NCBI RefSeq assembly: GCF_029309905.1
Contig: NZ_JARBJP010000006.1
Coordinates: 62,001-126,000 of the forward strand
DNA length: 64,000 nucleotides
Source of the DNA: Brytella acorum
GTDB lineage: Bacteria; Pseudomonadota; Alphaproteobacteria; Acetobacterales; Acetobacteraceae
Reading direction: 5' to 3'
The position numbers and the translations under genes were made by a program. Shown here piece after piece: positions 1-64,000 of this stretch (positions are counted from its first letter, which is position 1; each line of letters begins with the position of its first letter). Under the pieces are notes generated by a model. The model did not search any database. It was not told the origin of the DNA and worked only from the letters and a program-made list of their open reading frames with translations.

Positions 1-1020
1 CACTGCCGCGCCTTCGAGAGGCGGGCTCCGCTCCAGCGCCCGATAGAAGCGATCCAGCGTTCGTTTGGCTTCGTCGAGTTTTTCCCATGTAAAGTCGAGT
101 ACGGAGCGATATTGCGTGCCGAGGTACAACAGGCGCAGTGCTTCCGCGGGCGCGCGGGTGATGGCCTGTCGGATCGTGTAGAAATTGCCCAGAGATTTCG
201 ACATTTTCTCACCGCCCGAAAGCAGCATCGCATTGTGCAGCCAGTGACGGGCGAACTGACTGCCGGGAAAGCAGCACAGGGACTGGGCACGTTCGTTTTC
301 ATGATGCGGGAAGATCAGATCGTCGCCACCACCGTGAATGTCGAAGGTTTCTCCGAGATAGCGATGGGACATTGCCGAACACTCGATATGCCAGCCCGGC
401 CGGCCGCGGCCGTAAGGACTGTCCCACCCGGGTTGCTCATCCGTGGACGGCTTCCAGAGAACGAAATCTCCCGCATCGCGCTTGTACGGTGCCACCTCCA
501 CGCGGGCGCCAGCGAGCAGATCGTCGGGCGTGCGGCCTGAAAGTGCCCCATAGGTGGGGAAATCCCGCACGGAAAACAGAACGTGGCCCTCGGCTTCATA
601 AGCATGGCCATTCGCGATGAGGCGCGCGATCATGTCGAGCATGTCGGCGATGTGATGCGTCGCCCGCGGCTCGATATCCGGCGGAAGGACGTTCAGTTCG
701 GAAAGATCCGCATGGAAATTTTCCGTGGTCCGCGCCGTCAGCACCGAAATGTCTTCGCCGTTTTCTCTCGCCCGTTGGGAAATACGGTCATCGACGTCGG
801 TGATATTGCGCACGAAAGTCACGCGCGGATACAGTTTGCGCAGCAGGCGTACAAGGATGTCCGCGCTCAGCATCGCCCTGAGATTGCCGATATGGGCGGC
901 ATCATAGACTGTCGGTCCGCAGTAATAAACGCGGACATGATCAGGGTCGATCGGCGTGAACCGCTCTTTGCGGCGCGCGTGGCTGTCGTGCAGTGTCAGG
1001 CTGAGGGCGGGGCTGTCCAT
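1..1020 (-). CDS. cysS: Cysteinyl-tRNA synthetase, N-terminal part (cut by window edge)
   Basis: Class I aminoacyl-tRNA synthetase that charges tRNA-Cys in the cytosol. The reverse strand is open from an ATG at 1020 to position 1, giving 340 residues; the C-terminal anticodon-binding part lies outside the window. The zinc/cysteine-site segment YYCGPTVYD (residues 32-40), the HIGN signature (43-46), the WHIECSAM segment and the KMSKS loop (272-276) are all present and correctly ordered. The partial gene shows no frameshift. The next gene leftward is not visible, and a small membrane protein is encoded about 110 bases to the right on the same strand. Confidence 0.96.
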   Translation of the reverse strand, partial: MDSPALSLTLHDSHARRKERFTPIDPDHVRVYYCGPTVYDAAHIGNLRAMLSADILVRLLRKLYPRVTFVRNITDVDDRISQRARENGEDISVLTARTTENFHADLSELNVLPPDIEPRATHHIADMLDMIARLIANGHAYEAEGHVLFSVRDFPTYGALSGRTPDDLLAGARVEVAPYKRDAGDFVLWKPSTDEQPGWDSPYGRGRPGWHIECSAMSHRYLGETFDIHGGGDDLIFPHHENERAQSLCCFPGSQFARHWLHNAMLLSGGEKMSKSLGNFYTIRQAITRAPAEALRLLYLGTQYRSVLDFTWEKLDEAKRTLDRFYRALERSPPLEGAAV

Positions 1021-1130
1021 GGTCGCGCCTAGATGCGCTACGCCGCCTTTCCGTGCAACAGTCTTTCTCCGTGAATAAGGCTCTGTTTCAGGGTTTTCGG
1101 AGACCGACCGGGAGCCTCAGCGGATGCCGA

Positions 1131-1340
1131 TCATGCGTACGGCGTCGATGCGGACCAGAAACGCCCCCGGACTGCGGCGGTTGCGTCTGATTCCGGAGAC
1201 CAGAGCATCGCCTGTGGCGCGATGCCCCGCGTGCGATCGACCGACGGCGCCAGGGAAGCGGGGCGTCCCACCCAGACCGTCACGGCAACGACAATGACCG
1301 CGATGATGATCGCGATCGTGATGATCCGATATCGTGACAT
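1131..1340 (-). CDS. Small single-pass membrane protein, unknown function
   Basis: A 69-residue protein that I do not recognise. Residues 4-24 form one strongly hydrophobic segment (Ile/Val rich, ending near W23) after a short MSRYR head. The rest is a polar tail of about 45 residues with no known motif. The start at 1340 is chosen because GGAGG sits five bases upstream of that ATG; a longer frame back to 1472 lacks such a site. It lies upstream of cysS on the same strand. The good ribosome-binding site and plausible topology support a real gene; no homology has been tested. Confidence 0.55.
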   Translation of the reverse strand: MSRYRIITIAIIIAVIVVAVTVWVGRPASLAPSVDRTRGIAPQAMLWSPESDATAAVRGRFWSASTPYA

Positions 1341-1511
1341 GATGACCTCCACTGCCTGACGCCTGTATTGAACGCGCTTGCAACGGGCGGCCTTCGCTGA
1401 AAGTTTGGCTGGCATGAAACGAAATACTGCATACGCATGAGGTGCAGGGCAGGCATGCGCCCGTCTCGTCATTACTGGCTAAGGTCGTAGCGATCTGCGA
1501 AAACCCCCGTC

Positions 1512-2954
1512 ATGTCCGATATAACTCACGCCGAGCCCATGGCCTCTCGGGTCGCCGCACCGCGAATCAGTCAGGAGTTGAGGCAGATCGTGGGCATCGC
1601 GCTCCCGCTCAGCCTGTCTCAGCTCAGCGAAATGGCGATGGGCATTACCGATGCCCTGCTGCTCGGGAGGCTCGGGGCCACCGCTCTGGCTGTCGGTGGT
1701 CTCTCGACGTCGCTGTTTTTCGTTGTGCTCGTGACATTCCAGTCCGGACTTAGCGGCGTCAGCGTCCTGATCGCCCGTGCGCGCGGAGAAGCACATCATG
1801 CAGCCGGGCAGCAGACCGATGGCGCTGCGGAGGAGCGCGTGCTGTCCGGCGTCGTATGCGCGGGGCTGTTGTTGGCCTGCGTCTTCTGTCTGCCGATGGC
1901 GCTGCTCCTCGGCCAGATCAAGCCGATTCTGCATGCTTTCGGCGAACCTCCCGAAGTCATAGCCCTTGTCTCCGACTTCATGCATCGCCTGATGCTGGCG
2001 TTACCGCCCTATCTGGCGGTGATCGGGCTTCTGCGCGTGATTCTGCCGGCGTTCGGCTATGCGACGTTGTTGCTCTGGACGATGCCGGTCATGGCGGTGC
2101 TCAACGGGCTGACCAATGCGGGCCTGATTTATGGGCTCGTCGGGTTGCCGCGTCTGGGACTGTTCGGCTCCGCGACAGCGACGGCCTTGACCGGATGGGC
2201 CGTCGCCCTCGTTCTTCTGGGCGTGGCGATGTCCCGCACGAAACTCAGGCCGCATCTGCGCCTCTCGATCCCGGACTGGGGCGCCTTGAAAGAAATGGTC
2301 GCGCTTGGTTTGCCCATGATGTTTGCGACCGGAGCGGAGGTGACTGCGTTTCAGGTAACCGGACTCCGCGCCGGGCATTACGGAACGGCGGCGCTCGCGG
2401 CTCACCAGGTCGCGCTGAGCGTTACATCCACGTTGTTCATGGTGAATCTGGCGCTGGCCCAGGCCGCCAATGTGCGCGTCGCTTTCTGGATCGGCGCCCG
2501 GCGGGTGGAGCAGGCCCGCAACGCGGCGATCGGCGCGATCGGTTCGGCCATATCATGGAGCATGATCAGCGGGGCGGTCCTGCTGCTGTTTCCTGGGATG
2601 ATCTGCCGCCTCTATCTACGTCCGGACACGCCAATGGGCGTGGAATCGCTGCACGTTGGAGTCCAGATTCTACGGATCGCCGCGCTTTACCAGATTTTCG
2701 ACGGCATACAGGTCACATGCGCGGCGGCGCTTCGGGCCTATGACGACACGGTTCTGCCGATGCTCATGATCATAGGCAGTTACGGACTGGTCACATTGCT
2801 GGGCGGAGGCTGGCTGGCCGACTCGATGGGGTTGGGCGTGCTCGGCCTGTGGTATGGTCTTGCGGGCGGTCTGACGATGGTGGGTATCGTTCTGCCGATC
2901 CGGCTATGGCTTCGTTTCAGGCGCGAGATGCGGCGTCCCAGATTGCCAGCCTGA
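1512..2954 (+). CDS. MATE family efflux transporter
   Basis: A 480-residue polytopic inner-membrane protein of the MATE (NorM-like) family, which exports cationic drugs or metabolites in exchange for Na+ or H+. About twelve hydrophobic segments are visible in two similar halves (roughly residues 25-245 and 250-475). The first helix carries the typical PLSLSQLSEMAMGITDALLLG-type sequence and the second half has the LALAQAANVRVAFWIGA region. Length is normal for the family. The substrate cannot be inferred. Its last 38 bases overlap the 3' end of convergent hpnK, so the two transcripts share antisense ends. No clear Shine-Dalgarno sequence precedes the ATG at 1512. Confidence 0.93.
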   Translation: MSDITHAEPMASRVAAPRISQELRQIVGIALPLSLSQLSEMAMGITDALLLGRLGATALAVGGLSTSLFFVVLVTFQSGLSGVSVLIARARGEAHHAAGQQTDGAAEERVLSGVVCAGLLLACVFCLPMALLLGQIKPILHAFGEPPEVIALVSDFMHRLMLALPPYLAVIGLLRVILPAFGYATLLLWTMPVMAVLNGLTNAGLIYGLVGLPRLGLFGSATATALTGWAVALVLLGVAMSRTKLRPHLRLSIPDWGALKEMVALGLPMMFATGAEVTAFQVTGLRAGHYGTAALAAHQVALSVTSTLFMVNLALAQAANVRVAFWIGARRVEQARNAAIGAIGSAISWSMISGAVLLLFPGMICRLYLRPDTPMGVESLHVGVQILRIAALYQIFDGIQVTCAAALRAYDDTVLPMLMIIGSYGLVTLLGGGWLADSMGLGVLGLWYGLAGGLTMVGIVLPIRLWLRFRREMRRPRLPA

Positions 2955-3789
2955 CGTGGTTCGCCGTGACGGCGTTCCTGAACAGTGGAGAGGTAAGAGC
3001 AGCCAGTTCTCCACGATGATCGTAATCCGGCATCAGGGACTGGAGTAGCTCGTTCTTCGCCGTGGCCGGATGAAAGTAGATTTCGGACAGGCCCGGCGGA
3101 AGATGTGCCGTAAGATCCGCCACCCGGCCCGCGGTCATATGGCCACTCCAGGCGATGCCGAAGCACCAGTCGTTGGTCGTCATGCCCGCGCGGCGGATCT
3201 GTCCCCGCAAGACGCCGCACCACCGTCGAAGGGCAGCGGCGCCGAGCGTGTCGAACCGGGTTTCAACGGCGGCGAGCGGGGCGGGCGGCTCGATCGGAAG
3301 GCGAACATGGCGCAAACCGAACTCGGCGCCTGTTCGGATGAGATAACGTCCGACGGTCGGATGCAAATGCATGTGCTTGTGTGCGTTCGCATGATCGAGA
3401 GTCAGGCCCGAAAAGGCGAAGGCCCGGAATTGCGCTTCGATCTCGCGTCGGAGCGCGTGCCGCGCGACGGGATTGAAAAAGTAATCGACGCCGAGGCCAA
3501 GCTGGCTGCGCCCCAGCTCTCCATCCGCATCGGTGATGCTCGGGATCGCGGCGTGCGGAAGCGTGGCCTCGCCCTCGATCGTTACGAGATGAAGGCCGAC
3601 CCGGAGATCGGGCAGACGCTTCGCCCGTTTGACGGCGTCCACGCTGGCAGGTCCAGCCACCATGAGGCTGGCCGTGGAAAGCAGGCCATCGCGATGGGCG
3701 ATCTCGATGGCCTCGTTCACCTCTTCGCTAAGCCCGAAATCATCGGCCGAAACGATGAGGCTCCTCGTCGATGATCGTATCGGCGACAT
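2917..3789 (-). CDS. hpnK: Hopanoid biosynthesis deacetylase HpnK (YdjC-like)
   Basis: A 290-residue member of the YdjC/ChbG carbohydrate deacetylase fold. In the hopanoid pathway HpnK removes the acetyl group from the N-acetylglucosamine that HpnI attaches to bacteriohopanetetrol. Visible features are the metal-binding SADD motif near the N terminus (residues 14-17), the His-rich HANAHKHMHLHP segment in the middle and the SEIYFHP segment near the C terminus. It starts one base after the hpnJ stop, so the two are almost certainly co-transcribed. The gene's 3' end overlaps the convergent MATE gene by 38 bases. Confidence 0.92.
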   Translation of the reverse strand: MSPIRSSTRSLIVSADDFGLSEEVNEAIEIAHRDGLLSTASLMVAGPASVDAVKRAKRLPDLRVGLHLVTIEGEATLPHAAIPSITDADGELGRSQLGLGVDYFFNPVARHALRREIEAQFRAFAFSGLTLDHANAHKHMHLHPTVGRYLIRTGAEFGLRHVRLPIEPPAPLAAVETRFDTLGAAALRRWCGVLRGQIRRAGMTTNDWCFGIAWSGHMTAGRVADLTAHLPPGLSEIYFHPATAKNELLQSLMPDYDHRGELAALTSPLFRNAVTANHVRLAIWDAASRA

Positions 3790-3790
3790 A

Positions 3791-5215
3791 TCAGGCGGCG
3801 TGACGGTCTTTCAGGAACTGGAAGAATTCGACGCCCTCGCGCAGGCGGCGCTTCATCATCTGCGGACTGCGCACCATCTCACCCACGATGGAGGCGATCT
3901 TCGGCGCGCGGAAATAGAACTTCCGGTAGAAATCCTCAACCGAGCTGAAGATCTCTGTGTGCGACAGATGCGGATAGTGCAGCGGCGCGATCTGCACGCC
4001 GTGCTCATCGATCAGCTCGGCTTCGCTCTCGTTGAACCAGCCGTTCTCGGTCGCCTGCTTGTGCAGGAATGTGCCGGGATAAGGGGCCGCGAGGGAAACC
4101 TGCAGGGTATGCGGGTTGATGTCCTTCGCGAATCGGATGGTTTCCTGGATGGTCTCCTTCGTCTCGCCGGGAAGGCCGACGATGAAGGTGCCATGGATCT
4201 TGATGCCGAGCTCGTGGCAGTTCTTCGTGAACTCGCGGGCAACCTCGACGCGCAGACCCTTCTTGATGTTATGCAGGATCTGCTGGTTGCCGCTCTCATA
4301 GCCGACGAGCAGAAGACGCAGACCATTGTCCTTCATGATCTTCAGCGTGCTGTAGGGCACGTTGGCCTTGGCGTTGCACGACCAGGTCACGCCGAGCTTG
4401 CCCATTTCGCGCGCGATGGCTTCGGCGCGGGGAAGATCGTCCGTGAAGGTGTCGTCGTCGAACATGAACTCTCTGACTTGCGGAAAATACTGTTTCGCAA
4501 GGCGGATTTCAGCGGCGACGTGTTCCGGGCTGCGCGTGCGGTAGCGATGGCCACCCACCGTCTGGGGCCACAGGCAGAACGTGCAGCGCGACTTGCATCC
4601 GCGACCCGTATAGATCGAGATGTAAGGGTGCATCAGATAGCCGATGAAGTAGTCGTTGATGTTCAGGTCGCGTTTGTAAACCTCGGTGACGAAGGGCAGG
4701 CTGTCCATGTCCTCGATCATGGCGCGGTCGCGGTTGGCGGTCACGACGCCCTCCTTGTTGCGCCAGGTGATGCCATCGACGTCCTTGAGATCGCGCCCTT
4801 CGGCGATTTCCTTGATCGTGAAGTCGAATTCGTTGCGCGCGACGAAATCGATGGGGCCGCCCTGGGCCATGCTTTCGTCGGGCTGTACCGCGACCTTCGC
4901 GCCAACCATGCCGATCGTCAGGTTCGGATTGGCATCCTTGAGCATCTGCGCCACGCGCACGTCGGATGCGAAAGACGGTGTCGAGGTGTGCATGACCACG
5001 AGATCGCGATTCATGACGTCCTTGAGAATCGGCTCCATGCCCATCTTGGCGGGAGGGGCATCGATCAGGCGCGAGCCGTCGACCATCGCTGCGGGCTGCG
5101 CCAGCCAGGTCGGATACCAGAATGAGCGGATTTCCCGTTTGGCCTGATAACGGGATCCAGCGCCGCCGTCGAAACCATCAAACGAGGGGGGCTGAAGAAA
5201 GAGAGTGCGCATCAT
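3791..5215 (-). CDS. hpnJ: Hopanoid biosynthesis radical SAM protein HpnJ
   Basis: A 474-residue B12-binding-type radical SAM enzyme. In the known pathway HpnJ acts after HpnI and HpnK and contracts the glucosamine head group to the cyclitol ether. The N-terminal third resembles a cobalamin-binding domain, the 4Fe-4S site is C207-x3-C211-x2-C214, and the radical SAM barrel follows with the GxxxET-type loop near FMFDDDTF. The start MM is preceded by AGGA about ten bases upstream. It lies between hpnI (74-base gap) and hpnK (one-base gap), as expected for a hopanoid head-group operon. Confidence 0.95.
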   Translation of the reverse strand: MMRTLFLQPPSFDGFDGGAGSRYQAKREIRSFWYPTWLAQPAAMVDGSRLIDAPPAKMGMEPILKDVMNRDLVVMHTSTPSFASDVRVAQMLKDANPNLTIGMVGAKVAVQPDESMAQGGPIDFVARNEFDFTIKEIAEGRDLKDVDGITWRNKEGVVTANRDRAMIEDMDSLPFVTEVYKRDLNINDYFIGYLMHPYISIYTGRGCKSRCTFCLWPQTVGGHRYRTRSPEHVAAEIRLAKQYFPQVREFMFDDDTFTDDLPRAEAIAREMGKLGVTWSCNAKANVPYSTLKIMKDNGLRLLLVGYESGNQQILHNIKKGLRVEVAREFTKNCHELGIKIHGTFIVGLPGETKETIQETIRFAKDINPHTLQVSLAAPYPGTFLHKQATENGWFNESEAELIDEHGVQIAPLHYPHLSHTEIFSSVEDFYRKFYFRAPKIASIVGEMVRSPQMMKRRLREGVEFFQFLKDRHAA

Positions 5216-5289
5216 GAACAGGTATTCCTAACTGGGCGGGCGGAGATGGCGCCCTTGCGAATGGTCTCTGGTCAGTTCCAAAAAGCTTT

Positions 5290-6468
5290 TTAATCGCCTG
5301 GCTCGAGAGGCTGTCTCAAATTCGTGACAGGTACGTGACGCTCGATATGGAGCGTCTGCCCTCTCCACGCAACCTCCTTGCCGCGTGCGCTTCCGACCAT
5401 GATCGCTGCGGAAATCCATTCCCGGAGAGGAAGCAGCGGCAGCATCGCCCAGGCAGGCACGGCCGTTGCGATATTGACGCCGATCGCCGTCATGGCCCGG
5501 ATCAGCCAGACCGTCCCGAAAAATACCCAGGCCCAGCGGGCGTCATGACAGCACAGAAGTGTCAGAGTCGCCCAGAACAGGGGAAGCTGGATGGCCGACA
5601 TGCCATATCCGACGGGCTCCAGGTTTTTGACGGTCCGCCCCCATCGCAACTCGTGCAGAAGGAGTTCGCGCATCGAAGATTCGCCAATGGTCGTCCAGGT
5701 GAGGCAAGGGGCAAGTGCAATGTCGAGGTCCAGGGCCCGGACGGCATGTCCGAGCACGGCGTCATCCGCGACGTGGTCCACCAGAGCTTCAAGGCCTCCG
5801 ATCTGCTCCAGAATCTCGCGGCGTAACGCCATGGTCGCGCCCAGGCAGTCGCGCCGTCCGAGAAGGCGCGACATCATGACACCGGGGAGGAAGTTATGAT
5901 TGATCTGGATGGCCCCCATCTCGCGCACGAGCGTCTTGCTGGCCGGGAGGCCTGCATAAAGCGTCGTGACGAGGCCAACCTGGGGAGATTCGAGGGTGCG
6001 GACGATGTCGCGGAGATAATGGGGGCCGGCATGGATGTCGGAGTCGGATATGACCAGCACGTCGTGCCGTGCGAAGGCATACATATTGATGAGATTGCCG
6101 ACTTTTCGGTTGATACCATGCTGCTGCGGGTCGATCACAAGTGTGATGTCGCGTGTGGGATACCGTGCCTGCAGGGCGCGGACATGAGAGATCGCGGTGT
6201 CCTCGGTGCTTTGCACGCCGAAGACGATCTGGAGATGTGGGTAATCCTGCCGACAGACACTTTCGAGCGCCTCCGAAAGCAGGGGCTCGTCCCCGTGAAG
6301 GGGTTTGAGGATCGTGACGGCTGGCAGGTTTGAAGCGTCAGGGCACGGCGGACGTTTTTCCTGCCAGCGGAATCGGGACAGGAGAAACGAACCGATGATC
6401 GCCTGACCGCAACCTGCGACCGAGATGAGCGCGGCCGCGCCGCCGAGCCATGTCAGGAAACTGGGCAA
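5290..6468 (-). CDS. hpnI: Hopanoid biosynthesis glycosyltransferase HpnI
   Basis: A 392-residue family 2 glycosyltransferase of the ceramide-glucosyltransferase-like type that transfers N-acetylglucosamine to bacteriohopanetetrol. An N-terminal membrane segment (about residues 8-32) leads to the catalytic domain with the ILKPLHGDEP start, the DSD metal-binding motif within VLVISDSDI, a D-D motif in HVADDAVLG and the LRWGRT acceptor motif. Further membrane helices follow from about residue 290. The only usable start is a TTG at 6468: an in-frame stop lies 11 codons upstream and no ATG occurs until far inside the domain. It is flanked by hpnM and hpnJ. Confidence 0.92.
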   Translation of the reverse strand: MPSFLTWLGGAAALISVAGCGQAIIGSFLLSRFRWQEKRPPCPDASNLPAVTILKPLHGDEPLLSEALESVCRQDYPHLQIVFGVQSTEDTAISHVRALQARYPTRDITLVIDPQQHGINRKVGNLINMYAFARHDVLVISDSDIHAGPHYLRDIVRTLESPQVGLVTTLYAGLPASKTLVREMGAIQINHNFLPGVMMSRLLGRRDCLGATMALRREILEQIGGLEALVDHVADDAVLGHAVRALDLDIALAPCLTWTTIGESSMRELLLHELRWGRTVKNLEPVGYGMSAIQLPLFWATLTLLCCHDARWAWVFFGTVWLIRAMTAIGVNIATAVPAWAMLPLLPLREWISAAIMVGSARGKEVAWRGQTLHIERHVPVTNLRQPLEPGD

Positions 6469-6557
6469 GAGAACGTCGCAGTCAGCATGGCCGACCGTTC
6501 ACTCATGAACGAAAACCGTTTCAGGTTAGGGCGTAGGCGGGCAAGAGGGGACATCCC

Positions 6558-7220
6558 TCAGTCATTCATCAGCTTGTGGGCTTTGGTGCTCAGTTGGCCA
6601 GCCAGCGCGTCGGCACCGCCGGTCGAAAGCGTGTGACTGAATTCGGAACGTTGGGCGGCTACCTGGCTCACGCGCTTGTTATAGAGGACGTCCACGATGC
6701 GGTAGCCGCCATCGCCCGGCTTCATGACGTAATTGATGGCGACCGGAGCATCGGTCGCGCTTCCGATCGTTGTCGTCACCACGGTGCCGCCGCCGATCGC
6801 AGCCGGAGCCGTCACCGGCGCCACGGTAAACTGGGCGCCCGCGCCGGGCTTGAAGCTCGAGATGTAGCGGGCAATCGTATATTCCCGGAAAGCCGCCAGA
6901 AGTTTCTGTTTTTCGGCGTCTGACAGGGACGCGTATCCCATGCCCACTGAACCCTTCAGAATGGAAGGAAGGTCGAAGACCTGGTCGACCACGGGTCCGA
7001 TGACGCCGGCTCGCGTGGCGACGGCGCCTGCTTTGGGCGCCTCTATGGTCTGGAGCGCGGCGTAGAGGTTTGAAATGGCCGTGACGGCTTCGCTATCGCT
7101 GGCCTGAGCGCGGGCGGTGACAGAAGCGCTGCCCAAAACTGCAAGACTCAGGGTGGCAATCGCGAACAGGCGGTATGTGGCGCGCCCGTTGCTCGTCTCA
7201 GGGCTGTTTGTCTTCGTCAT
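6558..7220 (-). CDS. hpnM: Hopanoid-associated periplasmic lipid-binding protein HpnM (MlaC/Ttg2D type)
   Basis: A 220-residue secreted protein of the MlaC/Ttg2D family, thought to carry lipids between membranes; in hopanoid loci it is called HpnM and often accompanies the RND protein HpnN, which is not in this window. Residues about 15-39 form a signal peptide ending in ARAQA. The rest carries the family pattern, including the FREYTIARYISSF segment. The start at 7220 is chosen over an upstream frame because GAGGGA precedes that ATG and the signal peptide then begins correctly. It is the first gene of the leftward hpnM-I-J-K run and is divergent from hpnH. Confidence 0.9.
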   Translation of the reverse strand: MTKTNSPETSNGRATYRLFAIATLSLAVLGSASVTARAQASDSEAVTAISNLYAALQTIEAPKAGAVATRAGVIGPVVDQVFDLPSILKGSVGMGYASLSDAEKQKLLAAFREYTIARYISSFKPGAGAQFTVAPVTAPAAIGGGTVVTTTIGSATDAPVAINYVMKPGDGGYRIVDVLYNKRVSQVAAQRSEFSHTLSTGGADALAGQLSTKAHKLMND

Positions 7221-7648
7221 GCCGAAGTCCCTCGGTTCTTTTGATGGCTCTGGGCACCGGTATGACCGTGCCAGACACTGTTTCCTGATCGGATATACAC
7301 CGGGAAACGGCTGATGAAACTGCCCCCGGCGGAGCCTCTCTGACCTGTGGCTCATATACCACAGCGAATACTGCCCTTTATGCAGGTCATTGAGAACGGT
7401 CGGGGTGTGCGTATATAAGGGCGGAAATATGTAGGGTCCCGTGCATGGGGGTGTCCAATTTGTAATAATGTCATGGACATCTTGCAGCTAAGCCTCGAAC
7501 GCTCTTTGTTATTGCGTATCGAGGTGATAATGCCCATGCCTCGGGCATAAGTTATGACGAATGGACGCGCGTCGCCGCACTGGGTTCCCCTGTGGTGTCT
7601 TTAAAGTCGGCAACACCTGCCGCGTCGGGCGTAGGAGCAAAAAAATAC
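7221..7648. promoter_or_regulatory. Divergent hpnM / hpnH intergenic region with two dyads
   Basis: This 428-base gap separates two divergent hopanoid genes and holds no convincing gene. Its middle is noticeably AT-richer than the neighbours. Two short perfect dyads are visible: ATGTC-3-GACAT at 7468-7480 and ATGCCC-7-GGGCAT at 7530-7548. A TATATAAG stretch lies near 7412-7419. These could be operators or promoter elements for coordinated hopanoid expression, but no known regulator consensus was recognised. The hpnH ribosome-binding site AGGAG lies at 7633-7637. Confidence 0.5.
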
Positions 7649-8836
7649 ATGGCCGTTCCTTTGATGCAGGCCGTCCGGGTCGGACGTTACGTGGTCAAAC
7701 AGCACCTGATTGGTCGGAAACGGTATCCGCTGGTGCTGATGCTCGAGCCTCTGTTTCGCTGTAACCTCGCCTGCGCCGGCTGCGGCAAGATCGATTATCC
7801 CGCGCAGCTTCTGAACCAGCGCCTGAGCCTTCAGGAATGTCTGGATGCGGATGCTGAATGCGGTGCGCCGGTTATCGCGATTGCCGGCGGTGAGCCTCTT
7901 CTGCACAAGGAGATGCCGGAAATCGTCAAGGCGCTGGTCGCGCGTAGAAAATATATCTATCTGTGCACGAACGCCCTCCTTCTGGAAAAGAAGCTCGACG
8001 ATTACGAGCCGTCGCCCTTCTTTTCATGGGACGTCCATCTCGATGGCGACAAGATGATGCACGATTCGTCGGTGTGTCAGGATGGCGTGTTCGAGCGTGC
8101 GACAGCGGCCATCCGAGCCGCCAAAGCGCGCGGTTTCCGCGTTTCGATCAACTGCACGCTTTTCGACGGCGCTGATCCCAAGCGTGTTGCGGCCTTCTTC
8201 GATGAGGTCATGGCGATGGGCGTTGATGGCGTGATGACAGCGCCCGGCTATGCTTATGAACGTGCACCGGATCAGGAGCACTTTCTCAACCGCCAGAAGA
8301 CGAAGCAGCTCTTCAGAGACATCTTCCGTCTCGGCAAGGGCAAGAAGTGGCGCTTTACGCAGTCGCCGCTCTTCCTGAACTTTCTTGCGGGCAACGAGAA
8401 CTACCATTGCACCCCCTGGGGCAAACCGCTGCGGACGGTCTTCGGCTGGCAGCGCCCCTGCTATCTGTTGGGTGAAGGCTACGCCAAGAGCTTTCGTGAG
8501 CTGATGGATGACACGGCGTGGGATCAGTATGGCACTGGCGCCTACGAAAAATGCGCCGACTGCATGGTTCACTCCGGTTATGAGTCAACCGCCGTCATGG
8601 ATGCGGTGCGCCGTCCGTGGCACATCGCGAAGGTCGCGCTCTTCGGTCCCGAAACCGAGAAGCCGATGGTGCCGGAAATTTCGCTCGCCAACCAGCGGCC
8701 TGCCGAATATCGTTATGAGCAGCAGGTTGAAAGCCAGATGAGTGAACTGGCTTCCCGCAAGCCGGCGCGTGGTCCGCGTGTGCGTGTGCACAAGGCCGCC
8801 GAAGCGGACGAGGTGATCGCGGATGCTGCGGATTGA
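7649..8836 (+). CDS. hpnH: Adenosyl-hopene transferase HpnH (radical SAM)
   Basis: A 395-residue radical SAM enzyme that joins the 5'-deoxyadenosyl group to diploptene, giving adenosylhopane, the first committed step to extended hopanoids. The MAVPL start followed by the LMLEPLFRCNLAC region is characteristic. The cluster cysteines are C38-x3-C42-x2-C45, and the AIAGGEPLLH motif is the SAM-binding GGE. A longer frame from 7592 exists, but the start at 7649 matches the family and has AGGAG 11 bases upstream. It is a single-gene unit ended by a strong terminator. Its partner genes lie on the other strand to the left. Confidence 0.96.
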   Translation: MAVPLMQAVRVGRYVVKQHLIGRKRYPLVLMLEPLFRCNLACAGCGKIDYPAQLLNQRLSLQECLDADAECGAPVIAIAGGEPLLHKEMPEIVKALVARRKYIYLCTNALLLEKKLDDYEPSPFFSWDVHLDGDKMMHDSSVCQDGVFERATAAIRAAKARGFRVSINCTLFDGADPKRVAAFFDEVMAMGVDGVMTAPGYAYERAPDQEHFLNRQKTKQLFRDIFRLGKGKKWRFTQSPLFLNFLAGNENYHCTPWGKPLRTVFGWQRPCYLLGEGYAKSFRELMDDTAWDQYGTGAYEKCADCMVHSGYESTAVMDAVRRPWHIAKVALFGPETEKPMVPEISLANQRPAEYRYEQQVESQMSELASRKPARGPRVRVHKAAEADEVIADAAD

Positions 8837-8869
8837 TCCTCTCTTTGTAACCGAATGAGATTAAAGAAG

Positions 8870-8899
8870 CCCGGCATGACTTTCATGCCGGGTTTTTTT
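8870..8899 (+). terminator. Rho-independent terminator after hpnH
   Basis: A ten-base-pair perfect stem (8870-8879 with 8883-8892), a three-base loop and a run of seven T's. It lies 34 bases after the hpnH stop and points rightward, so hpnH is separated from the corC-like gene. Confidence 0.92.
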
Positions 8900-9001
8900 C
8901 TGGGTTTTTCCAGCTTCTGTCATACGTTCGAATGCCTGACGGTATCCCCGCGATGGCTCCTCGACTAGGTAAGGACAGACCCGTTTAAAGCGTATGGACC
9001 G

Positions 9002-10294
9002 ATGCTCACACCTATCCTGATTATTTGCCTGCTGATCGCCCTCAATGCCGTATTCGCCATGGGCGAAATGGCGCTGATTTCGGCCAAGCGGCCACGGCTC
9101 GAAGCACTCGTAAAAAGGAATGTGCGAGGGGCGGATCGCGCTCTGCGTCTGTCAGATGACCCCCACGCCTTTCTGCCGACCGTACAGATCGGCATGACGC
9201 TTGTTTCCATTCTTGAAGGTGCGTTCGGCGGCAGTCAGATCGAGGAGGATCTGGCGCGTTTTATCGCCCGCATACCCGTCTTCCGACCGTTCGCGAGTGA
9301 CCTGGCTATCGTGATCGTGGTTGTGATCATCACTTTCGCCATGCTCGTCTTCGGCGAACTCGTTCCCAAGCAGATCGCCCTCCAACAACCCGAGCGTATC
9401 GCGTCACGACTGTCTTTCCTGCTCGTGGGGCTGTCGCAGGCGGCCCGACCCATTGTGCAACTTCTCAGCGGAACGTCGTCGCTCGTCCTTAGACTGATCG
9501 GTGTCGGCCCGTTACAGCGTTCTGCGGTGACCGAGGAAGAACTTCGAGCTGTGCTGATCGAAGGTGCCCAGGCTGGCGTGCTGGAGGCCGAGGAGCGTGT
9601 CATGATCGAACGTCTCCTGCGGATGGCGGATCGTCCGGTGCGAGCCATCATGACTCCGCGCAACGAACTGTTCTGGGTGGATCGCAATGCCACGTCGGAT
9701 GAACTGATTGCCAAACTCCGTCAGTCAACCTTTACGCGGATCGTCGTCTGCGACGGCGATGTCGACCACCCGGTTGGTGTCCTGCTCGTGCGCGAAATCC
9801 TGCATCGTCTGCTTCAGAACCTGCCGGTTCTGATTGGAGCCTCCCTGCGCGCGCCGATGACGGTTCCCGACAGTCTGCGAGCGCAGGACATGATCGAACG
9901 CATGCGGGGTTCCGACCTTGGGATCGCCTTCGTACTTGATGAATATGGTTCGTTCGAGGGGATCGTGACTCCGTCCGACCTGTTCGAAGCCATTGTCGGT
10001 GATGAGCGCCGCGAACACCAGACGCCTGAACAGGAAGTTTCCGAACCAAAGGACGAGTACATCCTGGACGGTTTCATGCCGGCGGACGAGCTGAAGGATG
10101 TGCTCGGTCTCACCGATCTGCCCGCCGCGGGCAGCTATCATACGCTGGGCGGCTTCATGCTGGCCCTGCTCAGGCGTGTTCCGGCTGTCGGAGACAAGAT
10201 TGTTTTCGGTGGTTGGCTTTTTGAGGTGCTCACAATGGAGCAGAGACGGGTCATCCGGGTGCGGGCAAGCCGACAGCCATTGGCGGCAAACTGA
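9002..10294 (+). CDS. CNNM/CorC-type hemolysin-family membrane protein with CBS domains
   Basis: A 430-residue inner-membrane protein of the DUF21-CBS-CorC_HlyC family (YtfL/YfjD-like), implicated in Mg2+ or Co2+ efflux. Residues 1-180 form the DUF21 transmembrane domain, with the typical FAMGEMALISAKRPRLE start and the VFGELVPKQIAL motif. Residues about 200-320 hold a CBS pair, including the IMTPRNELFW segment and FVLDEYGSFEGIVTPSDLFEAI. The C-terminal domain (about 345-425) is the CorC_HlyC ligand-binding fold. Convergent to the lytic transglycosylase gene 37 bases downstream. The transported substrate is inferred only from the family. Confidence 0.92.
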   Translation: MLTPILIICLLIALNAVFAMGEMALISAKRPRLEALVKRNVRGADRALRLSDDPHAFLPTVQIGMTLVSILEGAFGGSQIEEDLARFIARIPVFRPFASDLAIVIVVVIITFAMLVFGELVPKQIALQQPERIASRLSFLLVGLSQAARPIVQLLSGTSSLVLRLIGVGPLQRSAVTEEELRAVLIEGAQAGVLEAEERVMIERLLRMADRPVRAIMTPRNELFWVDRNATSDELIAKLRQSTFTRIVVCDGDVDHPVGVLLVREILHRLLQNLPVLIGASLRAPMTVPDSLRAQDMIERMRGSDLGIAFVLDEYGSFEGIVTPSDLFEAIVGDERREHQTPEQEVSEPKDEYILDGFMPADELKDVLGLTDLPAAGSYHTLGGFMLALLRRVPAVGDKIVFGGWLFEVLTMEQRRVIRVRASRQPLAAN

Positions 10295-10331
10295 TTTTGA
10301 GCAGGGCGCGGCGTGGAAGCCGCCGTCGTGT

Positions 10332-12287
10332 CTAATGAAGCGTCACACCCGCTCGTGCCGAAGTTCGTTCTTCCGCGAATTGCGGCCATTCCGCGTGGGC
10401 CAGCCTATGCAGCGATGGTGTGGGCAGACTCAGCTTCGCTGCATAGATCCATGTATACATCAGGGCGCGCCGGACATAATCGCGGGTTTCCACGATGGGA
10501 AGCGTTTCCAGGAACATGAGCGGGTCGGTGAGGCCGCCGTCATGCGAGAGCTGCTCCCAATGTCCCAGGGCATTGGGACCTGCGTTGTAGGCCGCGAGAA
10601 CGTGGATGAGGTCGCCGAAACGCGCCGGATCGTGAGATGGCTCCGTAAGCGTCGCCAAGTATAGCACGTAGAGCTGTCCGATCTCGAGATTGAGAGACGG
10701 ATTGTGAAGGCGGCTGATGATGTCCGCGGGAACGTTCACGATCGTATTGCCGTGAGAGTCGTAGGTCTGTTTTGGAGAGGTTACAAAACTCGCGGTCAGC
10801 GGACGAATCTGCATGAGGCCGTGAGCGCCCGCGCTGGACGCGGCACCAGCGTCGAAATTCGATTCCAGCCGGGTGAGGGCGTAAATCAGTGCCGGATCGA
10901 CGCGGAAGCCATGTCGCGGGTGCAGAGGCGGCAGAGGAAAGTCGGACCGATTGGGCGGCGTGCCGGACCGTGCCGCCAGAATGGCATCGACCTGTTGTGC
11001 GAAACTGTCCATGCCTGCTGCTGCGGCGACAAGCTGAACCGACCGGCACAAGGCATTGTCGCGAGAGATGTGAGGCCACATGTTGCGCAACGCAGATTCC
11101 GCCCGCGCGGTTTCACCAACCTGCAGAAGAGCGAAAACTCGACGCCCCTGCGGCGTGGCGGCCACGGCCTCCACGTCAATTTCAGCGAGTACGGGGGCCG
11201 GGCTGTCGGAAACGGCAGCTCCGCTGCTGGCGGAAAGAGAGCGTGCTTTCGGACGCTGTCCGAGCGCCTCGTGAGCCAGCATACCGTAGAACGTATCCGG
11301 CACTGAGGCGGCGTGGTGAAGCCAGAGAGACGCCAGCTTCGGGGCTTCAAGCTTGCGCTCGCTGCGTGCCGCCCAGTAGGCCGCACCAGCGCGGACCGCG
11401 TCACTGCTCAGAGCGGCGTGCGCCGCATTGGTGAACATTTCAAGGGCGTTGCGGGTATCGCCCTTTCGCCAGGCGGCGAGGCCAGCCACATAGGCGGCCT
11501 GACCCAGACGCCTGTCCGTGCCCTCATAAGCCGTGCGGGCCGTCTCGTAAGCAAAGTCGCTTTCCCCGATCCCAAGCATTGCCAAGGCGATTTCGCTTCG
11601 CAGGGTGGCACCGTAGAGGGGAGTCATGCCCGGGGTCGTCTCGACCAGATGAAGAGCGCTGTTAGCGCCTTTCAGCCCCCAGGCGAGACGTTCCGTGACT
11701 GTGCGATCGAGCAGAGGGTTGCGCGTAAAAAGGTGAGCCGCCGGGTCGGTGTCGCCGTCCATTGGCGCCACCGTGACCGCCGGCGAGAGCGGGGTCACGA
11801 AATGGCGCGGCGGCACGCTGCCCTTGGGGGCAACCTGGAGGAGGCGCTCCTGTATGGCGGCCGCGTCCGCCAGATCCGGGTAGGCGCTCAGCCAGCCACG
11901 CAGTTCCGACGCTTCAGGGTGATAGGCGGGGCTCAGGTAGCGTTCCGCGAGAATATCGCCCAGGAGGGTCGGATCTTTGAGATTACGCGCTTTGATGCGC
12001 GCGAAATCAAACTGTCCTTCCCGCTGGATGCGCAGAATGTCCCGAACGGCCGCGGCATCGCCGGCGGAGAGCGGATGGGGAAGGCTTGCGCCCTCGCCAT
12101 GGTCCGGCAGGCGTGGCACCGCGAACGCACTCTCTTCACTCTGCGCGCTATCGCGATCTGTCGGCGATTTGCTGTTTTTCAGGCTCTGTGCGCCAACCGG
12201 CGCCAGCGTCGTGCCCAAGATCATCACGCTTAACAGCATCGCACGGGCGCTATTGCCAAGAGTGAGTGATGAATAATTCCCTCGCAT
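10332..12287 (-). CDS. Soluble lytic murein transglycosylase (Slt family)
   Basis: A 651-residue periplasmic enzyme that cleaves peptidoglycan glycan strands to 1,6-anhydro products. Residues about 1-34 form a signal peptide. An alpha-helical superhelix (about 70-440) resembles the E. coli Slt70 doughnut, and the SLT catalytic domain occupies about 460-610. The predicted catalytic glutamate is E475 in LTRLESNFD, followed by the SSAGAHGLMQI and AYNAGP motifs. Length matches Slt70-type enzymes. Upstream sequence to 12467 is a 180-base gap that may hold its promoter, though I see no convincing -35/-10 pair. No good Shine-Dalgarno precedes the ATG. Confidence 0.93.
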   Translation of the reverse strand: MRGNYSSLTLGNSARAMLLSVMILGTTLAPVGAQSLKNSKSPTDRDSAQSEESAFAVPRLPDHGEGASLPHPLSAGDAAAVRDILRIQREGQFDFARIKARNLKDPTLLGDILAERYLSPAYHPEASELRGWLSAYPDLADAAAIQERLLQVAPKGSVPPRHFVTPLSPAVTVAPMDGDTDPAAHLFTRNPLLDRTVTERLAWGLKGANSALHLVETTPGMTPLYGATLRSEIALAMLGIGESDFAYETARTAYEGTDRRLGQAAYVAGLAAWRKGDTRNALEMFTNAAHAALSSDAVRAGAAYWAARSERKLEAPKLASLWLHHAASVPDTFYGMLAHEALGQRPKARSLSASSGAAVSDSPAPVLAEIDVEAVAATPQGRRVFALLQVGETARAESALRNMWPHISRDNALCRSVQLVAAAAGMDSFAQQVDAILAARSGTPPNRSDFPLPPLHPRHGFRVDPALIYALTRLESNFDAGAASSAGAHGLMQIRPLTASFVTSPKQTYDSHGNTIVNVPADIISRLHNPSLNLEIGQLYVLYLATLTEPSHDPARFGDLIHVLAAYNAGPNALGHWEQLSHDGGLTDPLMFLETLPIVETRDYVRRALMYTWIYAAKLSLPTPSLHRLAHAEWPQFAEERTSARAGVTLH

Positions 12288-12467
12288 GGTGGGCGGGGAA
12301 ATAGCCGGTTAAGAATTTTTTGGCAAGTCTTCTGCGTTTTGGCAGGGCAGCGCTCTCAGTCATTCTAGGCATAATGTTGCCATCTTACTAGAGGTGCGGC
12401 CGAAAAAAACGGCAGTTTTCGCAGGTTTTTTGCATGATTCGTCGGAGATGGTCCCGGCCAATGCCGT

Positions 12468-13283
12468 TCATGCCCCGAAGACCGGTAAATCGAGTGTTTC
12501 GGCAAGCAAAAGGAGGTCTTTCCACATGTCCCGGCGAGCGGCTGCACTGGTCCGAATCTGAAGCGGATGGCGCAGTCCAAGCGTGGGCACTGTGCCTAGC
12601 GAATCGATTCGCACGTCTGTCCACTTTCCCCGAACTCGCGCGGGAGAGGCCGTCTCACCCAGCAACATGCGTATCGCGGTTCCTCCGAGCACCACGAGCC
12701 GCCGGGGGCGAATCAGGGCAATCGCGCGTTCGAGCGCCGGACGGCCGTAACGCATTTCCAGGGGTGAAGCGTCCCGGCCGCCGGGAGGACGCCAGGGCAG
12801 GGCCGCCATGCGTGACTGCGCGGCGATGTTCAGCCCGATGGTTCCCAGAAGCTGGCCCAGAAGCTCCGATGTCTCTCCTGCCAGCGGAATGCCGCTACGA
12901 TCCTCATCGGCATTCGGCGTCTCGCCGATGATCATGAGGTTCGAGCCGGGCACATGGATCGGAAGGACGGGATGCGTCGCCGTCCGTGCCAGCGGGAAAT
13001 CGCTGACCGCCCGTATGATCGCCGCCAACTCCTCCAATGAGGATGCGCGTGCAAATCTCCGATCGTCATCGGCGTCCTGCTGAGGCACGCGAGACGCCGA
13101 CGATACCACCGACGCGGTGGGGGGAGGCGCGGGGATGACGCGACGAAGGGAGACTTCGCCGAACCGGGAGATTCCCTCCTCGTCGAGCGCGCAGTCTACG
13201 CCCCAGTCGAGATACTGGCGCAGCAAGGTCAGAGCCTCGCTGTCATGCAGGCCGGAATCTGGAAGGGAGATCATTGCATGCAA
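12468..13283 (-). CDS. Uracil-DNA glycosylase family protein lacking the Fe-S cysteines
   Basis: A 271-residue protein of the family 4/5-like uracil-DNA glycosylase superfamily, expected to excise uracil from DNA. The catalytic-loop region is GETPNADEDRSG (about 120-131), followed by the WRPPGGR segment (164-170), the LVVLGGTAIRMLLG strand and the LRHPLQIR motif with H239. Family 4 enzymes normally carry four cysteines for a 4Fe-4S cluster. The aligned positions here read V93, F96, W164 and G180, and the only cysteine is C31. The motif-I pattern is also PN rather than PG. It may therefore be a cluster-free or inactive member. The ATG at 13283 has only a weak ribosome site, and an ATG at 13274 is an alternative. 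Confidence 0.85.
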   Translation of the reverse strand: MHAMISLPDSGLHDSEALTLLRQYLDWGVDCALDEEGISRFGEVSLRRVIPAPPPTASVVSSASRVPQQDADDDRRFARASSLEELAAIIRAVSDFPLARTATHPVLPIHVPGSNLMIIGETPNADEDRSGIPLAGETSELLGQLLGTIGLNIAAQSRMAALPWRPPGGRDASPLEMRYGRPALERAIALIRPRRLVVLGGTAIRMLLGETASPARVRGKWTDVRIDSLGTVPTLGLRHPLQIRTSAAARRDMWKDLLLLAETLDLPVFGA

Positions 13284-13379
13284 ACCTGGATTGCGCGGAA
13301 ATCTTGTCGCGCCATTGGAACGCGTCGAGCCGAAAGCCGGTATGTTTGGCCTCAGGCACGGAACAGTTTAGGTTGAGGC

Positions 13380-15188
13380 ATGATGCAAACCAAGTCTTCG
13401 TGTCGACAGCTGATATCGCTTGGCGCGGCTTTTGCTCTGTGCTGGGCGATTCCGGTGCAGGCTGGAGCGCTGCCAGGGGGCAAGCCGGTCCAGTCGAGCA
13501 GGATCGCGGACGAAGCGCCCCTCTCGTCGTCTCTGACAGGCAATGTGCTCGCCGCCGTCGTCTTTATGGAACGGCGGGATGTTTCCAATGCCGATATCGC
13601 GCTTTATCAGGCCGTAAAAGCGGGCATGACCGATCCGCCATTCATTTTCATGGCGATGCGGACGGCGGCGATCGATGCCGGACCGGAAGCGGCGCAACGG
13701 GCGGTCGAACTGGCGGCCATGTTGCCGGATGGTAACATGGTCCAGATCCTGCGGGGCAATGGCGCCGTCTATGCCGGACGTTGGGCGGAAGCTGAGCGGC
13801 TCTTCATGGCGCCCAGCGTCAATCCGGGTCTCATGGAACTTGCCAGTCCGGTGTTGCGGGCATGGAGTCGCTTCGGAGCTGGCAACCCGGCGGCTGCGAT
13901 CGCGCTGCTTGAGCAGACGCATCAGATCGGCATCGTGGGTGCGATCAATGTCTTGCAGGCTGCGCGGATCGCGGCGTCTGCCAACGATCCGAGGACCGAA
14001 GCGCTTTTCAGACGCCTTCATGGCGCCGGATCAGGTTTGCCGCCGATGTTGGGGTACATTCTCGCGGTGCAGGAAGCCGACTGGCTTGCCGCGAAACATG
14101 ACCCGGCCGGGGCGGAGCGCGTTCTGAAAAGCGCAGCCACGGACATACCGCCGCTGGCGCTGGTTCTCGAACATGTTCGCCCGAACGCGCAAAGGGTTCA
14201 TGGGCTCACTGCGCGGCAGGGACTGGCGTCATATTATTTCGAATTGGCTTCGATGCTGGCCGACCCCGCTGATGCCCGATCGCCAGAGCATCGGCGGCCA
14301 GAGGACAGTGAGAAGAATGAATTCCGGCAAATGCTTTTGCGCCAGGCGATCTGGTTCATGCCGGATCTTGCCATCGCACGGATTTCTCTCGCCGAAGAGC
14401 TGCATCGTGAAAAACGTCTCGCGGAGGCGGAACCGTTGCTGGAGGGCGTCGCCGCCGATGATCCGCTATCACCGGTTGCTGATCAGGCGCTCGCATCCAT
14501 CGCGCAGGAGCTTCGTGATCTCCCCGCTGCTCTGGCGGCCCTTCAGAGGCTATGCCGTTTCCAGCCGAAGGATGTGACCATACTGGCCGAGATTGGTGAC
14601 ATTCAACAGCAGCTCGGTCACTCCAGGGAGGCCATTGACGCTTTTACGGCCGCGCTTTCGGGCGTGTCGGGGATGAGAGCCGGAGTTTGGCCGCTCTATT
14701 TCGGGCGAGCACTGGCCTATGACGCTCTTGGAGAGCGGAGCAAGGCGCAGGCCGATCTGGCCCATGCGCTCGCCCTGGCGCCCAACGAACCCGAACTGCT
14801 CAATTATGCAGGCTATTCCGACGTTCTGCGTGGACGAAATGCCGAACAGGCCCTCGCACTGTTGAAGCATGCGACGGCTCTGGCGCCGGACAACGCGGAA
14901 ATTCGTGACAGCTACGCCTGGGCCCTTCTCAAGCAAGCCGGGGATGTCGCCGCCGCCATGCCACTCTTCGTGAGTGCGGCGGACGCGCTGCCGACGGATC
15001 CCGAGATCGCTTACCATCTGGGTGTTGCCTATTGGTATCGGGGCAGACATCTGGAAGCCCGCGATCAGTGGAATCAGGCGCTCGGCTTTCATCCTGAGAA
15101 GTCGACGCAGGCGCTCATCGAAGCCGCTCTGGAAAAGGGACCGGGTCTGGATATTTTCGAAAAGAAGGCAGCTGTAAAAAAACAATGA
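13380..15188 (+). CDS. Secreted TPR-repeat protein
   Basis: A 602-residue tetratricopeptide-repeat protein of unknown specific role. Residues about 1-28 form a signal peptide (cleavage near VQA-GA), so it probably acts in the periplasm or envelope. TPR-like helical pairs run through most of the protein, most clearly in residues about 330-570 (for example ALAYDALGERSKAQADLAHALAL). No enzymatic domain is seen. Two start codons are adjacent (13380 and 13383) behind GAGG. Its stop overlaps the ispE start by four bases (ATGA), which implies translational coupling with an isoprenoid gene. It resembles outer-membrane-linked TPR proteins but nothing more exact is supported. Confidence 0.85.
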   Translation: MMQTKSSCRQLISLGAAFALCWAIPVQAGALPGGKPVQSSRIADEAPLSSSLTGNVLAAVVFMERRDVSNADIALYQAVKAGMTDPPFIFMAMRTAAIDAGPEAAQRAVELAAMLPDGNMVQILRGNGAVYAGRWAEAERLFMAPSVNPGLMELASPVLRAWSRFGAGNPAAAIALLEQTHQIGIVGAINVLQAARIAASANDPRTEALFRRLHGAGSGLPPMLGYILAVQEADWLAAKHDPAGAERVLKSAATDIPPLALVLEHVRPNAQRVHGLTARQGLASYYFELASMLADPADARSPEHRRPEDSEKNEFRQMLLRQAIWFMPDLAIARISLAEELHREKRLAEAEPLLEGVAADDPLSPVADQALASIAQELRDLPAALAALQRLCRFQPKDVTILAEIGDIQQQLGHSREAIDAFTAALSGVSGMRAGVWPLYFGRALAYDALGERSKAQADLAHALALAPNEPELLNYAGYSDVLRGRNAEQALALLKHATALAPDNAEIRDSYAWALLKQAGDVAAAMPLFVSAADALPTDPEIAYHLGVAYWYRGRHLEARDQWNQALGFHPEKSTQALIEAALEKGPGLDIFEKKAAVKKQ

Positions 15189-16084
15189 AATCCATGAGTC
15201 TTCAAAGCCTCGCTCACGCGAAAATCAATCTCTACCTCCATATTACTGGACGCCGGTCTGACGGTTATCATGAACTCGATAGTCTGGCTGTTTTTGCACC
15301 AGCCGCAGACCGGCTCGTTCTCGAAGAGAGAGACGATTCAGACGGGGCAGCGTTTCTAACGATTGAAGGTCCCTTCGGGGCCGGCCTCGCAGCGGATGAC
15401 TCCAACCTCGTTCTGCGCGCCGCGTCGGCTTTGCGCGAATGCTCGGCTTCGCCCGATCATCTGCCCGCCATCACGATGACGCTGGATAAACATCTGCCTG
15501 TGGCCTCCGGAATCGGTGGGGGTTCGGCGGACGCGGCAGCGGCACTGCGGCTGGTCGCGCGCGCCTGGGGACTGGAAAAGGTGGATCTCCAGACACTGGC
15601 CGCGAAGCTTGGCGCGGATGTGCCGGTATGTCTGGATCAGGTCCCACGCCGCATGAAGGGTGTCGGGGACATGCTTTCAGACGCACCGGCCATTCCCGAC
15701 TGCGCGATACTCCTCGTCAATCCCGGTATCGCCGTGCCGACTCCATCGATTTTCAAACACTGGAAGGAGGCCTGCCATCGGTTCAGCCTAGCCCCGGAGC
15801 TGCCCGTGTCCTGGTCTGACTTCCCGGACATGCTCAGGACGTTGAAGCAGACCGAAAACGATTTGCAAGCCTCGGCCATTGCTCTTTATCCTGTGATTGG
15901 AAACGTGATCGACGCCATAGCGGTGCAACCGGGATGTGGCCTTGCTCGTATGAGCGGTTCGGGTGCCACATGTTTCGGCCTGTTTGGTAATGACGTCGAT
16001 GCTCAGGCGGCGGCAAAGGTTCTGTCGAAGCGGGGCTGGTGGTGCGACGCTGGCATGCTTCACGGTGCATCTGTCGGATATTGA
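15185..16084 (+). CDS. ispE: 4-diphosphocytidyl-2-C-methyl-D-erythritol kinase
   Basis: A 299-residue GHMP kinase that phosphorylates CDP-ME in the MEP pathway, supplying IPP/DMAPP for hopanoids, quinones and undecaprenyl phosphate. The N terminus has the AKINLYLHITGRRSDGYHEL substrate-binding region, the glycine-rich ATP loop is PVASGIGGGSADAAAAL (about residues 103-119), and the C terminus has ARMSGSGATCFGLF. Length is standard. The start overlaps the upstream TPR gene by four bases; an internal ATG four codons later is a weaker alternative. Confidence 0.96.
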   Translation: MKSMSLQSLAHAKINLYLHITGRRSDGYHELDSLAVFAPAADRLVLEERDDSDGAAFLTIEGPFGAGLAADDSNLVLRAASALRECSASPDHLPAITMTLDKHLPVASGIGGGSADAAAALRLVARAWGLEKVDLQTLAAKLGADVPVCLDQVPRRMKGVGDMLSDAPAIPDCAILLVNPGIAVPTPSIFKHWKEACHRFSLAPELPVSWSDFPDMLRTLKQTENDLQASAIALYPVIGNVIDAIAVQPGCGLARMSGSGATCFGLFGNDVDAQAAAKVLSKRGWWCDAGMLHGASVGY

Positions 16085-16123
16085 ACGATTTTTCTTTCAG
16101 AATACGGTAATGGGGAGCGCGTC

Positions 16124-16516
16124 ATGACCGCACGCATGATGGTCGAACTGAATGATGACGGCAAAAGCGCAAAATTGAATTTCCTCGAAGGGAGTGGCGT
16201 TTCGGGGACGATCAATCTTGATCCGCATCAGTTGACCCAACTCATCGCCAGCCTGGGAACCGTGCGTGAGGCGATCGCGGAAAAAGCGCCCCCTACGCCG
16301 ATAGAAGGCGCGAAATTCAAGCCTGTTTATCGCACGAACTGGGCGCTTCAGATCGATGCTCTGACCGAGGGGTCCGTTTTCGCGTTTCAGCATCCGGCCT
16401 ATGGACCTATCGGCGTCGTGTTCACGCCGCAGGACGCCCAGAAGCTGCTTTCGGGACTTCAGCGCCATCGCGCCATCGTGCACTCGACGCCCGACGCCGC
16501 GCGCCGACCAAGCTAA
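16124..16516 (+). CDS. Small conserved-looking protein of unknown function
   Basis: A 130-residue soluble protein I cannot assign. It has no signal peptide or membrane segment. The first half is a short beta-rich region (MMVELNDDGKSAKLNFLEG), then a helix around HQLTQLIASLGTVREAIA, then a second beta-rich part (RTNWALQIDALTEGSVFAF and GPIGVVFTPQDAQKLLSGL). The composition and codon use match neighbouring genes, and a GGGGAGCG sequence lies just upstream of the ATG. It follows ispE by 39 bases and may be co-transcribed. The reading is simply a likely real gene of unknown role. Confidence 0.7.
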   Translation: MTARMMVELNDDGKSAKLNFLEGSGVSGTINLDPHQLTQLIASLGTVREAIAEKAPPTPIEGAKFKPVYRTNWALQIDALTEGSVFAFQHPAYGPIGVVFTPQDAQKLLSGLQRHRAIVHSTPDAARRPS

Positions 16517-16570
16517 AGGCCAGCCAGGCTGCGGACCGAAACCTTCGGCGTCAGGCCGGGTTTTCGGCCC

Positions 16571-17563
16571 TCAGCTTCTGACGCGCCCCCGGACCAGCAG
16601 CGCGACGAGGGCCATGGCTGCGGTGATCAGGCCGAGACGAAGCGGAGCCGTCATCATGAGGGGCGGCGGCCCTTTGTCCTGATGGGGAATCCCTTCAAAA
16701 GCGCCATGAGCCGCAAAGGCGCCATCCAGACTGCCGTGAAAGTTGTCCGGCTGCTTCTCGTAGGGTTCGGAGGAATACTGGGCCTTGATGCCACGACGCC
16801 CGAGGAATCGGTCGCGAAGGGCTGGCGCAAGAGACTGAACGATCCCCGGCACGACGTGTCCGATACCGACCCAGACATCGCGGTGATGGCCGAATATGGC
16901 TTTCATGATCGCCTGAGCCGCCACCTCCGGCTCATAGACCCGTCCGACCGGAAGCAGAGCATGACCCGTGACGTTGCGCTGCCAGCCGAAACGCGGCGTA
17001 TTGATGGACGGCAGGTGTACGACCGTAATGTCGATGCGGTCGTTGAGATGATGGATTTCGGGCCGCAGGCTGTCGCAGAACGCGGCAATCGCCGCATGCG
17101 CTCCCGCCACGATGGAATGGAAGGGCTGTCCGCGCAGCGCGTGGGACAGGCCGAGATTGACGATCGTTCCCGTACCGCGTGCGCGCATGCATTCGAGAGC
17201 CGCCTGCGTTCCGTAAACGCTGCCCAGATACGTGACTTCGGTGACGCGACGGATCGTGTCGTCGTCCAGCGAGAGAATGGGACCGACCGCCGAGAGACCG
17301 GCGGCATTCACCCAGACAGTGATCGGACCAAGCTCATCCTCGACATGTCGCGCCGCCGACCTGACCGCCGCAGCATCCGCGACATCCACCTGCAGCGTCG
17401 CCACACGGACGTTTTTGCCCGTGAGTTCGGCTGCGGCGTCTTGCAGGCGGGCCTCGTTGCGCCCGAGGAGCGCAATATCGAAACCGAGCGCGGCAAGAGC
17501 GCGAACCGTCGCCCGCCCGATGCCGGCTCCGGCGCCGGTAATGACCGCGATCTGTTTGGGCAT
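16571..17563 (-). CDS. SDR-family protein with a degenerate active site and C-terminal membrane tail
   Basis: A 330-residue short-chain dehydrogenase/reductase fold protein. The cofactor loop TGAGAGIG (residues 9-16) and the NAAG motif (86-89) are intact, so nucleotide binding is plausible. At the catalytic YxxxK position, alignment to classical SDRs gives V152 in place of Tyr and H156 in place of Lys. Normal SDR reduction chemistry is therefore unlikely, or uses other residues. Residues about 299-325 form a hydrophobic tail ending in RGRVRS, which suggests anchoring to the inner membrane. The start at 17563 is chosen because GAGGAG sits seven bases upstream. It lies 19 bases after the DedA-like gene and is probably co-transcribed. 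Confidence 0.88.
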   Translation of the reverse strand: MPKQIAVITGAGAGIGRATVRALAALGFDIALLGRNEARLQDAAAELTGKNVRVATLQVDVADAAAVRSAARHVEDELGPITVWVNAAGLSAVGPILSLDDDTIRRVTEVTYLGSVYGTQAALECMRARGTGTIVNLGLSHALRGQPFHSIVAGAHAAIAAFCDSLRPEIHHLNDRIDITVVHLPSINTPRFGWQRNVTGHALLPVGRVYEPEVAAQAIMKAIFGHHRDVWVGIGHVVPGIVQSLAPALRDRFLGRRGIKAQYSSEPYEKQPDNFHGSLDGAFAAHGAFEGIPHQDKGPPPLMMTAPLRLGLITAAMALVALLVRGRVRS

Positions 17564-17582
17564 GAGAGAGCTCCTCGGGCAG

Positions 17583-18161
17583 TCAGAAATATTTGAGTGC
17601 CAGGATACCGGCAATCACCAGGAAAAGGACCCCCAGAAGCACAAGTGTCAAGCGTCGTTCGATAAAGTCCTGGATGGGGGCACCAAACATCCTGAGCAGG
17701 CCCGCCACTAGGAAAAAGCGCGCGCCGCGCGTGACCACGCAGGCGGCGAGGAAGGGCAGCAGGGCGAAATGGGCGGCCCCTGCCGCGATCGTGACAATCT
17801 TGAAGGGAATGGGGGTGAGCCCCTTCACCAGAACGATGAGTACGCCGTAATGCACAAATCGAGCCTGAAGCGCCGCCAGTGTCGTTTCCGCGTGATACAG
17901 ATGCACGATGGGCATGGCCACGACTTCAAGCAGAAAAGCCCCGATGCCCCATCCGGCGACCGCGCCCAGAACGCTTCCAGCCGTGCAGATCGCTGCGAGC
18001 GGCCACGCACGATCCCGCCGCGCCAACACCATGGGAATCAACATCAGATCGACGGGAACCGGGAAAATGCAGGCTTCCGCCGCAGCAATTATGAAAAGCC
18101 AGAGCGTCGCGTAGGGGGATGCCGAAAGGGCGAGCATCCGGTGATAAAGTCTATGAAACAA
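17583..18161 (-). CDS. DedA/YqaA-type (VTT domain) inner-membrane protein
   Basis: About 192 residues with four to five hydrophobic segments and the DedA-family hallmarks: an EACIFPVPVDLMLIPMVLA segment near the N terminus and a VKGLTPIPFKIVTIAAG segment mid-protein, both typical re-entrant/acidic motifs of VTT proteins. Members of this group are linked to lipid carrier recycling and membrane homeostasis. The start is uncertain. The frame stays open to 18251 with only TTG starts, and the homologous part begins around the TTG at 18161 or the ATG at 18137. The histidine kinase stop lies upstream on the same strand at 18271. Confidence 0.8.
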   Translation of the reverse strand: MFHRLYHRMLALSASPYATLWLFIIAAAEACIFPVPVDLMLIPMVLARRDRAWPLAAICTAGSVLGAVAGWGIGAFLLEVVAMPIVHLYHAETTLAALQARFVHYGVLIVLVKGLTPIPFKIVTIAAGAAHFALLPFLAACVVTRGARFFLVAGLLRMFGAPIQDFIERRLTLVLLGVLFLVIAGILALKYF

Positions 18162-18270
18162 GATAGGCCGGTTCCGAGTGCGGCGACGGCGGCGTCCGAC
18201 GTCCCGGGATATGGAGGGGCCACTGATCGCAGAAGTGGTGGATGTCTTCAAGGCGCGCCATTCGCGGTCA

Positions 18271-19878
18271 TTATGCCAGAAGTTTGACGACGGCCCGCAA
18301 TCCCAGCTTTGGACGGTTTTCCAGTCTCACGTCGCCGCCCTGTTCGCGAATGATACCTCGCGCAATGGCAAGGCCAAGGCCGCTGCCGCCTGTCTCGCGG
18401 TTACGACTTTCCTCCGCGCGAACGAAGGGTTCAAACATCCGTTCCAGTTCGTCTTCGGGCAGCCCCGGCCCGTGATCCTCAACCGTGACCACAGCGAAGC
18501 GTTCGCGCTGGCCCCGATGCGCGGCAGGGGGCGTCAGGACGATCTGCGCGCTGTCTCCATATTTCACGGCGTTGACGACCAGATTGGTTATGGCGCGCTT
18601 GAGGCCAAGGGGGCGCGCGCGAATTTTGACGGCCGCGGGCGCAGGCTCGAAAACGATGCTGTCGGCGAATTGAGGAAAGCTTTCCGCCACTTCGTCCGCG
18701 AGCGTCTGGATCAGGGCGTTGAGTTCGACATTGACCATCGGCTCCTGACGTGAAGTGTCGCGACCAAAGGCAAGCGTCGCCGCGACCATGCTTTCCATTT
18801 CGTCGAGATCGGCGAGAAACTTGTCGCGGAGATCGTCATCCTCGATGAATTCAGCGCGGAGCTTCAGGCGCGTGATCGGCGTGCGCAGATCATGGCCGAT
18901 GGCCGTGAGCATGAGGGTGCGGTCCGAAACGAAACGCCGGATACGCGCCGCCATGTCGTTGAAAGCGATGGCGGCACGGCGGATTTCCGTGGGGCCACGC
19001 TCTGGAAGGGCCGGTGCATTGACATCGCGTCCCAGAGCCTCCGCCGCATGGGCTAAAGTGCCGACCGGCGCGATCAGTCTCTGAGTGCCCCACAGGATCA
19101 TGGTGCCGCCGCAGATCGTCATGAGAGCGAACGCGATGAGAAATGTCGGTGAATCGAACGGGGTCGGTCTGTTGACCTTGAACTGTATGACCAGCCAGCC
19201 GCTTTTGTCCGGAAACTGGAGAGAGTAAATGTAGCGCCAGCTTCCTGCCTGATGACCCACGAGAATTTTTTGCGGCATCAGTCGCCGCGGAACCATCGGC
19301 GCATGCATCATGGGCGGCATGCCGTCCCCGAACGGAGCGCTCCGCTCATGGCTGTTGCCGAAAAATCCGAACGACAGGGGAGCGCGCGTATAGGCGTATG
19401 GTTTGGAAGTCGGTTCCATCGCGCCGATTGGATGACTCTGACCGAAAGTCGGGGCGTTATCCTCCGGTGGCCGACCGCTCTGGATCTGGGGGGGCGGACC
19501 GTGATGATCGAAGCCCGCGTCGCTCTGTCCTGGCGGGCCGGAAGGCCCCATGAAGGGAAAGCCTCCCATGTTTTGAGGCATCAGGGGAAGTTCGCGCCGG
19601 GGTTCGAGTGGATCGGGATTTTCGGAGAGGGTAACTTTGAAATTCGAGGGGAAGCCGAAAGCTTTCAATGCGGCTTCACGTGCGCCGGGTTCCAGTTCGA
19701 CGACCGATCGATAGGCCACGAAGACCTGATGTTGTGACTCGCGAAGCTCGTTGCGACGCCCGAAATCCACGTGATCGAGGGCATGAATGGTCAGTCCGGC
19801 GGCCTGCGTGACGCACAGGCCGACGATCAAGAGAACGCTTGTGCGTGCCCGCAGGGATTGCGGGATAAAATGAGGCAT
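18271..19878 (-). CDS. EnvZ-like sensor histidine kinase with Met/His/Pro-rich sensor loop
   Basis: A 535-residue inner-membrane sensor kinase. TM1 is about residues 13-33 and TM2 about 245-265, followed by HAMP (about 266-320), HisKA with H329 in GHDLRTPITRLK, and an HATPase domain with the N box near NLVVNAVKYG, the DHGPGLP G1 box and the GGSGLGLAI G2 box. The periplasmic loop of about 210 residues is long for EnvZ relatives. Its stretch 98-205 is rich in Met, His, Pro, Gly and Phe (nine Met and five His), a composition like metal-binding periplasmic proteins. It follows the response regulator by 11 bases, so the two form a standard pair; its signal is unknown. Confidence 0.92.
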   Translation of the reverse strand: MPHFIPQSLRARTSVLLIVGLCVTQAAGLTIHALDHVDFGRRNELRESQHQVFVAYRSVVELEPGAREAALKAFGFPSNFKVTLSENPDPLEPRRELPLMPQNMGGFPFMGPSGPPGQSDAGFDHHGPPPQIQSGRPPEDNAPTFGQSHPIGAMEPTSKPYAYTRAPLSFGFFGNSHERSAPFGDGMPPMMHAPMVPRRLMPQKILVGHQAGSWRYIYSLQFPDKSGWLVIQFKVNRPTPFDSPTFLIAFALMTICGGTMILWGTQRLIAPVGTLAHAAEALGRDVNAPALPERGPTEIRRAAIAFNDMAARIRRFVSDRTLMLTAIGHDLRTPITRLKLRAEFIEDDDLRDKFLADLDEMESMVAATLAFGRDTSRQEPMVNVELNALIQTLADEVAESFPQFADSIVFEPAPAAVKIRARPLGLKRAITNLVVNAVKYGDSAQIVLTPPAAHRGQRERFAVVTVEDHGPGLPEDELERMFEPFVRAEESRNRETGGSGLGLAIARGIIREQGGDVRLENRPKLGLRAVVKLLA

Positions 19879-19889
19879 CGCCAGGCGCG

Positions 19890-20609
19890 TCAGATCCGCT
19901 CTACGTCCGCGGCCAGAACATAACCGCCGCCCCGGACGGTTTTGATCAACTGGGCGTTGCGGCCATCATCTTCAAGCTTGCGCCGTAACCGGCTGACCGC
20001 GACGTCTATGGCTCTGTCGAATGGGCCTGCCTGACGCCCGCGAAGCAATTCCAGCAGCATGTCGCGCGTCAGGACGCGATTGGCACGCTCCAGCAGCGCG
20101 ACGAGCAGATCGTATTCCCCTCCCGTGAGGGGGACTTCGGTGCCTTCCGGATTGACCAGCCGACGTCGGCTGGGTTCGAGGATCCATCCACCGAACTTCA
20201 TGAAGCGCGTATCGGAGGCGGCACGTTTTTCCTGTGCCTCTCCGGTGCGGCGCAGTACGGCGCGAATCCGGGCGAGCAGTTCACGGGGATTGAAAGGTTT
20301 GGCGACGTAATCGTCAGCGCCGAACTCCAGGCCGATGATACGATCGGTCTCGTCGCCCATGGCCGTGAGCATGATGATCGGGACATCATCCTGGGTCCGC
20401 AGCCAACGCGCGACATCCAGGCCGCTTTCACCGGGCAGCATCAGGTCGAGGACGACGAGCTGATAATGTCCGGCCGTCCATGCCCGCCGGGCCTCACGCC
20501 CGTCGCGCGCGGCCGTGACCCGATAATGATTGCGTTCGAGAAATCGCGTCAGCAGCTCGCGGATCTCACGGTCGTCATCAACAATCAGAAGATGGGGAGG
20601 CGTTTCCAT
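19890..20609 (-). CDS. OmpR-family response regulator
   Basis: A 239-residue two-component regulator: receiver domain (1-120) with the acidic pocket DDD at 11-13, phospho-acceptor D55 and K104, then a winged-helix DNA-binding domain (about 138-235) with the SRLRRKLEDD recognition-helix region and the KTVRGGGYVL wing. It is the partner of the downstream kinase (11-base gap). A perfect ATTGT-A-ACAAT palindrome sits directly in front of its start codon (20611-20621) and might be an autoregulatory site. Function within the cell depends on the unknown kinase signal. Confidence 0.94.
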   Translation of the reverse strand: METPPHLLIVDDDREIRELLTRFLERNHYRVTAARDGREARRAWTAGHYQLVVLDLMLPGESGLDVARWLRTQDDVPIIMLTAMGDETDRIIGLEFGADDYVAKPFNPRELLARIRAVLRRTGEAQEKRAASDTRFMKFGGWILEPSRRRLVNPEGTEVPLTGGEYDLLVALLERANRVLTRDMLLELLRGRQAGPFDRAIDVAVSRLRRKLEDDGRNAQLIKTVRGGGYVLAADVERI

Positions 20610-20610
20610 G

Positions 20611-20671
20611 ATTGTAACAATGATCCGGATTTTCCGAGTTGAACAGCCGGTGTTGCAATTGGTTTCAACTC
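20611..20671. promoter_or_regulatory. Palindrome and long inverted repeat between cysteine synthase and response regulator
   Basis: Two dyads lie in the 89-base gap: ATTGT-A-ACAAT at 20611-20621 next to the regulator start, and an eight-base perfect inverted repeat GAGTTGAA / TTCAACTC at 20636-20643 and 20664-20671 with a 20-base spacer. The second has no T-run, so it is not a clear intrinsic terminator. They may be an operator and an RNA stem. Confidence 0.4.
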
Positions 20672-20698
20672 GTCAGATTTCGCGAGAAAATTCCATTC

Positions 20699-21739
20699 TC
20701 AATCCAGCCAGGCGGGCGTGGGCAGCCCTCGTTCGCGCAGGAAGGCCGTATTGAACAGTTTGGACTGATAGCGCGCGCCGCCATCGCAGAGGATCGTGAC
20801 GATCGTATGCCCCGGACCCAGCTTGCGGGCCGTGCGGATGGCGGCCGCCACGTTGATGCCGGCGGAGCCGCCGACGGAGAGACCTTCCTCCGCGAGCATC
20901 GAGAATATCTGTTCGAGGGCTTCGGCATCCGGAATGCGTTCCGCATCGTCGAAAACCACGCCTTCGAGATTGGCCGTGACACGGGACTGCCCGATTCCCT
21001 CGGTAATCGAACCACCGGAAATGCTGAGATCGCCGTTCTTGACCCAGCCATATAATCCGGATCCTTCCGGGTCGGCCAATACGATTCGAGGGCGGGCGAC
21101 GCCATGTTTCTTCGCGGCGTCCGCCAGACCGAGCGCGACTCCGGCCAATGTGCCCCCCGTGCCGCACGCACAGGTAAAGGCGTCGATCCTACCGCCCGTC
21201 TGGGCCCATATTTCGGCCGCGGTCGTGCGCCGATGGCCCTCGCGGTTGGCGGTGTTGTCAAACTGGTTGGCCCAGACGCCACCGCTCTCCTCGGCGAGCC
21301 GCCGCGAAACATGAACGTAGTTCCCCGGGTCGCGGAACGGCTTTGCGGGCACGAGACGAAGATCGGCACCGATCATGCGGAGAAAGTCGATCTTCTCGCG
21401 GCTCTGTGTTTCCGGCATCACAATCACCGAGCGATACCCGCGCGCGTTCCCGACGAGCGTGAGACCGATGCCGGTATTCCCCGCCGTGCCTTCGACGATC
21501 GTGCCGCCGGGCTTGAGGACTCCCCGGGTTTCGGCATCCTCGATGATCGCCAGAGCCGCGCGATCCTTGACCGAGCCGCCGGGATTCATGAATTCGGCTT
21601 TTCCGTAAATCTCGCAGCCGGTCGCTTTCGAAGCGCCCTTGAGGCGGATGAGAGGCGTGCCTCCGATGGCCGCGGTCATGCCTGCGGATGTCGTGGTCCA
21701 TCCGGTATGGGTTTGAACTGTCTCATCGAAGTGGGTCAT
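20699..21739 (-). CDS. Cysteine synthase family protein (PLP-dependent)
   Basis: A 346-residue fold-type II PLP enzyme that makes cysteine from O-acetylserine and sulfide, or a close relative. The PLP lysine lies in NPGGSVKDRAAL (about residues 45-56), the substrate loop is EGTAGNTGIGL and the PLP-phosphate site is CGTGGTLAG. The C-terminal region reads SVGGSAGINVAAA. The start at 21739 has AAGGA ten bases upstream, and a longer frame to 21844 lacks homology. The extended C terminus (RGLPTPAWLD) is typical of the alphaproteobacterial group. A divergent rhodanese gene starts 74 bases away, so sulfur metabolism is a shared theme. Confidence 0.92.
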   Translation of the reverse strand: MTHFDETVQTHTGWTTTSAGMTAAIGGTPLIRLKGASKATGCEIYGKAEFMNPGGSVKDRAALAIIEDAETRGVLKPGGTIVEGTAGNTGIGLTLVGNARGYRSVIVMPETQSREKIDFLRMIGADLRLVPAKPFRDPGNYVHVSRRLAEESGGVWANQFDNTANREGHRRTTAAEIWAQTGGRIDAFTCACGTGGTLAGVALGLADAAKKHGVARPRIVLADPEGSGLYGWVKNGDLSISGGSITEGIGQSRVTANLEGVVFDDAERIPDAEALEQIFSMLAEEGLSVGGSAGINVAAAIRTARKLGPGHTIVTILCDGGARYQSKLFNTAFLRERGLPTPAWLD

Positions 21740-21813
21740 CGCCAATCCGTCCTTTCCGTCTGCGCTTTCTGCAATTAACATTTTACTATGAAATCTGGAT
21801 GGAGAAAAACAGC

Positions 21814-22224
21814 ATGACAGAGCGGGTTTTATCGCAGGAAGCATGGATCAGATTGGGCAATGAGTCCCGTTCAGTCCTGATTGATGTCAGGACACCCCAG
21901 GAATGGACCGAAATCGGTGTTCCGGCACTTGAGGCGATCGGTAAATCGCTGTTGCGGATCGCCTGGGATCCCTCTGACGCGCAAGGTTTCCTGAGGAAGC
22001 TCAATGTGGGGGTGCCGGATCGGACGACGCCGCTCTACTTCATCTGCCGGTCGGGGGCGCGTTCCCAGATGACGGCGGAACTCGCGGCGTGGTACGGCTA
22101 TACGACGACGATCAACGTGGCGGACGGATTCGAAGGGCCGCCGGACGCCACCGGCCTGCGGGGGCGCATCAGCGGCTGGCAGGCGGCGGGGCTGCCGATC
22201 GAGAGTGTGTCGCGGGAGACGTGA
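21814..22224 (+). CDS. Rhodanese-like sulfurtransferase domain protein
   Basis: A 136-residue single-domain rhodanese. The active-site loop CRSGARSQ contains the catalytic cysteine, and the N-terminal LIDVRTPQEW and C-terminal GFEGPPDA(T)G signatures match the family. Such proteins transfer sulfur or act as sulfide carriers in the cytosol. The start at 21814 follows GGAGA within the short leader; an ATG at 21799 is less well placed. Divergent from cysteine synthase, hence a plausible role in sulfur handling. Followed closely by a convergent lipoprotein gene (six-base gap). Confidence 0.9.
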   Translation: MTERVLSQEAWIRLGNESRSVLIDVRTPQEWTEIGVPALEAIGKSLLRIAWDPSDAQGFLRKLNVGVPDRTTPLYFICRSGARSQMTAELAAWYGYTTTINVADGFEGPPDATGLRGRISGWQAAGLPIESVSRET

Positions 22225-22230
22225 TGAGCG

Positions 22231-23163
22231 TTACTGTCCGCTGTCGGGCTCGCGGTCGGCGTCGTACTGCACCTCCAGCACGGTGAGCCACGGGTAGCGC
22301 GAGTCGTAAATGTGGCCGTCGGCGTCACTGAGTGCGCCCCGCGCATCGGTCGGGACGTGGGTCAGCGAAACGGCATCGTCGACATTGCCGCCGATGATGC
22401 TCAACTGATGTCCAAACGGGGCGCCGACCTGTCCGGCGGCGACAACGATGCCGCAGTGGGACGGAAAACCGTATGAGGTCGGGAGCATGCTGAACGTGAT
22501 GCTCTTGCTTCGGCCCCGGCCCACGCAGAGCAGGTCGCCGAGCTTCGGGATATAGCTTTTGGGGTCCTGCGCCTTGAGGCCCGTGCTTTGCCCCGTCGCG
22601 GCGGCGTTGATATAGGTCGAGTGATTCGGGGAGTAGGGGAAACGCTCATTGGCCCCGGCGACGCGCATCACGTAGGAAATGAACGCGGCGGACCAGGCAT
22701 AGTGTCCGTCGTGTTCGGGAGCGAAAATGCGGCCGTCACCGTCCTGTTTGCCCGTCCAGCTGACCTCGGTTTCACCCGGGTCCTGGCCGATCCACCAGTA
22801 TTCGCCGATACGTTGCCACAGTCCCGGAATACGCTCGGGTTTCAGGGCCGGGAAGGCGGCTTCGGGGCGTTCTTCGGGATCGTCGTCGCTGACCGGATTT
22901 CCGAACATCCGCCATTCACGCAGGGCGATCGCCACGACGTCCTGGCGGTTGAACGGCTCGAAATTACGCGTCGCGAAATCCGGGACGTGGCTGTCATAGC
23001 CGAGCGGCCCGGTCGTGCCATTAGCGTATTGCGCGACCGGCGTCCGATTGGGCGTGGACTGCGGGACACGACTATCCGCGCATCCCGAGAGGATGGTGGC
23101 GATGGTCAGGCAGAGAGAAATATGAAGCGGTCTTGCCGGATTTCTTGTTCTTTCCGCGTTCAT
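22231..23163 (-). CDS. DUF2272 domain lipoprotein
   Basis: A 310-residue predicted lipoprotein. The N terminus has a signal peptide ending in an ILSGC lipobox, with C27 as the lipidated residue. The remainder matches the DUF2272 type: WWIGQDPGE, then the HYAWSAAFISYVMR motif, HSTYINAA and a PSHCGIVVA strand. The fold is probably related to NlpC/CHAP amidases, but the usual nucleophilic Cys position reads Ser here, so no catalytic claim is made. AGGA precedes the ATG by about nine bases. The location suggests the outer membrane or periplasm. Confidence 0.85.
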   Translation of the reverse strand: MNAERTRNPARPLHISLCLTIATILSGCADSRVPQSTPNRTPVAQYANGTTGPLGYDSHVPDFATRNFEPFNRQDVVAIALREWRMFGNPVSDDDPEERPEAAFPALKPERIPGLWQRIGEYWWIGQDPGETEVSWTGKQDGDGRIFAPEHDGHYAWSAAFISYVMRVAGANERFPYSPNHSTYINAAATGQSTGLKAQDPKSYIPKLGDLLCVGRGRSKSITFSMLPTSYGFPSHCGIVVAAGQVGAPFGHQLSIIGGNVDDAVSLTHVPTDARGALSDADGHIYDSRYPWLTVLEVQYDADREPDSGQ

Positions 23164-23239
23164 ACGCTCGTTCCTGAGAGTTGTTTCGCATGGCGACCAT
23201 CATGATCGGCCCGTCCTGTCAGAGACAGACAGGACAAGC

Positions 23240-24349
23240 TTAGGCGCTCTGGACCAGATCTGGAAAGAGCCGCGCCAGGCCGCTCATGCTGGCCTCGCAG
23301 GCGCCGCGCTCCGTCAGCAGACCGGAAACCAGGCGCGCCGGGGTGACGTCAAAGGCGGGGTTGGCCGCGAATGTTCCCTGAGGCGTTACCCGCACACGGG
23401 CCGGATGGCCGCGTTCATCCAGACCGCCGACATGCGTCACTTCATCCGGAGAACGCTCCTCGATCGGAATTTCCCGGACGCCGTCCGTGACGCGCCAGTC
23501 GATGGTGGAGGACGGGAGCGCGACCCAGAACGGCACATTGTTGTCATGCGCCGCCAGAGCCTTGAGATAGGTGCCGATCTTGTTGGCCACGTCGCCCTGG
23601 CGCGTGACGCGATCGGTGCCCACGATCACGAGATCGACCTGACCGTGCTGCATGAGGTGACCGCCCGCATTGTCGGCGACCAGCGTGTGAGGGACGCCAT
23701 GCGCGCCGAGTTCCCAGGCGGTCAGGAGCCCGCCCTGATTGCGCGGACGTGTTTCATCGACCCAGACATGGACGGGCAGCCCCTTGTCATGAGCCATGTA
23801 GATCGGAGCGAGCGCCGTCCCCCAGTCCACGGTCGCGATCCATCCCGCATTGCAATGGGTGAGGATGTTCAGCCGTTCCTGTCCCGGACGTCGCCGCGCC
23901 CACAGGTCTTCGAAAAGCGCCAGCCCGTGGCGCCCGATGGATTCATTGACCGCGACGTCTTCGTCGCAGAGGGCGTCGGCTTCGTCATAAGCGGCCTGTG
24001 CGCGTGAGGCTGCGGGCAGGGCGGACAGGGCCGCGACCATACGCTCAATCGCCCAGCGCAGGTTGATGGCCGTGGGCCGCGTTTCCACCAGTTCCTCAGC
24101 GGCCTTTCGCAGACCTGAATCACTCGGGTCCTTGTTCATGGCAAACGCCAGCCCGTAAGCCGCGACAGCACCGATAAGGGGCGCGCCGCGCACCTGCATG
24201 GAGCGGATTGCGTGAGCGACAGCGTCCTGCGTTCGCAGATCGAGAATGTCGATGGTCCAGGGCAGGCGCGTCTGATCGAAAATATGGACGCAGCGTGGGT
24301 CCGTCGCATCGCGCCAGACACTTCGGTAGGGAATGCCATCGATCTTCAT
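23240..24349 (-). CDS. mtnA: S-methyl-5-thioribose-1-phosphate isomerase
   Basis: A 369-residue enzyme converting methylthioribose-1-phosphate to methylthioribulose-1-phosphate in methionine salvage. Characteristic motifs are the MQVRGAPLIGAVAAYG segment, the THCNAGWIAT catalytic-cysteine strand and the IVGTDRVTRQGDVANKIGTY segment with the catalytic aspartate. Length matches the family. AAGGG lies seven bases upstream of the ATG. No other mtn genes are in the window, so it may complete a dispersed pathway. It is divergent from the NUDIX-glycosyltransferase pair. Confidence 0.96.
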   Translation of the reverse strand: MKIDGIPYRSVWRDATDPRCVHIFDQTRLPWTIDILDLRTQDAVAHAIRSMQVRGAPLIGAVAAYGLAFAMNKDPSDSGLRKAAEELVETRPTAINLRWAIERMVAALSALPAASRAQAAYDEADALCDEDVAVNESIGRHGLALFEDLWARRRPGQERLNILTHCNAGWIATVDWGTALAPIYMAHDKGLPVHVWVDETRPRNQGGLLTAWELGAHGVPHTLVADNAGGHLMQHGQVDLVIVGTDRVTRQGDVANKIGTYLKALAAHDNNVPFWVALPSSTIDWRVTDGVREIPIEERSPDEVTHVGGLDERGHPARVRVTPQGTFAANPAFDVTPARLVSGLLTERGACEASMSGLARLFPDLVQSA

Positions 24350-24452
24350 GTGATGCCCTTATCAGCTCGCGTGAAACATTTTGCAGCCATGTGCGTCAAA
24401 TAGATACGGGACTCAAGCTTCAACATGTGATGGATGAAGCCATGTCGCCAGC

Positions 24453-24480
24453 GCCGCGGGGCCGATATGTTCCCCGCGGC
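24453..24480. promoter_or_regulatory. Perfect GC-rich hairpin in the leader of the NUDIX gene
   Basis: GCCGCGGGG at 24453-24461 pairs perfectly with CCCCGCGGC at 24472-24480, with a ten-base loop, 16 bases before the NUDIX start codon. There is no T-run. In mRNA this nine-base-pair stem would sit directly 5' of the ribosome site, and in DNA it is a good dyad. Function unknown. Confidence 0.5.
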
Positions 24481-24496
24481 AGACGGAGAGGTGAGG

Positions 24497-25126
24497 ATGA
24501 CGGAACCGGATTGGCTACGGTTCGCCCGTGAGATGCAGGCCATTGCCCAGTCGGGTCTGGCGTTCTCGCGCGATGTCTATGATCGGGAGCGCTATGTCCA
24601 GTTGCGGGACCTCGCAAGCCATATGATGAGCGCCCATGTCGATGCCGCGCCCGAGCGCATTACGCGCTTTTTCACTGCGGAAACAGGCTACGCGACCCCG
24701 AAAGTCGACGTGCGCGTCGCGTTGTTCAATCCCCAGGGCCAGGTTCTTATGGTTCGGGAAAAAATCGACGAAGGTCGATGGACGTTTCCGGGCGGATGGG
24801 CGGACGTCAACCTGACGCCTGCGCAGAACGCGCTGAAGGAATTGCGGGAGGAGAGCGGTTTTGAAGGCAGGATTCTCAAGCTCGCGGCTGTATGGGACCG
24901 TAACTCGCAGGGACATGATCCTGACGTGTTTTCGATCGTGAAGCTGTTTTTTGTCGGTGTGCTGACGGGCGGGGAAGCCAGGGAAAGCGCGGAGACATCC
25001 GGCGTTGGCTGGTTTCATAAAGTTAAAATTCCGTTGAATATTTCGACTGCCCGCATTCTGCCTCATCAGGTCGTCAGAATGTTCGAACATTGGGAAAATC
25101 CTGGATTGCCGACTGATTTCGAATAG
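24497..25126 (+). CDS. NUDIX hydrolase (YjhB-like, with N-terminal accessory region)
   Basis: A 209-residue protein with an N-terminal helical region (about 1-60) and a NUDIX domain (about 65-195), probably hydrolysing an ADP-ribose-like nucleoside diphosphate. The NUDIX box begins GGWADVNL at residues about 104-111 and ends KELREESGF. Compared with the consensus, the first Glu is replaced by Leu and the Arg before the Glu by Lys, while the metal-binding REE is kept. Start chosen at 24497, where AGAGG lies seven bases upstream. Its stop directly abuts the next gene's ATG, showing tight coupling with a glycosyltransferase. Confidence 0.87.
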   Translation: MTEPDWLRFAREMQAIAQSGLAFSRDVYDRERYVQLRDLASHMMSAHVDAAPERITRFFTAETGYATPKVDVRVALFNPQGQVLMVREKIDEGRWTFPGGWADVNLTPAQNALKELREESGFEGRILKLAAVWDRNSQGHDPDVFSIVKLFFVGVLTGGEARESAETSGVGWFHKVKIPLNISTARILPHQVVRMFEHWENPGLPTDFE

Positions 25127-26212
25127 ATGACCGTTCTTACAATTCTGCCGCCACGTGAGAGTTATTCTTCCAACAGCGCTGGCGCGATCTCGCTTCTCGT
25201 GTCCCGTCTGGCGTTCCCTGGCGATGTCGTCCTTGGAGGTCCTGTTGATGGAGCGCCATTGAGCGGCGGTCGTTTCCGACCGATCCATGATCTGGGTCGA
25301 GCCTGGCACTGGCTCTCTCACAGCGCGCGTTACCAGCTTTCCTGCCAATGCGTCGCGCGACGCCTTCGTCCGAACCTGATCGAAGTGCACAACAAACCGC
25401 AACTTGCACTCGCGATGAGCCGCTTCGCGCCGGTACAGCTTATTCTCCATAATGATCCCCAGGAGATGCGGGGCGCGCGTTCGCCACGGGAGCGCGAGAA
25501 ACTGCTGTCGAAACTTCACGTCATCACGGTCTCGGACTGGCTGCGTCGCCGCTTTCTCGAGGATATCGATGCCGCCCCCGTGACGGTCATGCCCAATTGC
25601 ATCGATCTTGCGGGGCTGCCGCCGCGCGCGGAGCCGCGCGCGCGAGAAATCCTGTTCGTGGGTCGTATCGTGGCGGATAAAGGCGTGGATGCTTTCGTCA
25701 GAGCCTGGGGGAATGTGGGCCGTCGCCTGCCTGGCTGGTCCGCGAGCATGATCGGGGCGGACCGTTTTCAGAAGAACGCACCGCGCACCGCTTTCGTCAG
25801 CGCGGTGGAACGCGAGGCGGATGTCGCGGGGGTCGCGCATTGGGGGTACCAACCCTACGAAGTCGTTCTGCAAGCGATGGCGCGGGCCTCGATCGTCGTG
25901 GTGCCAAGCCGATGGCTGGAGCCTTTCGGACTGACCGCACTCGAAGCCATGGCCAGCGGGGCGGCCGTAATCGCTTCACGCAACGGCGGTCTGCCGGAAG
26001 TCGTCGGAGATGCCGCGCTTCATGCGAACCCGGACGTCCCAGATCAACTCGAAAACGCAATATTGCATCTTGCAAGTAATGATTCGGAAAGAAAAGCGCT
26101 GAGTGAACGCGGTCTGGTTCGCGCCCGGCAATTCGACGTCATAATGGCACGCCAGAGACTGAAATTTATCCGCACGCAGACCATGGAACTATCGGGCCGG
26201 TCACATCGATGA
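25127..26212 (+). CDS. Glycosyltransferase, GT4 (glycogen-phosphorylase-like fold)
   Basis: A 361-residue GT-B family 4 glycosyltransferase with C-terminal signature region LFVGRIVADKGVDAFVRA and the E-x7-E element in EPFGLTALEAMASGAAVIAS. The N-terminal Rossmann domain has EVHNK and ITVSDW segments. Likely role is surface-polysaccharide or lipid-linked sugar transfer; acceptor and donor are unknown. The ATG follows the NUDIX stop with no gap, so the two are co-translated. No membrane segments are evident, so it would act at the cytoplasmic face. Confidence 0.9.
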   Translation: MTVLTILPPRESYSSNSAGAISLLVSRLAFPGDVVLGGPVDGAPLSGGRFRPIHDLGRAWHWLSHSARYQLSCQCVARRLRPNLIEVHNKPQLALAMSRFAPVQLILHNDPQEMRGARSPREREKLLSKLHVITVSDWLRRRFLEDIDAAPVTVMPNCIDLAGLPPRAEPRAREILFVGRIVADKGVDAFVRAWGNVGRRLPGWSASMIGADRFQKNAPRTAFVSAVEREADVAGVAHWGYQPYEVVLQAMARASIVVVPSRWLEPFGLTALEAMASGAAVIASRNGGLPEVVGDAALHANPDVPDQLENAILHLASNDSERKALSERGLVRARQFDVIMARQRLKFIRTQTMELSGRSHR

Positions 26213-26267
26213 CTTATTTCATGCTTAGAAGGGCGGCGGTTTCGAGTTTTTAAAAGGTATGATTTCT

Positions 26268-26714
26268 ATGAAACACCTTTCCGCGGTTGCAGCCGCTTTC
26301 AGTGTGATTTTTGTCTCGGGAATAGCCACGACCGCGCATGCACAGTCATCCGCCGCCACCACGGGCTGTCAGTCGAGCACAAGCGGCATGAGTGCGCTGG
26401 GACGGATTGCCAACAGGGAAAACTGTCTGAACGAGCAGGCGCAGAAATATCGATCGGGTACTGCGGCTGAACGTGAAGCGCAGGAGAAGAAACTCGCGAG
26501 CCTGAAGGAAAAATATACCAATGCTTCGGCCTCGGATAAGGCGCGTTTGCAGCGGAAAATCGACAAGGCTCAAGGCAGGCTCACCAATCTCGAGCAGACA
26601 CCGTCCAATACGGTGAGCAAGTTTCGTGATTCAGCCACAGGTCAGCGTGACCAGATGAACGGGATCGTGAACAAATCGCGCTCGGACCTCGGTAATTTCC
26701 TGAAGGGCGGCTGA
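26268..26714 (+). CDS. Small secreted coiled-coil protein, unknown function
   Basis: A 148-residue protein with a signal peptide (residues about 1-25, ending ATTAHA-QS). It then has two cysteines (in TTGCQSS and RENCLNE), a charged helical stretch (about 50-115) suited to a coiled coil, and a polar end. The start at 26268 is preferred to an ATG at 26259 because AAAAGG lies ten bases upstream. It ends 33 bases before a good terminator, so it is probably a single-gene unit. Family not recognised. Confidence 0.75.
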   Translation: MKHLSAVAAAFSVIFVSGIATTAHAQSSAATTGCQSSTSGMSALGRIANRENCLNEQAQKYRSGTAAEREAQEKKLASLKEKYTNASASDKARLQRKIDKAQGRLTNLEQTPSNTVSKFRDSATGQRDQMNGIVNKSRSDLGNFLKGG

Positions 26715-26746
26715 CGGTCAAGGTCATACCCAAGCGGCATTCAGAG

Positions 26747-26774
26747 AGGGCGTCCCCGCGAAGGACGCCTTTTT
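26747..26774 (+). terminator. Intrinsic terminator between the secreted protein and bioCD
   Basis: A GC-rich stem (GCGTCC at 26750-26755 with GGACGC at 26763-26768, extendable by further pairs) with a seven-base loop, then CTTTTT. It serves the rightward gene, and the leftward bioCD gene also ends nearby at 26802. Confidence 0.8.
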
Positions 26775-26801
26775 CGTGTCCGGGGCGGAGGTTCAGGCAT
26801 C

Positions 26802-28208
26802 TTATCGTCGGCTGATGCTATCGAATATCGGTATCGTCGCCGCCACGTTCGAGATGGACGCGGCATTGACCTCGTCCATCCACGGAATTTCCGCGAGAAT
26901 GCGCACATTGCTTCTTTGCGCGATGGCTGCGCGATTTCCTTCATTGATCGGACCGACGAGAAGGACCCCGGCAACCTCGATGCCCCGATTTTTCAGGGCT
27001 TCCAGGCTCAGAAGTGTATGGTTGATCGTGCCGAGCCCGCTGCGCGCGACGAGCACCACGGGCATGCCGTAAAGCGCGATGAGATCGATCATCATAAGGT
27101 GCTCGCTGGCGGGAACCAGCAGACCCCCGGCCCCCTCGATCACGAGCGGCGGCCGGACGCGGTCCGGGAGGGCGAGCCGTGCGGGATCGATCACCATGCC
27201 TTCGGCGCGCGCGGCATCCAGGGGTGAGAGCGACGCCTGGAGCGCATAGGCGGGAGGTATCATGCGCGATGGCGGCACGCCCGCGAGGTTCATGACCGTA
27301 TCGGTGTCTCCGGGCTCGTCCGCAAGTCCGCTCTGAAGCGGCTTCCAGTACGTCGCATTCCAGGCCTGTGTCAGACAGGCGCTCGCGAGTGTTTTCCCGA
27401 CTCCCGTATCCGTGCCGGTCACGAACACCCCGGGAAGCGGACAGGAACGCCGAAAGCAGCCGATTGCGACCTGATAGGTGACCGTCCCGGTCGCTCTCGC
27501 ATCGAAATTGTGGATGGCCGCCCGCAACCGTGCGCCCGTCGGAACGGCGGCAGGATGCGGGGTCGCAGCCCCTATGCGTTTCAGATCGCGCAGAAAAGCG
27601 AGCCCACTTCCAACACGGTCGTAGACGGGAATTACGTCCCAGGCGCCGCTGCCGCAGAACGGCCATTCCTTCTGAAGCTGCCGGGCGGAAGGATAGACGG
27701 GGAAGCCGCACGGCACGTCGCTGAGCGCGCAGGCGCGTCGCCACTCGGCAAAACTGCCTTCCGCAAGCGTGGTGACCATCAGGCGACCGCCGGGGGTGAG
27801 AAGGGCGGCGAGTTTCGCAAGGGCGGTGGCTCGGTCGGAAAGCCACTGCATCGCGAAGTTCGAGCAGATCAGATCATAGCGGTTCGCGCCATGAGCGTCG
27901 TTCGCATCCATCAGGGCGTAATGTGTCGCATGGTGGCCGACGCGTGAGGCCGTCTGCTCGAGCATAAGCGGTGCGATGTCCGTCACGGTCAGTTCCGCAT
28001 CGGGAAACATCGCCCGGATTTTTGACGTCAGCAGTCCCGTTCCGCACCCGAACTCGAGGATGCGACGTGGAGCCTTGTCCGCGAACGCGGCGCGGATGCG
28101 CGTCGCTAGCAACGTTGCGCTTTCGGCCTGGACTCGCGCGGCCCCTTCATACGCCGCTGCCGCCGCATTGAAGCGTCCTGCGATCGTCGAGCCGTCAGAC
28201 ACATTCAT
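26802..28208 (-). CDS. Fused malonyl-ACP O-methyltransferase / dethiobiotin synthetase (BioC-BioD)
   Basis: A 468-residue fusion. The N-terminal part (about 1-255) is a SAM-dependent methyltransferase of BioC type: motif I LEFGCGTG at 51-58, the ICSNFAMQWLSD segment typical of BioC, and a C-terminal BioC-like helical region. BioC methylates malonyl-ACP to start pimelate synthesis. The C-terminal part (about 259-468) is BioD: P-loop GTDTGVGKT at 265-273, K289 in WKPLQSG, and EGAGGLLVP at 358-366. BioD makes dethiobiotin from DAPA, ATP and CO2. There is no stop or frameshift between the parts. Start overlaps the upstream esterase by four bases (AAGGGAT upstream). Confidence 0.93.
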   Translation of the reverse strand: MNVSDGSTIAGRFNAAAAAYEGAARVQAESATLLATRIRAAFADKAPRRILEFGCGTGLLTSKIRAMFPDAELTVTDIAPLMLEQTASRVGHHATHYALMDANDAHGANRYDLICSNFAMQWLSDRATALAKLAALLTPGGRLMVTTLAEGSFAEWRRACALSDVPCGFPVYPSARQLQKEWPFCGSGAWDVIPVYDRVGSGLAFLRDLKRIGAATPHPAAVPTGARLRAAIHNFDARATGTVTYQVAIGCFRRSCPLPGVFVTGTDTGVGKTLASACLTQAWNATYWKPLQSGLADEPGDTDTVMNLAGVPPSRMIPPAYALQASLSPLDAARAEGMVIDPARLALPDRVRPPLVIEGAGGLLVPASEHLMMIDLIALYGMPVVLVARSGLGTINHTLLSLEALKNRGIEVAGVLLVGPINEGNRAAIAQRSNVRILAEIPWMDEVNAASISNVAATIPIFDSISRR

Positions 28209-28837
28209 AAAGCCATATCCCTTATCCAGGTCGCCAGCCTGTTCGGCTCCTCGAGAGGCAGGAGGTGGCCGCCCTCATAAATCAGGCCGGAGGAAACGGG
28301 CGAGAAGCTCTCATGGGTCATGTAGCTCGAAATGAGCGGGTCCCGCGCGCCCGCGATCCAGGCAATGCGTTCCGCGTTTTCGCGGGCGGGCTGGCGCGCA
28401 TCAACCTCGCATAGACGCTGCAATCCCGCTTCCAGGCGAGCGATGTCCGGCGCTCCTTCCCAGCTTTCCCGACAGCCGACGCGAGCGCGAAAATCGCCTA
28501 GAGTCGTCTCGGGTTCGTTTCCGAGTCTCTGGCGCATGCGGGTCAGGATGCGGAGCGGGATTCCGGACCTGAAGTCATCGGCACAGGAAAAGCGCGCAAA
28601 ACCGTTGATCACCAGGAGTTTCCGGCACCACGGCGGCATGCGCTCAAGGAACCACGGTGTTCCGGCAGAATGCGTGATCGCGACGAACGGTTCTTCCGGG
28701 AGCGCCAGATGGGGCGGCGCTCCGAAATAACCGGCTTCGAAGACCGTTGCCCGGCTGTCGTCGAGATCCGGCATGGAGAGCAGAGGCTTCCAGAATGACG
28801 CATCGAACCCCCATCCATGGACGAAAAGAAATCTCAT
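28205..28837 (-). CDS. BioH-like alpha/beta hydrolase (probable pimeloyl-ACP methyl ester esterase)
   Basis: A compact 210-residue alpha/beta hydrolase. The HGWGFDASFW start is like BioH, and the putative triad is S57, the Asp in IAGARDPLIS and the His in YEGGHLLPL. The nucleophile elbow reads THSAG, where the usual GxSxG first Gly is Thr. By position, between bioF and bioCD with four-base overlaps on both sides, it should remove the methyl group from pimeloyl-ACP methyl ester. It is shorter than E. coli BioH (256 residues). Other non-homologous esterases (BioG, BioK, BioJ) fill this role elsewhere, so a specific symbol is not assigned. Confidence 0.82.
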   Translation of the reverse strand: MRFLFVHGWGFDASFWKPLLSMPDLDDSRATVFEAGYFGAPPHLALPEEPFVAITHSAGTPWFLERMPPWCRKLLVINGFARFSCADDFRSGIPLRILTRMRQRLGNEPETTLGDFRARVGCRESWEGAPDIARLEAGLQRLCEVDARQPARENAERIAWIAGARDPLISSYMTHESFSPVSSGLIYEGGHLLPLEEPNRLATWIRDMAL

Positions 28838-30027
28838 GGCGCCGTCTCGTGCATGGCTTGAATGACGGCATTGGCGATCGTTGTAATGTCCTTCTCATCC
28901 TGCATGGCATTGAGAGTCAGGCGTAGTCGCGCGGTCCCGGCCGGGACCGTGGGAGGGCGGATGGCGACGGCGAGAATGCCATCGCTGGCCAGACGGTGCG
29001 CGACATCCATCGCGCGCGCGGCGTCGCCAATCCGTACCGGCACGATCTGCGTCGTCGAGCCGCAGCTATCCAGTCCTGCCGCGGCCAGCGCCTTGCGAAG
29101 CGTCTGTCCGCTGGCTTCGAGGCGCGCACGTTCGGCGGTGAGACCCGGCACGACTTCCAGCGCCGCGTCGATCGCGCCCAGCATCGGCGGTGATGGCGCC
29201 GTGCTGTAGATGAACCCGGAGCACGCGCTGACGAGATAGTCGCAAACGGCGCGAGATCCGGCGACATAGGCTCCCATGGCGCCGAGAGCTTTGCTGAATG
29301 TCCCCATGACGAGGTCCACGCCATGGTCTGTTGCCAGTCCCTGTCCGTGGCTTCCAAGCACGCCCGTGGCATGGGCCTCGTCGATATAAAGGAACGCTTC
29401 ATGACGATCGGCGAGCAGGCGCAGCGCCGCGACATCCGCGCGGTCTCCGTCCATCGAGAACACGCTTTCGGTGACGATGAAGCGGAGTCCTTTCTCATGG
29501 GCATGTTTCGCGAGCAGGCTTTCCAGATGCGCCATATCGTTGTGCCGGAAACGGTGCTGTCGAACGCCTGAGGCCACACATCCGTGATGCATGCTCGCGT
29601 GATTCAGGCGATCGGTGAAAACGAGCGCGTCATGGCCGGTCTGCTTCCCCGACAGGGCGAAGAGGGCGGGCAGCACGGAGGCGTTGGCCTGCCATCCTGA
29701 TGCAAAAATCAGCGCGCTTTCCACCTTCTTGAAGCGGGCGAGGCGATTTTCCACGGATGCGTGAAGGTCAAGCGTTCCGGTCACGAGTCGTGAAGCCCGT
29801 CCGCCGGTTCCGTAAAGCTCCGCCCATTGCGCCGCGCGCTCCGCCAGGGCGGGATGCGAAGCGAGCCCCAGATAGTCATTGGACGCACAGTCGATCAGCC
29901 GCGCGCCATCGCGCCGCACGACTTTCGGATCCATCCGGCGATGCCCGACCGGGCGCAGGGTGCGCCTCAGGCCCTTGGCATTGAGCGCGTCGAGCGCGCG
30001 CTGGAAATATGGGTCGAAGCGCGTCAT
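28834..30027 (-). CDS. bioF: 8-amino-7-oxononanoate synthase
   Basis: A 397-residue PLP-dependent alpha-oxoamine synthase that condenses pimeloyl-ACP with L-alanine. Motifs are the DCASNDYLGLASHP segment, the DEAHATGVLGSHGQG segment with the PLP aspartate, and the GTFSKALGAMGAYVAGS segment containing the Schiff-base lysine. The start at 30027 has GGACGG about eight bases upstream; the frame runs further to 30171 but without family similarity. First gene of the leftward bioF-esterase-bioCD operon, divergent from bioA. Confidence 0.95.
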   Translation of the reverse strand: MTRFDPYFQRALDALNAKGLRRTLRPVGHRRMDPKVVRRDGARLIDCASNDYLGLASHPALAERAAQWAELYGTGGRASRLVTGTLDLHASVENRLARFKKVESALIFASGWQANASVLPALFALSGKQTGHDALVFTDRLNHASMHHGCVASGVRQHRFRHNDMAHLESLLAKHAHEKGLRFIVTESVFSMDGDRADVAALRLLADRHEAFLYIDEAHATGVLGSHGQGLATDHGVDLVMGTFSKALGAMGAYVAGSRAVCDYLVSACSGFIYSTAPSPPMLGAIDAALEVVPGLTAERARLEASGQTLRKALAAAGLDSCGSTTQIVPVRIGDAARAMDVAHRLASDGILAVAIRPPTVPAGTARLRLTLNAMQDEKDITTIANAVIQAMHETAP

Positions 30028-30108
30028 GAGAGACCGTCCGTGCCGGATGTGGCGTTCCGGGTCAATTGGCATGGACAGAGTATTGGCGCACGAGCGGGAT
30101 GACGACAT
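30028..30108. promoter_or_regulatory. Divergent bioF / bioA promoter region
   Basis: Only 81 bases separate the two biotin start codons, so both promoters must overlap here or extend into coding sequence. I see no match to the TTATCTATAA-like BioR box or the BirA operator pattern, and no clear -35/-10 pair. The bioA ATG has no obvious Shine-Dalgarno. Confidence 0.4.
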
Positions 30109-31374
30109 ATGACCAGAAACCGGGTTGAGCGTGGCCTGTCCCACATTTGGCTGCCCTACACGCAGATGCACACCATGCGCGCACCCGTCGTCGCGGAGTC
30201 GACGGATGGCTGCGTCATCAGGACGGCGGATGGACGGTCGCTGATTGACGGCATCGCGTCATGGTGGACGGCCTGCCACGGCTACAATCATCCCCATATC
30301 CGCCAGGCGGTCGAAGAGCAGCTCCACCGCATGCCGCATGTCATGTTCGGAGGGCTCGTCCACCGGCCCGCGCTTGAACTCGCCACCCGACTCAGCGCTT
30401 TGCTGCCCGGCGATCTCGAACGCGTCTTTTTTACGGATTCCGGTTCTGTCGCGGTGGAGGTCGCCCTCAAGATGGCGATCCAATACTGGCTCAATCGCGG
30501 TGTGAAGGGGCGAACCCGGCTTCTGTCGTTTCGTGGCGGCTATCACGGGGACACCATCGCGACGATGGCCATCTGCGATCCGGAAGAGGGCATGCACGCC
30601 ATGTTCGCGGGCGCGCTTCCCGACCAGATCATCGCGGATCTGCCGACCACGCCCGGGAAACGCGCGGCTCTGGACGATCTTCTCGCAAGGCAGGGGCATG
30701 AAATCGCGGCGATCGTCGTCGAGCCGCTCGTACAGGGCGCGGGCGGTATGGTGTTCCATGCGCCCGAAGTTCTTAGGGCCTTGCGCGACGTCGCGGACAG
30801 GAGCGGCAGCTTGTTGATTCTGGATGAAATATTTACGGGATTTGGACGGACGGGAACAATGTTCGCGTGTGAACAGGCCGGAATCGTACCTGACATCGTC
30901 ACGCTCTCGAAGGCTCTGACCGGCGGCACGATGGCGCTTGCGGCGACCGTCGCGCGCCGTCACGTGTTCGAGGCATTTCTGTCGGACGATCCGTTACACG
31001 CGTTGATGCACGGCCCGACATTCATGGCCAATCCGCTCGCCTGTGCCGCGGCCAATGCATCGCTTGATCTTTTCGAATGCGAGCCGCGGCTGGAGCAGGT
31101 CGAGGCGATCCGGCAGCAACTGGAGACGGAGCTCGCGCCATGTCTAGACCTTGAAGGCGTGAAAGACGTCCGTGTGCTCGGAGCGATTGGCGTGGTGCAG
31201 CTTGAGCGCATCGACGACCTGAATGCTCTCAAGGACGCCTTTCTTTCGGAAGGGGTCTGGGTGAGGCCGTTTCGCGATATCGTCTATCTGACCCCGGCGT
31301 TCACGATACGCCCCGATCAGCTTTCACGGCTGACCGGGGCGATCTGCAAGGTGCTTGCACGCAAAACGGTTTAG
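30109..31374 (+). CDS. bioA: Adenosylmethionine-8-amino-7-oxononanoate aminotransferase
   Basis: A 421-residue class III aminotransferase producing 7,8-diaminopelargonate with SAM as amino donor. Family marks are the HIWLPYTQM start, the DGIASWWTACHGYNHP segment, the FFTDSGSVAVEVALKMA segment, the DEIFTGFGRTG PLP-aspartate motif and the LSKALTGGTMALAAT lysine motif. The substrate-side Trp and Tyr expected in BioA are present near the N terminus. Divergent from bioF, so the locus encodes every late biotin step except bioB. Confidence 0.96.
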   Translation: MTRNRVERGLSHIWLPYTQMHTMRAPVVAESTDGCVIRTADGRSLIDGIASWWTACHGYNHPHIRQAVEEQLHRMPHVMFGGLVHRPALELATRLSALLPGDLERVFFTDSGSVAVEVALKMAIQYWLNRGVKGRTRLLSFRGGYHGDTIATMAICDPEEGMHAMFAGALPDQIIADLPTTPGKRAALDDLLARQGHEIAAIVVEPLVQGAGGMVFHAPEVLRALRDVADRSGSLLILDEIFTGFGRTGTMFACEQAGIVPDIVTLSKALTGGTMALAATVARRHVFEAFLSDDPLHALMHGPTFMANPLACAAANASLDLFECEPRLEQVEAIRQQLETELAPCLDLEGVKDVRVLGAIGVVQLERIDDLNALKDAFLSEGVWVRPFRDIVYLTPAFTIRPDQLSRLTGAICKVLARKTV

Positions 31375-31401
31375 GCCCGTCAGGGCACCCAAAGATGCGT
31401 T

Positions 31402-31860
31402 TTACTTCTCGAGGGTAAAGGTCAGCCCTTGGGCGCCGGCGGCGAGGCGGGCGCCACGGGTAACGCTGTCGAGCTTGAGCTTGACCCCGTTCGAGTTGCT
31501 CAGCAGTGCGCCCCCAAGACCGCGATCCAGCGTCGCTTCGCCATTCAGCGCGCCATAGGTGCCGTCGAAATCGTGCAGATTTTTGAGATTATAGACGGTC
31601 GCATGGGCGCTGATCTTCGAGTAACCCACGGCTGCGATGTCGGCGCCGCTGACCTTGAAACGATATTTGTGGTGGCCGTATGTCAGCGTGCCTTCACCCC
31701 AGCTGAATCCGACCCCGACATCGGCGGATTGCGCGGATAGGGTCAGGTGGCCGACCGGCGTGCCCAGAGCATCTTCGGCTTTGGCGCTCTGTGAAGGAAG
31801 AGCGAAAGCCAGACCGGCGCCCAATGTCACAGCGGCGAGACGATTGATGGTGATCGACAT
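31402..31860 (-). CDS. Small secreted protein, unknown family
   Basis: A 152-residue exported protein. The signal peptide runs about residues 1-29 (SQSAKAED). The mature part is small and Gly-rich with beta-type repeats, including VGFSWGEGTLTYGHHKYRFK, YNLKNLHDFDGTYGAL and a C-terminal LSNSNGVKLKLDSVTRGA element. I recall similar sequences in other Proteobacteria but cannot name a family with certainty. The start at 31860 has AAGGA seven bases upstream, and a consensus TTGACA lies at 31900-31905 on this strand. It converges on bioA (27-base gap). Confidence 0.75.
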   Translation of the reverse strand: MSITINRLAAVTLGAGLAFALPSQSAKAEDALGTPVGHLTLSAQSADVGVGFSWGEGTLTYGHHKYRFKVSGADIAAVGYSKISAHATVYNLKNLHDFDGTYGALNGEATLDRGLGGALLSNSNGVKLKLDSVTRGARLAAGAQGLTFTLEK

Positions 31861-32030
31861 CGGTTGATCCTTCTTGTTTGGTTTTTCCCGTGGAAGTCGT
31901 GTCAACCAACGGCGATGAACGGCGTTCGTTTCATTAATTTCCCTTACAAATACGCCATGCGATTCTCTACGGCTTTCGGAAACGATCCGTTGCTTGCCTT
32001 CGCGTCGCTTGTGCCTCATGTCGTTAACCC

Positions 32031-33347
32031 ATGGTTTGCAAAGCAAGAATTTCCAGGTTCATGGATGGCGTTGGGCGCATGGCGACACTCGCCCTGCCGC
32101 TGTTTCTGACGCATGGACGCGGGCCCGCGGAAGTGACGATCGACATACTGGCAGTACTGCTCCTGGCACGCAGCTTCGTTGAGAAGGACTGGTACTGGAC
32201 GCGGCCCATCTGGGTACGCATCGCGCTTGCCTGGTGGGGATGGCAACTGTTCTGCTCGATCCCGGTCGCGTTCCTGGGATCGGGCGGGGCAGGCGCTCTT
32301 GGTGAGGCGGTCCTGTCCATTCGTTTCATGCTCATGGCCGCGGCGCTTCAAAGCTGGACCTTGAAAGACGAGCGTTCCCGCAGGATCATGTGTGCACTCG
32401 TCTGCTTATGCGGCGGCTATATCGCGCTGCAGATGCTGATTCAGGCGGCGTTCGGTTATAACCTGTTCGGAATGCCGCGATTTGTCGACGGAACCCTGAC
32501 GGGCCCGTATGCGCAGCCCCGTGCGGCAGCCCCGCTTTCGCGCCTGCTTCTGCCGATGCTCATGCTTGGCTGTGCATGGATTTTCGCGAAAGCAGGGCCT
32601 GATCATCGCCTGCGCGGCGCTATGGGCGCTGGCGTCATGACGATCGCAGCCGTGGGTGTCATGGTGCTGGGCGGCCAGCGTATGCCATTCGTTCTGCTGC
32701 TGTTCGGGCTACTCGTATGCGCGGCGCTGTATCGCCCTGTGCGTCCCGTAGCGGTCATGGCGGCTCTTTCGGTGCCGCTGCTTGTCCTGATGGCGCGCGT
32801 CGCGTCTCCCGGCAGCTTTCGGCATCTCGTTCTGCTGGCGCGCGAGCAGCTCTCCCATTTCGGACATTCGCCTTATGGAGCCATCTATACGCGCGCCCTG
32901 GTGATGGCGAAAGCCAATCCGTGGACGGGGCTGGGCTATGACGCCTTTCGCCACCAATGCGCCAATACCGCCTATCTGCATGGTCTTTCGTGGTTCGATG
33001 ACGTTCCCGACGGCGGGGGCGTCAACATATGTGCCCAGCACACCCATAATCATTACCTGCAAGCCCTGACGAATGCCGGGTTGCCCGGTCTTTTGTTGTT
33101 TTCGGCTCTGGTCGTGGCGTGGCTGTGCGCGCTCTGGCCGCGCGTGCGCTCGCAGGACACGCCGACAGGATTTGCGTGGCGTACCGGATTGTTCGTCGCC
33201 GTGCTCGTTCAGGAATGGCCGATCGCCTCGACGAGCGATCTCATGAATCTGCCTCTCGGGGGGTGGGCGTTCATGCTGCTGGGTGTCGGCCTGGCGGAGG
33301 CTTCGCCGCCTCTCACCCGGTCTGGCACATCATCGGGGCCAACGTGA
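32031..33347 (+). CDS. O-antigen ligase / Wzy-like polytopic membrane protein
   Basis: A 438-residue protein with roughly ten hydrophobic segments, fitting the O-antigen ligase (WaaL/Wzy_C) superfamily that joins or polymerises polysaccharide at the periplasmic face. The key region is the large periplasmic loop around residues 300-350, including GYDAFRHQC and the HTHNHYLQALTNAGLPGLL signature with its His pair. The start at 32031 has no strong ribosome site; ATGs at 32061 and 32079 are alternatives. No other polysaccharide genes lie next to it, so ligase versus polymerase is undecided. Confidence 0.85.
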   Translation: MVCKARISRFMDGVGRMATLALPLFLTHGRGPAEVTIDILAVLLLARSFVEKDWYWTRPIWVRIALAWWGWQLFCSIPVAFLGSGGAGALGEAVLSIRFMLMAAALQSWTLKDERSRRIMCALVCLCGGYIALQMLIQAAFGYNLFGMPRFVDGTLTGPYAQPRAAAPLSRLLLPMLMLGCAWIFAKAGPDHRLRGAMGAGVMTIAAVGVMVLGGQRMPFVLLLFGLLVCAALYRPVRPVAVMAALSVPLLVLMARVASPGSFRHLVLLAREQLSHFGHSPYGAIYTRALVMAKANPWTGLGYDAFRHQCANTAYLHGLSWFDDVPDGGGVNICAQHTHNHYLQALTNAGLPGLLLFSALVVAWLCALWPRVRSQDTPTGFAWRTGLFVAVLVQEWPIASTSDLMNLPLGGWAFMLLGVGLAEASPPLTRSGTSSGPT

Positions 33348-33423
33348 CACTGGCCCCTGTCACGCCGGGCCGGGCGACACTATATGGATCGGCGACAAGA
33401 CCATCGGGACGATAAGGAACATC

Positions 33424-34395
33424 ATGTCCGAGACAGAGACGAAGACCCCGGTTACGGTCCTTACGGGATTCCTCGGGGCAGGCAAGACGACGCTCCTCAA
33501 CCATATTCTTTCCGCCGAGCACGGTCGGAAATACGCGGTTCTCGTCAATGAATTCGGTGAACTCGGTGTCGATGGCGATCTGGTGATCGATGCCGACGAG
33601 GAAGTGTTCGAAACCAATAACGGCTGTATCTGCTGCACGGTGCGCGGCGATCTGATCCGCATTCTTGGCAGCCTGCTGCGGCGTCGGAACAGGTTCGACG
33701 GCATTATCGTCGAGACGACCGGCCTCGCCGATCCGGCGCCGGTCGCCCAGACGTTCTTCGTTGACGAGAATCTGCGCGCAAAATCCCGCCTCGATGCGGT
33801 GGTGACCGTAGTGGATGCGTGCAACGTCATGCAGACTCTCGAAGAGAGCCATGAAGCCGTCAACCAGATCGCATTCGCTGACGTAATCGTGCTCAACAAG
33901 GTCGATCTCGTCGACGAACAGACCCTCGACGCCATTGAAGCGCGTTTGCGTCAGATCAATGCCAGCGTCCAGATCCACCGGACGACGCGCAGCAATGTCT
34001 CCATGAGCGATATTCTCGATCGGGGCGGATTTGACCTGAAGCGGGCTCTCGAAACCATGCCGGATTTCCTCGAAAATACCGCGCATAGTCACGAGGAAGG
34101 CGTCACCAGCATGTCCTTCTCCGTCGATCGGCCGCTCGACGAGGCTCGTTTCCAGGCCTGGATCGGGGCGATCCTTCAGGAGCAGGGACCGGATATTCTG
34201 CGTTCGAAGGGTATTCTCGATTTCGCGGGACAGCAGGAGCGCTTTGCGTTCCAGGCGGTCCACATGATGGCGGATGGCGATTACATCGGCCCGTGGAAAG
34301 AGAATGAAGCCCGTGTTTCGCGCATCGTGTTCATCGGCCGCAATCTCAATCGTCCCCAGCTACGGCGCGGCTTCGAAAGCTGTCTGGCGGCATGA
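33424..34395 (+). CDS. CobW/COG0523 family GTP-binding metallochaperone
   Basis: A 323-residue G3E GTPase. Walker A is GFLGAGKT at 15-22, the metal-binding C-x-C-C motif is C68-C70-C71 (GCICC), the ETTGLADP switch region is 97-104 and NKVD is 158-161. A CobW C-terminal domain follows (about 220-320). Such proteins deliver zinc or cobalt to metalloenzymes. The His-rich linker is short here (HSHEEG). Start chosen at 33424 with AAGGA five bases upstream; an upstream frame extends into the preceding gene. Its stop overlaps the WD40 gene by four bases. Confidence 0.94.
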   Translation: MSETETKTPVTVLTGFLGAGKTTLLNHILSAEHGRKYAVLVNEFGELGVDGDLVIDADEEVFETNNGCICCTVRGDLIRILGSLLRRRNRFDGIIVETTGLADPAPVAQTFFVDENLRAKSRLDAVVTVVDACNVMQTLEESHEAVNQIAFADVIVLNKVDLVDEQTLDAIEARLRQINASVQIHRTTRSNVSMSDILDRGGFDLKRALETMPDFLENTAHSHEEGVTSMSFSVDRPLDEARFQAWIGAILQEQGPDILRSKGILDFAGQQERFAFQAVHMMADGDYIGPWKENEARVSRIVFIGRNLNRPQLRRGFESCLAA

Positions 34396-35432
34396 GCGGC
34401 ATGACGGAACTGCTTTCGACGCGTGGCGCGGAGCGCAATGTCGGATCTCCCATATGCGCGACGGCTGCGTCGCGGGACGGCAGGCATTTCGCCATCGGGA
34501 CCGTTGACGGTGAAATATGGATCGTCGCGGTTGAGACGCTCCTTGAAGCGGCGACATGGACATGTGTCGAAGCGCATCAGGGCGCGGTGCTGTCGCTTTG
34601 TGCTGATGCCGGTCCTTCCGGCTTCCTGAGCGGTGGCGAAGACAACCGGCTGGTGCGTATCAGTGCCGTAGGGGACATCACGGAACTGCACAAGGGGCGA
34701 CGCTGGATCGACCATGTGGCGGCAACGGCGTCCCACATCGCGTTTTCGAGCGGCAAGCGGCTGGAACTGCGTGACGCGAAAGGGGTCGAGACGCTGAAGG
34801 CCCTGGAGCATCCCTCGACGGTCACCGGCATCGTCTTCGATGCGAAGGGCAAGCGTATCGCGGCTTCGCATTATAACGGCGTCTCGATGTGGTTCGTCCA
34901 GGCCAAAGTCGATACGGTGCGTCCGCTGGAATGGAAAGGTAGCCATATCGGGCTGGCCATTCATCCGGGCGGCGAAGCGCTGGTGACATCCATGCAGGAG
35001 AACGATCTGCACGGATGGCGTCTGTCGGACGGACATAACATGCGCATGAGCGGCTATCCGAAGCCGGTCAGGTCGCTGGATTTCACGCGGAACGGGCGCT
35101 GGCTGGTCACTTCGGGCGCTGACGCGATCGTCATGTGGCCATTCTTCGGAGGCGGCCCGATGGGCAAGCCTCCGGCGGAGATCGCAAGGCTGCCGGGCGT
35201 GTTCTGTTCCGCCGTCCGCGCGCATCCGAAGCACGATATGGTGGCTGGTGGCTATGAAGACGGCACGGTGCTTCTCGCCGATACCGGATCTGAACGCGTC
35301 CTGCCGGTATGCCTCTCCGGTCGAGGTGCGGTCACGACGCTGGCTTTCACGCCGGGCGGCGGCGCGCTCATCTTCGGCACGGAAGATGGCGTCATCTGCG
35401 GCGTGGATCTCGCCTCCCGTGAGCCTGCCTGA
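34392..35432 (+). CDS. WD40-repeat protein coupled to CobW
   Basis: A 346-residue cytosolic beta-propeller protein with about seven WD40-like blades (for example ICATAASRDGRHFAIGTVDGE near the N terminus and VRSLDFTRNGRWLVTSGAD in the second half). No signal peptide or enzymatic motif. It probably acts as a binding platform. Translational overlap with the CobW gene (ATGA) argues that the two function together, perhaps in metal delivery; this is inference. A second in-frame ATG at 34401 is possible. Ends just before a bidirectional terminator. Confidence 0.88.
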   Translation: MSGMTELLSTRGAERNVGSPICATAASRDGRHFAIGTVDGEIWIVAVETLLEAATWTCVEAHQGAVLSLCADAGPSGFLSGGEDNRLVRISAVGDITELHKGRRWIDHVAATASHIAFSSGKRLELRDAKGVETLKALEHPSTVTGIVFDAKGKRIAASHYNGVSMWFVQAKVDTVRPLEWKGSHIGLAIHPGGEALVTSMQENDLHGWRLSDGHNMRMSGYPKPVRSLDFTRNGRWLVTSGADAIVMWPFFGGGPMGKPPAEIARLPGVFCSAVRAHPKHDMVAGGYEDGTVLLADTGSERVLPVCLSGRGAVTTLAFTPGGGALIFGTEDGVICGVDLASREPA

Positions 35433-35440
35433 AACACGAA

Positions 35441-35466
35441 AAGGGACGCCGCAACGTCCCTTTTTT
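35441..35466. terminator. Bidirectional terminator between WD40 and aminopeptidase genes
   Basis: A stem of AAGGGACG (35441-35448) with CGTCCCTT (35455-35462), six-base loop, followed by T's to 35466; the reverse strand also ends in a T-run. It separates the two convergent genes. Confidence 0.9.
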
Positions 35467-35525
35467 CATGGAAAATCCGATTGCTTCTTCCAGGAGGGCG
35501 CGCCTCCCGGAAGATAACGGGTCAG

Positions 35526-38177
35526 TTACGGCGTGGTGACGTGGCCGTTCTGCGTCGCGAGCCAGTCATGCAACTGGGTCTGCATGACCGTCTTCGTCTC
35601 GATCCGCGAATTGGCACGATCAAGGGCACGCGCGGTCTCGACCTTGGCGCCGGTCGTCCTGTCGGCGGAGGGGTCGGACTTCAGCGCCTCGATCGTCGCG
35701 GGATTGCTGGACTGACCCGCGATGGAGGGTAGCAGACCGTCCTGCGACCACGGAGCGAGATGGCTGCGGATGTCCTTCTCGTGCTCCTTGACGATCTGCC
35801 AGACGAGATCTGGCTGTTCGCTCTCGGCCGCGATGCTGCTCAGCGCCATCTCGATGCGACCGTTGGGAATGGCGCCGCTATAGGCGAAAGCGACGTTCCG
35901 GCGGATCAGATCGGGATTTCTGACAGAGGCGAGGGCGCCGAACAGACGAAGCTTGACCTCCGTACTTTGGGCGTCACGCACCTTTTTAGCCATCCACTGC
36001 CAGGTTTTCAGATCCGCGTCGCGCATCGCAATCGATGCCACCACGCCGACCAGGTCCGGGCGGACAGAAGCGGGGTTCGACTTCCATGCCTGAAAGCGGG
36101 TGTGGGCTTCGGCGAGGACCGCCTGATCGCCGAAATCGCCCAGGGCTCCGATCACGCTGGGGCGCAATATGGTGTCGAGCACGCTCTCGCCCGGTTTCGG
36201 GTCCCAGCCGAGACGCGCGAACACCGGCGCCAATACGCTGCGCGCATAAGCGTGGAACGCCTCGCGGTCCGGGCTTCCGATTTCGTACGTATCCGTTGCG
36301 TCCAGCCCGGAGATGATTTCGCTCAGAACCGCGATGTCGCTTTCATGTGCGGCCGTCAGTACGTTCACGAGATCGAAATAGGTCGAGATCGGCGCCTTGC
36401 CCGCGCGGAACAGCGCGAACTGGTCGCCGAGCAGGTTGGCGCGATCCACGGCGGCGAAGGAGGGCGCGGCCTTGAGCAGGGCGGCAAAAGCTGCATCATC
36501 ATAATGCACCCGATAATAGCCGCTCTCGCCGAGGTCGAGCTTCAGCGGCGCGCCGCAGGGCTTGACCTTGATCTTGACCGGCTTGTCGCCGAGCACGAGC
36601 TTCTGCGTTTTCAGGCCCGGTCCACCGGCCACGACCGGGATGTTCCATGTCTGCGCGGTCGGATGGGGATCATGGATCGTGAAGCGGCTCTGCGTCAGCG
36701 TGTAGACGGTCTTGCCGCCATGGCAGGCGCTGGCGACGTCGACTTCCGGAATGCCGGGCTGGGTCGTGAAGGTCTGGGCCACGCTTGCGACATCCAGCTT
36801 CGAGGCTTCCGAAAGCGCGTTCCAGAGATCCTGGCTGGTGGTGTTGCTGTAGGCGTGCGCCTTCATGTAGAGACGCATGCCGTCGCGGAAGGCATCCTCG
36901 CCGAGCCAGCCTTCGATCATGCGGATGACGAGCGAACCCTTGCCGTAGCTGATACCGTCGAACGCCGTGTCGGCCTCGCTGACATTATGGATGACCTGCT
37001 GGATCGGGTGGGTCGAAGGCAGGGCGTCCGACGACATGGTCGCCTCGCGCGTATGGTGCTCACGCGGCCAGATGTCCCATTCCGGGTTCATCTTGTCCGT
37101 GACCTTCGTCTGCATCCAGGTGGCGAAACCCTCGTTCAGCCAGATATTGTCCCACCAGGCCATGGTGACGAGATCGCCAGACCACTGATGCGCCATTTCA
37201 TGCGCGACGACTGAATAAATCGTTTCGCGCGTACGTGGCGTGCTGTTGGCCGGGTCGAAGAGCAGGGCGTTGTCGATATAGGTCAGGGCCCCCCAGTTTT
37301 CCATGGCGCCCGCCTGATAGTTGCCGGGAATGGCCAGCATGTCGAGCTTCGGCAACGGATATTTCACGCCGAAATATTCGTTATAATAGGGCAGGATCTG
37401 TGAAGCCGCCTGCACGGCGTACTGGCCCTGGTCCTGCTTGCCGGTCGGTGCCCATGTCGCAATCGGCGTGCCGTCGGCTTCGCCCTGAACCGAGCTCATG
37501 TCGCCGGCGACGAGCGCAAGCAGATAGCTCGACATACGAGGCGTTGCGCCAAACGACACGCGTTTGGTTTTCGCGTCCGACTGTGTCGTGCCGATGATGG
37601 GCATGTTGCTGATGGCGGCGTAGTCGAATGGCAGCGACACGTTCAGTTGGAAGGTCGCCTTGAAGGCGGGCTCGTCCCAGCCCGGAAACATCCGGCGCGC
37701 ATCTGCGACTTCGAACTGTGTCACGATCATGCGCCTGGCTTTGCCGTCTGCGCCTTTGTAATCGTCGATATAGATGCCATTCGGCGTTTTGAGGATAGGG
37801 CCGGAATAGCTGATCGCGAGCGTGTGCTTGCCGGTGCTCACCGCGCCAGGGAAATGCAGGGTGGCCGTCTGGGCGCTTTCGTCCTGACTGATCGTTGCGG
37901 TCTGATCGCCGTCAAGAACGGCCTTGTGGAGTTTCAGACCGGCCTGATTGATTACGACATCGGAAGTCGGCGCCGTGACGTCGATTGTGACAGTTTCGTC
38001 GCCGGTCAATGTCAGTTTCGCCACGTCCGTACGCAGATTGATGACATAGGACGAAGGCACCACGTTCTTCGGAAGTTGTCCCGGAGCTGTCGCAAAGGAA
38101 AAGGGCGCCTCGGCATGGGCGGCCCCAATCACGGGCATCCCTCCGAGCAACGTGGTGAGGGCGAGAAGACGACGCAT
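35526..38177 (-). CDS. Periplasmic M1 family metallo-aminopeptidase
   Basis: An 883-residue zinc aminopeptidase (PepN/APN type). A signal peptide (about 1-22, ending AHA) indicates export. Substrate-binding GAMEN is at 290-294, the zinc site is HEMAH at 326-330 with E349 in WLNEGFA. The C-terminal ERAP1-like helical domain extends from about 560. It should trim N-terminal residues from peptides outside the cytosol for amino-acid uptake. AAGGA lies ten bases upstream of the ATG. Upstream is the AT-rich spacer, so its promoter likely lies there. Confidence 0.94.
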   Translation of the reverse strand: MRRLLALTTLLGGMPVIGAAHAEAPFSFATAPGQLPKNVVPSSYVINLRTDVAKLTLTGDETVTIDVTAPTSDVVINQAGLKLHKAVLDGDQTATISQDESAQTATLHFPGAVSTGKHTLAISYSGPILKTPNGIYIDDYKGADGKARRMIVTQFEVADARRMFPGWDEPAFKATFQLNVSLPFDYAAISNMPIIGTTQSDAKTKRVSFGATPRMSSYLLALVAGDMSSVQGEADGTPIATWAPTGKQDQGQYAVQAASQILPYYNEYFGVKYPLPKLDMLAIPGNYQAGAMENWGALTYIDNALLFDPANSTPRTRETIYSVVAHEMAHQWSGDLVTMAWWDNIWLNEGFATWMQTKVTDKMNPEWDIWPREHHTREATMSSDALPSTHPIQQVIHNVSEADTAFDGISYGKGSLVIRMIEGWLGEDAFRDGMRLYMKAHAYSNTTSQDLWNALSEASKLDVASVAQTFTTQPGIPEVDVASACHGGKTVYTLTQSRFTIHDPHPTAQTWNIPVVAGGPGLKTQKLVLGDKPVKIKVKPCGAPLKLDLGESGYYRVHYDDAAFAALLKAAPSFAAVDRANLLGDQFALFRAGKAPISTYFDLVNVLTAAHESDIAVLSEIISGLDATDTYEIGSPDREAFHAYARSVLAPVFARLGWDPKPGESVLDTILRPSVIGALGDFGDQAVLAEAHTRFQAWKSNPASVRPDLVGVVASIAMRDADLKTWQWMAKKVRDAQSTEVKLRLFGALASVRNPDLIRRNVAFAYSGAIPNGRIEMALSSIAAESEQPDLVWQIVKEHEKDIRSHLAPWSQDGLLPSIAGQSSNPATIEALKSDPSADRTTGAKVETARALDRANSRIETKTVMQTQLHDWLATQNGHVTTP

Positions 38178-38495
38178 CAGGCCGGGATCCTTGTTCAGTT
38201 TTCATGGCGCCACGCCGGACGGCGTGAGTGATCCGCACGATGACACAGCGATACGAAACCGCAAAGATGTGACAGGAACACGATAAGGCGGGATAAACTA
38301 TATTTTATAGATGAAGCAGGTTTGTTAAAATATTTTTTATGAACACATTATTTGCATAATGCATAAATGATCAAGAAATAATTCATTAATGATTTGCACT
38401 AATAATTATTTATTTTGATTAAAATTCTCTTTTATATAAAAAATTTAAGCTCTGCCTCTACGTTGATCAGTTCCGTGACACCGAAACAGAGTTTC
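38178..38495. other. AT-rich intergenic spacer
   Basis: A 318-base gap between the aminopeptidase start and the hybrid kinase stop, both on the reverse strand. The stretch 38281-38460 is strikingly AT-rich against a GC-rich background, with runs such as TATATTTTATAG and ATTATTTATTTTG. I find no supported gene, IS end or structured RNA. It probably holds the aminopeptidase promoter and the kinase transcript end, and could bind a nucleoid-associated silencer. Confidence 0.6.
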
Positions 38496-40700
38496 CTAAC
38501 CCGGGATCATATCGTGTTCATCATGAGCGGGCTGGAGCAGCGTCGCAATGCGGCCGCCGAGTTGTGCACGCGTAAAGGGCTTGGCGATCAACTCGATCCC
38601 TTCGTCGAATTTGCCCTGATGAATAAAGGCGTTCTCCGTATACCCCGACATGAACAGCACGGGCACGTCAGCGCGGTATTTTTTCAGGAATGCGGCGATA
38701 TCATGCCCACGTACGGTTCCCGGAAGCATCACGTCCGTCAGTAACAGGTCGATGTCCGCATGGTGGCGTTCGATCTGCCGATAACCATCTTCCCCGCTCG
38801 AAGCTTCGATGGTCGTATAACCGAGACCACGCAGGATCGCCGTCGTGACTTCGCGTACCTCGTCGTCGTCATCGACGACGAAAACCGTGGAGGATTGCCG
38901 GGCCAGGATGGCGGGGGATGGAGGAGCGGGCTGTGTCGTCTGAGCACCCTCGTTATCCGCGGCGCGGGGAAGGTAGATACGAACCACTGTACCATTGTTG
39001 ACTTCTGAATAGATCTGGATATGTCCGCCGGATTGCTTGACGAAGCCGAAGACCATGGCAAGGCCCAGCCCCGTGCCGCGTCCCTCGCTCTTGGTCGTAA
39101 AGAACGGCTCGAAAACGCGTGTAAGGACGTCGCGTGGAATGCCATGGCCCGTGTCGGTCACGGCGATCATCGTATAGTCGCCGGGGGTCACGTCCGATTG
39201 CAGGCTCGTATAGTTTTCGTCGAGGACGGCGTTCGCGACCTCGATCGTCAGAGCGCCGCCATCCGGCATGGCATCCCGTGCATTGAGCACCAGATTAAGA
39301 ACCGCGTTTTCCAGTTGCGCGGCATCCGCCATCGTCGGCCATAGATGGGGCTGGGCGACATAACTCACATCAATATGGGCGCCTAGAGTGCGCTGAAACA
39401 TTGGAACGAGTTCCGGCAGCGACTGGTTAAGGTCGATGGCGGTTGGGGAGAGGGGCTGACGACGCGCGAAGGCCAGAAGCTGACTGGTCAGCGTGGCGCC
39501 CCGGCGGGCTGCCCAACTCGCGCGTTCGATTTTCTTCAGCAGGTCCGGTCTGTCGGAGAGCTTCGCCTGACAGAGTTCCAGATTGCCCAGTACGACGGTC
39601 AGAAGGTTATTGAAATCATGCGCCACCCCGCCGGTCAGCTGTCCGATCGCCTGCATTTTCTGCGACTCGCGCAGGATGGTGTCCGCCTGGACGCGCTTGG
39701 TCGCATCCGTGACCGTGACGACAAATCCGCCATCCGGAAGGCGGGAACGCCGAATTTCCAGATAACGGCCGCTGTTCAGGACGATGATGTCATCCGCGAT
39801 TTCCTCACGATTGCGCGAAAGATTTTCGTCCCGTGGCGCGGGTTGGCGTGGGGCGCTCTCCCGCGCGTTGACGTCGTCGCAAATATCCGCATAGGCGGCG
39901 CCGACATGCAGCGTGTTCGGCGAGAATTCGAGGAGGTCAATGAAGCACCCATTCCAGTTGACCAGAACGTTGTCGGACGAAAAAACACCCACACCCTGGG
40001 TCAGGCTGTCGAGACTCGTGCGCAGATGCTGGGCTGCCATTCGCTCGCGGGTTTCACTGAGATACGTGCTGGCCCAAAGCCGATGCATGGTGCGAGCCGT
40101 CCAGATGAGACTCATGACGCCGAGGATGGTCACGCTGGCGACAAGCCAGTTCATAATGGAGACGCGCCGCTCAAGCGCTTCCTGATGCGCCTCCAGTGCG
40201 GCGCGTTCCACACGCGTCATCGCGTCAAGGAGTGAAACAATTTCGACGGTATAATTGCGCCCGACATCGGTAAGAATGACCTGCATGGCGACGTGGAGGC
40301 CACCTGCCCGACGCAACGCAATGGTGCGTGCCAGTTCATCCAGTTTGGCGTCCAGCACGGCGTTCAGGATTTTAACGCGCTGTTGCTGCTCCGGCTGACC
40401 GACCACGAGTTCATCGAGATGGCGGGTCAGGGACGAAATATGGTCGGTCGCCTCCAGATAGGGGCGCAGATAGTCTTCGCGTCCGGTCAGAAGAAAACCG
40501 CGCTGTCCGCTTTCAGCCTGCCGAAAGGTCGCGTTGAGATCCTGAATGGTGAGAAGCGTGTCTTCCCCCCGTTGTGTCCATGTCCGGGCGGCATGAATTG
40601 CACGCACTTCGAACCACGCGATCCCTCCGACGAGGACCACGATCACGAGGGCGATCGTTACAACCATCAGGTTGGTTCTGGCGGCTTTCTTTTTTGTCAT
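38496..40700 (-). CDS. Hybrid sensor histidine kinase with C-terminal receiver
   Basis: A 734-residue membrane hybrid kinase. TM1 is about 10-30. The CHASE3-like sensory region (about 38-180) has FRQAESGQRGFLLTGREDYL, and TM2 is about 183-203. A PAS-type domain (about 228-340) leads to HisKA with H361 in GGVAHDFNNLL, an HATPase domain (about 455-580) and a receiver domain (about 605-720) with D656. No cognate regulator or output gene sits next to it, so it probably signals through another phosphorelay partner. The start is at 40700, with a GGA run close by. An orphan kinase of unknown signal. Confidence 0.93.
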   Translation of the reverse strand: MTKKKAARTNLMVVTIALVIVVLVGGIAWFEVRAIHAARTWTQRGEDTLLTIQDLNATFRQAESGQRGFLLTGREDYLRPYLEATDHISSLTRHLDELVVGQPEQQQRVKILNAVLDAKLDELARTIALRRAGGLHVAMQVILTDVGRNYTVEIVSLLDAMTRVERAALEAHQEALERRVSIMNWLVASVTILGVMSLIWTARTMHRLWASTYLSETRERMAAQHLRTSLDSLTQGVGVFSSDNVLVNWNGCFIDLLEFSPNTLHVGAAYADICDDVNARESAPRQPAPRDENLSRNREEIADDIIVLNSGRYLEIRRSRLPDGGFVVTVTDATKRVQADTILRESQKMQAIGQLTGGVAHDFNNLLTVVLGNLELCQAKLSDRPDLLKKIERASWAARRGATLTSQLLAFARRQPLSPTAIDLNQSLPELVPMFQRTLGAHIDVSYVAQPHLWPTMADAAQLENAVLNLVLNARDAMPDGGALTIEVANAVLDENYTSLQSDVTPGDYTMIAVTDTGHGIPRDVLTRVFEPFFTTKSEGRGTGLGLAMVFGFVKQSGGHIQIYSEVNNGTVVRIYLPRAADNEGAQTTQPAPPSPAILARQSSTVFVVDDDDEVREVTTAILRGLGYTTIEASSGEDGYRQIERHHADIDLLLTDVMLPGTVRGHDIAAFLKKYRADVPVLFMSGYTENAFIHQGKFDEGIELIAKPFTRAQLGGRIATLLQPAHDEHDMIPG

Positions 40701-40777
40701 TCTTGTCCGCGTCTGTGGTCCGTCAGCATGATCCGAAATGACGGTTTTTCGCCTCGGGACGCCTGTTCATTGCTCTA

Positions 40778-41695
40778 TCACAGCTTTTCCGGTCTGTACG
40801 ATCTTTCGCTGTCGTTACAGGACTGACGCAGGATCGCTTCGAAATTGGCCACGGGACCGTCGCGATGGGGCATGCGGGTGGCGATCGCGATCGTGGCTCG
40901 CGGGCTTGGCCCCAGAATGGGATGAAAGGTCGCACCTTCCGCATGGATCTGATCGAGATAGGCCGGAACGACGCTTACGCCCATGCCCGCCGCGACCATC
41001 GGGATTGTTGCGGCGACCTGTGGCGCGGATTGGCCCAGTCGCGGCGTGAACCCGGCCTGTAAACAGGCTGAAATGATCGTGTCGTAGAAGCCCGGACCGA
41101 GATGACGCTCGAAGATGATGAAAGGTTCGTCCTGGATGTCGGCCAGATGCAGCCCGCGCTGTTGGCATTTCGCATGGCCACGGGGCAGCGCGATCATCGT
41201 CGGCTCGTCCATGAGGGCGCGCACGACGATATCGGGATCATGGACCGGCGGCCGCACGATGGCGATGTCAACGCGACCTTCGCGCAGCGCTTCGCACAGG
41301 GCAGGGGTATTGCTCTCTTCCAACGTCACGACGACGTCGGGCCAGCGGTCGCGGAAAGCCCGGATGGCCATCGGAATGAGCGGCAGAAGCGTCACGCCGC
41401 CAGCCATGCCGACGCGCACACGCCCCTGTTCGCCACTTGCGAGACCGCGCGCCAGCGAACGGAACTCCTGCTCCAGGGCCAGGAGACTGCGGGCTTTCTC
41501 GATGAGCAGTCTACCCGCGTCTGTCGGCGTGGCGCCGCGTCGCGAGCGTTCAAACAGCTTGAGGCCAAGCTCCTGTTCCAACTGCTTGATCTGCTGGCTG
41601 AGCGGAGGTTGCTCGATATGCAGGTGTTCGGCGGCGCGGGTGAACGTCCCACATTCCGCGACAGCGACCACATATCGAAGATGTCTCAGATCCAT
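40778..41695 (-). CDS. LysR-family transcriptional regulator, divergent from pdc
   Basis: A 305-residue LysR-type regulator: an N-terminal winged HTH (about 1-60, with AAEHLHIEQPPLSQQIKQLE) and a C-terminal effector-binding domain (about 90-300). Its start codon overlaps the left arm of a perfect dyad that fits the LysR T-N11-A pattern, so autorepression and control of the divergent pyruvate decarboxylase gene are plausible. The start has no visible Shine-Dalgarno, so a leaderless or short-leader mRNA is possible. The effector is unknown; a pyruvate- or alcohol-derived signal is only a guess. Confidence 0.92.
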   Translation of the reverse strand: MDLRHLRYVVAVAECGTFTRAAEHLHIEQPPLSQQIKQLEQELGLKLFERSRRGATPTDAGRLLIEKARSLLALEQEFRSLARGLASGEQGRVRVGMAGGVTLLPLIPMAIRAFRDRWPDVVVTLEESNTPALCEALREGRVDIAIVRPPVHDPDIVVRALMDEPTMIALPRGHAKCQQRGLHLADIQDEPFIIFERHLGPGFYDTIISACLQAGFTPRLGQSAPQVAATIPMVAAGMGVSVVPAYLDQIHAEGATFHPILGPSPRATIAIATRMPHRDGPVANFEAILRQSCNDSERSYRPEKL

Positions 41696-41718
41696 TCCAT
41701 ACGTCTATCATATGGAAT
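41694..41718. promoter_or_regulatory. Perfect dyad in the LysR / pdc intergenic region
   Basis: ATTCCATA (41694-41701), a nine-base spacer and TATGGAAT (41711-41718), containing the T-N11-A core typical of LysR-type binding sites. Its left end lies inside the regulator's start codon. A second, weaker TCCA-5-TGGA element lies at 41727-41739. The whole divergent gap is only 99 bases. Confidence 0.75.
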
Positions 41719-41794
41719 AGAGATGATCCATATATTGGACGCAGGGTTCAGTTAGGCGCATGCTGCGATCAAATCACTGAACAGGCAGAATCCG

Positions 41795-43471
41795 ATGACC
41801 TACACCGTTGGCATGTATCTCGCCGAGCGTCTTGCCCAGATCGGCCTCAAGCATCATTTCGCCGTGGCTGGCGACTATAATCTCGTGCTTCTCGACCAGC
41901 TCCTGCTCAACAAGGAAATGGAGCAGATCTATTGCTGCAACGAGCTGAACTGTGGCTTCAGCGCGGAGGGCTACGCCCGTGCGCATGGGGCTGCCGCGGC
42001 AGTCGTGACGTTCAGCGTGGGAGCGATTTCCGCGATGAATGCGATTGGTGGCGCTTATGCTGAGAACCTGCCTGTCATTCTGGTCTCCGGTTCGCCGAAT
42101 TCGAACGATTACGGCACGGGCCACATTCTGCATCACACGATCGGCACGAACGATTACGGCTACCAGCTTGAAATGGTGCGCCATCTGACCTGTGCGGCCG
42201 AGAGTATCACGGACGCGGCTTCGGCGCCGGCCAAGATCGATCACGTGATCCGGACGGCGTTGCGTGAACGCAAGCCCGCTTATCTCGAGATCGCCTGCAA
42301 CGTCGCAGGGGCGGTCTGCGTGCGGCCGGGGCCGGTCTCCTCCTTGCTGGGCGAGATGCGCGCGGACGAGACAAGCCTCAGGGCCGCGGTCACCGCCTCG
42401 CTGGAATGGCTGAAGGGGCGTGAAAAAGTCGTTCTGCTCGTCGGCAGCAAGCTCCGCGCGGCGGACGCTCAGGCGCAGACGGTGGAACTGGCCGATCATA
42501 TGGGCTGCGCGGTCACGATCATGGCGGCTGCCAAAGGTTTTTTCCCGGAAACGCATGCGGGCTTCCGGGGGGTGTATTGGGGCGAGGTGAGCGATGAGGG
42601 CGCGCAGGAACTTGTCGAGACCGCCGATGCGGTGATCTGTCTCGCGCCGGTGTTTAACGACTATTCCACAGTGGGCTGGAATGCGTGGCCCAAAGGCGAC
42701 AACGTGCTTCTCGCCGAACCCGATCGCGTGACCGTCGACGGCCAGTCTTTCGAGGGCTTCACGCTCCGTCATTTTCTGCGCGAACTCACCGCGAGCGCTC
42801 CGAAGAAAGCCGCGACCACGCAGGGCAGCACCGCGCCGAAGCTCGAAATCGCCCCTGCAAACCTCGATGCGCCTCTGACGAATGACGAAATGACCCGCCA
42901 GATCCAGGCGATCCTGACGCCGGATACGACACTGGTAGCAGAGACGGGAGACTCGTGGTTCAACGCGGTGCGCATGAACCTTCCGAAGGGCGCGCGGGTC
43001 GAACTCGAGATGCAATGGGGCCATATCGGCTGGTCGGTCCCCTCGGCCTTCGGTAACGCTATGGGATCGCAGGATCGCCGCCACGTTCTCATGGTGGGCG
43101 ATGGCTCGTTTCAGTTGACGGCGCAGGAAGTTGCGCAAATGGTGCGTTACGAGCTGCCGGTGCTCATCTTCCTCGTGAATAACAGAGGTTACGTGATCGA
43201 GATCGCCATTCACGATGGCCCGTACAACTACATAAAGAACTGGGATTATGCAGGTCTTATGGAGGTGTTCAACGCGGTCGAGGGTCACGGGCTGGGCCTC
43301 AAGGCCGCGACCGGCGCGGAACTTCAGGACGCCATCAAAAAGGGACTGGCCAACAGAAAGGGGCCGACGCTGATCGAGTGCAGTATCGATCGATCGGATT
43401 GCACCAAACAGCTGGTCGAATGGGGAAAGCGCGTGGCCGCCACCAATGCCCGCAAGCCGCAGATCGTCTGA
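41795..43471 (+). CDS. pdc: Pyruvate decarboxylase
   Basis: A 558-residue ThDP- and Mg-dependent enzyme converting pyruvate to acetaldehyde and CO2. Residues known from the Zymomonas enzyme are in place: D27, E50 and H113-H114, and a glutamate at 469. The ThDP motif starts GDGS at 435-438 and ends NN at 462-463. Length and C terminus ([13 protein letters not shown]) are typical. In acetic acid bacteria this provides acetaldehyde for oxidation or fermentation. AGGCAG lies about nine bases upstream. It is divergent from a LysR gene that probably regulates it. No alcohol dehydrogenase is adjacent. Confidence 0.97.
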
Positions 43472-43707
43472 TCGCGACAGGGACTGCTACGCTTGTTTCG
43501 CGTCGCTTTCCCTGGTCTTGGTGGCCCCGTGGCGGGGTCTGGACGTGCTGGGCTCTGGTCCGGGAGAATAGCTGTAATCGGGGCGTTGCACGATACGATG
43601 CTCTGTCCATTCGGCGACGCGCCGCGGATCAGCGCGTCGTCGTTCTTATGGCCTTCGGGATGCTGAACAGGTCAGAGGATATTATTCCGGGTAGGCGTCG
43701 TAAATTC

Positions 43708-44424
43708 TTACGAACGCTTCTTCGCGTGATGGGCCGCAATAGCGACGTGCTTGCCAACTTTTCGGCGAGACGCATGATGTGAAGATTTGCCGGGGTCCGC
43801 CGCCGCGATCGCCGCCTCGCTGGTGGCCTGAGGATCTGCCTCGGCAACTTCCATCGGCTCCGGCTCCGTCCCGCCCTCGGGCAGGGGCGCGATCTTCACA
43901 TGGGCCGTTCCGGCGCTGAGCATGCCGAGGCTTGCGGCAGCGCGCGGAGATAGATCGATAATGCGACTGTTGAACGGACCACGGTCATTGATCTTCACGA
44001 TGACCGAGCGGCCCGTGTCTTCGGACGTTACCAAAACCCGCGAACCCATCGGCAGGGAAGGGTGCGCCGCAGTGAGGCCGGTCGCCTCCATGGCTTCACC
44101 GCTGCTGGTGCGATGGTGATTGAGATGGCGGCCGTACCAGCTCGCGACGCCATGCTGGGTCCACGCCACGACATGATGGGCTTTGGTCATGGCTTCATGG
44201 GCTCGTTCGGCCAGCGCGGTGCGAACGGAATTCGTCCAGGGCGTATGAACGGGCTCATTACTGGCCGCGATCGTCGCAGCCGGACCGGGCTCCGCATGAG
44301 CCTCGCAGATCAAGCTTGACGCCACAACCAGAAAGCCTCCGGCGACACCTGCCAGATTCGGCCACCCAGCCAACGCTTTCCGTGTGTTCGAAGGGTTTGA
44401 ATCCCGGTTTCCGTTGCGTGTCAC
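43708..44424 (-). CDS. RlpA-like septal ring lytic transglycosylase (DPBB domain)
   Basis: About 238 residues with a signal-like hydrophobic segment (VAGGFLVVASSLICEAHA) and a double-psi beta-barrel domain, visible as GVASWYGRHLNHHRTSSGE, then LPMGSRVLVTSED, and INDRGPFNSRIIDLSPRAA with the conserved Asp. RlpA-type enzymes cleave denuded glycan during division. A His/Lys-rich tail (from about residue 210) is unusual. No SPOR domain is present. The start is uncertain: the GTG at 44424 gives a normal signal peptide, while an ATG at 44508 or GTG at 44556 would add a long leader. Confidence 0.8.
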   Translation of the reverse strand: MTRNGNRDSNPSNTRKALAGWPNLAGVAGGFLVVASSLICEAHAEPGPAATIAASNEPVHTPWTNSVRTALAERAHEAMTKAHHVVAWTQHGVASWYGRHLNHHRTSSGEAMEATGLTAAHPSLPMGSRVLVTSEDTGRSVIVKINDRGPFNSRIIDLSPRAAASLGMLSAGTAHVKIAPLPEGGTEPEPMEVAEADPQATSEAAIAAADPGKSSHHASRRKVGKHVAIAAHHAKKRS

Positions 44425-44659
44425 GCCATCATCCGTTGCAGTTGCGGCCTGCCAGAAGGGGAAAGCGACGGTTCCTGTCGTCTCCCCCAAAGGCGGCCTT
44501 GTTGGCATCCCTAGCACAATCGGACGGAAAGCGCGAACACAGGCTTTCCGCCGCACGGCAAGGGGTGCCAGCCGAGTGTGGGGAGATTAGGGCGGCTCGG
44601 AAAGCATCGTCCAAAGATCCGCCACACTTGCCGCGACCAGACGTTCATCTGTTAGTCCA

Positions 44660-46741
44660 TCATCCGTCAATCTGCCCGAAATCCGCGATCTCGGACAGCG
44701 TAGCTTCGATGCGCGCGAGAAGTTTAAGCCGGTTGCGGCGCAGCGCCGAATCAGCATCATTGACCGTCACCCCCTCGAAAAAGCGGTCCAGAGCCGGTCG
44801 CAGCCCCGCCGCGTTCCGCATGGCGTCCGTAAAATGCTCATCGTCAAGCGCGGCATGAATTTCGTCGCTCGCGGTCTTGAGGGCTTCCGCGAGGGTCTGC
44901 TCTTCCGCCTGCCGGTAAAGAGCCGGATCGGGCAGGCCGACATGCGGCCCGTCCTTGCGGTTCTCGATCCGCAGGATGTTGGCGGCGCGCTTGCTGGCCG
45001 CGAGAAGATTGCGGCCGTCGTCGGTGCTGAGCATCCGGGCGAGCGCTTCGGTGCGCGCCAGCAGACGCACGAGATCCCCGTCGAGGCCCCTGGCGAGAAC
45101 GGCGGAAAGCACGTCATGGCGCTCGCCTTCGTTGCGGAGCTGAACGCGCAGACGTTCCGCCATGAAGTGCATGAGCGCGTCACGGCAGGACACCGGGTCT
45201 TCCACCGTCGTCGCGTGTTTCGCGATCTGCGTCAGGGCCAGATCGAACAGCGCGCCCAGATCGAAACGCAGCCCGTTGTCGCGAACGATGCGAATGACTC
45301 CCAGAGCCGCGCGCCGCAGCCCATAGGGGTCTCCCGATCCCGTCGGTGTCTCGTCGATGGCGAAGAAACCCGCCAGAGTGTCGAGCCTGTCCGCGAGGGC
45401 GACCGCGATCGAAACGGGATTGCGCGGTATGTCGTCATTCAGGCCGCGCGGCATGTAGTGCTCCGCGACCGCATCGGCGACCGCATTGGTCTCCTTGTCA
45501 TGGCGCGCATAATAACCGCCCATGACACCTTGAAGTTCCGGAAATTCGCCGACCATGCCCGTCGTCAGATCCGCTTTCGCCAGATAGGCGGCACGGGCGG
45601 CATCGCGTTGCTGCGTGGCATCCAGCGCCATCGCACGCGCGATCTCGCGGGCCAGGAACTCGATGCGACCAACGCGGGCGGCCTGCGTACCCAACCTCGC
45701 GTGAAACGTGACGGTCTTGAGGGTGTCGACACGCTCCGCAAGCGGCGTCCTGCGGTCAAGATCCCAGAAATGCCGGGCGTCGGAGAAGCGGGCGCGCAGT
45801 ACGCGTTCGTTTCCGGCGATCGTCAGCGCGCCCTGATCGGCGAACTCCATGTTCGCGACAAACGCAAACCACGGCGCGGCCTTCCCGGCGTGATCGCGCA
45901 ACGCGAAGTAACGCTGGTTCAGCTTCATCGAGACCTGCATCACTTCGGGCGGCAGGTCCATGAATGCGTCATCGATGCGGCCGAGCAGGGCATTGGGCCA
46001 TTCCGTCAGGCCGGCCACCTCATCCACAAGACCTGCATCCGGAACCACGCTCAGCGCTTTCGTCTCGGCGGCGTCGGAAATGCCCGAGAGAATACGCTCG
46101 GCACGTGCGGCGGCGTCCGCGATGACCTTGCGCTGGAGAAGCGACGTCTCCCACTGGGCGGCGGAGGTCACTTCGAACAGGCCCGGCGCCATGAAGCGAT
46201 GGCCTTCCGTCTGCGTGCCGGAACGCAGGCCATGGGCATAGTCGTCCTCGCGGCCAAGCGAAAACGGCACGCATGTTCCGTCGAGCAGGCAGACGATATG
46301 CCGCAGCGGCCGGACCCAGGTGAAATGGCTGCCGGAGCCCCAGCGCATGGATTTCGGCCAGGGGAAACGCCATAGAAGCTCAGGCGCCGCTTCGGCGATC
46401 ACATCGGTCGCCGAGATGGCCGGAACGCTCGAATTGAGAACCCAGAAACCGTTTTCCAGCGTCAGACTCTCGCGTGTTGCGCCATGTTTGCGCAGGAAGC
46501 CATCGAGAGCCTGTTCAGGCGCATTCTCGCGGGGGCCACGTTCGGATTTTGTCGATGCGGCGACGCCCGGTTCGACCGTCATGCTGACGGCGATGTGGCG
46601 CGGTCCCCAGAACGTCTTCTGCTCACGGGGTCTGAGACTGTCGAGGGCGGCGGAGAGAAGGCGGTTCAGGTCTTTTGCGCCATTCTCCTGCATGCGGGCA
46701 GGAATTTCCTCACAATTGAGGACGAGCAGGAGTTCAGCCAT
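44660..46741 (-). CDS. glyS: Glycyl-tRNA synthetase beta subunit
   Basis: A 693-residue beta subunit of the bacterial heterotetrameric GlyRS, responsible for tRNA recognition and an HD-like domain. The N terminus [17 protein letters not shown] and the internal [20 protein letters not shown]-like stretch (here reading [18 protein letters not shown]) are characteristic, as is the [20 protein letters not shown] segment. GGAGGAG precedes the ATG by seven bases and lies within the overlapping end of glyQ (eight-base overlap), so the two are co-translated. Confidence 0.96.
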
Positions 46742-47627
46742 GGGATGTCTCCTCCGCGCCGGTCAGCCAAGTTTCGCAGCAGATTTTTGCCAGGTCGCGG
46801 ACCCGGCCGATATAGGATGCGCGTTCCGATACGGAGATGACGCCTCGCGCATCCAGCAGGTTGAACAGGTGACTGGCCTTGAGGCACTGGTCATAGGCAG
46901 GCTGCGCGACGCCTGCCTGCGCCAGTCGACGCGATTCCTGCTCGGCGTCGGCAAAATGACGCATCAGCATATTCGTGTCCGCCAGTTCGAAATTGTGTCG
47001 TGAATAGTCCCGTTCGGCGCGCAGGAAGACGTCGCCATACGTCATGCCCTGGCCGTTGAAGTCCAGATCGTAGACGTTCTCCACGCCCTGCACATACATC
47101 GCGAGGCGTTCGAGGCCGTATGTCAGTTCCGTGGAAGGAAGGGCCACCGGTATGCCGCCGACCTGCTGGAAGTAGGTGAACTGGGTGACTTCCATACCGT
47201 CGCACCACACTTCCCAGCCAAGGCCCCAGGCGCCGATCGTCGGATTTTCCCAGTCATCTTCCACAAAACGGATGTCATGCCTCGTCAGATCGATTCCGAT
47301 GGCGCGGTAGCTGTCGAGAAGAAGCTGCTGGCTGTCTTCCGGCGTTGGCTTCAGCAGAACCTGATACTGATAGTAATGCTGCAGCCGGTTGGGATTTTCG
47401 CCATAGCGCCCGTCGGAAGGGCGGCGGCACGGCTGCACATAAGCGGCTTTCCATGGCTTGTCGCCGAGCGCGCGCAACGCCGTGTGCGGCGACAACGTAC
47501 CGGCGCCCAGCTCCGTATCGTAAGGCTGGAGAATGACGCATCCGCGGTCGGACCAGAAGCGGTGCAGACGCAGGATGAGTTCCTGAAAGGAAGGCGGGCG
47601 GTCGTCGTGTCCGGACTCAGGGCGCAA
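46734..47627 (-). CDS. glyQ: Glycyl-tRNA synthetase alpha subunit
   Basis: A 297-residue class II synthetase subunit that with GlyS charges tRNA-Gly. Signatures are [44 protein letters not shown] and the [15 protein letters not shown] segment. No ATG precedes the conserved start; the TTG at 47627 with GGAG about ten bases upstream fits the family length. The frame remains open to 47795, which would overlap the divergent DUF2076 gene and is not supported. Forms an operon with glyS. Confidence 0.93.
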
Positions 47628-47793
47628 GGTAACGTGGCTCCGAAAAAGGCGATATATCGCGCTTCCCTTACTACTACTTGTCCTGTCCTGCCAGTTCCGC
47701 GCCGCGACCGCTCTGATGTCCGCCCCTTGCGACGCGTCGAAGGGCAGGCCACATAGAAAGGGAACTGCTCTCCGGTTGAGGGGTTGGAGAAAC

Positions 47794-48519
47794 ATGACGA
47801 ACGAAGAACGCGATCTTATCGCCCGTTTCCTTGCAAGGGTTGGCGGTGCGGCCAGCCCCGGCGCCTTTGGCGGCCCTGCTCAGGCGCCCGCCAGTCTTCC
47901 GCCGATTGACCCGGAAGCCGACCGGTTCATCGCCGAGAACTTCCAGAAATTTCCGGAAGCGCGCTATCGCGTCACGCAAATGGCGGTCGTTCAGGAAGTG
48001 GCGCTGGCGGAGGCGCAGAACCGCATCCGTCAACTGCAATTCGAGCTTCAGCAGACCCAGGCGCAACTGGCCCAGACGCAGCAGCAGCGCCCGGCTTCCG
48101 GCGGCATTTTCGGCGGTCTGTTTGGCGGCGGCGCGCCGCGTCAGCAGGCCGCTCTCCCGCCGGGTTGGGGACAACAGCCAGGCTATGCTGCCGGGCCGCC
48201 GCCCGCATACGCGCCTGGCGTCAATCCCGGGATGTTCCAGCGCGGGGGCACCGGCTTCCTGGGATCGGCCCTGACCACGGCGACTGGCGTCGCTGGCGGC
48301 ATGCTGGCGGCTAACGCGCTTGAGAGTTTGTTCAGCGGTGGTCATGGCCAGAACGCCGCCGGGGGTTTTGGCGGTGGTGAGACCATCGTCAACAACAATT
48401 ATGGCGACGCCGCGGGTAGCGATCCTTTCGCGGGCGACGGCACGGATGCCGGGTCGAGCTTCGATGCGGGCAGCTTCGGTGACGATGGCGGCGGCGGATG
48501 GGACGACAACTCGTTCTGA
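47794..48519 (+). CDS. DUF2076 family protein
   Basis: A 241-residue protein with the DUF2076 layout: an N-terminal helical part ([15 protein letters not shown] and [22 protein letters not shown]), a Gln-rich coiled coil (about 75-95, [20 protein letters not shown]), and a Gly/Pro-rich middle with one hydrophobic stretch ([19 protein letters not shown]). The acidic Gly-rich tail ends DDNSF. Probably an envelope-associated or periplasm-facing protein; function unknown. GGAG lies six bases before the ATG. Divergent from glyQ and followed by a good terminator. Confidence 0.88.
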
Positions 48520-48551
48520 GCGCGTGGGACCGAAAAGATCATCATGAAGGG

Positions 48552-48580
48552 AACCCGGCTCGACAGCCGGGTTTTCTTTT
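48552..48580 (+). terminator. Rho-independent terminator after the DUF2076 gene
   Basis: Nine-base-pair stem AACCCGGCT (48552-48560) with AGCCGGGTT (48565-48573), four-base loop CGAC, then a T-rich run to 48580. Confidence 0.9.
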
Positions 48581-48716
48581 GCGCTCGTGCCGTGGGTTGC
48601 CTGGACGGTTGAAGCGCGCTTGAGTGTCAAAAGATGTCGGGCTGTCGCGAGATGTCGCGAACCCCGAAACGAGGCCGTCGAACTGGCCTGAAACCTGTCG
48701 GAAGGGAACGCCTATC

Positions 48717-50249
48717 ATGAACGCGAGCGAAACGGTCTGGATCGATGCAGGTGCGGTCAGCGATCTGGCGGAGGACAGGCCGACCGCGGTTACGATCGGC
48801 GAAACGCCTGTGGTGCTGATCCGCGACGAGGAGGCGGTGTATGCGCTCGGCGGGAAATGTCCTCACCGCGGCGCGCCGATGGAGCAGGGCACACTCTGCC
48901 GCGACGCCGAGGGTGTCCAGGTTCTCGTCTGCCCCTGGCACAAGGCGGTTTTTGACGCCGAGGGCGGTCATCTCATCGATCCGCCGGCACAGGACTGTCT
49001 GCCTCGTTATCCGGTCGAGCTTCGTGATGGGCGTGTCTTTGTCCGGGAGGCGCAGATCGTCCCCGAGGCCCGTGAGCCGATGCGCGGGAACGAGATCGTG
49101 GCCATTCTGGGTGTTGGTGCGGCCGGTGTCACGGCGGCCGCGACCCTGCGACACCTTGGCTTCGCGGGCAAGATCGTCATGGTCGGCCCCGAGAAGGGGA
49201 ACCCCTATGAGCGCACGGCCCTTAGCAAGGCCTATCTTGCAGAGCCAAAAGAAGAAGCCAGCCTGCCCGACATTCTTCCCGAGGCGTTTTATACCCGGCA
49301 TGATATCGAGCGTGTTCTCGACAGTGTCGAGAAAGTCGATCACGAAACGCGCACAGTGCGGTTGCGCAGTGGAGATTCTTTTCAGGCTGACCATATTCTC
49401 TGCGCCACGGGTTCACGGGCCGTTCGACCCGAGCTGCCGGGGGTTGACCTGCCGAACGTCTTTACCCTTCGCAGCGCCGCTGACGCGGAAGCCCTTTCGG
49501 ACGCTATCGGGCCGGACACGTCGATCGCGATCGTGGGCGGCGGTCTGATTGCTCTCGAAGCCGCGGCGTCGCTGCGTAAACGCGGCGCGGGTGTTACGGT
49601 CATCTCACGGGAAGATGTTCCGCTGATCGGGCAGTTCGGACGGGAAGTGGGCTGTCGCTTGCGGGAACTGCATGAAGGCAACGGTGTCGCATTCGTGCCC
49701 TGCACCGAGGTGAAGGCCATTTCGCAACAGGGCAATGCCCTCAAGCTCGCCCTCGACGACGAGACTGAACTCAAAACGGATATCGTCCTTCTGGGCGTGG
49801 GCGCCGAACCTGTCGTTCATTATGCCGATGTCGGCGTGCGCGCCGACGATGGCGGTATCGAGGTTGACGACCATATGCGTGTGGCCGGGCGGGTTTACGC
49901 CGCCGGTGACATCGCGAGTTTTGTTCATGAGGGACGACGTATGCGCGTCGAGCACTGGCGCACGGCGGAGTGTCAGGCACGGATCGCGGTGCATGCCATG
50001 CTCGGCTTCCCCATCTCGTCTCTGCCGGTTCCCTGGTTCTGGACCCAGCAATACGATCAGAAGCTTGAATATGCAGGGTGGTCGCCGTCTTTCGACGAGG
50101 TGGCGATCGACGGCGATCTCAGCGCTTTCGACTTTCTCGCGCGCCTGCGCAAGGATGGGAAGACCGTGGGCTTCATCGGCTCCAAGCACGCGCGCGAAAT
50201 GGGTCGGATCGCTGTCGATTTCCCGGCGGCGTGCGAAGGGGCAGCTTGA
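48717..50249 (+). CDS. Rieske-ferredoxin / FAD-dependent pyridine nucleotide-disulfide reductase fusion
   Basis: A 510-residue two-domain redox protein. An N-terminal Rieske domain carries CPH (C48, H50) and CPWH (C72, H75), ligands of a 2Fe-2S cluster. The rest is an FAD/NADH oxidoreductase of the AIF/ferredoxin-reductase class with VGVGAAG-type dinucleotide fold, ATGSRAVRPELPG and VYAAGDIA motifs. It may pass electrons to a dioxygenase or act in redox defence; no dioxygenase gene is adjacent. The start at 48717 has AAGGGA upstream; a GTG at 48624 gives an unsupported extension. Confidence 0.93.
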   Translation: MNASETVWIDAGAVSDLAEDRPTAVTIGETPVVLIRDEEAVYALGGKCPHRGAPMEQGTLCRDAEGVQVLVCPWHKAVFDAEGGHLIDPPAQDCLPRYPVELRDGRVFVREAQIVPEAREPMRGNEIVAILGVGAAGVTAAATLRHLGFAGKIVMVGPEKGNPYERTALSKAYLAEPKEEASLPDILPEAFYTRHDIERVLDSVEKVDHETRTVRLRSGDSFQADHILCATGSRAVRPELPGVDLPNVFTLRSAADAEALSDAIGPDTSIAIVGGGLIALEAAASLRKRGAGVTVISREDVPLIGQFGREVGCRLRELHEGNGVAFVPCTEVKAISQQGNALKLALDDETELKTDIVLLGVGAEPVVHYADVGVRADDGGIEVDDHMRVAGRVYAAGDIASFVHEGRRMRVEHWRTAECQARIAVHAMLGFPISSLPVPWFWTQQYDQKLEYAGWSPSFDEVAIDGDLSAFDFLARLRKDGKTVGFIGSKHAREMGRIAVDFPAACEGAA

Positions 50250-50342
50250 CAGGAAAGGGCTTGCCCGGCTTCCTGCGCGCAAATCCCCGCCCCTGACCGG
50301 GCGGCTGTCGTTATCCACCGTTGCCGAGCAGGATCTTTGCCC

Positions 50343-52139
50343 ATGCACCCCTATCGTACCCATAGCTGCAGCGCCCTGCGCGCTGGCGACGCGGGACAGA
50401 CCGTCCGCCTGTCAGGATGGGTGCATAGCAAGCGCGATCACGGCGGCCTGCTGTTCATCGATCTGCGCGACCAGACGGGCATCACCCAGGTTGTCGTTCC
50501 CGCGGGGACGGCTCTTCTGGAGACGGCCGAAAAGCTGCGTGTCGAGAGCGTCATCACTGTCACCGGCGAGGTCGTCATTCGCGAGGACGGGCAGCGCAAC
50601 CCCCATCTTCCCACGGGTGAAATCGAACTGCGCGCGCAGGAGATCGATGTCCGCTCGGCGGCTCATGTGCTGCCGTTCCAGGTTGCCGGGCAGGAAAACT
50701 ACCCGGAGGAGCTACGCCTCAAATATCGCTATATCGACCTGCGGCGCGACAAGATGCACGCCAATATCCTCCTGCGCTCGCAGATCATCGCGAGCCTGCG
50801 TCGCCGCATGCAGGCCCATGATTTCACCGAGTTGCAGACGCCGATCCTGACGGCGTCCTCGCCGGAAGGCGCACGCGACTTCCTCGTGCCGTCCCGTGTT
50901 CACGCCGGGAAGTTCTATGCCCTGCCGCAGGCGCCGCAGCAGTTCAAGCAACTGGCGATGGTCGCGGGTTTCGATCGCTACTTCCAGATCGCGCCCTGCT
51001 TTCGCGACGAGGCGTCGCGCGCGGATCGAAGCCCGGGCGAATTCTATCAGCTCGATTTCGAAATGGCGTTCGCAACCCAGGACGATGTGTTCGCCGTCAT
51101 GGAAGATGTTTTGAGCGGCGTGTTCGCCGAATTCGGCAAAGGTCGCACGGTCACGGCCGCGCCGTTCCCGCGCATTCCCTACGAGGAAGCGATGCGCGTA
51201 TACGGCTCCGACAAGCCGGACCTGCGCAATCCGCTGCGCATCAGCAATGTGACGGATGCATTTGCCGACTCCGGCTTCGGGCTTTTTGCGAAAATCGCGG
51301 CGGCGGGCGGAGAAGTGCGCGCTATCCCCGCGCCCGGAGCGGGTGATCGCCCGCGCGGGTTCTTCGACAAGCTGAACACATGGGCTCGCGAGAGCGGAGC
51401 CGGTGGTCTGGGCTATATCATTTTCGAGGATGAGGGCGGCAAGGGTCCGATCGCGAAGAACCTCGACCCGTCCCGTGTGGAGGCCATACGCGAACGCTGC
51501 GGCCTCAAGGCCGGAGACGCTGTCTTCTTCGCGGCGGGCAAGGGGGACGAGGTCGCCAAGTTCTCGGGGCAGGTGCGGACCCGAATCGCTCAGGAGATCG
51601 ACCTGATCGAGAAAGACGCTTTCCGCTTCTGCTGGATCGTCGACTTCCCGATGTACGAGATCAACGAGGAAACGGGCCGGATCGATTTCTCGCATAATCC
51701 GTTTTCCATGCCCCAGGGTGGCCTGGACGCTCTCAACAATCAGGACCCGCTGACGATCAACGCTTACCAGTACGATATCGTCTGCAATGGTATCGAACTG
51801 TCTTCGGGGGCGATCCGTAACCATCTGCCGGAGGTCATGATCCGGGCTTTCGAAATCGCGGGCTATGGCGAGGAAGAAGTCGAAGCCCGTTTCGGAGGCA
51901 TGCTCAATGCGTTCCGCTATGGCGCGCCCCCGCATGGTGGCTCGGCACCCGGCGTCGATCGGATGGTCATGCTGCTTGCCGATGAGCCCAATATCCGCGA
52001 GATCATTCTCTTCCCGCTGAACCAGCAGGGGGAAGACCTCATGATGAACGCTCCGGCGCCGGTCGAGGCAGCGCGTTTGCGTGAACTTTCGCTGGCGATC
52101 CTGCCGCCGAAGCCGAAGGCAACCACCGCCAAGGACTGA
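50343..52139 (+). CDS. aspS: Aspartyl-tRNA synthetase (bacterial type)
   Basis: A 598-residue class IIb synthetase: N-terminal OB-fold anticodon domain (about 1-105), catalytic core with [13 protein letters not shown] and [19 protein letters not shown], an inserted GAD domain (about 290-400), and motif 3 [14 protein letters not shown]. The bacterial GAD insertion is intact. In alphaproteobacteria such enzymes often also charge tRNA-Asn for amidation. The start is ATG 50343 with AGGA about ten bases upstream. eipB-like gene follows after six bases. Confidence 0.97.
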
Positions 52140-52145
52140 TCGACA

Positions 52146-52982
52146 ATGCCGAGAGCGGGTTTTCGCTGGTGCGCCGTGCTGGTTTTGGGGGTTGGCTGCG
52201 CTGGCGAACCGCGCGCGGCCTCGGCGGCGATACCGGCTCCGGCGACGATCGTGCCGCATGCGGCAAGCTATGAACTTTCGCTGGCTTCGATCCGCCCTGG
52301 CGACACGATCGACGCTGCGGGCGAAATGGCGTTCAGCATCGCGGATGAATGCGACGCATGGAGTACGAGCCAGCACCTCCATATGAGGACCGTTTCGCGC
52401 GAGGGCGATGCGCTCGATACCGTCTCGGATTATGCGACTCTGGAAAGCAAGGACGGACGGCATCTGACCTTCGTCGACGTGCAGCACGCCGCCGGTGGTG
52501 ATCAGAGCCGGGTGGCGGGGACTGCCGACCGCATGAAGGACGGGCGTGTCGTGGTGCGTTTTACCGCGCCATCGGTCAAACAGATGACTTTGCCCAAGGG
52601 CACGCTGTTTCCGCTCGCGCATACCCTGGCCATTGTCACGGCCGCGCGCGCGGGCGCGAAGGCGCTGTCACCCTTCCTGTTCGACGGGACATCGGCCGAC
52701 GGCGCTTTCTATACCTATGTCACGATTCAGGGCTGGGTACCGGGCGTCACAGACCGGCTGGACAAACGAAGCGCCACTCATGGTGCGGCTTTGGCCCATA
52801 TTGCTTTTTATGCGCGTGACGACCGCGTCGGAATGCTACCGGATTTCGAACTGGCTTCCCGCTTTTTCGATGATGGTGTCACCGACCACCTGAAAATGGA
52901 TTTCGGCGACTTCGTGCTGGATGGCAGGATGACGAAGCTGATACCCAGACGCCGCTGCCACTCAGGTTCTGCGACGCCTTAG
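52146..52982 (+). CDS. EipB-like (DUF1849) periplasmic envelope protein
   Basis: A 278-residue exported protein resembling the alphaproteobacterial DUF1849/EipB family, which supports envelope integrity. The signal peptide is about residues 1-27. The N-terminal SYELSLASIRPGDTI strand and the middle part with a GTLFPLAHTLAIV region fit. Cysteines at 69 and 271 could form the conserved disulfide bridge. It starts six bases after aspS, so it is co-transcribed with an otherwise unrelated gene. Its last four bases overlap the convergent xthA. Alternative start not needed. Confidence 0.85.
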   Translation: MPRAGFRWCAVLVLGVGCAGEPRAASAAIPAPATIVPHAASYELSLASIRPGDTIDAAGEMAFSIADECDAWSTSQHLHMRTVSREGDALDTVSDYATLESKDGRHLTFVDVQHAAGGDQSRVAGTADRMKDGRVVVRFTAPSVKQMTLPKGTLFPLAHTLAIVTAARAGAKALSPFLFDGTSADGAFYTYVTIQGWVPGVTDRLDKRSATHGAALAHIAFYARDDRVGMLPDFELASRFFDDGVTDHLKMDFGDFVLDGRMTKLIPRRRCHSGSATP

Positions 52983-53761
52983 AGGGGACGGTCGGCGCGA
53001 AGGGTGACGACAAGCGGGACGTGATCCGAAGGTTGCGGGCGCGCGCGCTCGTCGCGGTCGATATGCACAGCCTCCAGACGGTCGGCCAGTCGTGGTGAAA
53101 GCAGGGCGTGGTCGATCCGCAACCCCATATTCCTGTCCCATGCTCCGGCCTGATAATCCCAGAACGTGTAGAGGCACTCTCGCGGATAAAGCGCGCGGAC
53201 GGCGTCGGTCAGGCCGAGCCAGCACAGGCTTCGCCATGCCGCACGGGTTTCCGGACGCAGAAGAGCGTCATGCGCGCCGAGAGCGCCGGGAGCCAGATCC
53301 TCTGGCGCGGGACAGACGTTGAAATCGCCAATCAGGGCGAAGTCTTCATCGCGTTCAAGCATCTCCCGCGCATGATGAGCGAGTGTTTCGAAAAACTCGA
53401 TCTTGAGACGATAGCCTTCCTCGCCGCCCGAATTGCCGTTCGGAAGATAGAGGCCGCCGATCGTCAGCCTGTCGATTTCGATTTCGATGTATCGCGCCGC
53501 GTCATGGCTGAAACCGGGAAGGCGGCGATGGCGCACTTCAAAGGGTTTGCGGGCAATGACGGCAACCCCGTTATAGGCTTTCTGCCCGACGATGGCGACG
53601 TGGTAGCCAGCCTCGGCGAAGCTTGCGGGAAACTGGTGTTGCTCGCACTTGATTTCCTGAAGGCACAAAACATCGACCGGATGGTTGGACAGCCAGTCCA
53701 GAACGAGAGTTTCGCGTTGACGGATCGAGTTGATGTTCCAACTCGCGAAAGAAAAACTCAC
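52979..53761 (-). CDS. xthA: Exodeoxyribonuclease III
   Basis: A 260-residue EEP-family DNA repair nuclease that cuts at abasic sites. Conserved residues sit in ASWNINSIRQR, LQEIKCE (metal Glu), YNGVAVIAR, GDFNVCPAPEDL (catalytic Asp/Asn) and LRIDHALLS / SDHVPLVV (metal-binding Asp and catalytic His). The start is taken as a GTG at 53761, two bases after the ErpA stop; a TTG at 53791 would overlap that gene. Together with erpA, it matches a common alphaproteobacterial order. Confidence 0.94.
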   Translation of the reverse strand: MSFSFASWNINSIRQRETLVLDWLSNHPVDVLCLQEIKCEQHQFPASFAEAGYHVAIVGQKAYNGVAVIARKPFEVRHRRLPGFSHDAARYIEIEIDRLTIGGLYLPNGNSGGEEGYRLKIEFFETLAHHAREMLERDEDFALIGDFNVCPAPEDLAPGALGAHDALLRPETRAAWRSLCWLGLTDAVRALYPRECLYTFWDYQAGAWDRNMGLRIDHALLSPRLADRLEAVHIDRDERARPQPSDHVPLVVTLRADRPL

Positions 53762-53763
53762 GC

Positions 53764-54132
53764 TCAGGCCAGGGAGAAGCTTGTTCCGCAACCACAGGAT
53801 GTCGCTGCGTTGGGATTGCTAATCGTGAAATGGGCGCCCATCAGCTTATCGACGAATTCAAGCTCGGCGCCCGCGAGCAGATCCATGCTGACCGGGTCCA
53901 CGAGAACCTCGGCGGAGTCACGCTTGATGAGGATGTCGTCGTCCCGTCGTTCACGATCCAGGCGGAACTGATACTGGAAGCCGTTGCATCCTCCCGCTTC
54001 GACGGAAACCCGCAATGCCAGACCGGCATTGTCGGGCTGCTGGGAAATGATATCGACGATACGCGCGGCAGCCGATGCTGACATCGAAAATGCGGGTATA
54101 TCGGTTCCGGCAGGGAGCGTGCTCTGGGTCAT
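53764..54132 (-). CDS. erpA: Iron-sulfur cluster insertion protein ErpA (A-type carrier)
   Basis: A 122-residue A-type Fe-S carrier. The three ligand cysteines are C49 (GGCNGFQYQF) and C113 and C115 (SCGCG). Delivers clusters to target apoproteins in the cytosol. The ATG at 54132 is preceded by GGGAG only two bases away; an internal ATG at 54084 would shorten the protein. Divergent from dgt by about 50 bases. Other isc genes are not adjacent. Confidence 0.94.
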   Translation of the reverse strand: MTQSTLPAGTDIPAFSMSASAAARIVDIISQQPDNAGLALRVSVEAGGCNGFQYQFRLDRERRDDDILIKRDSAEVLVDPVSMDLLAGAELEFVDKLMGAHFTISNPNAATSCGCGTSFSLA

Positions 54133-54183
54133 GTCTCCCTATATAATGTGGACACCTTAAGTCTGAAAGGGAAAGCGCGCGTG
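54133..54183. promoter_or_regulatory. Divergent erpA / dgt promoter region
   Basis: The gap contains a consensus TATAAT at 54142-54147 on the forward strand, suitable as the dgt -10; no good -35 lies at the usual distance. AAAGGGA at about 54166-54172 is a ribosome site for the GTG/ATG pair at 54181/54184. The erpA start lies at 54132. Confidence 0.5.
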
Positions 54184-55350
54184 ATGATCGGCCAGAATGT
54201 TGCATCTTACGCGGTGAGGGTGGATCAGGCGCGCGGGCGTCTGCACCCCGAATCCGAAGCACCGACGCGCTCGCCCTGGCAGCGTGATCGCGACCGGATC
54301 GTGCATTCGACCGGGTTTCGCACGCTGCAATACAAAACCCAGGTCTTCATCAACCATGAAGGCGATTTTTTTCGCACGCGCCTCACGCATTCGCTGGAAG
54401 TGGCGCAGATCGCCCGTTCCATCGCGCGACAGTTGCGGCTGGACGAGGATCTGACCGAGGCCCTGGCACTTGCGCATGACCTTGGTCATACGCCGTTCGG
54501 CCATGCCGGCGAAGATGCCCTGAAACTGAGCATGAAGGGCTGGGGGGATTTCGACCACAATACCCAGTCGATCCGCCTGGTGACGTTCCTGGAGCGCCGT
54601 TACAACGATTTCGACGGCCTCAACCTTACCTGGGAAACGCTTGAGGGACTCGCAAAACATAACGGTCCCGTCGTCGATCCATCGCTCTATCTGCGGGATT
54701 ACGACTCGCGGCATCACCTTGATCTCGGAAGCTATGCCTCGGCCGAGGCGCAGGTCGCCGCCCTTTCCGACGACATCGCCTATCACGGGCATGATCTCGA
54801 TGACGGGTTGCGCGCGGGCCTGCTCCAGTTCGAGGATATCAAAGACCTGCCGATCGTCGGGGAGGAACTGGTGCGCGCCCGGTTGGGGGCGACGCGGGGA
54901 GAGGTCTTCGATCGGGACGGACGGATACGCCATGAGACCGTCCGGCAGGTGATCAACAGGCTCGTGACGGACCTTCTGCGGCAGACGCGCGCCAATATCG
55001 AGGCGCTGGCGCCAAAGAGCGCGGATGACATCCGTCATGCCGTGGCGCCCGTCGTGGCGTTCAGTCCCGACATGGCGGCGGCGAATGCGGCGATCCGTGC
55101 GTTCCTGTATGAGCGACTTTATCGGCACTGGCGCGTCAAGCGCATGACCCGCAAGGCGCGGCTCGTGACGGGTGAAATTTTCGCGGTCCTGGCCGAAGAT
55201 CCGACGCTTCTGCCGGACGGATGGCGCGAGCGCGCCCTGGTCGAGGGCGGAGAGCCGCATCGGGTGGTCGCGGATTACATCGCGGGTATGACGGATCTCT
55301 TCGCGATGGAGGAACATCGACGGTTGACGGAACTCTCTGCACTGGGCTGA
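54184..55350 (+). CDS. dgt: Deoxyguanosinetriphosphate triphosphohydrolase-like protein
   Basis: A 388-residue HD-domain dNTP triphosphohydrolase. The HD motif is seen in RLTHSLEVAQIAR, and ALAHDLGHTPFGHAGE gives the metal site. Removes triphosphate from dGTP or other dNTPs to balance nucleotide pools. The RDRIVHSTGFRTLQYKTQ start region is typical. GTG at 54181 is an equally possible start, both behind AAAGGGA. Followed by argS after 37 bases, the usual alphaproteobacterial order. Confidence 0.95.
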   Translation: MIGQNVASYAVRVDQARGRLHPESEAPTRSPWQRDRDRIVHSTGFRTLQYKTQVFINHEGDFFRTRLTHSLEVAQIARSIARQLRLDEDLTEALALAHDLGHTPFGHAGEDALKLSMKGWGDFDHNTQSIRLVTFLERRYNDFDGLNLTWETLEGLAKHNGPVVDPSLYLRDYDSRHHLDLGSYASAEAQVAALSDDIAYHGHDLDDGLRAGLLQFEDIKDLPIVGEELVRARLGATRGEVFDRDGRIRHETVRQVINRLVTDLLRQTRANIEALAPKSADDIRHAVAPVVAFSPDMAAANAAIRAFLYERLYRHWRVKRMTRKARLVTGEIFAVLAEDPTLLPDGWRERALVEGGEPHRVVADYIAGMTDLFAMEEHRRLTELSALG

Positions 55351-55387
55351 TAAGGCGACCATCGAACCTCAAGGAACCGATCAAGCG

Positions 55388-57190
55388 ATGTCCGACCCCG
55401 TACCGACCACCGACTGCCTGTTCGCGCGCTATCTGACGCAGGTGCGCGAGGCGCTCCGGGCTGTCGTGCCGGAACTGCCGGACGAGCTCATCGAGCGTGT
55501 CGAGCTCACCCCCGCGCGCGATGCCGCTCATGGCGACATGGCGACCAATGCGGCGCTCCTCGCGGCGAAACCGGCCCGACGCAAGCCGGTCGAGATCGCA
55601 CGGGAACTGGCGGCCCGGCTCGTCGCATTGCCGGGCGTCGCCGCCGCCGAGCCTGCCGGTCCGGGCTTCGTCAACCTGAAGCTCCGCCCCGAGGTCCTTC
55701 AGTCGGTCGTACCGAGCGTGCTTACGGCAGGGCGGAGCTACGGCGATTCCCGCATCGGGCAGGGTCTTCGCGTCAATGTGGAATACGTATCCGCGAATCC
55801 GACGGGTCCCATGCATGTCGGTCATTGTCGCGGTGCTGTCGTCGGAGACGCGTTGGCGAACCTGCTTGCGAAGACGGGCCACGCGGTTCGGAAGGAATAT
55901 TATATCAATGACGCGGGCGGGCAGGTCACAGCACTCGCCTGGGCGGCTTACTGGCGCTACCTTCAGGCGATCGGGACAACGCTGACGGAAGAGGCTTTCG
56001 CGGCGCTGACGCCGAGTGGCCTGCAATATGGGGGCGATTATCTCGTTCCCGTGGGTGAGGCGATCAAGGCGCGGCACGGAAATGCGCTGGCGGGGCCGGA
56101 TGCGACACCCGCTGATCCCTCCGTCTGGTTCGACATCGTGAAGGCGGAGACGCTGGAAGTCATGATGGCGTCGATTCGTGAGGATCTGGGCCTGCTCGGA
56201 ATACATCACGAGCTGTTTTCCAGCGAGGCCGCCGTTCTTGCGAGCGGACAGGTGGACGCCGCCATCGCGGCGCTTGATGCGAAGGGACTGCTTTACGAAG
56301 GAGTGCTCGAGCCGCCCAAGGGAAAGACACCAGAGGATTGGGAACCTCGACCGCAAACGCTGTTCCGTTCGACGGAATTCGGCGACGATACGGATCGTGC
56401 GCTGCGCAAGTCCGATGGGACGAACACCTATTTCGCCAACGATATCGGCTATCATTCCCAGAAAGCCATGGACGCCGATGTGCTGATCGACGTTCTCGGG
56501 GCCGATCACGGTGGCTATGTGTCGCGCATGAGGGCCGCCGTCAGCGCGTTGACGGATGGAAAGACAGGGTTCGAGGTCGTGATGTGCCAGATCGTGCGCA
56601 TCGTGAAGGGCGGCGAACCGGTTCGCATGTCGAAGCGGGCAGGGACGTTCGTGACGATGCGCGACCTCATCGACGAGGTGGGAGCGGGCGCGGTCCGTTT
56701 CACGATGCTGACCCGCAAGGCGGACGCGCAGATGGAGTTCGATCTGGATGCCGTCGTTGCCCAGACGCGCGACAATCCGGTTTTCTATGTGCAATATGCC
56801 CATGCGCGTTGCTGCTCGGTCCTGCGCGGCGCGGCCGAGGCGTTCGGCGCGGAGTTCACCTCCGGCCCTTCACTGCTGGCAGCGGACACGGCATTGTTGT
56901 CGTCCGACGCCGAGCTTGCGCTTCTGCGCCGGATTTCGACCTTTCCGCGTCTTGTCGAGGCTGCGGCACAGGCGCGTGAGCCTCACCGGATCGCGTATTT
57001 CTGCGGCGAACTGGCTGGAGACTTTCATGCGTTGTGGAACCGGGGGCGCGAGGACACGACGTTACGTTTCATTCATGAAGGTGATGCGGCGGTGAGTCTG
57101 GCCAAGGTTGCGCTTGTGGCGGCTACGGCCTCATGCCTGCGCGCGGCCCTGGCCATTCTGGGCGTTGAGCCGCTTGAGGAACTGCGATGA
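55388..57190 (+). CDS. argS: Arginyl-tRNA synthetase
   Basis: A 600-residue class Ia synthetase. HIGH-type motif is HVGH in VSANPTGPMHVGHCRGA, the KMSKS-like loop is RMSKRAG, and the C-terminal DALR anticodon-binding region ends LGVEPLEELR. N-terminal Add-1 domain is present. Full length. Its last bases overlap the SPOR gene start (ATGA), so the two are translationally coupled. Confidence 0.97.
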   Translation: MSDPVPTTDCLFARYLTQVREALRAVVPELPDELIERVELTPARDAAHGDMATNAALLAAKPARRKPVEIARELAARLVALPGVAAAEPAGPGFVNLKLRPEVLQSVVPSVLTAGRSYGDSRIGQGLRVNVEYVSANPTGPMHVGHCRGAVVGDALANLLAKTGHAVRKEYYINDAGGQVTALAWAAYWRYLQAIGTTLTEEAFAALTPSGLQYGGDYLVPVGEAIKARHGNALAGPDATPADPSVWFDIVKAETLEVMMASIREDLGLLGIHHELFSSEAAVLASGQVDAAIAALDAKGLLYEGVLEPPKGKTPEDWEPRPQTLFRSTEFGDDTDRALRKSDGTNTYFANDIGYHSQKAMDADVLIDVLGADHGGYVSRMRAAVSALTDGKTGFEVVMCQIVRIVKGGEPVRMSKRAGTFVTMRDLIDEVGAGAVRFTMLTRKADAQMEFDLDAVVAQTRDNPVFYVQYAHARCCSVLRGAAEAFGAEFTSGPSLLAADTALLSSDAELALLRRISTFPRLVEAAAQAREPHRIAYFCGELAGDFHALWNRGREDTTLRFIHEGDAAVSLAKVALVAATASCLRAALAILGVEPLEELR

Positions 57191-58161
57191 GCGAAGATCA
57201 GGACTGGCGCACGGATCGCGATGCAAAGCGCCCGCCATCGACGGCGGAACGCGCGCGCGAGCGCATGAGCGCGGATTACGACGACGATGATCTTCCGCGT
57301 CGTCGGGGATCACCGGGGAAACTGGCGGCGCTGCTCGGCTCGGACGAAGCGACCCGCAAGCTGCTTTTCGGGGCGATCGGGGTTGGTGGAGTGCTGCTGG
57401 TCGGCATTGGCGGCTGGTCGCTGATGGGTCATCACACAAGCGGGATTCCCGTGCTCGGACCGCCTCCCGGTCCGGTGCGCGATGTCCCGGTCGATCCTGG
57501 CGGCATGCAGATTTCCGGTTCTGACGATGCGGTTTCGGATACGACGGGACAAGGGGAGGCCCATCTCGCTCCGGCTCCCGAGCAACCCCATCCGGATGCG
57601 CTGGCTCGTCAATACGGGCAGCCCGCGACGCCGCCGGAAACGCAGACGAAGACGTCATCGCCACCATCCGCCGAGACTTCGGGGGCATCAAAGGCCGATC
57701 TCGGAGACGGTGATACCGGGGACGATCTCGCACCGGTTGGTTCGGCCCCTGCCAAACCGGCGGAAAAGCCCGCAGCGGTTGCTCCGGCCCCGAAAGCAGC
57801 GCCTGCGTCCGGAGCGGCTGAGAAGAAAGCCGCGGAAGTGCCGCCCACGCCCCGGCAGCCCGCACCCGCTGCTTCTCCGGTCGCTCCTCCGGCAGCGCCG
57901 TCTTCTACGACGACGGGTGGCTTTGCCGTCCAGCTGGGGGCGCTCGATAGCGATGCGGAAGCGCAGCGCCAGTGGGAGATCGTCCGGAAGCAGGCGCCGG
58001 ACCTGTTTGCCGACCGCAAACCTGTGGTCGAGCGTGCGGATCGCGGAGGGCGGACCTATTTCCGCCTGCGGGTCGCAGGCTTCGACAGCGCCCAGAGCGC
58101 CAAAGCGTTCTGTATCAAGGCTCATGCGCGCAGCGTCGCGTGTACGCCCGCCCGTTTCTGA
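57187..58161 (+). CDS. SPOR domain-containing protein
   Basis: A 324-residue single-pass membrane protein: a charged cytoplasmic N terminus, a TM segment (about 59-80), a long Pro/Ala/Lys-rich linker (about 85-245) and a C-terminal SPOR domain (about 247-324, starting GFAVQLGALDSDAEAQRQWE). SPOR domains bind denuded peptidoglycan at division sites. In many alphaproteobacteria it lies between argS and nagZ; here scpA follows directly (15-base gap). Confidence 0.93.
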   Translation: MSEDQDWRTDRDAKRPPSTAERARERMSADYDDDDLPRRRGSPGKLAALLGSDEATRKLLFGAIGVGGVLLVGIGGWSLMGHHTSGIPVLGPPPGPVRDVPVDPGGMQISGSDDAVSDTTGQGEAHLAPAPEQPHPDALARQYGQPATPPETQTKTSSPPSAETSGASKADLGDGDTGDDLAPVGSAPAKPAEKPAAVAPAPKAAPASGAAEKKAAEVPPTPRQPAPAASPVAPPAAPSSTTTGGFAVQLGALDSDAEAQRQWEIVRKQAPDLFADRKPVVERADRGGRTYFRLRVAGFDSAQSAKAFCIKAHARSVACTPARF

Positions 58162-58176
58162 TTCGCTCGTTACCGG

Positions 58177-58992
58177 ATGGATGTGAGCGGTACTGTCATG
58201 GAAATGCCCGGCGGGGGTGACGGGGTCATTCCCGCGCCGCATCTCTGTCTGGACGGCTTCGAGGGGCCGCTCGATCTGCTGCTCGATCTGGCCCGCGCCC
58301 AGAAGGTCGATCTGGCCCGGATTTCGATCCTGCAACTCGTCGAGCAGTATCTGACGGTCGTGGAGCAGGCGCGCTCCATCCGCCTCGAACTGGCTGCGGA
58401 CTGGCTGGTCATGGCGGCATGGCTGGCATGGCTGAAATCCCGGCTCCTGCTACCGGCCGAGAACGCTCCGGACGATGACGCCGAGGAGGCGGCAGGGCTT
58501 CTGCACGAACGTCTCATCGAACTTGAACGCATGCGGGCCGCGGCGTTGTGGCTGGCCACGCAGCCGCGGCTGAGGGATGACGTCCATGCGCGCGGCATGG
58601 AGGAGAACTTCCGGGAGATCGACCGCACCGGGCTGCGTGTCGAAGTTTCGGCCCTGATCGGTGCCTATCTCTCGGTCATGCGACGTCGCAACCGGCGTCG
58701 GCATTACGCGCCGGTACGATTGCGATACTGGACCGTCACCGATGCGGTCGCGGCGTTGCGCCGTCTTCTGAACGCGCCCTCGGCTCCCGGATGGCAGAGC
58801 CTCACGGCGCTCGTGCCCGCCACGGAAACGACGCAGCAGGCCTGGCGCGCGGCGATGGCGGGCGCGCTCGTCGCCGGTCTTGAAATGGCGAAGGAAGGCT
58901 CAGTCGAACTGCGCCAGGAAACGCCATTCGCGGCTATTCTGTTGCGCGCGGCTGAAACGACGACGGCAATCCCTCATGGAGAGGAGATCTGA
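58177..58992 (+). CDS. scpA: Segregation and condensation protein A
   Basis: A 271-residue kleisin that bridges SMC heads with ScpB. The conserved FEGPLDLLLDLARAQKVDLARISILQLVEQY N-terminal region is clear (from about residue 28), with the WLVMAAWLAWLKSRLLLP helix following and a winged-helix C terminus. ATG at 58177; an internal ATG at 58198 would drop only the first seven residues. Overlaps nothing; scpB starts two bases downstream of the stop. Confidence 0.95.
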   Translation: MDVSGTVMEMPGGGDGVIPAPHLCLDGFEGPLDLLLDLARAQKVDLARISILQLVEQYLTVVEQARSIRLELAADWLVMAAWLAWLKSRLLLPAENAPDDDAEEAAGLLHERLIELERMRAAALWLATQPRLRDDVHARGMEENFREIDRTGLRVEVSALIGAYLSVMRRRNRRRHYAPVRLRYWTVTDAVAALRRLLNAPSAPGWQSLTALVPATETTQQAWRAAMAGALVAGLEMAKEGSVELRQETPFAAILLRAAETTTAIPHGEEI

Positions 58993-58993
58993 C

Positions 58994-59572
58994 ATGACTG
59001 TGCTGTCCCGTGCCATCGAGGCCATGATTTTCGCGAGCCAGGAGCCTGTTGGAGAGGCGTCTCTGCGCGATTTTCTCGAACAAAACGGCGCGTCACCCGA
59101 GGATCTGCCGCAGATGATCGCGGAGATTTCCGCTCGCTATGACGGACACGGCATCGAATTGGTGTCTGTCGCAAAGGGATGGCAGTTTCGCACATGCGTG
59201 GAGTTGGCGTCCATGCTCACGACGGTTGTCGAACGGCCCCGTCGCCTCAGCCGCGCCGCGATGGAAGCTCTGGCGGTCGTTGCCTATCATCAGCCATGCA
59301 CCCGTGCGGAAATCGAGACTATTCGCGGCGTCGCTCTCAATCAGTCCGTGCTCGATGCCTTGCTCGGCGATGACCTCATCGTTCCCAGGGGTCGCAAGGA
59401 AGTGCCGGGGCGGCCGGTTCTTTGGGGTACGTCGGGAAAATTTTTAAGCGCGTTCGGACTTGTGGATCTGAACGCGCTTCCCCGGCGCGAGGAGCTGCTG
59501 GTCGAGCCGGTATCCGCCGAGGCGCCTGACGAGGACGGTATCGCGCCTGTTTCCGAGGACGGGCCCACGTGA
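58994..59572 (+). CDS. scpB: Segregation and condensation protein B
   Basis: A 192-residue ScpB with two winged-helix domains, seen as LSRAIEAMIFASQEPV near the start and the LSRAAMEALAVVAYHQPCTRAEIE stretch and RGVALNQSVLDALL later. Ribosome site GGAG is within the scpA end. Works with ScpA and SMC in chromosome organisation. The next gene, tatB, follows after 37 bases; tatA, usually here in relatives, is missing. Confidence 0.95.
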   Translation: MTVLSRAIEAMIFASQEPVGEASLRDFLEQNGASPEDLPQMIAEISARYDGHGIELVSVAKGWQFRTCVELASMLTTVVERPRRLSRAAMEALAVVAYHQPCTRAEIETIRGVALNQSVLDALLGDDLIVPRGRKEVPGRPVLWGTSGKFLSAFGLVDLNALPRREELLVEPVSAEAPDEDGIAPVSEDGPT

Positions 59573-59609
59573 TACTCATGCGCGCTCCGCCGGATTGAAG
59601 ATTGGGTGC

Positions 59610-60161
59610 ATGTTCGATTTCAGTTGGTCCGAAATTGCGCTGACGGTCATCGTCGCGCTGGTTTTCATCGGACCCAAAGACCTTCCCGTCGCTCTGCGCA
59701 CCCTCAGCAAGGGTGTTAAAGCCATCCGTCGCATGGCCTCTGAATTTCAGTCCCATGTCGATGAGATGGTGCGCGACGCCGATCTGGGGGAAGTGCGCGA
59801 TCAGTTCAGGGATCTGAAAACCTTTAATATCCGGGATCGCTTCGACAGGGCGATCGACCCCGACCGCAGTATCGTGCGCAGCTTCGAGCCGCCGCCATCC
59901 CTCTCCGTCCCACCGTCGTCTTACGCGCCTGTCGCGGAGGTCCCGGTTCTGGAAGAAAGCGTTTCGGCGCCGGCCATTCTGCCTCCTGCTCTGGGACGGC
60001 GTCTGGCGCGCGAGCGGGCAAAATGGTACGCACCCGCGATCATTCCGCCGCCGACGGTGACACATGGCCGTCGTCGGGTATCACTTGGTCAATATCCCGA
60101 TGTCACGGAACCGGATGCCCATACTTCCGGCGTCGCGGAGACGGAAGAGGGCATGCGCTGA
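59610..60161 (+). CDS. tatB: Sec-independent protein translocase TatB
   Basis: A 183-residue TatB: short N-terminal TM (MFDFSWSEIALTVIVALVFIG), the FIGPKDLP hinge and an amphipathic helix, then a long acidic and Pro-rich tail. Part of the twin-arginine translocase substrate receptor with TatC. The start is ATG 59610, with TTG at 59595 unlikely. The stop codon overlaps tatC by one base (TGATG). Confidence 0.94.
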   Translation: MFDFSWSEIALTVIVALVFIGPKDLPVALRTLSKGVKAIRRMASEFQSHVDEMVRDADLGEVRDQFRDLKTFNIRDRFDRAIDPDRSIVRSFEPPPSLSVPPSSYAPVAEVPVLEESVSAPAILPPALGRRLARERAKWYAPAIIPPPTVTHGRRRVSLGQYPDVTEPDAHTSGVAETEEGMR

Positions 60162-60946
60162 TGTCTCAGGACGGCAACCCCATCGAAGATCAGGCCATGC
60201 CGCTCCTCGATCACCTGATCGAGCTGCGCAAGCGCCTGATCTGGTCGATCGCGAGCTTCGCGGTCGCTTTCATGGTCTGCTATCACTTCGCGGGCCGCAT
60301 CTATCTTTTTCTCGCGGCCCCGTTGGGCGAGATCATGCGCCAACAGGGCGAGCAGCCTCACCTCATCTACACGGCGCTGTATGAGGCATTCTTCACTTAT
60401 GTGCGTGTCGCGGTGTTCGGCGCGGCATTCCTCTCCTTCCCCGTAATTGCCATTCAGGCGTGGATCTTCATCGCGCCAGGCCTTTACCGGAGCGAGAAGC
60501 GGGCCTTTGCGCCCTTCCTGATTGCAACGCCCATCCTGTTCTTCACCGGCGCGGCGCTGGCCTATTATTTCATCTTTCCCATCGCCTGGCGGTTCTTCCT
60601 ATCGTTTCAGACCGCTTCAGGCGGCGAGCAGGGGATGCATATTGAATTACAGGCGAAGGTGTCGGAATACCTGACGCTGGTCATGAAGCTCATTCTGGCG
60701 TTCGGCGTGTCGTTCGAACTGCCCGTCGTTCTTGCGCTTCTGGCACGCGTTGGCATTGTCAATTCCAGGCAGCTTCGCAAATTTCGTCGGTATGCCGTTG
60801 TTATTGCAACTGTTGTTGCGGCGGTTCTCGCGCCGCCGGACGTTATCACCCAGGCAGGCCTCGCGATTGCGCTCGTGATCCTGTACGAAGTGTCGATCGC
60901 GGTGGCACGTCTGGTCGAGCCCCGTAGCCTCCCTGAAGACGCCTAA
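60161..60946 (+). CDS. tatC: Sec-independent protein translocase TatC
   Basis: A 261-residue six-TM core of the twin-arginine translocase. N-terminal PLLDHLIELRKRLIWSI, the mid-protein FLSFPVIAIQAWIFIAPGLYRSEKR region and the C-terminal FGVSFELPVVLALLARVGI segment are characteristic. The start at 60161 overlaps the tatB stop; upstream in-frame sequence is not supported. serS follows after 21 bases. Confidence 0.96.
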   Translation: MSQDGNPIEDQAMPLLDHLIELRKRLIWSIASFAVAFMVCYHFAGRIYLFLAAPLGEIMRQQGEQPHLIYTALYEAFFTYVRVAVFGAAFLSFPVIAIQAWIFIAPGLYRSEKRAFAPFLIATPILFFTGAALAYYFIFPIAWRFFLSFQTASGGEQGMHIELQAKVSEYLTLVMKLILAFGVSFELPVVLALLARVGIVNSRQLRKFRRYAVVIATVVAAVLAPPDVITQAGLAIALVILYEVSIAVARLVEPRSLPEDA

Positions 60947-60967
60947 TTTCCAGGACGGATAACATCC

Positions 60968-62233
60968 ATGCATGATCTTCGCGCTCTTCGAGCCGACCCT
61001 GAAGCTTTCGACGCCGCGCTCGCGCGACGCGGTCTTCCTGCCGTGGCTGGTGCGATCGTCTCCCGGGACGAGCAGCGTCGCGCCGCGCTTCATGCGCTTC
61101 AGATGGAACAGGCTGCCCGGAAAACCCTGGCCAGGGATATCGGTCTTCGTAAGAAATCCGGGGAGCAAACGTCTGATCTTGAAGAAAAGGCGGTAGCCCT
61201 GCGTGATAAGATCACCGCTCTGGAAGCGCAGGCGACGGCTGTTGATCGTGAGATCGCCGACATGCTTGCCCGGTTGCCGAACCTGCTGGACGAGGGCGTC
61301 CCTGACGGGGCGGATGAGAGCGACAACGTGACCGTCAAGCAGTTTGGCACGCGGCGGGAATTCGCTTTTACGCCAAAGCAGCATTTCGAACTTGGCGAGG
61401 CCCTGGGCATGATGGACTTCTCCACGGCCGCCAAGCTGTCAGGATCTCGCTTCACGGTCTTGCGCGGCGCGCTTGCCCGTCTCGATCGGGCGCTCGGCCA
61501 GTATATGCTGGATGTGCATACGGATGAGTTCGGCTATTCCGAGACAGTCGTGCCGCTGCTGGTCAATGACGATGCGATGTATGGCACGGACAAACTGCCC
61601 AAATTCGCCGAAGACTCCTTTCGTACGGAAGACGGGCGCTGGCTCATCCCGACGGCGGAGGTTCCGCTAACGGCCAGTGTGGCTGGTGAAATTCTCGACG
61701 CCAGACAGTTGCCCATTCGCATGACCGCGCTGTCGGCATGCTTTCGCTCCGAGGCGGGATCAGCAGGGAGGGATGTTCGCGGAATGCTTAGGCAGCACCA
61801 GTTCTCGAAAGTCGAACTCGTTTCTGTGGTGTCGCCCGAGGAGAGTGAGGCCGAGCATGAACGCATGACACGCTGCGCCGAGACCGTGCTGGAGCGACTG
61901 GAAATTCCGTATCGTCGTCAGCTTCTATGTGCGGGCGATACCGGGTTCGGTGCGGCACGAACCTATGATCTTGAAGCCTGGTTGCCGGGGCAGGAGGCGT
62001 GGCGGGAGATTTCGTCATGCTCCAATACGCGTGCTTTCCAGGCGCGACGCATGAACGCCCGTTACAGGGCTGCAGAGGGTATTGCCTTCGTTCATACCTT
62101 GAATGGCTCGGGACTTGCCGTGGGTCGGACCCTCATCGCGGTCATGGAAAACTATCAGGAAGCGGACGGCAGCGTGGCCGTGCCCGAAGTGCTACGTCCC
62201 TACATGGGTGGGCTTGCGAGCATAACGACCTGA
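60968..62233 (+). CDS. serS: Seryl-tRNA synthetase
   Basis: A 421-residue class II synthetase. The N-terminal coiled-coil arm (about 25-105) is followed by motif 2 ([25 protein letters not shown]-like, here [20 protein letters not shown]) and motif 3 [17 protein letters not shown]. Charges tRNA-Ser and tRNA-Sec precursors. The order tatC-serS is conserved in alphaproteobacteria, but the gene after serS is nadK here. Confidence 0.97.
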
Positions 62234-62297
62234 AGGGCATTTCCGCCCATGCCATGGCGCATCGCGCATGGTCGTGACGAGAGCGTAGAGGTGGCCA

Positions 62298-63128
62298 GTG
62301 TCTAAAGATCACGCGAATGACAGAGGCGATCCAGGAGCGCGAGGGGAGCGGCCGACGCTGGAGAGATGGACGAAAATCGCATTTCTTGCGGCGCATACGC
62401 CCGTGGCTCAGGCCGCGTTGCAGTCACTTGCGACCCGCTTCGGGAATGTGGCGCTGGACGAAGCGGAGGTTCTGGTTTGTCTGGGGGGAGACGGCTTTCT
62501 TCTGGAATGCATGCATCGTGTTCTGACGCTGGGGATTCCAGTCTACGGCATGAATTGTGGTTCGGTCGGCTTTCTCATGAATCCGATGGGCGAGGTGGGT
62601 CTGCTCGAACGCCTTCGCCGCGCGCAACCAACGGTGTTGCACCCGTTGAGGATGTCCGCCTATGACGGCGCCGGTGGGCTGCATGAAGCGCTCGCCTTCA
62701 ACGATGTGTTTCTTTTTCGCCAGACACGACAGGCTGCGAAGATACAGGTCGAGGTTGACGGGCGCGTTCGTCTGCCGGAGCTGATTTGCGATGGTATCAT
62801 CGTCGCAACGCCGGCTGGTTCAACCGCCTACAACCTGTCTGCGCATGGCCCAATCGTTCCGCTGAACGCGAATCTGCTTCCGCTGACGCCGATCTCGGCA
62901 TTTCGTCCGCGCCGATGGAGAGGAGCGCTGCTGCCGTCCACGGCGGAAGTGCGCTTCACGCTCCTGGAGAGTGATAAACGACCGGCTGCGGCGGTTGCGG
63001 ACTTTACGGAAATTCGCGGTGTCAGAAGCGTTGTTGTGCGGGAAGACAAAACGCTGCGCACGACGGTGTTGTTCGATCCGGATCACGGGCTGTCCGAGCG
63101 GATCATCGCCGAGCAGTTCGCGGAATAG
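62298..63128 (+). CDS. nadK: NAD kinase
   Basis: A 276-residue NAD kinase. Key motifs are [15 protein letters not shown] (GGDG), the [12 protein letters not shown] segment, and [24 protein letters not shown]. It phosphorylates NAD to NADP. A GTG at 62298 with AGAGG six bases before is the start; the next in-frame ATG is inside the core domain. It follows serS in the position that surE takes in many relatives. Confidence 0.94.
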
Positions 63129-63535
63129 ACAAGTGTTCTTTCGTGACGGTCAGTTCATAAAATCGTTATTTTCCAGAGGTAACGGCGGTTTTCCTTGCGC
63201 TATCACGAAAACCGAACGAACGCACTGGGATTTATAACGTAAAATTTCTTTGTAATCTCATATCATGTTGTTCTATGAGGGCGATCCGATGGGACGAGGC
63301 TTGTTCGGCCTGCAACTTGGTATGTTACGTGCGTCATTGTGATCTGCCTCTCTAAGGGATGGGATTTCGTCGCCTTGAGTTCAGTGGCTTCAATCCCGGG
63401 CGAAAAACCTCTTGTGGGTGTGTTTTGGAAAGTGAAAGACTGTTGACTACGCTGCGGAATGATACGTTTTCGAGATCCGATCGTCGTGCCTCGAAGGGTA
63501 CAAGCAGACGTAGTTCCAGCCGGAGCGTGTGCGAG
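63129..63535. other. Gap between nadK and the OprB porin gene
   Basis: About 400 bases with no supported gene. An eight-base inverted repeat TTTCGTGA / TCACGAAA (63139-63146 and 63203-63210) and a smaller CGTTA / TAACG dyad (63164-63168, 63180-63184) follow the nadK stop and may help end its transcript. The stretch 63225-63290 is AT-rich and could hold the porin promoter (TTGTAA at 63250-63255 with TATGAG near 63274 as a weak pair). Confidence 0.4.
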
Positions 63536-64000
63536 GTGAGATCCGCTCGCAGGGTCGTGTCCGCGTTTGCTGGGATGGTTCTCGCTGGGGCGTGTTCAAT
63601 CCCATTGGCCCGGGCGGACGACATCCTTTCGCATTCTGATCGGCAGGCTGCTGTTTCGCAGGCGGCTTCGCCGCGCACTGATACCGACTCTGTCGGACCG
63701 CTCGATCAGCAGATCCCGGGATTTATGCAATCTGCTTATGGACCGCCGTCTTTCGGTCCTCCTTATGGCACGACCCATTTTTTCGGCGACTGGGGTGGCG
63801 TGCAGCCCTGGTTGCAGAAGCACGGCATCTACTTCGCGCTTGATGTGTATGAGAGTCTTGCCGGCAACGTGACGGGCGGTCGTCATCATACGGAAACCAA
63901 TGCGGGCCAGGTTGGCAGCACCCTCGACATCGACTGGAACCGGCTGCTTGGCGGAGAATGGTCGCGGGATTTCTGGCTGCATATGCTGGTGGTTAATGGA
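63536..64000 (+). CDS. OprB-type carbohydrate porin, N-terminal part (cut by window edge)
   Basis: The open frame ends at the window edge, so only about 155 residues are seen. It begins with a signal peptide of a positively charged head and hydrophobic core (RSARRVVSAFAGMVLAGA), and the mature start shows the OprB pattern THFFGDWGGVQPWLQKHGIY, then FALDVYES. OprB-family porins import glucose and other sugars through the outer membrane, in keeping with an acetic acid bacterium. The start is uncertain: GTG 63536 gives a normal signal peptide, while an ATG at 63359 in the same frame would add a 59-residue leader. Confidence 0.85.
   Translation, partial: MRSARRVVSAFAGMVLAGACSIPLARADDILSHSDRQAAVSQAASPRTDTDSVGPLDQQIPGFMQSAYGPPSFGPPYGTTHFFGDWGGVQPWLQKHGIYFALDVYESLAGNVTGGRHHTETNAGQVGSTLDIDWNRLLGGEWSRDFWLHMLVVNG

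Follow-up and report, generated by a model that had tools for sequence, protein, structure and literature searches.

The biotin locus and its two-domain gene

The window, meaning the whole 64,000-nucleotide (64-kb) stretch of Brytella acorum DNA analysed here, carries a biotin locus with the following genes and domains.

26802..28208, minus strand: bioCD, a BioC-type methyltransferase fused to a dethiobiotin synthetase, 468 aa (single frame, TIGR02072 and TIGR00347, AlphaFold2)
27447..28208, minus strand: BioC-type domain, residues 1-254, last strand 242-254 (TIGR02072, Foldseek)
27432..27446, minus strand: five-residue linker, residues 255-259 (strand ends in the model, junction comparison)
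26805..27431, minus strand: BioD domain, residues 260-468 (TIGR00347, phmmer)
28205..28837, minus strand: BioH-like alpha/beta hydrolase, candidate pimeloyl-ACP methyl ester esterase (weak TIGR01738 match, likely triad)
28834..30027, minus strand: bioF (TIGR00858, 411.1 bits, slightly under the cut-off of 426.45)
30109..31374, plus strand: bioA, divergent from bioF (TIGR00508, 537.8 bits, above the cut-off of 405)

The bioCD gene is a single minus-strand frame of 468 codons that runs from ATG to stop with no internal stop. The initial annotation had described an uninterrupted frame of this length without giving its strand, and its four motifs lie exactly where it placed them: LEFGCGTG at 51-58, GTDTGVGKT at 265-273, K289 within KPLQSG, and EGAGGLLVP at 358-366. 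It had also proposed that a BioC-type protein is joined to a complete BioD, which is borne out by near-full coverage of two NCBIfam models. Residues 12-253 match positions 1-243 of the 244 in TIGR02072 (BioC; 148.7 bits, E 2.4e-43), and residues 262-417 match positions 1-165 of the 166 in TIGR00347 (BioD; 127.7 bits, above the cut-off of 83.3). The BioC match is below the curated TIGR02072 cut-off of 184.95 bits, and thus we term the N-terminal half BioC-type. Pfam recognises a methyltransferase and an AAA_26 domain, and a phmmer search aligns the C-terminal half with E. coli BioD (1dts, E 1.3e-15). The phmmer search also matched PDB 4a0g, which we take to be the Arabidopsis BioA-BioD protein.

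BioD enzymes act as homodimers; bioCD was modelled with AlphaFold2 as one single chain (mean pLDDT 93.3, pTM 0.83, 36-row alignment). One strand of the model stops at residue 254 and the next starts at residue 260. When the model was compared with the PDB by Foldseek, ranks 1 and 2 were AbBioC (8x8j), rank 3 was a methyltransferase of uncharacterised kind (3ccf), and rank 4 was a BioD (3fmf). Across 14 fused proteins, residues G265, T266, D267, T268, G271, K272, T273, K289, D301, and E358 are invariant, as are glycines 54, 56, and 58 of the SAM motif. Seven of the nine P-loop positions are therefore fixed, with variation at 269 and 270. The P-loop residues, the substrate lysine K289, and the catalytic acidic residues D301 and E358 are what we take to be the essential residues of BioD. 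A further fusion (L050) reads GTGT where the others have GTDT.

The neighbouring genes are those expected from the initial annotation of a compact biotin operon with a BioH-like esterase and bioF, to which a divergent bioA can be added. Reading along the minus strand, the order is bioF, the BioH-like hydrolase, and then bioCD, with a 4-base ATGA overlap between the hydrolase and bioCD and another 4-base overlap between bioF and the hydrolase. The hydrolase matches TIGR01738 (BioH) at 40.5 bits, far under the cut-off of 206.95. Residues S57, D166, and H191 are its likely catalytic triad, judging from their retention in 49, 49, and 47 of 49 aligned homologues, and an HGW motif that would contribute to the oxyanion hole occupies positions 7-9 (46, 49, and 49 of 49). 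The longest bioF frame reaches 30171 and runs over the start of bioA. Homologues in many loci match only from residue 48-49, and the bioF start is probably Met49 (30027), which would place the divergent genes about 81 bases apart. A comparison of this bioA-bioF intergenic stretch across 17 loci revealed no pattern that we could name, and an Rfam search of the window returned no matches.

Elsewhere in the genome, bioB is present at a separate locus. No second BioD was found, leaving bioCD as the sole BioD match in the genome. The next-best TIGR02072 match scores 50.6 bits versus 150.9 for bioCD, which by these scores is the only convincing BioC of B. acorum.

Distribution of fused and separate forms

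Both domains occupy one frame in 51 of 299 Acetobacteraceae genomes, including B. acorum (G000); 50 of these were confirmed by script and one (G013) by its frame. Recurrence of the same single frame excludes a frameshift or sequencing join as its source, and the joining of bioC and bioD in one gene is real. In at least 25 of the 299 genomes the two genes are adjacent and separate, with frames checked in 14, and the remaining 223 have no bioC/bioD pair among the matches listed. The fused genomes belong to 17 genus codes and the split genomes to nine, and no code appears in both. Assignment of the family as Acetobacteraceae is supported by the named relatives Komagataeibacter, Gluconacetobacter, and Commensalibacter among the matches listed. 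The initial annotation had allowed that the pairing might occur elsewhere in Acetobacteraceae. It proved to be common there, but it is neither universal in the family nor restricted to it.

Single-frame BioC-BioD proteins are also found in at least three Alcaligenaceae (Bordetella trematum, Pigmentiphaga kullae, and an Achromobacter) and on Azospirillum plasmids. All seven Azospirillum records with at least 80% coverage have a bioD-labelled feature at the position of the fusion. The five records that were opened each contain one CDS of 469-473 codons named only 'dethiobiotin synthase'. These plasmid names would be explained by the scoring of the two halves, since in all ten fusions scanned (B. 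acorum and nine others) BioD passes the NCBI cut-off and BioC does not. BioC was also under the cut-off in the one split relative scanned. In practice the gene is recorded by automatic annotation as BioD alone, so that predictions of biotin synthesis in acetic acid bacteria and Azospirillum can wrongly report that the first step is missing.

A survey of 398 genomes from the phylum and 385 from the class yielded uninterrupted two-domain spans only in Acetobacteraceae, among the matches listed. Long spans in Cyanobacteria, Obscuribacterales, Balneola, Rhodothermia, Sphingomonas, and Magnetospirillum are adjacent separate or overlapping frames. Spans in the phylum sample with an internal stop (G632, G604, G676, G439, G455, G585, and G360) are two frames each, and two-domain spans with an internal stop also occur in the class sample (G792 and G816). 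One genome that appeared fused by frame length (G588) has two frames in the opened locus. Adjacent separate bioC and bioD genes in the same order are present in Magnetospirillum, Telmatospirillum, Balneola, Rhodothermia, and Obscuribacterales loci, and the order bioF, esterase, bioC, bioD recurs across loci.

Several loci depart from these arrangements. Among the family loci without a pair that were opened, some have bioD immediately after bioF, and a single one contains BioC with no BioD next to it. Four Acetobacteraceae loci (L067, L068, L069, and L078) have bioF then bioD and show neither bioC nor a BioH-like match in the same stretch; they possibly use another route to pimelate. In G135, one of the split genomes whose frames were checked, bioC is intact and the neighbouring bioD is divided into two frames that overlap, with 147 and 94 codons (L075:6345-7012), reflecting either decay or an assembly error. 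A Rhodospirillales MAG carries a 695-codon BioD-BioA fusion after bioF (L123:5992-8079), and a genome of the same phylum (G316) has a 545-codon frame in which a BioH-like hydrolase is joined to BioC (L108:2633-4270). Achromobacter animicus (L122:5572-6708) has a BioD that shares 80% identity with the corresponding half of the Achromobacter fusion. It is preceded by what appears to be a remnant of the final BioC strand, and no other BioC pieces were detected at that locus.

The presence of the fusion in Alcaligenaceae may reflect movement of the whole operon. BioA from the three species is 65-67% identical to that of B. acorum, compared with 36-50% for most other sampled bacteria. In a quick tree these three proteins group with Acetobacteraceae BioA (97%) apart from the other rows, and Azospirillum BioA is placed elsewhere. 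The shared operon with its divergent bioA thus points to horizontal transfer between Acetobacteraceae and Alcaligenaceae, in either direction.

History of the fusion

Forty-six rows were chosen from the loci for a BioC+BioD+BioF tree, which omits L058 (wrong frame) and L055, L073, L074, L116, and L193 (long or near-duplicate); the BioC+BioD tree also has 46 rows. The nine split Acetobacteraceae form one clade (100/98 with BioF and 100/99 without) that is nested among fused proteins. Forcing the fused rows into a single clade is rejected with both datasets (p-AU 2e-11 and 1.5e-5, respectively). A split Novosphingobium MAG is placed with weak support in both trees. An rpoB tree of 30 genomes shows broadly the same pattern: its deep branches are fused, with split genomes nested in three places, and fused genomes as one clade versus split genomes are again rejected (p-AU 4e-4). 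This nesting of split forms means either that an old fusion was later split, or that genes were split and then re-fused. One MAG in the protein trees, titled Zymomonas (L114), has a biotin locus typical of acetic acid bacteria, its BioA is 67% identical to B. acorum BioA, and it groups with Commensalibacter in both trees. Its title is probably wrong.

The length of the junction, counted from the last glycine of BioC up to the residue preceding VFVTG with neither included, bears on the choice between these histories. It is 8 in all 40 fused family genomes outside the B. acorum clade (three of which, L019, L021, and L055, were read by eye). Among the 11 genomes within the clade it is 9 in B. acorum and its nearest relative, 8 in one genome, and 6 in eight. 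Five Azospirillum proteins have a junction of 10, and the three Alcaligenaceae have junctions of 6, 9, and 11. When mapped on the rpoB tree, junction length changes twice within the B. acorum clade and nowhere else (p 0.02 assuming an even rate, chosen post hoc).

Such variation could mean that the two genes were joined several times, in Azospirillum, in Alcaligenaceae, deep in Acetobacteraceae, and in the B. acorum clade, where re-fusion would have followed an ancestral split. The constant junction elsewhere in the family and the concentration of changes in this clade make re-fusion a live alternative. In the rpoB tree, the split genome G009 branches just outside the B. acorum clade and the split genome G125 falls inside it, and thus by hand count re-fusion requires at most as many changes there as repeated splitting. 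Ancestral fusion and a split followed by re-fusion need three changes each on this tree, and re-fusion needs two if G125 comes first in an unresolved fork. However, linkers tolerate insertions and deletions, and no relic of an ATGA overlap was seen at the fused junctions. The BioC+BioD tree also favours an old fusion followed by splits, which by hand count gives the fewest changes within the B. acorum clade: two splits rather than up to three re-fusions. On balance, several independent fusions seem to us possible, though we would not bet on them. Equally tentative is a more specific proposal that bioC and bioD toggle repeatedly between fused and separate forms within one family, with the B. 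acorum gene being a re-fusion after an ancestral split that is retained for the limit it sets on BioC and the stability it lends, not for channelling.

Proposed function and comparison with known fusions

Our preferred reading, to which we assign a probability of roughly 0.75, is that bioCD is a bifunctional protein derived from neighbouring genes that were fused, perhaps once, and split several times later, and that the benefit concerns the dosage or solubility of BioC. We infer the two activities from protein family and structure. The N-terminal domain would methylate malonyl-ACP with SAM to start pimelate synthesis. The methylated product would then be elongated by fatty acid synthesis and stripped of its methyl group by the neighbouring esterase. 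After BioF and then BioA have acted, the C-terminal domain would form dethiobiotin, and BioB would finish the pathway. The initial annotation recognised that the fusion pairs non-consecutive steps, and this holds. The domains are predicted to be folded units with about five residues between them, and channelling is not expected.

The gene would have originated in an operon with the order bioF-bioH-bioC-bioD, through the joining of its adjacent bioC and bioD. If they fused once, this might have happened in a common ancestral form of the versions now seen in Azospirillum, Alcaligenaceae, and Acetobacteraceae. The fusion could fix the ratio of the two enzymes and keep an aggregation-prone enzyme that is able to block fatty acid synthesis in a soluble form tethered to BioD. 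A review (PMC11089781) reports that BioC is prone to inclusion-body formation and that fatty acid synthesis is blocked by the B. cereus BioC, which is soluble. Four findings count against this reading: the BioC half is below the NCBI cut-off, likewise in all nine other fusions scanned; the junction varies in length in the B. acorum clade and outside the family, which could mean separate fusions; ancestral fusion is not clearly simpler by hand count on the rpoB tree; and the split Novosphingobium MAG has a weakly supported place in the protein trees.

The initial annotation had suggested a small biotin assembly complex, and one could imagine that the fusion, the esterase, and BioF together channel intermediates. 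The tight operon with its 4-base overlaps and the recurrent gene order fit this picture, but BioC and BioD have no intermediate in common, with fatty acid elongation, the esterase, BioF, and BioA acting between them. Moreover, relatives with the split form retain an intact frame for each of the two genes, which suggests that the physical link is dispensable, and either history of the fusion argues against an essential complex. The co-location is ordinary operon structure, and we regard such a channelling assembly as very improbable. Dosage or stability of BioC is the likelier benefit.

We give just as little credence to the idea that one half is degenerate and that BioD alone works. The sub-threshold BioC score and the Achromobacter animicus relative, which has lost BioC except for an apparent last strand, lend it some plausibility. 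However, the TIGR02072 match is full-length, the SAM-motif glycines are invariant over 14 proteins, the top structural match is a BioC, and the genome has no other good BioC.

The chemistry proposed for bioCD is ordinary and its evolution is moderately interesting. The gene adds to biotin synthesis a pairing of enzymes that is widespread and apparently undescribed, and the natural set of fused and separate forms offers a means to test why enzymes without a common intermediate fuse at all. It may also supply a naturally soluble BioC, an enzyme that is reportedly hard to handle.

Fusions of other biotin enzymes are known, and the BioC-BioD pairing is apparently undescribed. The initial annotation found it unfamiliar, and we found no description in the open-access literature (subscription papers and preprints were outside the search). 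The accessible portions of PMC5438404 and PMC3571937 make no mention of it, and a pseudogenised 'bioCD' of an insect symbiont is two genes, according to the accessible part of PMC11264691. Neighbouring bioC and bioD genes, as in the transcription unit of E. coli bioB, F, C, and D (PMC11089781), have the same order and functions but encode two separate proteins.

Natural two-domain biotin enzymes include the BioWF fusions, which unlike bioCD combine different enzymes that catalyse consecutive steps of a different pimelate route (PMC9544090). In the Arabidopsis BioA-BioD protein, BioD is likewise covalently linked to another biotin enzyme, but it is joined to BioA and the steps are consecutive, whereas here the partner is BioC (PMC9544090). 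A close parallel is BioG-BioC of Bacteroides fragilis (PMC3494674). As in bioCD, BioC is naturally fused to an adjacently encoded biotin enzyme, the steps are non-consecutive, which its authors already noted, and related species have the genes separate. The partner there is the esterase BioG, and some ten additional residues separate the two domains. In bioCD the partner is BioD, which follows on the C-terminal side of BioC after about five residues.
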